Shown here one piece after another: positions 1 through 9,083 of a stretch of 9,083 nt of DNA. The stretch's first letter is position 1. Each line of letters opens with the position of its first letter. The position numbers and the translations under genes are program-made. The DNA comes from a bacterium (GTDB lineage Bacteria; Blakebacterota; Blakebacteria; Blakebacterales; Blakebacteraceae): the NCBI GenBank assembly GCA_025774205.1, contig JALGWK010000180.1, forward strand, positions 1-9,083. Direction: 5' to 3'. The notes beneath the pieces are model-generated. The model ran no database searches and was not told the origin of the DNA. It saw only the letters and a list, made by a program, of their open reading frames with translations.

Positions 1-891
1 GGCAGGGATCCGCACAAGGGAGTCAATCCGGACGAGGTCGTGGCGGTCGGCGCGGCGGTCCAGGGCGGAGTCCTGGCCGGTGAGGTGACCGACGTCCTGC
101 TGCTCGATGTCACCCCCCTCTCCCTGGGGATCGAGACCCTCGGAGCCGTGTTCACGCGCCTCATCGAACGGAACACGACCATCCCGACCCGCAAGGCCGA
201 GATCTTCTCCACTGCTTCCGACAACCAGACCCAGGTAGACATCCACGTGCTCCAGGGTGAGCGGGATATGGCTATCGACAACAAGACCATCGGGCGCTTC
301 CAGCTCGACGGGATCCCGCCGGCGCCGCGCGGCATGCCCCAGATCGAGGTCTCCTTCGACATCGATGCCAACGGCATCATGAATGTCAGCGCCAAGGACA
401 AGGCGACAAACAAGGAACAGAGCATCAAGATCGAGTCCTCGAGCGGGCTTTCCCGGGATGAGATCGATCGGATGGTGGCAGATGCCGAATCTCACAAAGA
501 TGAGGATCAGGAGAAGCGGGAGAGTGTTGAGACGCGCAACAACGCCGAACAGATGGCGTATATGACCGAGAAACAGCTCGAGGAACAGAAGGACACCCTT
601 TCGGCTGAAACAGGCGCTGAAGTCGCCCAGGCACTGGCCGATCTCCAGGAGGCACTCAAAGGAGAGAGCATCGAGCGGATCAAGACCGAATCTGACAAAC
701 TGGAGAAAGTCTGGCACAAGGCCGCGCAGGAGATGTACGAGCAGGCGGAACAGGCCGGGGCGGCGCAGGAAACGGGAGCCGCTGGTGAAGGTGCTCAGCC
801 GGATGGTGAAGCCACCGGTCAGACCGAAGAGGCAGTCGAGGCTGATTTCGAGGTCGTCGAAGACGACTCTGCCGATGGCGGCGAGAAGTAA
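1..891 (+). CDS. dnaK: Chaperone DnaK (Hsp70), C-terminal part; 5' end outside window
   Basis: Frame 1 is open from the first base to a TAA at 889-891 and gives 296 residues, about half of a normal DnaK of roughly 640. It starts in the end of the ATPase domain ([17 protein letters not shown], residues about 9-25). The hydrophobic interdomain linker DVLLLDV follows (about 31-37), then the beta-sandwich substrate-binding domain ([34 protein letters not shown]), the alpha-helical lid, and a Gln/Gly/Ala-rich acidic tail ending in an [14 protein letters not shown]-type motif typical of bacterial DnaK. DnaK is the cytosolic ATP-driven chaperone that works with DnaJ and GrpE. The GTG at 40 is an internal Val codon, not the start. 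A DksA-like gene follows after 128 bp on the same strand. I see no clear terminator after the stop. Confidence 0.97.
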
Positions 892-1019
892 AGAAACACG
901 CTCAACCGGATTCGAATTGCAATCAGGGCGGAAACTCGTAGATTGGAGCGTCCAAAATTCAGCGGAAGCCGATCTCGTTCTGATTGCGTTGCCCGAACAG
1001 CCCAGCGTGGAGAGATGAC

Positions 1020-1447
1020 ATGAACAAGAAGGACCGGGAGTTCTTCACCCGCCTGATCCTTGATGAACGTCAGCGAAAACTGTCGACGCTGGGGCGTCTG
1101 CAGGGCACCCTGGATGAGATCAATGACAGCCGGTCAGCGGAGTATGAAGAAGAGGTCACCCTCTCCGATGATAAGGAGTACCTCTCCAAGCTGATCGAGC
1201 AGGATGCCCGCGGTCTAAGGTCCTGGACGGCTCCTATGGCAAGTGTGAAGAATGCAGCCAGGAGATCGGTCGGGATCGTCTGGAAGCTCTGCCCATGGTG
1301 CGCCTCTGCATGTCGTGCAAACAGGCTGAGGAACAGGATGGATTGGGTGGGCAGGTCCAGCGTCAGGAACGGGTTCTGAGGACCACCCTGCCGGGTGAAG
1401 AGGATAGTGTGCAGGCCGATCTCTCGGTCGGCTCTGAAGAGGAGTGA
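1020..1447 (+). pseudogene. DksA/TraR-family zinc-finger protein, frameshifted near 1215
   Basis: The ATG at 1020 has a GGAGAG-type ribosome site 6-8 bases upstream. Frame 3 encodes a charged helical N-terminus (MNKKDREFFTRLILDERQRK, then DDKEYLSKLIEQDARGL). After about codon 65 this frame turns into a non-homologous tail ending at 1379. The neighbouring frame from 1217 continues the family exactly: KVLDGSYGKCEEC, then LEALPMVRLCMSC, up to TGA at 1445-1447. Joined, the protein would be about 142 residues with a Cx2C-x17-Cx2C zinc finger (C76, C79, C97, C100), as in DksA/TraR proteins that bind the RNA polymerase secondary channel and tune transcription. One missing base in the codon at 1215-1217 (CTN AAG restored) explains everything. 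It may be a real recent mutation or an assembly error. No canonical slippery heptamer is present. The family call is strong; whether the gene works is unknown. Confidence 0.85.
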
Positions 1448-1450
1448 ACA

Positions 1451-1468
1451 CGGATCCGGTCGGGTCCG
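1451..1468. terminator. Small hairpin between convergent genes, weak terminator candidate
   Basis: CGGATCC at 1451-1457 pairs with GGGTCCG at 1462-1468 (seven pairs including one G-U) around a four-base loop. It sits 3 bp after the DksA-like stop and 24 bp before the stop of the convergent phosphoesterase gene. There is no T-run on either strand, so intrinsic termination is uncertain. Confidence 0.25.
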
Positions 1469-1492
1469 AAGGTCCTGATGCGGTGACCCTTC

Positions 1493-2155
1493 CTATATCA
1501 GCGACACCCTCACTTCACCCTCACTGATCTCGACGACCGAACCATGCCCTCTGGCGGCCATGCCGCCGTTTACAACCAGCGTCTTCCCGATCGTGTCGGT
1601 TCCCCGCGCCTCGTGGATGTGGCCGCAGATGACCAGCTCAGGCTGCTCCTGTTCACAGAATGACCGGAACAGGCGAACCCCTTTATGGAGTCCAGGGCGG
1701 ATCCGGTCGCACTTCGTACCGTACGGCGGGGCGTGATGCGCCACGATCCGCACTGAAGCCTCCCGAATCTCCTGCCAGCCGGCGGCCAGCGTATCCGCCA
1801 GTTCCTCTTCGGTGAATTCCAGAGGTGTTCCGAACGGGGTTCGGTTCGAGCCTGAAACACCGCAGATACCGATTGAATCGCCGATCAGCAATCCCCGACC
1901 GTTCAAATTGATGTCCCGCTCCGCCAGCAGCGACTCTATTTCCATTGAATCGCAGTTCCCGGCGATGGCATAGCAGGTTGGGTTGAAACGCGTGATATCG
2001 TCGATGATCCCGGCCACATCGTCGGGAGAACCAAAACTGGTCAGATCTCCGGCCAGGATCACGGCATCGGCTGATTCCGCGGCCAGGGTGAGTTCAGGAG
2101 TCCATTTGACGGCGTCATGGATGTCACCAAGGGTCAGGAGTGTCATTTCAGCCAT
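1493..2155 (-). CDS. Calcineurin-like metallophosphoesterase (YfcE/Icc-like small type)
   Basis: This 220-residue protein carries the full metallophosphoesterase motif set: GDIHD (D11, H13), GDLT (D37), GNCD (N67, D69), the HH pair HHAPP (H140, H141) and GHIHEARG (H179, H181). These residues bind the two-metal centre that hydrolyses phosphomono- or diesters. There is no signal peptide, so it is cytosolic. The size fits the compact YfcE/Icc-like group; the substrate cannot be told from sequence. The first codon is the ATG at 2153-2155, overlapping the end of the upstream vapC-like gene by 13 bases. The ATG at 2144-2146 (start MTLLTLGDIHD) is an equally plausible start placing the first metal motif nearer the N-terminus. 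The overlap indicates translational coupling, so it is probably the third gene of the antitoxin-toxin operon. Confidence 0.9.
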   Translation of the reverse strand: MAEMTLLTLGDIHDAVKWTPELTLAAESADAVILAGDLTSFGSPDDVAGIIDDITRFNPTCYAIAGNCDSMEIESLLAERDINLNGRGLLIGDSIGICGVSGSNRTPFGTPLEFTEEELADTLAAGWQEIREASVRIVAHHAPPYGTKCDRIRPGLHKGVRLFRSFCEQEQPELVICGHIHEARGTDTIGKTLVVNGGMAARGHGSVVEISEGEVRVSLI

Positions 2156-2571
2156 AATACCTGGATCTCATCCTCAAGCCGCTTGAAAGCCTGATCGCCG
2201 GTCATCACGGGGCACGATTGACTCTGGGCCAGGCTGGCTGCGAAGCAGTGCCCGTTGGCCATCCTGAACTGCTCCCGGAAATGGCTGGCTTTTTTAACCA
2301 GGTGCATGTCCATATTGACGATCTCGATCGGAAGCTGGTCGAGGACATTGGACGCTTCCTGGGCGCTTTTTTCACCTTTGGTCCTCAGGATGCTGTAATA
2401 CACCTCACCCCAGTTGACGATGGTCATCATGCACTCGAGTTTGCCCTGCTGAGCTACGCTGAGCGCGTTGGCGACGAAATCGGCCCCCGTTTCCCCCTCG
2501 AAGTAGGAGAGCATGGCGTGACTGTCGAGGACCAGCTTACGGGAGTGAACCGGTTCGAAGGGTGTGCTCAT
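2143..2571 (-). CDS. vapC: PIN-domain ribonuclease toxin, VapC-like, with an altered active-site residue
   Basis: This 142-residue protein has the PIN-domain order: D16 in VLDSHAMLSYFEGE, E56 in TIVNWGEVYYS, the helix HCFAASLAQ near 108-116, and D126 in PVMTGDQAFKRL. VapC toxins are Mg-dependent RNases that cut tRNA or rRNA and are held inactive by VapB. The third conserved acidic residue, normally Asp in an ADCFAAALA-like segment, is His108 here (codon CAC, one base from GAC), so nuclease activity may be changed or lost. The start ATG at 2569-2571 overlaps the vapB stop as ATGA, the classic coupled arrangement for this toxin family. Residues 1-12 before the first beta strand are a slightly long leader. 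Its 3' end overlaps the phosphoesterase gene. The family call is firm; activity is not. Confidence 0.88.
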   Translation of the reverse strand: MSTPFEPVHSRKLVLDSHAMLSYFEGETGADFVANALSVAQQGKLECMMTIVNWGEVYYSILRTKGEKSAQEASNVLDQLPIEIVNMDMHLVKKASHFREQFRMANGHCFAASLAQSQSCPVMTGDQAFKRLEDEIQVLWLK

Positions 2572-2798
2572 GCGGGGCTACCCTCCTTCCGCTCTCTCAT
2601 CAGTTCCTGCAGGGACGATTGCCCCCCCCTGAATAATCCCCTCGCCTGCTTCACGGCATCCTGCAGAACAGGACGGAGGATTATTTCCCCGTCGCCATCC
2701 ACAACATTCAACTTTGTTCCCTGCTCGATGTTGTATTTGCGTCGCAGTTTTGCCGGGATGACAATCTGCCCCTTCGACGACGTATTCACGATCGACAT
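2568..2798 (-). CDS. vapB: AbrB/MazE-type antitoxin, VapB-like
   Basis: This 76-residue protein begins MSIVNTSSKGQIVIPAKLRRKYNIEQGTKL, a textbook swapped-hairpin AbrB DNA-binding domain (SSKGQIVIPAKLR, then EIILRPV). A charged C-terminal tail (about residues 46-76, with LFRGGQSSLQELMRER) is expected to wrap around and block the VapC active site. The frame is open upstream to 2858, but the ATG at 2796-2798 is chosen because GGAGGAG lies 5-8 bases before it and the AbrB fold starts right there. Its stop overlaps the toxin start by four bases (ATGA). In this family antitoxin and complex usually autorepress their promoter, which would lie in the AT-rich DNA just above 2798. Confidence 0.9.
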   Translation of the reverse strand: MSIVNTSSKGQIVIPAKLRRKYNIEQGTKLNVVDGDGEIILRPVLQDAVKQARGLFRGGQSSLQELMRERKEGSPA

Positions 2799-2972
2799 GA
2801 CAACTCCTCCACTCTCAGGCACTTGATGGGAGTAAATACAAACAGGACACTCCCCCATTTCGGATCAATGTAAGAATGTGGCACGACAAATCCGGGATGT
2901 AGGAATAACCTGAATATGGTAAGACAAGCATTAGACTGGTAAGTAGATCAGAATACTACGCTTACATGGAGC

Positions 2973-3000
2973 TTGTGGTGTTCAAATATCGGTACCACAA
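2973..3000. repeat. 28-bp dyad, 7-bp arms
   Basis: TTGTGGT at 2973-2979 is the exact reverse complement of ACCACAA at 2994-3000, with 14 bases between. Arm spacing of about two helical turns fits a dimeric regulator site, but a chance match in AT-rich DNA cannot be excluded. Confidence 0.35.
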
Positions 3001-3141
3001 AATGTATGTGCCTATTTTGCATCAGACAGAGGTAAGAATTGTGATTTTTGCCTCATTTTTGTGTATCGATCCGAACACATTGCGTAAATGAGACAGGAAG
3101 AACCTCGTCATCCTGGCAAAGAGGTGTCAGGGACCAGCCGA

Positions 3142-3155
3142 GGGGAGTACTCCCC
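3142..3155. promoter_or_regulatory. Perfect 14-bp palindrome upstream of the xre-like gene, candidate operator
   Basis: GGGGAGTACTCCCC reads the same on both strands. It lies 21 bp upstream of the proposed ATG at 3177. Xre-type regulators commonly bind short palindromes at their own promoter, so autoregulation is a reasonable inference. The alternative upstream start at 3048 would put the palindrome inside the coding region. Confidence 0.4.
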
Positions 3156-3176
3156 GATGGTGTAAAAGTGCGCGTC

Positions 3177-3190
3177 ATGACAGATGTCAT
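3177..3190. promoter_or_regulatory. 14-bp dyad covering the proposed xre-like start codon
   Basis: ATGACA at 3177-3182 and TGTCAT at 3185-3190 are perfect inverted arms with a two-base centre. It is the same overall length as the palindrome at 3142-3155 and lies 35 bp from it, centre to centre. It could be a second operator, or it may mean that translation really starts at the ATG at 3213. Confidence 0.3.
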
Positions 3191-3542
3191 AGGCCTTGAT
3201 TATCGTATTTCCATGGATTCTGATCACATGCGAAGACTGCGTCGTGCCTTCGGACTCTCGCAGGAACGACTGGCCCAACTCGTCGGAGTGAGCGTTCGTA
3301 CCGTTGCCAGATGGGAGGGGGGGCATAGTCGGCCGAGCCAGCTCGCGGAGAGACAGTTGCGCGGGCTGGAGGAACTGCAGCTGCTCCTGATCAGGTTGAT
3401 GCGGCCCGATTCGGTGGGGGAATGGATGGCCCGCCCCAATGACCGCTTCGGGGGCCGCAGCCCCAATCAGGTCCTTATCAGTGACGGGCCGGAGCCGATC
3501 CTGCGACTCCTTCAGGAGCTTTCGATTTCCCGGAATGATTGA
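3177..3542 (+). CDS. Xre/MbcA/ParS-like antitoxin-type HTH protein, orphan
   Basis: From the ATG at 3177 this is 121 residues. Residues about 18-66 form a Cro/C1-type helix-turn-helix (MRRLRRAFGLSQERLAQLVGVSVRTVARWEGG). The C-terminal part (about 72-116), with WMARPNDRFGGRSP and EPILRLLQEL, resembles the toxin-binding domain of Xre/MbcA/ParS antitoxins, where the FGGRSP segment is the family signature. Such antitoxins normally sit upstream of a RES-domain toxin that degrades NAD. No RES gene follows: the next gene, 26 bp away, is convergent and unrelated. So this is either an orphan antitoxin or a regulator. The frame is open from 3048, but residues before 3177 are not family-like. The ATGs at 3213 and 3228 are alternatives, and none has a strong ribosome site. 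Confidence 0.75.
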   Translation: MTDVIGLDYRISMDSDHMRRLRRAFGLSQERLAQLVGVSVRTVARWEGGHSRPSQLAERQLRGLEELQLLLIRLMRPDSVGEWMARPNDRFGGRSPNQVLISDGPEPILRLLQELSISRND

Positions 3543-3568
3543 TGGGCGATCGTCAGTTCACTGTGTCG

Positions 3569-5599
3569 CTACTTCACCCGCTCGAAACGCACGTCCCGCG
3601 TCCGGCCATTCGCCACATAGAAGCCGATCACCTGGCTGTTGCGGTCACGCTCGAAGGAAAAGGTGAGTCCTCCACCTGAGAATGTGTCCTCCACGCCTGT
3701 CGTCAGGTTCGCATCGTCGAGACGCCGCTGGAATACGACGAGCTTCTCGTCCTTCACCTTGATGGTGTAGAACGTTTCCAGTTCTTCGCTGAAGTAGCGG
3801 CCCTCGAATTCGGCCAGCTCCTCGACCGTCGGCTCCCACCCGGCGGAGCTGTCGTCAGCGAGTCTCGTCGCGTGGTTCTCACCGTTCTGGTGCAGCGTCA
3901 GACCGTCCACTTCACCTGCATCGTTCCGGTGGAACTCGACCGAGGCCTCGACGGTGAGCAGCCTGAAGGAGGTTTCGGAAGTCGGCACGATCTCGAACCG
4001 GTCCTGCCCGGTTGCCTGGGTGTAGAAGGTGTCGCCCTCGCGGGTGAAGGTGAGAATGAAGTCAGGGGCCGCGTCGAGCGCATAGTGTCCGACGAACTCA
4101 TCGAAGCTCTCCGGATCCCAGGTCGCGGGATCAAACTCTCCCGTCGCAGGCTCCGCAGCCACTGCCTCTTCCTCATCCTCGCTATCCATGGCGTCAGCGA
4201 AGAATGCCGCGGCCAGTTCGAACGCCCCGTTGCTGCTGAATCCCGCGTGGTTGCTCTGGGTGGTGATGCCGGCATTGATCTCGGGGTAGTACACGATCAT
4301 GGAACGATGGGCTACGTCGGCCCCGCCGTGGTGGACGCGTCGGAGTCCGCCCTGCTCATCGATGAAGAGGCCGAAACCGTAACCAGACTCGTCTCCGCTG
4401 GTCAGCACGAACGAGGTCATCATCTCATCGAAGATCCCGGCGTTCCCTACGCGTGGATTGGCATAGTTCTGAACCCACGTCTGCAGATCCTCCACGGTGG
4501 AGTAGATTCCACCGGCTCCCACGGCACCGGCCAGGTCACCGATCTGGAGGAAGCCATCGGCGCCGGGAGTGTAGCCCTCCGACATGTCGGGGACGATATG
4601 CTCAGGGGATGGGCGGACCATCGTGCGGGTCATCCCGAGCGGTTCGAACACGTTCTCCTCCATGAAGACGTGGAAGTCCTGTCCGGAGGTGCGCTCGACG
4701 ATGACCGCCGCAAGTCCGAAGGCGGTGTTGTTGTAATTGAACTCGGCGCCCGGCACGTTCTGCAATGCCGGCTGCCTCTGTACGATGTCGATGAGTTCGG
4801 ACCGGTCGATCCAGTCCCCGTGATCGAGCCGACGGCCCGTCATCGTGAGGAGGTTCAGGAATTCTCTGAGACCCGAAGTGTGGGTAATCAGGTGCCGGAT
4901 CGTGATCATCTCCCCGAATTCGGGAAGTTCGGGGATGTGTTTACGAATGTCGTCGTCCAGCGACAGCAGTCCTCGATCCGCCTGGAGCATGATCGCGAAC
5001 GCCGTGAACTGCTTCGAAGTGGAACCGATGTTGGTTCGGGTGTCGGTCTCGAATGGAATCCCGTAGGCCAGGTTCGCCATGCCGTACGCCTTCGAGAAGA
5101 GGGTTCGGCCGTCGCGCCATACCTGGACTGCCGCGCCGGGAGAGTCATCCTCGTCATAGGGAGCCATGAACTGATCCGTCAGCTTCTTCGGATCGGTCTC
5201 GACCGGTTCCACTCGATGAAGCGTGATCGTGTATGCGCCGGTCTCGTCCTCGAACGGGATCACTTCGATCGTGTAGAGCCCGGCGTCTCCGAGACGTCTG
5301 GTGAACCGCTCTCCGCCCCGGCTGGGGGTGTCGTAACGTCCCACCTGGTTGCCGTCGGCATCGAGCAGCCGCACGATGACATCGACGGTGATCTGATCCA
5401 CCTCACCGTACAGGAAGTAGTTTTCACCGACCTCGACTGTGTACCGGATTGTGTCCCCCGTGGCGAGCACACCACTCACTGTACGCCCCTCGCGCAACTC
5501 GGTGATCTGGGCTGTGACATCACCTGTGAATGGTATGGAAACCAGCGCGGTCGCGATCATCAGGGTGGCAAACAGGAACGAACATGAACGACGGATCAT
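3569..5599 (-). CDS. Secreted serine beta-lactamase-like hydrolase with N-terminal pre-peptidase and C-terminal lipocalin-like domains
   Basis: This 676-residue protein has a signal peptide (MIRRSCSFLFATLMIATALV, likely cut after VTA at about 30). A beta-sandwich resembling bacterial pre-peptidase C-terminal domains follows (about 36-130). A class C beta-lactamase/DD-peptidase domain spans about 145-470, with nucleophile motif GSTSK (S193, K196), YNN (Y289, N291) and HHGG (423-426) in place of KTG. An acidic linker (471-490) and two related beta-rich C-terminal repeats follow (FVGHYAL at about 502; FEGRYFS at about 598), like the DUF3471/lipocalin-type tails of this superfamily. Such proteins are mostly esterases or peptidases in the periplasm or outside the cell; true antibiotic hydrolysis is not implied. 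The start at 5597-5599 is chosen because it begins the signal peptide and a GGGGG tract lies upstream; the frame stays open to 5686. Confidence 0.88.
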   Translation of the reverse strand: MIRRSCSFLFATLMIATALVSIPFTGDVTAQITELREGRTVSGVLATGDTIRYTVEVGENYFLYGEVDQITVDVIVRLLDADGNQVGRYDTPSRGGERFTRRLGDAGLYTIEVIPFEDETGAYTITLHRVEPVETDPKKLTDQFMAPYDEDDSPGAAVQVWRDGRTLFSKAYGMANLAYGIPFETDTRTNIGSTSKQFTAFAIMLQADRGLLSLDDDIRKHIPELPEFGEMITIRHLITHTSGLREFLNLLTMTGRRLDHGDWIDRSELIDIVQRQPALQNVPGAEFNYNNTAFGLAAVIVERTSGQDFHVFMEENVFEPLGMTRTMVRPSPEHIVPDMSEGYTPGADGFLQIGDLAGAVGAGGIYSTVEDLQTWVQNYANPRVGNAGIFDEMMTSFVLTSGDESGYGFGLFIDEQGGLRRVHHGGADVAHRSMIVYYPEINAGITTQSNHAGFSSNGAFELAAAFFADAMDSEDEEEAVAAEPATGEFDPATWDPESFDEFVGHYALDAAPDFILTFTREGDTFYTQATGQDRFEIVPTSETSFRLLTVEASVEFHRNDAGEVDGLTLHQNGENHATRLADDSSAGWEPTVEELAEFEGRYFSEELETFYTIKVKDEKLVVFQRRLDDANLTTGVEDTFSGGGLTFSFERDRNSQVIGFYVANGRTRDVRFERVK

Positions 5600-5631
5600 T
5601 GAACAACCCCCGGATTGGATGTGGCAGCGTG

Positions 5632-5650
5632 ATCTGCCGCAGAGGCAGAT
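5632..5650 (-). promoter_or_regulatory. Perfect hairpin in the hydrolase leader
   Basis: ATCTGCC (5632-5638) and GGCAGAT (5644-5650) form a perfect 7-bp stem with a 5-base loop, 33 bp upstream of the hydrolase start on the minus strand. It could be an mRNA leader hairpin or a protein-binding dyad. Confidence 0.35.
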
Positions 5651-5663
5651 TGCCGACAATGAC

Positions 5664-5693
5664 CGGTCAGGGCTTTCAACCTGCACCTGACCG
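5664..5693. promoter_or_regulatory. 30-bp dyad upstream of the hydrolase gene, candidate operator
   Basis: CGGTCAGG (5664-5671) and CCTGACCG (5686-5693) are perfect 8-bp inverted arms with 14 bases between them, about 65-95 bp upstream of the hydrolase start. Arm length and spacing suit a dimeric repressor or activator. No regulator gene in the window obviously matches it. Confidence 0.4.
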
Positions 5694-5922
5694 AATGGTA
5701 CATTTGTTCACCGTTGAGGAGGTAGCGCGAATACATAATGAAGACTCTTCCCGAACTGTCGAATACGGGGTATGAGAAAACGTCTGGCAGGACGCTGGAC
5801 GAGTCCGGGCATAGTACGGATGATAAACGGCTTACGCTGTCAGGCCTGCAATACGGTGGTTCTCAAACCCCCGGTGGCTCCCGGTAATCTGGATCAATTG
5901 CAGCAAAACTGCTTCATTATGT

Positions 5923-6597
5923 TCACTCTGGTGTGGCCGAGACTACTGTCAGGGTACGCCGGTGATGTTCGGAATTTGTCAGGGAATCGAGCAGGCAAGC
6001 CGCATAGTCTTCCCGGGACAGGGCATGTTTCGAGGTGACCTCGGAGATCTTGCAGAATCGGTACCCTGTTGGCGGTGTATCGCGCAGGGTAGGCGCGCGC
6101 ATTATTGTCCACTCCCAGTCGGACTGTTGATTAACCAGCTTCGATGACTTCAGCATGTCGGACATGGAGTACGGTGTGAGCCACATGAGCGGTGGTATAA
6201 CCGAAACCATGATGCGCTGCCTCAGGGTATATACCTCGCCCTCCTCCCGTACGGCAGTCCCTTCACCAGCGGTGAACACCAGGCGCTTCACCTCATTGGC
6301 TGAGGCGGCACCTGCCAGGGATGTCACCAATTCGGTCGCCTTCAGGCGCCGTGCCGTGATCAACATCGCCACTACCGCATCGCAGCCGGTAAGTGCCTGA
6401 TTGAGAGTCTCTTCATCGGACACTACAGGGGCTGAAATGACTGTGAAACCATCACTGGTGGCGAACTCATCCAGTTTCCTGACGGATTCATCGCGGCACA
6501 CGGCCACGACCTCATACCCACGAGCGAGGGATTCACGGACCAGCCTGGTTCCCGTTTTCCCGGCTGCTCCGATGATGGCTGCTTTCATGGAACCCAT
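5923..6597 (-). CDS. NAD(P)-binding NmrA/atypical SDR-like protein
   Basis: This 224-residue protein starts with a dinucleotide-binding Rossmann motif GAAGKTG (residues 10-16, pattern GxxGxxG) after beta strand MKAAIIG. A basic second strand end (VVAVCRD, about 31-36) suggests NADP preference. The later segments (GCDAVVAMLI, RLVFTAGEG, SDWEWTIMRAP, LSREDYAACLLDSL) match the NAD(P)H-binding/NmrA-like group of single-domain atypical SDRs. Typical roles are redox sensing or reduction of quinones or small metabolites, and the substrate is not evident. The ATG at 6595-6597 has GGAGG four bases before it; the ATG at 6588 (MKAAIIG) is the alternative. It lies 57 bp downstream of the small zinc-ribbon gene on the same strand and could be co-transcribed with it. 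Confidence 0.83.
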   Translation of the reverse strand: MGSMKAAIIGAAGKTGTRLVRESLARGYEVVAVCRDESVRKLDEFATSDGFTVISAPVVSDEETLNQALTGCDAVVAMLITARRLKATELVTSLAGAASANEVKRLVFTAGEGTAVREEGEVYTLRQRIMVSVIPPLMWLTPYSMSDMLKSSKLVNQQSDWEWTIMRAPTLRDTPPTGYRFCKISEVTSKHALSREDYAACLLDSLTNSEHHRRTLTVVSATPE

Positions 6598-6654
6598 TGA
6601 ACCTCCAGCTGCAGGTGTATTAAATATCAAATATTCCCGTCATTGCTTCGAGGG

Positions 6655-6870
6655 CTACCCAAACGATATCGGGCAGGAATCCATCTTACTCTTCTGCTTG
6701 AATTCAGCAGACTGGTCCAATTTAGACAGCAGATCTTGATCAGGTTGGTGCTTAAGTACTTCAAGTTCTCCTCTATCGAACCAGATTGATTTGCATGACG
6801 GGCAAACATCAATGGTGATGCCGTGTTCAAATTGCTCGTGTAGCTCGATTTTACAATTGAGACATTCCAT
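6655..6870 (-). CDS. Small zinc-ribbon protein (transcription factor zinc-finger, TFIIB-type family)
   Basis: This 71-residue protein has MECLNCK (C3, C6), CPSCKSIWFDRGELEVL (C23, C26) and a charged helical tail. Two CxxC knuckles with a following WFDRGEL are the signature of the bacterial zf-TFIIB domain family. These small proteins are widespread, with no agreed biochemical role. The start ATG at 6868-6870 has an AGGATGA-type ribosome site 7-9 bases upstream. Its 5' end lies only 12 bp from the first attC-like site, and it reads away from that site. It is either the cargo of a first, incompletely bounded cassette or a resident gene next to the array edge; I found no attC to its left. Confidence 0.82.
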   Translation of the reverse strand: MECLNCKIELHEQFEHGITIDVCPSCKSIWFDRGELEVLKHQPDQDLLSKLDQSAEFKQKSKMDSCPISFG

Positions 6871-6882
6871 ATCTATTCATCC

Positions 6883-6979
6883 TGCTGATGTCCCGCGTGT
6901 CAGCTTCAGAGGGAGAGTATAGGATACCTTGTTGGATTAGTCATTTGCTGCCGATGTCAGCTGCACGCGCTTGTTAGTC
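6883..6979 (+). repeat. attC-like site 1 of integron cassette array
   Basis: This 97-bp imperfect palindrome closely matches the sites at 7678 and 8371 along its whole length. Shared blocks include GTCAGC near 6899, AGAGTATAGGA near 6914, CCGATGTCAGCTGCA near 6951 and GCGCTTGTTAG at 6968-6977. The right box is GTTAGTC (6973-6979) with the crossover between 6973 and 6974. The left box is degenerate (TGCTGAT instead of RYYYAAC), so this site marks the left edge of the recognisable array and its own cassette has no clear left boundary. Confidence 0.75.
6916..6944 (-). promoter_or_regulatory. Possible leftward promoter inside attC site 1
   Basis: On the minus strand ATGACT (6939-6944) and TATACT (6916-6921) are separated by 17 bp, giving 4/6 and 5/6 matches to sigma-70 boxes. 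Transcription would start near 6909 and read into the zinc-ribbon gene with a leader of about 38 bases. The AGTATA word is also conserved in attC site 3, so it may simply belong to the attC. Confidence 0.3.
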
Positions 6980-6993
6980 GTTCTTGGAGCGAA

Positions 6994-7326
6994 CTACATC
7001 GAATTCAGCAAAGATTCTATCGCCGACCTGAGTGGTGGAAGGTTTCTCTGGATTGCGGAGAACACCTCGTCGGTATCTATGCCAAGGTAGTCGTGGGCGA
7101 GGACGTTGCGAAAACTAGCAAGTGCACGCCAATCAATATCGGGGTGCTGGGCTTTAAGGTCTTCAGATAACCGTTGAGTTGACTCTGCCATTACTTGGAG
7201 TCGTCGAAGAGTTGCATCCTTTGCCATTCGGGAAGCCTGAAATGCAGTTCGGCCTTCGGCTGTGTACTCCTCGACCGACTCAATGCATTCAAGAATGTGC
7301 TGAAGGTTGACGCGCTGATCTTTCAC
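6994..7326 (-). CDS. hepT: HEPN-domain toxin HepT-like (DUF86)
   Basis: This 110-residue all-helical protein has the HEPN catalytic motif RNVLAHDY (R73, H78, Y80; pattern RX4HXY). HepT is an RNase toxin. In characterised systems its partner MntA silences it by attaching AMP to the motif Tyr, which is present here as Y80. The start is GTG at 7324-7326, overlapping the antitoxin stop as GTGA, so translation is coupled and the antitoxin is made first. The length is normal for the family and no residue of the motif is missing, so the toxin looks intact. It lies antisense to the direction of the cassette attC. Confidence 0.9.
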   Translation of the reverse strand: MKDQRVNLQHILECIESVEEYTAEGRTAFQASRMAKDATLRRLQVMAESTQRLSEDLKAQHPDIDWRALASFRNVLAHDYLGIDTDEVFSAIQRNLPPLRSAIESLLNSM

Positions 7327-7610
7327 AGCGGTACTGCCTCTGACATTACTTGTTCTCGAAGGAGGTCGTGTAAGCCCTGCTCAGTTACAACTTGTACGGA
7401 GCGCCCGAGTAAGTCCTCAAGGTCAGCAACTAACCCGCCGGGAAACCAGGGACTGGTCTGTCCGCTGATTGTAACCAGAAGGTCCACATCACTATCGGGT
7501 CCTGCTTCGCCTCGAGCTACTGAACCGAAAACACGAATACTGTCTACGCCATGGCGACGAGCGATAGCCATGATCTCGGCTCGGAACTCTTCAAGTAATT
7601 CAATGCCCAA
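7323..7610 (-). CDS. mntA: MntA-like minimal nucleotidyltransferase antitoxin
   Basis: This 95-residue protein has the nucleotidyltransferase signature GSVARGEAGPDSDVDLLV (G29-S30, D41, D43), an exact GSX10DXD. It belongs to the small MNT group that acts as antitoxin by transferring AMP from ATP to HepT. The start appears to be TTG at 7608-7610, with GGAGG eight bases upstream and no better in-frame ATG; the first helix begins directly after it. It overlaps hepT by four bases. An extended -10 element lies about 30 bp upstream. Confidence 0.9.
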   Translation of the reverse strand: MGIELLEEFRAEIMAIARRHGVDSIRVFGSVARGEAGPDSDVDLLVTISGQTSPWFPGGLVADLEDLLGRSVQVVTEQGLHDLLREQVMSEAVPL

Positions 7611-7639
7611 GTCACTTACCTCCAGATAGATGACGATGC

Positions 7640-7648
7640 ATTATAGCA
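7640..7648 (-). promoter_or_regulatory. Extended -10 promoter element for mntA-hepT
   Basis: On the minus strand the sequence reads TGCTATAAT, a perfect TATAAT preceded by the TGn extension. A -35 box at the right distance is poor, which is common with extended -10 promoters. The expected start lies about 25 bp before the TTG start codon, just ahead of its GGAGG. Confidence 0.55.
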
Positions 7649-7677
7649 CGAATATCGGACCAGGGAATCACAAGTAC

Positions 7678-7774
7678 GACTAACGTCCTGCGCGTCAGCT
7701 GCAGAGGCAGAGTCTAGATTACCTGATTGAGTTGTTCAATTCTCGCCGATGACAGCTGCATGCGCTTGTTAGGC
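7678..7774 (+). repeat. attC-like site 2 of integron cassette array
   Basis: This 97-bp site has left box GACTAAC (7678-7684) and right box GTTAGGC (7768-7774), which fits GTTRRRY. The arms share GCGC, CAGCTG and GCC/GGC blocks in inverted order (GTCAGCTGCAG on the left; GATGACAGCTGCATGCGC on the right). The central spacer is variable. Recombination would be at 7768/7769. It is very similar to site 3 and clearly related to site 1. Confidence 0.85.
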
Positions 7775-7778
7775 AACC

Positions 7779-7807
7779 TTGCATTATTATATACGTACTT
7801 ATATAAT
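7779..7807 (+). promoter_or_regulatory. Sigma-70-like promoter of cassette B with overlapping operator dyad
   Basis: TTGCAT (7779-7784), a 17-bp spacer and a perfect TATAAT (7802-7807) form a strong promoter. The arms ATTATATA (7786-7793) and TATATAAT (7800-7807) are a perfect 8-bp dyad covering the spacer and the -10 box, a natural operator for the HTH half of the gene product. The predicted transcript start is at or beside the ATG at 7813. Confidence 0.7.
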
Positions 7808-7812
7808 GAGAC

Positions 7813-8376
7813 ATGCGCAACAAACCACTGACATGGGTTGGTTCGTCTCTGGAGGACCTTCAGGCATTTCCGGAGGATGCCAGGCGGATGGCTGGGTATC
7901 AGTTACGTAAGGTCCAATCCGGATTGATGCCGGACGACTTCAAACCCATGCAAAGTGTTGGAGCAGGAGTACAGGAGATCCGGATTCGAACAGGCAGAGC
8001 ACATAGAGTCTTCTACATCGCCAAATTCGAAGAATCAATCTATGTGCTCCATGCTTTTGAGAAGAAGAAGGAGGTCGGTATGGACACGAAGATGCGACGG
8101 GGTAAGGCGAATGTATTTCAGGACCTGGGATTTGATCCCGAGGAATCTGAGAATCTCCGCGTGCGTGCCGATCTCATGATTGAGCTGAGTAGACTGATCG
8201 AGAACAAGGGCTGGACTCAGGAGGAAGCCGCCGAGATCATGGGCGTCACGCAACCTCGAATCAGTGATCTCGTTCGCGGGAAGATCGATCGGTTCAGCAT
8301 CGATTCACTGGTCTCGATGCTTGGCAGTGCTGGGATTAAGGTTCGGGTGACGACGACGGTGAAAAGTGTTGCCTAA
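7813..8376 (+). CDS. Fused HigB/RelE-like toxin and HigA-like HTH antitoxin
   Basis: This is one 187-residue frame. Residues 1-88 match the Gp49/HigB-type toxin (WVGSSLEDLQAFPEDARRMAGYQL; VGAGVQEIRIRTGRAHRVFYIAKFEESIYVLHAFEKKK). Residues 90-187 match its usual separate HTH antitoxin (NVFQDLGFDPEESENLRVRADLM, then WTQEEAAEIMGVTQPRISDLVRGKIDRFSIDSLVSML). Normally these are two genes, and the toxin continues past HAF-KK with a helix ending near residue 110. Here that helix is missing and the antitoxin follows in frame. The toxin is a ribosome-dependent mRNA-cutting RNase fold; the antitoxin represses the operon. The start ATG 7813 has no ribosome site and the promoter suggests a leaderless mRNA. 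An ATG at 8080 (M90) with AAGGAGGT before it probably yields free antitoxin. The TAA lies in the attC R'' box. Confidence 0.88.
   Translation: MRNKPLTWVGSSLEDLQAFPEDARRMAGYQLRKVQSGLMPDDFKPMQSVGAGVQEIRIRTGRAHRVFYIAKFEESIYVLHAFEKKKEVGMDTKMRRGKANVFQDLGFDPEESENLRVRADLMIELSRLIENKGWTQEEAAEIMGVTQPRISDLVRGKIDRFSIDSLVSMLGSAGIKVRVTTTVKSVA
8080..8376 (+). CDS. higA: Probable separate HigA-like antitoxin from an internal start
   Basis: The ATG at 8080-8082 lies in the same frame as the fused gene. It is preceded by AAGGAGGT with five bases between GGAGG-type core and ATG, a near-perfect ribosome site. Translation gives 98 residues beginning MDTKMRRGKANVFQDLGF, the normal length and start for antitoxins of this family. 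The HTH lies at about residues 45-70 (TQEEAAEIMGVTQPRISDLVRGK). The ribosome site inside a coding frame is strong evidence that this product was originally, and may still be, made alone. That would give antitoxin excess over the fused form. The alternative is that only the fusion is made and the site is a relic. Confidence 0.65.
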   Translation: MDTKMRRGKANVFQDLGFDPEESENLRVRADLMIELSRLIENKGWTQEEAAEIMGVTQPRISDLVRGKIDRFSIDSLVSMLGSAGIKVRVTTTVKSVA

Positions 8377-8473
8377 CGTCCTGCACGACAGCTGCAGAGG
8401 CAGAGACAGAGGCAGAGTATAGGACACCTGGCTGAGTTGGCCACTTTCCGCCGATGACAGCTGCATGCGCTTG
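8371..8473 (+). repeat. attC-like site 3, interrupted at its crossover point by an insertion sequence
   Basis: The left box is GCCTAAC (8371-8377), a perfect RYYYAAC. The site follows sites 1 and 2 to GCGCTTG ending at 8473, where TTRRRY should follow but AAACTAA stands. It contains a 12-bp tandem duplication (8395-8406, 8407-8418) absent from the other two sites, so its full length would be 109 instead of 97. The lost right box lies presumably on the far side of the inserted element, outside the window. Confidence 0.8.
8395..8418 (+). repeat. 12-bp tandem duplication within attC site 3
   Basis: CAGAGGCAGAGA (8395-8406) is followed directly by CAGAGGCAGAGT (8407-8418), 11 of 12 identical. 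Sites 1 and 2 have a single unit at this place. It lengthens the left arm spacer next to the palindromic stem. Confidence 0.8.
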
Positions 8474-8481
8474 AAACTAAT

Positions 8482-8549
8482 GGAGGCCCCCTGTCGAGCC
8501 TACGGAGTAGGCTCTGGGGTGCTAGAAACCTCAAAACCAGGAGGCCTCC
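8482..8549 (+). promoter_or_regulatory. Structured leader of the transposase gene that can hide its ribosome binding site
   Basis: GAGCCTAC (8496-8503) and GTAGGCTC (8507-8514) form a perfect 8-bp hairpin with loop GGA. CCCC before it and GGGG after it (8516-8519) can extend the stem. GGAGGCC (8482-8488) can pair with GGCCTCC (8543-8549). The latter is half of the palindrome GGAGGCCTCC (8540-8549) that contains the transposase ribosome site. This could limit transposase translation from read-through transcripts. Confidence 0.5.
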
Positions 8550-8550
8550 A

Positions 8551-9083
8551 ATGCGATTCTACACTCAGTCTCGTCAGTACTACTGCGGAATCGATCTGCA
8601 TACCCGCTGGATGTATATCTGCATTCTCTCTCAGACAGGTGAGATCGTCTACCACAAGAATCTACCCGCCTCCGAGGAATCCTTTCTCAAAGCAGTTGCC
8701 CCCTTCCGCGAGGGACTGGTCGTCGGTGTGGAGTGCACCTTCACCTGGTACTGGCTCGCTGATGTTTGTGCCCGGGAAGGGATCGAGTTCGTCCTGGGCC
8801 ACGCCCTGTACATGCGGGCCATCCACGGCGCCAAGGTCAAGAACGACCGGGTGGATTCGCACAAGATCGCTGCCCTTCTGCGGTCCGGGATGTTTCCGAT
8901 GGCCTATGTCTACCCACGGGAGATGAGAGCCACCCGGGACCTGCTGCGACGACGCACATACTTTGTCCGGCGTCGAGCTGATCTGCTGGCCCACATCCAG
9001 AACACCAGGCATCAGTACAATCTGCCGGATTTTGAATCAACCATTTCCCGTAAAGCGAACCGGGATGGGCTTGCCGAGCATTT
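8551..9083 (+). CDS. IS110-family transposase, N-terminal part (DEDD recombinase); 3' end outside window
   Basis: From the ATG at 8551, 177 codons are open to the window edge. The RuvC-like DEDD domain is clear: YCGIDLHTRW (D14), VGVECTFTWYWLAD (E61) and KVKNDRVDSHKIAALL (D99, D102). IS110-family enzymes are RNA-guided recombinases that need a bridge RNA encoded beside the gene. The C-terminal transposase_20 domain with the catalytic Ser is not in the window; the full protein should be about 320-400 residues. GGAGG at 8540-8544 is six bases before the ATG, within a palindrome. The gene reads in the same direction as the attC sites. It is open so far, with no frame break, so the element may be active. 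Confidence 0.92.
   Translation, partial: MRFYTQSRQYYCGIDLHTRWMYICILSQTGEIVYHKNLPASEESFLKAVAPFREGLVVGVECTFTWYWLADVCAREGIEFVLGHALYMRAIHGAKVKNDRVDSHKIAALLRSGMFPMAYVYPREMRATRDLLRRRTYFVRRRADLLAHIQNTRHQYNLPDFESTISRKANRDGLAEH

What the first reader, a model, noticed from the sequence alone, without database searches (positions are those of the whole stretch)
8466..8490. Insertion sequence placed exactly at the attC crossover point
Seen: attC 3 matches its two sister sites up to GCGCTTG at 8473, and the very next base differs; that G is the integron crossover base. Seven bases later TGGAGGCCCC begins, and an IS110-type transposase follows. Established: a subgroup of IS1111 elements targets attC sites, and IS110-family enzymes use bridge RNAs to choose targets. 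Inference: this element's bridge RNA reads the conserved attC right arm, so the IS exploits the one sequence common to all cassettes and may lock cassette B in place.
Basis: partly seen in the sequence, partly recalled or inferred. Interest (0 to 1): 0.8.

Follow-up and report, generated by a model that had tools for sequence, protein, structure and literature searches.

The report
RNA-guided IS parasitising integron attC sites
A transposable element of the RNA-guided IS110/IS1111 kind has jumped into the one conserved box shared by the gene cassettes of this bacterium's integron, and its relatives in many phyla carry a guide RNA that spells out that box, so an RNA-programmed element has specialised on integrons; it hit the R'' end of the site, not the crossover end.

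Summary
The sequence facts hold: attC3 matches its two sister sites up to G8473, then an IS110/IS1111-type element begins (8474) and runs off the contig. Its right half is absent from the assembly, so I tested about 40 relatives from many phyla. Nearly all insert after ..TG; all 23 with a right end resume with TT; an empty Vibrio cassette repeat confirms precise insertion. A non-coding region downstream of the transposase gene carries a bridge/seekRNA-like RNA: its target loop is closed by a covarying helix (14 of 15 pairs with double changes), its left guide covaries with the left target (p=5e-5), its donor guide with the right end (22/23), and its right guide, GYCTAAC, is the attC R box. One claim fails: arm signatures, neighbouring genes and the Vibrio empty site put the element in the R'' box (RYYYAA|C), inverted to the cassettes; R', the crossover, is intact at 8371-8377. 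The known attC-targeting element ISPa21 hits the same end in the same orientation, but about 9 bp away, with a transposase only 19% identical. This is therefore a separate attC-targeting lineage, uncharacterised as far as I could search. Effects on cassette mobility are inferred.

The parts
6884..6979 (-). attC1 (cassette orientation on the minus strand; R'' side at 6973-6979, degenerate R' at 6884-6890)
   Evidence: repeat of attC2/attC3; arm asymmetry: R''+AA on the right arm, extra base
7678..7774 (-). attC2, intact; R'' GCCTAACAA at the right end, R' ACGTTAGTC at the left end
   Evidence: folds with R box paired
8371..8473 (-). attC3 remnant: R' (crossover box, GTTAGGC on minus strand, 8371-8377) intact, R'' cut after CAA by the IS
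   Evidence: R-box pairing lost in the predicted fold
8474..8480 (+). IS left terminal extension AAACTAA (7 bp); with the preceding TG it would form the -10-like part of a circle-junction promoter
   Evidence: same place and form in about 35 relatives; TTGAC near right ends
8481..8491 (+). left subterminal inverted repeat TGGAGGCCCCC
   Evidence: matching GGGGCCTCA/GGCCTTA repeat near the right end of relatives
8481..8550 (+). transposase leader: left sTIR predicted to pair with the Shine-Dalgarno region (AGGAGGCCTCCA, 8539-8550) around an inner hairpin
   Evidence: conserved in 34 elements, own pairing 594 vs 463 permuted, p=2e-4
8551..9083 (+). DEDD transposase/recombinase gene, N-terminal 177 aa (GIDLH, VECT, KNDRVD motifs at residues 13, 60, 97), cut by the contig end
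   Evidence: full-length relatives also carry Transposase_20
7813..8376 (+). cassette B: RelE/HigB-like plus HTH antitoxin-like domains in one ORF
6994..7610 (-). cassette A: MntA-HepT-like toxin-antitoxin pair, reading in cassette orientation
6655..6870 (-). small zinc-ribbon-like ORF starting 14 nt beyond attC1, consistent with cassettes on the minus strand
   Evidence: zinc-ribbon reading by eye only (two CxxC motifs)

Best explanation
The feature is the left end of an IS1111-architecture insertion sequence that belongs to a broad lineage specialised on integron attC sites. Shown in relatives by comparison: a long non-coding region downstream of tnp encodes a bridge/seekRNA-like RNA with a target loop (5' right-target guide GYCTAAC, 3' left-target guide NNNTTG, closed by a covarying helix of 10 or more bp) and donor guides matching the element's own ends (GATNAGTTTC for the left end, CCTCAATAXGTG for the right end). 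Inferred: the DEDD transposase loaded with this RNA pairs the right guide with GTTRRRY and the left guide with the bases before it, and swaps strands at a TG core. It inserts the circular element exactly at TG|TT of the R'' box (cassette orientation RYYYAA|CAA), directly behind the stop codon of the cassette gene and inverted to it. U and G at the degenerate guide positions would let one RNA read most GTTRRRY boxes by wobble; the TTG side tells R'' (RYYYAACAA) from R' (CGTTRRRY). Insertion splits R'' from the rest of attC, so the R box cannot form, and the neighbouring cassettes should become immobile as units until the IS leaves.
For: Window and sister-species copy at the same base of different attCs. 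TG before the left end in 34/35, TTG in 24/35. Right ends ..TATAXGTG|TT in 23/23. Empty site in Vibrio attC repeats, continuous across the junction TTTG|TTATGTG. Minus-strand cassette ORF ending within 60 nt of the right end in most, stop codon exactly in R'' in 7. Left guide against left target: 84 vs 67 matches, p=5e-5, best of 180 offsets. Donor guide against right end: 156 vs 135, variable column 22/23. Left-end guide column 13/18, p=4e-4. Right guide against right target: Watson-Crick p=0.017. Target-loop helix: 14/15 pairs with compensatory changes, own 569 vs 350 permuted. L043 and L005, 84% identical, carry different guides; L043's match its own target (CATCATG/CATCATG, GATAAC/GTTATC).
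Against: The window's own RNA and right end are not available, so guide and target cannot be compared for this very copy. Right targets vary little, so the right-guide test is weak (with wobble p=0.09). Some members (L009, L043, L023/L024) have flanks that do not fold as attC, so the target is a short linear sequence and not attC itself. Permutation tests do not remove shared ancestry, which matters most for donor guides. Most loci are MAG contigs. HigB-HigA in cassette B reads against the inferred cassette orientation.
Confidence: 0.85

Rival explanations
1. The element sits at the true crossover point (R', G|TT) in cassette orientation, and exploits the integrase cleavage site itself.
For: G8473 followed by non-attC sequence looks exactly like G|TT; cassette B's HigB-HigA ORF reads on the plus strand and its stop overlaps GCCTAAC at 8371.
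Against: All three attCs carry R'' marks (AACAA, extra base in the L arm) on the IS-side arm, as known class 1 attCs do on R''-L''. The sister copy's neighbouring gene starts 15 nt beyond the other arm. In Vibrio and in most relatives the flanking genes run towards the IS.
Confidence: 0.07
2. It is an ordinary member of the described IS1111-attC group (ISKpn4, ISPst6, ISPa21, ISPa25).
For: Same kind of element, same attC end, same orientation against the cassettes, RNA downstream of tnp.
Against: ISPa21 transposase is 19% identical and falls outside the clade (99/97 support); ISPa21 inserts about 9 bp deeper, between R'' and L''. ISKpn4 and ISPst6 themselves were not read here.
Confidence: 0.08
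3. The junction is a cassette boundary made by the integrase: the IS-like gene is simply carried by the next gene cassette, whose first bases replace TTRRRY.
For: The break falls at an attC box, where integrase also makes breaks.
Against: A cassette would begin with TTRRRY; here and in all relatives the next bases are the IS end ATACTCA/AAACTAA plus sTIR, and TTRRRY-like bases reappear after the right end. The Vibrio empty site shows insertion without any loss.
Confidence: 0.02
4. The guide-target matches only reflect common descent of elements and of attC boxes; the enzyme recognises attC as a folded hairpin, as integrase does.
For: Right targets and right guides are nearly constant; attC folds are present at many sites.
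Against: The left guide tracks flanking DNA that is not inherited with the element (p=5e-5, only at the predicted offset); several sites are not attC folds yet fit the guides (L009, L043).
Confidence: 0.06

Closest known systems
IS1111-attC group (ISPa21, ISKpn4, ISPst6, ISPa25)
   Same: IS1111 architecture, insertion at the R'' end of attC, inverted to the cassettes (ISPa21); RNA from the downstream NCR finds the target (ISKpn4, ISPst6; literature)
   Different: transposase only about 19% identical to ISPa21 and outside its clade; insertion exactly in R'' (RYYYAA|C), about 9 bp from the ISPa21 point; different ends; found here mainly in environmental phyla and marine Gammaproteobacteria
IS110 bridge RNA systems (IS621) and IS1111 seekRNA (ISEc11)
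   Same: DEDD plus Transposase_20 enzyme, RNA with separate target and donor guides, top-strand guide 5' of bottom-strand guide, dinucleotide core at both junctions (literature)
   Different: the right-target guide is a stand-in for the attC R'' box; the non-coding region is long (about 400-570 nt between tnp and right end) with an extra conserved module of unknown role
Group IIC-attC introns
   Same: RNA-guided mobile elements that insert in R'' of attC at TTGT/T, opposite to the cassettes (PMC7923331)
   Different: unrelated retroelement mechanism; its point lies one base further on; this IS uses TTG|TT and a protein recombinase

Membership tests
IS110/IS1111 DEDD transposase superfamily | N-terminal DEDD (RuvC-like) domain | tested here: met
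   PF01548 1.9e-13 in the window protein; GIDLH, VECT, KNDRVD motifs
IS110/IS1111 DEDD transposase superfamily | C-terminal Transposase_20 (serine) domain | tested here: inconclusive
   beyond the contig end in the window; present in four full-length relatives
IS1111 group | long non-coding region downstream of tnp, short left end | tested here: inconclusive
   window: left end only 77 nt (met), right side missing; relatives: about 400-570 nt downstream
IS1111 group | subterminal inverted repeats of 11-13 bp with 7-bp left and 3-bp right extensions | tested here: inconclusive
   left extension 7 bp met; repeats in relatives are shorter and imperfect (AGGCC core, roughly 7-9 bp) and the right extension is 3 or 5 bp depending on where the TG core is counted
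IS1111-attC group (ISPa21 type) | insertion into attC of gene cassettes | tested here: met
IS1111-attC group (ISPa21 type) | same insertion point as the group | tested here: not met
   ISPa21 lies about 9 bp deeper than RYYYAA|C; only one group member could be read
IS1111-attC group (ISPa21 type) | transposase related to the group | tested here: not met
   about 19% identity to ISPa21; separate clade with 99/97 support; long branches
bridge RNA / seekRNA-guided element | RNA with guides complementary to target and donor | tested here: inconclusive
   met in 18-23 relatives by covariation; the window's own RNA is off the contig; no expression data
integron attC site | R''/R' boxes RYYYAAC/GTTRRRY with asymmetric L arms | tested here: met
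   attC2 and attC3 (attC1 degenerate at one box)
integron crossover (R') insertion | IS located in R', between G and TT | tested here: not met
   IS-side arm is R''-L''

The most novel reading that the evidence does not exclude
A second, ancient IS1111-type lineage spread over several bacterial phyla evolved, independently of the ISPa21/ISKpn4 group, a guide RNA whose wobble-tolerant GUYUAAC segment is a stand-in for the attC R'' box, and so became a general RNA-programmed parasite of integron cassettes. It converges on the same TTGTT as group IIC-attC introns and lands safely behind cassette stop codons.
Probability: 0.65. Interest if true: 0.68.

Novelty: new variant of a known kind. Interest (0 to 1): 0.56.

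Why it matters
It shows RNA-guided recombinases settling on the only sequence that all integron cassettes share, in a lineage separate from the one known in clinical integrons. Guides and targets can be read straight from natural copies, including an 84%-identical pair whose guides differ, so target choice by bridge-type RNAs in the IS1111 branch becomes directly testable. It also gives a concrete way in which environmental integron arrays may be frozen, since the R box of the invaded attC can no longer form.

Tried and rejected
Extending the contig: no right end, C-terminal tnp domain or RNA motif in the own MAG; the sister genome G017 gave no match with the full-length relative. Crossover-point reading: rejected after arm-asymmetry, gene-orientation and Vibrio empty-site checks. 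Module II of the RNA (GAGCC..CTAACTGG..TTGAATGG) as the donor loop: its flanks do not match the ends; the donor guides lie 3' of it. R'' against right-flank pairing as proof of the split attC: two perfect cases (L062, L073) but not significant as a set (p=0.22). Strict attC scan of loci: few hits, neighbouring attCs confirmed only in L006, L007, L015, L064, L069. Viral contigs and phages: no close relatives. intI on contig C400 has no matching attC on that contig, so the array cannot be oriented by its integrase. The original IS1111-attC paper (Tetu and Holmes 2008) is not in the library.

Full report
Observation. The window is contig C470 of a 527-contig MAG from a very small phylum (only four genomes held). 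It carries three attC sites (6884-6979, 7678-7774, 8371-8473). The third is identical to the second over ..CAGCTGCATGCGCTTG and then changes from TTAGGC to AAACTAATGGAGGCCCCC. A DEDD transposase gene starts at 8551 and is cut by the contig end.

Other copies. One scan of genome contigs gave 14 relatives. Searches of their genomes, of Acidobacteriota and Planctomycetota genomes and of plasmids brought this to about 40 elements. L017 most likely lies in G001, the only other genome of the same genus (inferred from matching sizes of the phylum's genomes). It has a near-identical left end at the same base of a different attC: two independent insertions. Left flanks end in TG in 34 of 35 cases, TTG in 24. 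By a simple shuffle test 19 of 34 left flanks fold as attC (p<=0.05), and several more carry the arms by eye. Right ends read ..TTGAC..GGCCTTATAXGTG and are followed by TT in 23 of 23 cases (strict TTRRRY in 11 of the 22 with six bases; the others mostly TTAGNN or TTATNN). In L013, L064 and L070 one extra or changed base stands at the TG. TG at both junctions behaves like the core dinucleotide of bridge-RNA elements (literature). Joining the flanks of the Vibrio campbellii copy L028 gives a sequence that runs without a break through a repeat present up to 40 times per record. The best empty site (L099) matches both flanks, with no base lost or gained at TTTG|TTATGTG.

Which end of attC. In class 1 cassettes of known orientation the R'' box is followed by AA, L'' carries an extra base, and R' is preceded by CG (GTCTAACAATTCGTTCAAGCCGACGCC...GGCGCGGCTTAACTCAAGCGTTAG). 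In the relatives the arm touching the IS has RYYYAACAA and the extra bases, and the far arm has AACG. All three attCs of the window show the same asymmetry with the IS side as R''. Gene order agrees: in L017 a minus-strand ORF starts 15 nt beyond the far arm; in the window the zinc-ribbon-like ORF starts 14 nt beyond attC1 and MntA-HepT reads the same way; in Vibrio the annotated genes around the repeat run against the IS orientation. Of the elements with a right flank, most have a minus-strand ORF ending within 60 nt of the right end, seven of them with the stop codon exactly inside R''. The IS is thus in R'' (RYYYAA|CAA), inverted to the cassettes. The crossover box R' of attC3 is at 8371-8377 and untouched. 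The HigB-HigA ORF of cassette B reads the other way; it is the one dissenting sign. A DNA fold pairs R''/R' in attC2 but not in attC3, so loss of cassette mobility is plausible but not shown.

The RNA. The region between tnp and the right end (about 400-570 nt) has conserved blocks in 20 elements. RNAalifold finds one consensus helix of 15 pairs, 14 of which have compensatory changes. An independent test pairing each 5' arm with its own or another element's 3' arm gave 569 against 350, p=2e-4, the smallest value possible there. The helix closes a loop with GYCTAAC on its 5' side, complementary to GTTRRRY, and NNNTTGATTGG on its 3' side. The six bases ending in TTG or ATG match each element's own left flank: 84 matches against 67 expected, p=5e-5, with the predicted register the best of 180 offsets (z 5.2, next 3.4). 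The right guide pairs 5-7 of 7 positions; since targets hardly vary the permutation test is weak (p=0.017 Watson-Crick, 0.09 with wobble). Two elements of one genome, L005 and L043 (84% identical), carry different guides; L043's match its own target on both sides (CATCATG with CATCATG; GATAAC with GTTATC). L005's left flank is cut by the contig edge.

Donor guides. Further 3', CCTCAATAXGTGTTTGG matches the right end TATAXGTG; X is A, G, T or C and agrees in 22 of 23 elements. GATNAGTTTC matches the complement of the left end ATACTNAT; the variable column agrees in 13 of 18, p=4e-4, or 11 of 16, p=0.003 without two hand-shifted rows. Shared ancestry of guide and end may inflate these two tests; it matters less for the left target, which is not inherited with the element.

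Lineage. Full-length relatives have both IS110 domains. In a 30-row tree the family is one side of a branch with 99/97 support, apart from ISPa21 and IS4321 (long branches are a caveat). ISPa21, read from plasmid pME-1a, interrupts attC_smr about 9 bp further in, between R'' and L'', also inverted to the cassettes. The literature says that ISKpn4, ISPst6 and ISPa25 share one attC target and that their seekRNAs match it; their exact point is not in the text I could read. Group IIC-attC introns insert at TTGT/T in R'', again opposite to the cassettes, a striking convergence.

Mechanism and confidence. Shown here by comparison: precise insertion at TG|TT of R'', an RNA with covarying target and donor guides in relatives, and a lineage distinct from ISPa21. 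Inferred: that the window copy has the same RNA, that the RNA does the targeting, that wobble pairing (U for R, G for Y) lets one guide read most R boxes, and that the hit attC is dead. Not available: the right half of this copy.

Side result. In 34 elements examined the left sTIR can pair with the Shine-Dalgarno region of tnp (own 594, permuted 463, p=2e-4; shuffled maximum 395), which suggests a translation brake; whether transcripts from the circle junction escape it is unknown.

Noticed in passing
window 8474-8550 and leaders of 34 elements: The left subterminal repeat is predicted to pair with the Shine-Dalgarno region of tnp around an inner hairpin, covarying between elements: a likely translation brake.
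   Followed up: partly
window 7813-8376: Cassette B encodes a RelE/HigB-like (Gp49) and a HigA-like (HTH_37) domain in one ORF, an apparently fused toxin-antitoxin; fusion or assembly error not checked.
   Followed up: no
window 6994-7610: Cassette A is an MntA-HepT-like toxin-antitoxin pair, so two neighbouring cassettes both carry toxin-antitoxin modules.
   Followed up: no
L027 4560-4610: The right end of the Catenovulum element is tandemly duplicated (GACCTCGGGGAGGCTCATATGTG twice), perhaps a trace of a failed or second insertion.
   Followed up: no
alignment A1, module GAGCC..CTAACTGG..TTGAATGGGACGG: A second conserved module in the RNA resembles the target loop and has its own CCCUC/GAGGG-type arms, but matches neither end nor target; role unknown.
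   Followed up: partly
G719 (L072, L074, L077): Three near-identical copies of a deeper-branching relative (49% identical) lack the family's left-end and RNA motifs and may use another target.
   Followed up: no
G000:C400 4214-5158 (L018/L096): Integron integrase gene of this MAG on another contig; no matching attC on that contig.
   Followed up: partly
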